Shown here piece after piece: positions 1 through 9,041 of a DNA stretch of 9,041 nucleotides; the stretch's first letter is position 1, and every line of letters starts with the position of its first letter. The DNA lies in assembly GCA_003023105.1 (NCBI GenBank), contig PXSZ01000005.1, positions 10,075-19,115 of the forward strand, read 5' to 3'. The notes below the pieces were generated by a model that did no database searches, was not told the DNA's origin, and saw only the letters and a program-made list of their open reading frames with translations. The position numbers and the translations under genes are program-made. This stretch comes from Bacteroidetes bacterium QH_10_64_37. GTDB lineage: Bacteria; Bacteroidota; Rhodothermia; Rhodothermales; Salinibacteraceae.

Positions 1-809
1 TCCAGCGGCACGAGGGGCCGAAGCTCCGGCGGAATGACCGGGATGACCCGCATGACCATCCACTCGGGCTTGTTGGTGCCCTCCCGGTTCGCCTCGCGGA
101 AGGCTTCCACGACGTTGAGCCGCTTGATGGCCTTGGCCTTCCGCTGCTGGCTCGTCTCGGTCTTGACCTGAAACCGGAGGTCCTGGGCGATCTGGTCGAG
201 CTCAAGACGCTCGAGCATCGTCTCGATCGCCTCGCCCCCAATCATGGCAATAAACTTCTCCGGGTTCTCGTCCTGAAGCTGGTTGTTGTCGTCTCGAATC
301 TGGTAGAGAATCTCATAGTACTCCTCCTCAGTGAGGAGCTGATTCTCCTCCACCCCGAGGCGCTTGGCCGTCCCCGGCTGGATGACGATATAGTTCTCGT
401 AGTAGATCACCTTCTCCAGGTCCTTCGACTTCAGGCCCAGCAGGTGCCCAATCTTGTTGGGCAGCGTCTTGAAGTACCAGATGTGGACCACCGGCACGCT
501 CAGGGAAATGTGCCCCATGCGCTCCCGGCGAACGGCCTTGCGGGTCACCTCCACACCGCACCGGTCGCAGATAATGCCCTTGTACCGGATGCGCTTGTAC
601 TTCCCGCAGTGGCACTCGTAGTCCTTAACCGGGCCGAAAATTTTCTCGCAGAAGAGCCCGCCCATCTCCGGCTTAAACGACCGGTAGTTGATGGTCTCGG
701 GCTTCATCACCTCGCCGTACGACCGCTCCAGGATGTCCTCCGGAGAGGCGAGGCTGATGGTGATGTTGTCGAAATCCGATTTGATCTCCTTGGAATTACC
801 GTACGGCAT
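1..809 (-). CDS. rpoC: DNA-directed RNA polymerase subunit beta' (N-terminal part; runs off window edge)
   Basis: This is the beta' subunit of RNA polymerase, which with beta forms the catalytic cleft. The first 269 residues are visible, and the frame is still open at base 1. It begins [20 protein letters not shown]. The N-terminal zinc-binding domain is intact: C66, C68, C81 and C84 in [19 protein letters not shown] match the four cysteines known in the family. The conserved block [20 protein letters not shown] (98-117) follows, and [15 protein letters not shown] lies at the cut edge, just before the region that leads to the catalytic core. The catalytic NADFDGD motif would be outside the window. 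The ATG at 809 is the conserved start; no Shine-Dalgarno sequence precedes it. It lies 91 bases downstream of rpoB, and that gap is filled by a heptad-repeat element. Cotranscription with rpoB is expected. Confidence 0.98.
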
Positions 810-815
810 ACAAGA

Positions 816-896
816 TTGGGGAGTTTGGATTTTGGAGTTTGGAGTGATTGCGGTTCTGGTCGGGGGAATCCAAAATCCGCAATCGAAAACCCAAAA
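816..896. repeat. Heptad tandem/inverted repeat element between rpoB and rpoC
   Basis: On the plus strand, four 7-bp units run head to tail at 816-843 (TTGGGGA, GTTTGGA, TTTTGGA, GTTTGGA). After a spacer come four units of roughly opposite sense at 869-896 (TCCAAAA, TCCGCAA, TCGAAAA, CCCAAAA). The two halves can pair: GGATTTTGGA at 827-836 is a perfect 10-bp inverted match to 869-878, and GATTGCGG at 846-853 matches 877-884. The element occupies nearly all of the 91-base gap, ending five bases from the rpoB stop and seven from the rpoC start. A related element lies at 8808-8896. What it does is unknown; as RNA it could form a hairpin in the rpoB-rpoC message. Confidence 0.75.
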
Positions 897-900
897 TTTG

Positions 901-4764
<3,864 letters not shown>

Positions 4765-5100
4765 AAGCTAGATAGGAATCGCTGGCGTGAATAGACTACG
4801 TTTGCAGACGTTTAGAGCGCCGGACGGCACGAAAAGAACGAAGCGTACGCGGGGGCGCTCCGAGGCCGTGCACGATCCCGGCACACCGGACAGACTCGGG
4901 GGGCGGGCACTGCGTGGAAGGCGACGATGGATCCACAGCCACTCGGCACATCAACAGCGAGCGCAGCGACCCCCTGCGCACAGGATTGCAGGCTCATTCG
5001 CGAGAATCCACCGGTCAGACTCAAGATGGAGTGGGCGACCGCTGGAGACATCGCCCCAGCATCAGACGCGATCCCTGTCTGGCAGTGGAACCCTGTGAGG

Positions 5101-5142
5101 CAGGACTTCGCCCAAGAAAATGCGCTCAGACAGGACTGCGCC
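5101..5142. repeat. Direct repeat pair, 12-mers with 30-bp period, in the rplL-rpoB gap
   Basis: CAGGACTTCGCC at 5101-5112 recurs as CAGGACTGCGCC at 5131-5142, one mismatch in twelve and a 30-bp period. Both lie in the rpoB leader. They may be an operator-like or RNA feature, or a remnant of local duplication. Confidence 0.5.
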
Positions 5143-5202
5143 TACGGTCGCCGCTGAGGGTTGTTTCAAACTCAATCTCCCTCTTCCCCGTGTCCCGTCG
5201 AT

Positions 5203-5231
5203 AGGGCACAACCTGCCGGGAGGGCACAACC
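5203..5231. repeat. Perfect 11-bp direct repeat, 18-bp period, just after rplL
   Basis: AGGGCACAACC occurs at 5203-5213 and again, identically, at 5221-5231. The copies lie 39-67 bases downstream of the rplL stop in the direction of transcription. The spacing and identity suggest either a tandem binding site or a short duplication; nothing further can be decided from sequence. Confidence 0.55.
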
Positions 5232-5269
5232 GGGGGTGCGCACTTCTTAATACACCAGTCGCTCCCCGT

Positions 5270-5653
5270 CTACTGGAGTTCGACTTCGCCCCCCGCCTCT
5301 TCAATCTGCGCCTTGAGGTCGTCGGCCTCCTCGCGGGAGACTCCTTCCTCCACAGGATTCGGCGCTTCGTCCACGAGCGACTTGGCCTCCTTCAGGCCGA
5401 GTCCCGTGATGGAGCGGACCTCCTTGATGACCTGAATCTTGTTGCCGCCGATACCGGTGAGCACGACGTCAAACACCGTCTGCTCCTCTTCTTCGGCTTC
5501 GCCATCGGCACCGCCTCCGCCATCGGCCGCGACCGCAACGCCCGCCGAGGCCGGCTGGATGTCGTATTCCTCTTCGAGGTGATTCGCAAGCTCATTGGCC
5601 TCCTTGATCGTGAGTCCAACAAGCTGTTCCGCAAGTTCTTCAACGTTAGCCAT
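5270..5653 (-). CDS. rplL: Ribosomal protein bL12 (L7/L12)
   Basis: Stalk protein of the large ribosomal subunit, 127 residues, a normal length. Dimers attach through the N-terminal domain to L10 and recruit translation GTPases through the C-terminal domain. The N-terminal dimerisation region (1-34, [20 protein letters not shown]) leads into a flexible hinge (about 35-58). The usual Ala-rich hinge here becomes Gly-rich and ends in acidic residues (GEAEEEEQ), as in halophiles. The C-terminal domain begins [20 protein letters not shown] (61-80) and contains [16 protein letters not shown] (83-98), the factor-binding surface. The start at [10 protein letters not shown] is set by family alignment; the frame stays open upstream but that extension is not L12-like. 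It follows rplJ after 151 bases. Confidence 0.98.
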
Positions 5654-5701
5654 AGGTTCGTAGTGTGGGTTTGTCCTGCGGCGGTCTTTGTCCCGATTAC
5701 T

Positions 5702-5730
5702 GGCAGCCTGTGCCCGGCTACCGTCGGCAC
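5702..5730 (-). promoter_or_regulatory. Possible structured leader before rplL with two competing hairpins
   Basis: In the transcript, GGTAGCC (5722-5716) can pair with GGCTGCC (5708-5702) as a 7-bp stem with one G-U pair and a 7-base loop. A rival 5-bp stem, GTGCC (5730-5726) with GGCAC (5714-5710), uses the loop of the first, so the two exclude each other or form a pseudoknot. The site lies about 50 bases before the rplL start. L12 is needed in several copies per ribosome, so a translation-tuning leader is plausible, but no known family is recognised. Confidence 0.3.
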
Positions 5731-5804
5731 TGCGCCGCGAATTAAGGCGAATGTGTAGTGGTGCACTCCCCGATCGTCCACGGAGGACCGCGGCAACGAC
5801 GGGG

Positions 5805-6341
5805 CTACTCGTCTTCGTCCTCTTCCGCGAGGGATTGGGCAATGCCGGCAAGTCGCTGCCCGGCCCCCTGAAGGCCGCCCACAACGTTCTGGGCCGGGGA
5901 CAGTAGCAGCCCGACAATTTCTCCAAGCAGTTCCTCGCGCGACTTCAAGTCCGCAAGCGTATCGAGCGCTTCCGGATCGTCGTACATCTCCCCCTCGATC
6001 CAGGCCACCTTCAGCTCCGGCCGATCCACGTCCTCGTCTTCGACAAAGTCCTGAATGACGCGGGCCGGCTTCGCCGGGTCCTCGCTGAAGGCCACGGCCG
6101 TGGGCCCCGCAAAAAACTCTTCAAGAGCGTCCTTGCCCTCGATGCGGTCGAGGGCAATGCGGGCCAGGGTGTTTTTGGTGACCTGATACTCGACCCCCGC
6201 CTCGTGGAACCGTCCGCGCAGGTCGTTGGACTGGGCGACGGTCAGGCCTTCGAAATTGGTGAGGTAAAGGATCGGGTACTCGCTGAGCTTTTCCCCGATC
6301 TGGTCGATGATTTCTGCTTTCTCGGCTCGATTCTTCGACAT
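5805..6341 (-). CDS. rplJ: Ribosomal protein uL10
   Basis: Base of the ribosomal stalk, 178 residues; it binds 23S rRNA with its N-terminal domain and carries L12 dimers on its C-terminal helix. Recognisable family features are [16 protein letters not shown] near the N-terminus, [17 protein letters not shown] (26-42), [11 protein letters not shown] (54-64) and [11 protein letters not shown] (76-86). The C-terminal helix (about 136-172, ending [18 protein letters not shown]) is the expected L12-binding arm, with an acidic tail typical of halophilic proteins. The ATG at 6341 (MSKNRAEK) is chosen because the family begins here; the frame is open well upstream but overlaps rplA. It lies 55 bases after rplA and 151 before rplL, the classic L10-L12 pair. 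In E. coli L10 with L12 represses its own message; here only a weak terminator-like hairpin is seen before the start. Confidence 0.97.
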
Positions 6342-6347
6342 GGGATC

Positions 6348-6371
6348 AAAAAAGTAGGTCGGTGTGCAACC
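6348..6371 (-). terminator. Weak terminator/attenuator-like hairpin just before rplJ
   Basis: In the transcript GGTTG (6371-6367) pairs with CGACC (6361-6357), a 5-bp stem with one G-U pair and a CACAC loop. It is followed after three bases by six U residues (6353-6348) and, six bases later, by the rplJ start codon. The stem is weak for a terminator, and the T-run could instead be an A/U-rich initiation region, which is common where Shine-Dalgarno sequences are absent. Confidence 0.3.
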
Positions 6372-6396
6372 AGCGGCAGTGGACCGGACGCAAGCG

Positions 6397-7110
6397 CTAC
6401 CGCACTTCGCTGAGGACGGAGCTGCGGTCAACCGGTATCGGGGGCCCCATCGTGGCCGACAGCGTAATTGAGCGCAGGTAGAGGCCGCTCGCGGAGGCCG
6501 GCCGGAGACGCACCACTTCCCGGAGGAGCGCACGGGCATTCTCGTAAAGCTCCTCGGGGGAGAAGGAGGCCTTTCCGATGGCCGTGTGCAGATTTCCGCT
6601 GCTATCGACGCGAAACTCAATTTTCCCCGCCTTGATCTCCTCAATCGCGTCGGCCAACTCCATCGTCACCGTTCCGCTCTTCGGGTTCGGCATCAGGCCG
6701 CGCGGGCCGAGAATGCGCCCAAGCTGCCCCACCTGTCCCATCACGTCCGGCGTCGCAATGGCGACGTCGAAGTCGAGCCAGTTTTCCTCCTGGATGCGCT
6801 CGATGTATTCGTCGAGTCCCACGTAGTCGGCACCGGCGTCCTCGGCCTCCTGCTGCTTGCCTTCGCTGGCCAGGACGAGCACGGTCACCTCGCGGCCCGT
6901 GCCGTTGGGGAGGGTAATCGACCCGCGCACCATCTGATCGGCGTGCTGCGGATTCACTCCGAGTCGGAGATCCAAATCGATCGATTCGTCAAAGTTGGCG
7001 GTCGCGGTTTCCGTAGCCAGTTCCGCGGCCTCTCGGAGCCTCACAGGCTCGTCCTGCTCGTCGACGAGCTCGTGGGCCGCCCGATATCGTTTTCCTTCAA
7101 TCTTGGCCAT
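6397..7110 (-). CDS. rplA: Ribosomal protein uL1
   Basis: L1 stalk protein of the large subunit, 237 residues (family about 230). It binds 23S rRNA helices 76-78, helps move tRNA out of the E site, and in many bacteria and archaea represses its own mRNA. The start [12 protein letters not shown] is conserved. Domain I contains [20 protein letters not shown] (61-80), and the inserted domain II contains the L1 signature [16 protein letters not shown] (131-146). [20 protein letters not shown] follows, and [16 protein letters not shown] near the C-terminus completes domain I. An acidic N-terminal half ([10 protein letters not shown]) fits a halophile. It starts 126 bases after the rplK stop, and a 45-nt structured element ends 15 bases before its start codon. 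That element resembles the one before rplK, which suggests each gene carries its own control site. Confidence 0.98.
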
Positions 7111-7125
7111 AGTTGGGTGCGGTTG

Positions 7126-7170
7126 TGCGGTGCGAACGTTCTCCCGATGGCGGTCGGGACAACTCCCGCA
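7126..7170 (-). promoter_or_regulatory. 45-nt structured RNA element before rplA (possible L1 binding site, copy 2)
   Basis: In the transcript the outer stem is TGCGG (7170-7166) with CCGCA (7130-7126). Inside are GTT/AAC (7163-7161 with 7140-7138) and the hairpin CCCGA/TCGGG (7158-7154 with 7147-7143) with a 6-base loop. A 7-base asymmetric loop (GTTCGCA) lies on the 3' side only. The shared segments GCGGGAGT, ATCGGGAG and ACGTT recur in the element before rplK with the same overall fold and length. It ends 15 bases before the rplA start. The L1 link is inference: L1 is known to bind a helix with an asymmetric internal loop in its own mRNA. Confidence 0.55.
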
Positions 7171-7236
7171 TGAGCAATGACTGCGATGGCGATCTTCAAA
7201 ACGACGAGCCCCAATGCCCGAACCGCCGGGAGTCTA

Positions 7237-7677
7237 CTATTCGTGGGCCGGTTTCCCTTCGACGGTGATGCCCATCGACCGGGCCGTTCCGGCCACCATG
7301 CTCGCGCCCTTCTCCACGGTGTGCGCATTCAAGTCCTGAAGCTTCTGCTCAGCGATGTCCAGGCAGTCGTCCCACGTGACCGTACCGGCATCTTCGCGGA
7401 GCGGATCCCCGGCTGCCGTCTCGATGTCGGCCTTCTGTTTCAGAAGCACCGACGCAGGCGGGCTCTTGACGATGAAGTCGAAGGAACGGTCGGCGTAGAC
7501 CGTAATTTCGACCGGCAGGAGCGTGCCCATCCGGTCCTCGGTCCGGGAATTGAACGCCTTGCAGAACTCCATGATGTTGACCCCATGCTGGCCGAGGGCC
7601 GGCCCGATGGGCGGGGCGGGATTGGCCTGCCCCCCTTTGATTTGAAGCTTGATGGTTTGTTCGACCGGTGCTGCCAT
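7237..7677 (-). CDS. rplK: Ribosomal protein uL11
   Basis: Protein of the GTPase-associated centre of the large subunit, 146 residues, normal length. It binds 23S rRNA helices 43-44 with its C-terminal domain and touches elongation factors and stringent factor with the N-terminal domain. The Pro-rich N-terminal signature is clear: [20 protein letters not shown] (9-28), then [15 protein letters not shown] (29-43). The C-terminal RNA-binding domain ends with [12 protein letters not shown], the usual family ending. Start [10 protein letters not shown] is the family start, with no Shine-Dalgarno sequence ahead. It lies 118 bases after nusG; that gap holds a weak terminator-like hairpin and, immediately before the start codon, a 45-nt structured element. 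In E. coli this is where L1 represses the L11-L1 message, so the position matches. Confidence 0.98.
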
Positions 7678-7686
7678 ACGTACGAA

Positions 7687-7731
7687 GGCGGTTCAAACGT
7701 CTCCCGATCACTATCGGGGCAGACTCCCGCC
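7687..7731 (-). promoter_or_regulatory. 45-nt structured RNA element before rplK (possible L1 binding site, copy 1)
   Basis: In the transcript the outer stem is GGCGG (7731-7727) with CCGCC (7691-7687). Inside are GTCT/AGAC (7724-7721 with 7702-7699) and the hairpin CCCGAT-AGTG-ATCGGG (7718-7703), with a 7-base asymmetric loop GTTTGAA on the 3' side. Compared with the copy before rplA, the outer pair G-C is replaced by T-A and the GTCT/AGAC pairing by GTT/AAC, so pairing is kept while bases differ. It ends nine bases before the rplK start codon, close enough to block initiation when bound. Assignment to L1 is by position and known biology, not by a motif search. Confidence 0.6.
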
Positions 7732-7740
7732 GGCTTGTTC

Positions 7741-7766
7741 AAAAAGGACACGAGAATCTCGGGGTC
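7741..7766 (-). terminator. Weak terminator-like hairpin after nusG
   Basis: In the transcript GAC (7766-7764) and CGAG (7761-7758) pair with GTC (7749-7747) and CTCG (7754-7751) around an ATT loop, with a small internal loop, followed after one C by five U residues (7745-7741). It lies 30 bases after the nusG stop. In E. coli transcription partly separates secE-nusG from rplK here. Stem strength is modest, so read-through would be expected. Confidence 0.3.
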
Positions 7767-7795
7767 GCGCGGGCCCAAATCGCAGGGCTAACGCA

Positions 7796-8353
7796 CTATT
7801 CTTCGTGTTCGACCTGCAGGTAATCGAGCTCCACGGGCGTCTTGCGACCAAAGATCGATACCATGACTTTGACCTTCATTTTGTCGGGATAGACATCTTC
7901 GACGATCCCGTTGAAGCTGTCGAATGGGCCGTCCACCACTTTGACTGGATCCCCCATCTTGAAGGGCATCTCGGGCTGCTCGCCCATCTCCTCGGCCCGA
8001 TCCATCTTTCCGAGAATGCGCTTGATCTCCTCCTCCCGAAGTCGGGTCGGGGTGTCCCCGGTGCCGGCCGTCAAAAATCCAATGACCGAGGGCAAGTCTT
8101 CGGCCACGTCCCGAAGCTCGGTGGTCAGCGTGCAGTTGAGAAGGATGTATCCCGGAAAGAAGGTCTTCTCTTTCGTCTTTTTCTCTCCCCCCTTCATTTC
8201 GAAGACCGTCTCCGTCGGAATCAGAATCTCCTCGACGTGATCCTCAAGCCCAAGCCGATCAATTTCACTTTCGAGGTACCGGCGCACTTTCTTCTCGTGG
8301 TTCGAGAAGGTGCGAAGCACATACCACGTGTCGGAATCGGTCTCTTCAGCCAT
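7796..8353 (-). CDS. nusG: Transcription termination/antitermination factor NusG
   Basis: NusG, 185 residues, binds the RNA polymerase clamp and links it to ribosomal protein S10 or to Rho. The NGN domain opens with WYVLRTFSNHEKKVRRYL (10-27). It carries LIPTETVFEMKGGEKKTKEK (44-63), then FFPGYILL (65-72) and PSVIGFLTAGTGDTPTRL (88-105). The C-terminal KOW domain begins at GDPVKVVDGPFDSFNGIVED (134-153) and ends VELDYLQVEHEE. Length and both domains are normal. The start is MAEETDSDTWYV, with an acidic N-terminal tip and no Shine-Dalgarno sequence. It follows secE after 66 bases, the usual secE-nusG pair, and precedes rplK by 118 bases. Confidence 0.98.
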   Translation of the reverse strand: MAEETDSDTWYVLRTFSNHEKKVRRYLESEIDRLGLEDHVEEILIPTETVFEMKGGEKKTKEKTFFPGYILLNCTLTTELRDVAEDLPSVIGFLTAGTGDTPTRLREEEIKRILGKMDRAEEMGEQPEMPFKMGDPVKVVDGPFDSFNGIVEDVYPDKMKVKVMVSIFGRKTPVELDYLQVEHEE

Positions 8354-8392
8354 AGCGAGTGGAGGATGCGTGCAACAGTGGGTGCACGGCCA

Positions 8393-8411
8393 GTGGCGCG
8401 CAACTCGCCAC
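8393..8411 (-). promoter_or_regulatory. Short perfect hairpin between secE and nusG
   Basis: GTGGCG (8411-8406 in the transcript) pairs perfectly with CGCCAC (8398-8393) around a 7-base loop, nine bases after the secE stop. No U-tract follows, so it is not an intrinsic terminator; mRNA stabilisation or a processing site is possible. Chance formation in GC-rich sequence cannot be excluded. Confidence 0.3.
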
Positions 8412-8419
8412 CGAAGGAA

Positions 8420-8605
8420 TTACACCTGATAGAGGATCCTGAGCGTTCTTTGAATCACCTGGTCGGCCAGGAAAATGAAGCCGGAGATCATCAGCGTCGC
8501 GACGATTGTAATGAGCGTGCTACTAATCAGTTCGTCGCGGCTCGGCCAGTTTACCTTTTCCATCTCCGCGACGACGTTCTCCAGATACTCCCAAATCCAG
8601 GTCAT
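8420..8605 (-). CDS. secE: Preprotein translocase subunit SecE
   Basis: Small SecYEG subunit, 61 residues, the short single-span form common outside the enterobacteria. SecE clamps the two halves of SecY in the inner membrane. An N-terminal amphipathic stretch (MTWIWEYLENVVAEMEKV) leads to the conserved cytosolic motif VNWPSRDEL (18-26). One membrane segment follows at about 27-49 (ISSTLITIVATLMISGFIFL and on), then a short tail QRTLRILYQV. The start at 8605 is chosen because the frame continues upstream only into non-conserved sequence and across the tRNA gene. It has no Shine-Dalgarno sequence; TTGCTT directly precedes the ATG. It sits between tRNA-Trp (123 bases upstream) and nusG. Confidence 0.95.
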   Translation of the reverse strand: MTWIWEYLENVVAEMEKVNWPSRDELISSTLITIVATLMISGFIFLADQVIQRTLRILYQV

Positions 8606-8633
8606 AAGCAACAGGTTCGATACCGTGATCGTG

Positions 8634-8651
8634 TCCCGACCACCGTCGGGA
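8634..8651 (-). promoter_or_regulatory. Strong short hairpin in the secE leader
   Basis: TCCCGAC-GGTG-GTCGGGA forms a perfect 7-bp stem with a 4-base loop, ending 28 bases before the secE start. The core CCCGA/TCGGG is the same as in the inner stems of the elements before rplA and rplK, but the flanking conserved segments and outer stem are absent. It could be a related element or a common intergenic palindrome of this genome. No U-tract follows. Confidence 0.4.
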
Positions 8652-8728
8652 TGCGTGCAGGTTGCGAACAACAGCGCCGGTTTCATAGGGGCACCGTATA
8701 CGAAAGCCTTCGGTACCCTCCAGTGCGG

Positions 8729-8802
8729 CACGGACGGGAGGACTCGAACCCCCAACCGGCGGATTTGGAGTCCGCTGCTCTGCCAAATTGAGCTACGCCC
8801 GC
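8729..8802 (-). tRNA. trnW: tRNA-Trp (anticodon CCA)
   Basis: A complete 74-base cloverleaf. The acceptor stem is GCGGGCG with CGTCCGT (two G-U pairs, including G1-U72). The D stem is GCTC/GAGC. The anticodon stem GCGGA/TCCGC closes the loop CTCCAAA, whose CCA anticodon is at 8768-8766. The T stem is GGGGG/CCTCC with loop TTCGAGT. The discriminator base is G73, a known identity base for bacterial TrpRS. The 3' CCA is not encoded; CCG follows instead, so CCA must be added by nucleotidyltransferase. Its place between tuf and secE is a known conserved arrangement. Confidence 0.97.
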
Positions 8803-8807
8803 AGTTC

Positions 8808-8896
8808 GAATTGGGAGTTTGGAGTTCGGAGTGTGGAGTTTGGAATGGAGAGTTTGAAGTGCCCCAATCCGAACCCAAATTCCCAATTCCAAACTC
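8808..8896. repeat. Heptad tandem/inverted repeat element between tuf and tRNA-Trp
   Basis: On the plus strand, 7-bp units run in register from 8810 to 8858: ATTGGGA, GTTTGGA, GTTCGGA, GTGTGGA, GTTTGGA, then the degenerate ATGGAGA and GTTTGAA. From 8866 units of opposite sense follow (AATCCGA, ACCCAAA, TTCCCAA, TTCCAAA). The halves form a long imperfect inverted repeat: 8808-8830 pairs with 8868-8889 with one substitution and one gap, and GAGTTTGGAA at 8836-8845 is a perfect match to 8887-8896. It fills nearly all of the 97-base gap, ending three bases from the tuf stop and five from the tRNA 5' end. It is the same family as 816-896. In RNA it could be a processing hairpin between tuf and the tRNA. 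Confidence 0.75.
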
Positions 8897-8899
8897 GAC

Positions 8900-9041
8900 T
8901 CAGTCCAGAATGTCGGTCACCACTCCTGCGCCGACCGTGTGCCCCCCCTCCCGAATCGCAAACCTCAACCCCTCCTCCAAGGCCACCGGCTGAATCAACT
9001 CCGCCTCAAACGTCGCGTTGTCCCCCGGCATCACCATCTCT
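8900..9041 (-). CDS. tuf: Elongation factor Tu (C-terminal end only; starts outside window)
   Basis: The last 46 full codons of EF-Tu, the GTPase that brings aminoacyl-tRNA to the ribosome. The visible part is domain 3: [20 protein letters not shown], then [20 protein letters not shown], ending VTDILD and a TGA stop at 8902-8900. MVMPGDN and FAIREGGRTVGAG are invariant features of the family. The GTP-binding domain lies beyond the right edge. It is the first gene of the run, followed by the heptad element and tRNA-Trp. Its codon choice (three TTG leucines, AGG, several GGG) looks different from rpoB, which mostly uses CTC/CTG. Confidence 0.97.

Follow-up and report, generated by a model that had tools for sequence, protein, structure and literature searches.

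Why should an operon of ribosomal protein genes carry two similar hairpins, one shortly before the start codon of rplK and the other shortly before that of rplA? The question is raised by a stretch of 9,041 nucleotides (hereafter the window) from contig PXSZ01000005.1 of Bacteroidetes bacterium QH_10_64_37, in which the gene order around both hairpins is secE-nusG-rplK-rplA-rplJ-rplL-rpoB. Judged by its L1 protein, the window is Salinibacter-like: the closest relatives of that protein (loci L001-L008, 77-92% identity) come from Salinibacter and Salinivenus records and from Bacteroidetes MAGs, with 87% identity to Salinibacter altiplanensis and 92% to one MAG. We take the class of the window and its relatives to be Rhodothermia and the phylum to be Bacteroidota, following GTDB. 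The features concerned are:

7687..7731, minus strand: K copy, putative L1 operator before rplK (outer stem 7731-7727/7691-7687; unpaired GA 7726-7725; inner stem 7724-7721/7702-7699; 3' loop GTTTGAA 7698-7692)
7126..7170, minus strand: A copy, putative L1 operator before rplA (outer stem 7170-7166/7130-7126; unpaired GA 7165-7164; inner stem 7163-7161/7140-7138; 3' loop GTTCGCA 7137-7131)
7237..7677, minus strand: rplK, ORF for ribosomal protein L11 (Pfam PF03946 and PF00298), first gene proposed to be regulated
6397..7110, minus strand: rplA, ORF for ribosomal protein L1 (Pfam PF00687, 220.8 bits; solved L1 homologues), second gene proposed to be regulated and source of the proposed repressor

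The K copy (transcript 7731-7687) reads GGCGGGAGTCTGCCCCGATAGTGATCGGGAGACGTTTGAACCGCC and the A copy (transcript 7170-7126) reads TGCGGGAGTTGTCCCGACCGCCATCGGGAGAACGTTCGCACCGCA; the coordinates and letters given for them in the earlier note are exact, as are the gaps of 9 nt (K copy) and 15 nt (A copy) to the ATG of rplK and rplA, respectively. We propose, with a probability of about 0.9, that both elements are translational operators for L1 (uL1) in a circuit of autogenous repression, i.e. that L1 probably switches off its own production via both leaders. The interpretation of both elements as L1 leaders, already advanced in the earlier note, is supported by their position, covariation, confinement to this locus among the loci read, and likeness to known L1 leaders.

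The fold drawn for the two copies required some correction. It had been described with an internal loop on the 3' side only, but on the 5' side GA, facing these seven bases, is unpaired as well, and the outer stem of 5 bp, with its end pair changing from G-C to T-A, is reduced to a conserved stem of 4 bp, the end pair being unpaired in 22 of 35 sequences. Both copies are indeed 45 nt long, but this is a coincidence and not a shared trait: 101 copies collected from related leaders (see below) range from 27 to 58 nt between the ends of the 4-bp stem (43 nt for the window copies measured in the same way). Comparison upholds the fold for both copies, but energy does not do so for the A copy, which on its own favours another register by 2.8 kcal/mol; there (7126-7170) the 5' GCGGG may pair with the loop UUCGC instead of CCGC. 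The predicted fold of the A copy is based on comparison, not on energy. Only 26 of 51 K copies and 24 of 50 A copies have the L1-competent form as their minimum-energy structure, which counts against the L1-operator reading; in 51 of the 101 copies a fold other than the L1 form has the minimum energy. Among 5000 dinucleotide shuffles per leader, the core pattern, which was defined after both copies had been seen, occurred in 3 shuffled rplK and 6 shuffled rplA leaders. No Shine-Dalgarno-like sequence was found between either hairpin and its ATG in the window, and no T run follows the hairpins in its sequence. The Rfam 15 scan of the window (E<=10) reported seven matches, none of them at either element and only a tRNA above the cut-off.

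For the comparison with related leaders we compiled 226 loci: 145 from those genomes with L1 among 148 sampled from the phylum, 80 from a contig collection, and the window itself. All 18 leaders of the window and its eight nearest relatives (L001-L008) possess the element, with 14 invariant columns, among which are the second base of the unpaired GA and the loop's G, G and A, and with a distal hairpin that varies in sequence and length. Both copies are found in 22 of the 226 loci (the window, L001-L008, L085-L094, L103, L112 and L113), which were labelled Rhodothermia-like; L086 has the same two elements as L003 and represents the same genome. Among 52 distinct rplK/rplA leader pairs (74 loci), 49 contain both copies and 3 contain one. 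The three missing copies out of 104 possible ones (L268 and L271 before rplA, L269 before rplK) were not found, and no site was seen when these leaders were read; L268 and L271 (rplK-only) and L269 (rplA-only) seem to be natural one-operator variants within the class.

The core common to the copies comprises a 4-bp outer stem, GA or AA, an inner stem starting with G-C, a variable hairpin, and a 7-nt 3' loop GNNNGNA. The outer stem is GCGG/CCGC in 92 of the 101 copies, with changes from C-G to T-A in four, from G-C to T-A or A-T in four and from G-C to C-G in one; loop position 5 is G in 99, and the second inner pair is C-G in 57, T-A in 36 and T-G in 8. The 4-bp stem keeps an almost constant distance to the start codon (7-14 nt in 49 of 51 K copies, 12-17 nt in 49 of 50 A copies). 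Within one genome (49 pairs), the second inner pair has C in both copies in 23 cases, T in both in 18, C in K and T in A in 8, and the reverse in none; this match may be explained by shared ancestry. The variable loop bases of the K and A copies of one genome reveal a weak likeness (mean 1.94 of 4 vs 1.72 when shuffled, with 64 of 2000 shuffles as high), which shared ancestry could likewise account for. We considered and rejected a family-specific element: outside the window and Salinibacteraceae loci the strict pattern GAGT/ACG never detected both sites, and the inner stem of other families has C-G where this pattern asks for T-A. A scan that asked for three further inner pairs was also discarded, as it missed the window's own A copy and others, while a relaxed scan of the leaders gave a single surplus hit, evidently a false one, in each of L004 and L005.

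The two window copies differ in sequence with pairing preserved, in which the earlier note had seen compensatory changes, and the related rplK and rplA leaders show covariation, with a score above all 500 shuffles in each of three sets. For 35 distinct sequences the score is 0.373 vs 0.149 for shuffled alignments (0/500 as high), 90.5% of cells are paired and 6 of 9 pairs have changed on both sides; two of five measures were also reached by shuffles (pairs with both-side changes in 9/500, further pair types in 27/500). A set of 66 sequences that excludes the window and the loci treated as its closest relatives scores 0.309 vs 0.101 (0/500); here 98.9% of cells are paired, and 5 of 8 pairs have changed on both sides. 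For 58 sequences from genomes whose L1 is at most 69% identical to that of the window, the score is 0.239 vs 0.079 (0/500), slid registers scored at most 0.075, 98.5% of cells are paired and both-side changes occur in 5 of 8 core pairs. All these pairing percentages lean upward, because the rows were chosen by patterns that require the outer pairs.

Three covariance models were used. As model R1 includes the window's own copies, we draw no evidence from the scores it gives them. Model R2 still contained L261, L264 and L270 (L1 76-79% identical, as close as in L007 and L008) and others at 74%; we relied instead on model R3 (the 58 sequences, no locus with L1 more than 69% identical), although its results are weaker. 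In the window, R3 identified the K copy with 35.6 bits (E 1.3e-6) and the A copy with 25.3 bits (E 2.7e-4), the next match having 9.7 bits (E 0.94); R2 gave 36.0 and 26.4 bits. A search of related leaders with a covariance model had been suggested in the earlier note; R3 recovers the window copies, and 49 of the 52 leader pairs contain both. Applied to 59,854 bases that comprise the window, L001-L008 and the E. coli locus, R3 found 18 of 18 copies at E<=1, of which 15 scored above the sole other match (in L008, 14.6 bits). The K copy of L003 and both copies of L007 obtained only 14.1-14.5 bits, not above that other match, and this counts against the L1-operator reading. The E. coli rplK leader gave no match to R2 or R3 at E<=1.

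In the proposed circuit, L1 in excess over free 23S rRNA would bind the hairpins before rplK and rplA, both of which would mimic its 23S site; the bound protein would block access of the 30S subunit to the start codon 9-15 nt downstream, and new 23S rRNA would draw L1 off, so that translation resumes. Since there is no Shine-Dalgarno sequence between the hairpins and the ATG, direct occlusion of the 30S subunit would be the simplest route, and since the rplK-rplA spacer in the window is 126 nt long, one upstream site may not govern both genes by translational coupling, which would give each gene a reason for a site of its own. An alternative, which we consider rather unlikely, is that both hairpins are L1 operators but only one of them regulates in vivo, the other being weaker, buffering, or setting the L11:L1 ratio. 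It agrees with the lower scores of the A copy in models that exclude it (25.3 vs 35.6 and 26.4 vs 36.0 bits), with the preference of that copy for a competing fold and with the occurrence of a single site in 3 of the 52 leader pairs (two rplK-only, one rplA-only); however, a useless copy should decay, and both sites retain the same fixed bases in 49 of the 52 pairs.

Operators of L1 at both genes can be compared with known L1 sites. The E. coli rplK leader contains the stretch GGG-GA-GCCTC-TCA-GAGGC-GTTATTA-CCC, which we take to be the proven L1 site. Reading by eye indicates a likeness in architecture: an internal loop of 2 + 7 nt, an inner stem GCCUC/GAGGC and a loop GUUAUUA. E. coli differs in having one site only, with rplK and rplA 3 nt apart, an outer stem of 3 bp, and a site located farther from the start codon with GAGG between them. 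In the 23S rRNA genes of three relatives (not of the window's genome), the L1 stalk region reads GGCGGGAGGC...GGAGCC-N-TGAAATACCGC; the 5' strand of helix 76, GGCGGGAG, is identical to the K copy, and TGAA and CCGC are common on the 3' side, whereas the 3' loop of helices 76-78 has 12 nt vs 7 in the mRNA, with AUA between TGAA and CCGC, and the distal part is longer. The likeness of the elements to the 23S L1 site, as judged from these sequences, is only partial.

According to section 3.1 of a 2024 review (PMC10931766), known L1 sites have the form of an irregular stem-loop with an internal bulge and are located before rplK in Proteobacteria, before rplA in Actinobacteria and Cyanobacteria, and before both genes in some cases such as Firmicutes, as well as in T. 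thermophilus and T. maritima; the review refers to Fu et al. 2013 for the dual Firmicutes leaders. We read both sites in four Firmicutes loci (L010, L037, L062 and L070), where each gene is likewise preceded by one irregular stem-loop with an outer stem, GA or (in the L062 and L070 A sites) AA, an inner stem starting from G-C and a 7-nt 3' loop G.....A. The outer stem in these four loci is GUGG/CCAC, in contrast to the predominant GCGG/CCGC in the lineage of the window, and in L010, L037 and L062 the sites are followed by a Shine-Dalgarno stretch, which the window lacks. For T. thermophilus and T. maritima the likeness, a site before each gene of rplK-rplA, is taken from the review's description (PMC10931766, same part). 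The elements thus resemble the leaders of E. coli and Firmicutes in core architecture; by analogy with this family, L1 would repress translation by way of sites that mimic rRNA. Location within the secE-nusG-rplK-rplA operon would also suit hairpins that bind L11, NusG or the ribosome itself rather than L1, but we regard this as very improbable, since the E. coli rplK leader likewise has an unpaired GA and a loop that begins with G and ends with A, the 5' strand is common to 23S helix 76, the site of L1, and the second copy stands directly before the gene for L1.

Whether the element is confined to the L11-L1 operon was examined by genome searches. Among 195 genomes of the class, R1 matched 63 at E<=0.01 (two matches in 38, one in 25, more in none); the single-match genomes give a lower bound, because the search scores only part of the candidates. 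No R1 match was obtained in 132 of the 195 genomes (with strict filters and part of the candidates scored), which counts against the L1-operator reading. An example is G288, apparently the genome of L008, the second copy of which was found by direct search of the locus. A wider R1 search (more candidates, E<=10) revealed a second site in 13 of the 25 one-match genomes, on the same contig, about 500-590 nt away and at E<=0.12; hits elsewhere had E of at least 0.25. All 53 loci read (from 48 of the 63 matching genomes) contain both genes, and in each locus one or both of their leaders show the pattern. R2 matched 20 of 296 genomes of the phylum, and three of these, not matched earlier by R1, all have both sites before rplK and rplA. 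The earlier note had allowed that related leaders might lack the element or that it might recur at unrelated loci; conservation and covariation were found in the former, and matches read in place lie only before rplK or rplA. That the elements are a repeat of a generic intergenic kind, a fold due to chance, a terminator or a processing hairpin is a negligible alternative: GC-rich stem-loops are common in such genomes and the bare core pattern has two extra hits in the whole window, on the plus strand (antisense) in rpoB (921-987 and 3111-3169), but no genome has more than two matches at E<=0.01, every locus read is rplK/rplA, none of 500 shuffles and no slid register attains the covariation score, there is no T run, and a terminator scan gave 2 vs a shuffle mean of 1.9.

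The earlier note had regarded two L1 operators, one per gene, as an unusual layout and perhaps an undescribed leader form; this claim of novelty fails, since such layouts are already reported for Firmicutes, T. thermophilus and T. maritima in the part of the review cited above (PMC10931766), and four Firmicutes loci examined here have both sites. As far as could be checked, what is new is the lineage and the map across its phylum. In the open literature, the titles and abstract openings among the matches listed (one set being the best 10 of 267) contain no account of the site in this lineage, and a term search of the main text of a leader survey (PMC7247131) gave no mention of uL1, rplK or uL11; the lineage may already be within the alignments of Fu et al. 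2013. With this analysis the known L1 circuit with two sites gains a lineage, and a covariance model becomes available for an RNA absent from the Rfam 15 results for the window. As the phylum varies in operator number and gene spacing, the purpose of the second site becomes testable by comparison.

This variation was surveyed with a general scan (score >=6.5, a threshold reached by 9 K and 4 A leaders among 1130 shuffled ones of each kind), which is strict on loop length, so that its absences are no proof (one copy was missed in 3 of the 22 Rhodothermia-like loci). Among 132 other loci of the phylum draw it reported rplA-only sites in 9, rplK-only sites in 6 and neither in 117; among 72 other loci of the contig collection, both in 4, rplA-only in 12, rplK-only in 9 and neither in 47. 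Some of these hits look spurious (L056, L069, L071 and L148). A rule that a long spacer implies two sites was dropped as not clean: outside the dual group, no recognised site was found in 38 of 64 loci with a spacer of at least 60. In 15 relatives with spacers of 9-14 nt (L095-L102, L104-L107 and L109-L111) the scan remained below threshold at both genes, L095 and L099 also having been read by eye; L1 autoregulation may have been lost or rebuilt in them. We speculate, with considerable doubt, that operator number could form a natural series within the phylum, from two through a single one at rplA or at rplK to none, with two operators accompanying a long rplK-rplA spacer, and that in Salinibacter-type leaders the operator could occupy the place of the Shine-Dalgarno sequence, L1 and the 30S subunit competing for one hairpin with a second, L1-refusing register. 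Three distant members of the phylum (L222, L224 and L228) have a site before rplK only, with an outer stem UUGG/CCAA.

No promoter-like site was found in the window between 7000 and 9041. Between the stop codon of the upstream gene (about 8900) and tRNA-Trp (8727-8802) there is an imperfect inverted repeat (8807-8890) with overlapping arms of 18-24 nt and an RNA fold of -35.4 kcal/mol (z -7.2); the only Rfam matches there are to miRNAs, at chance level, and it is perhaps a terminator or a repeat.
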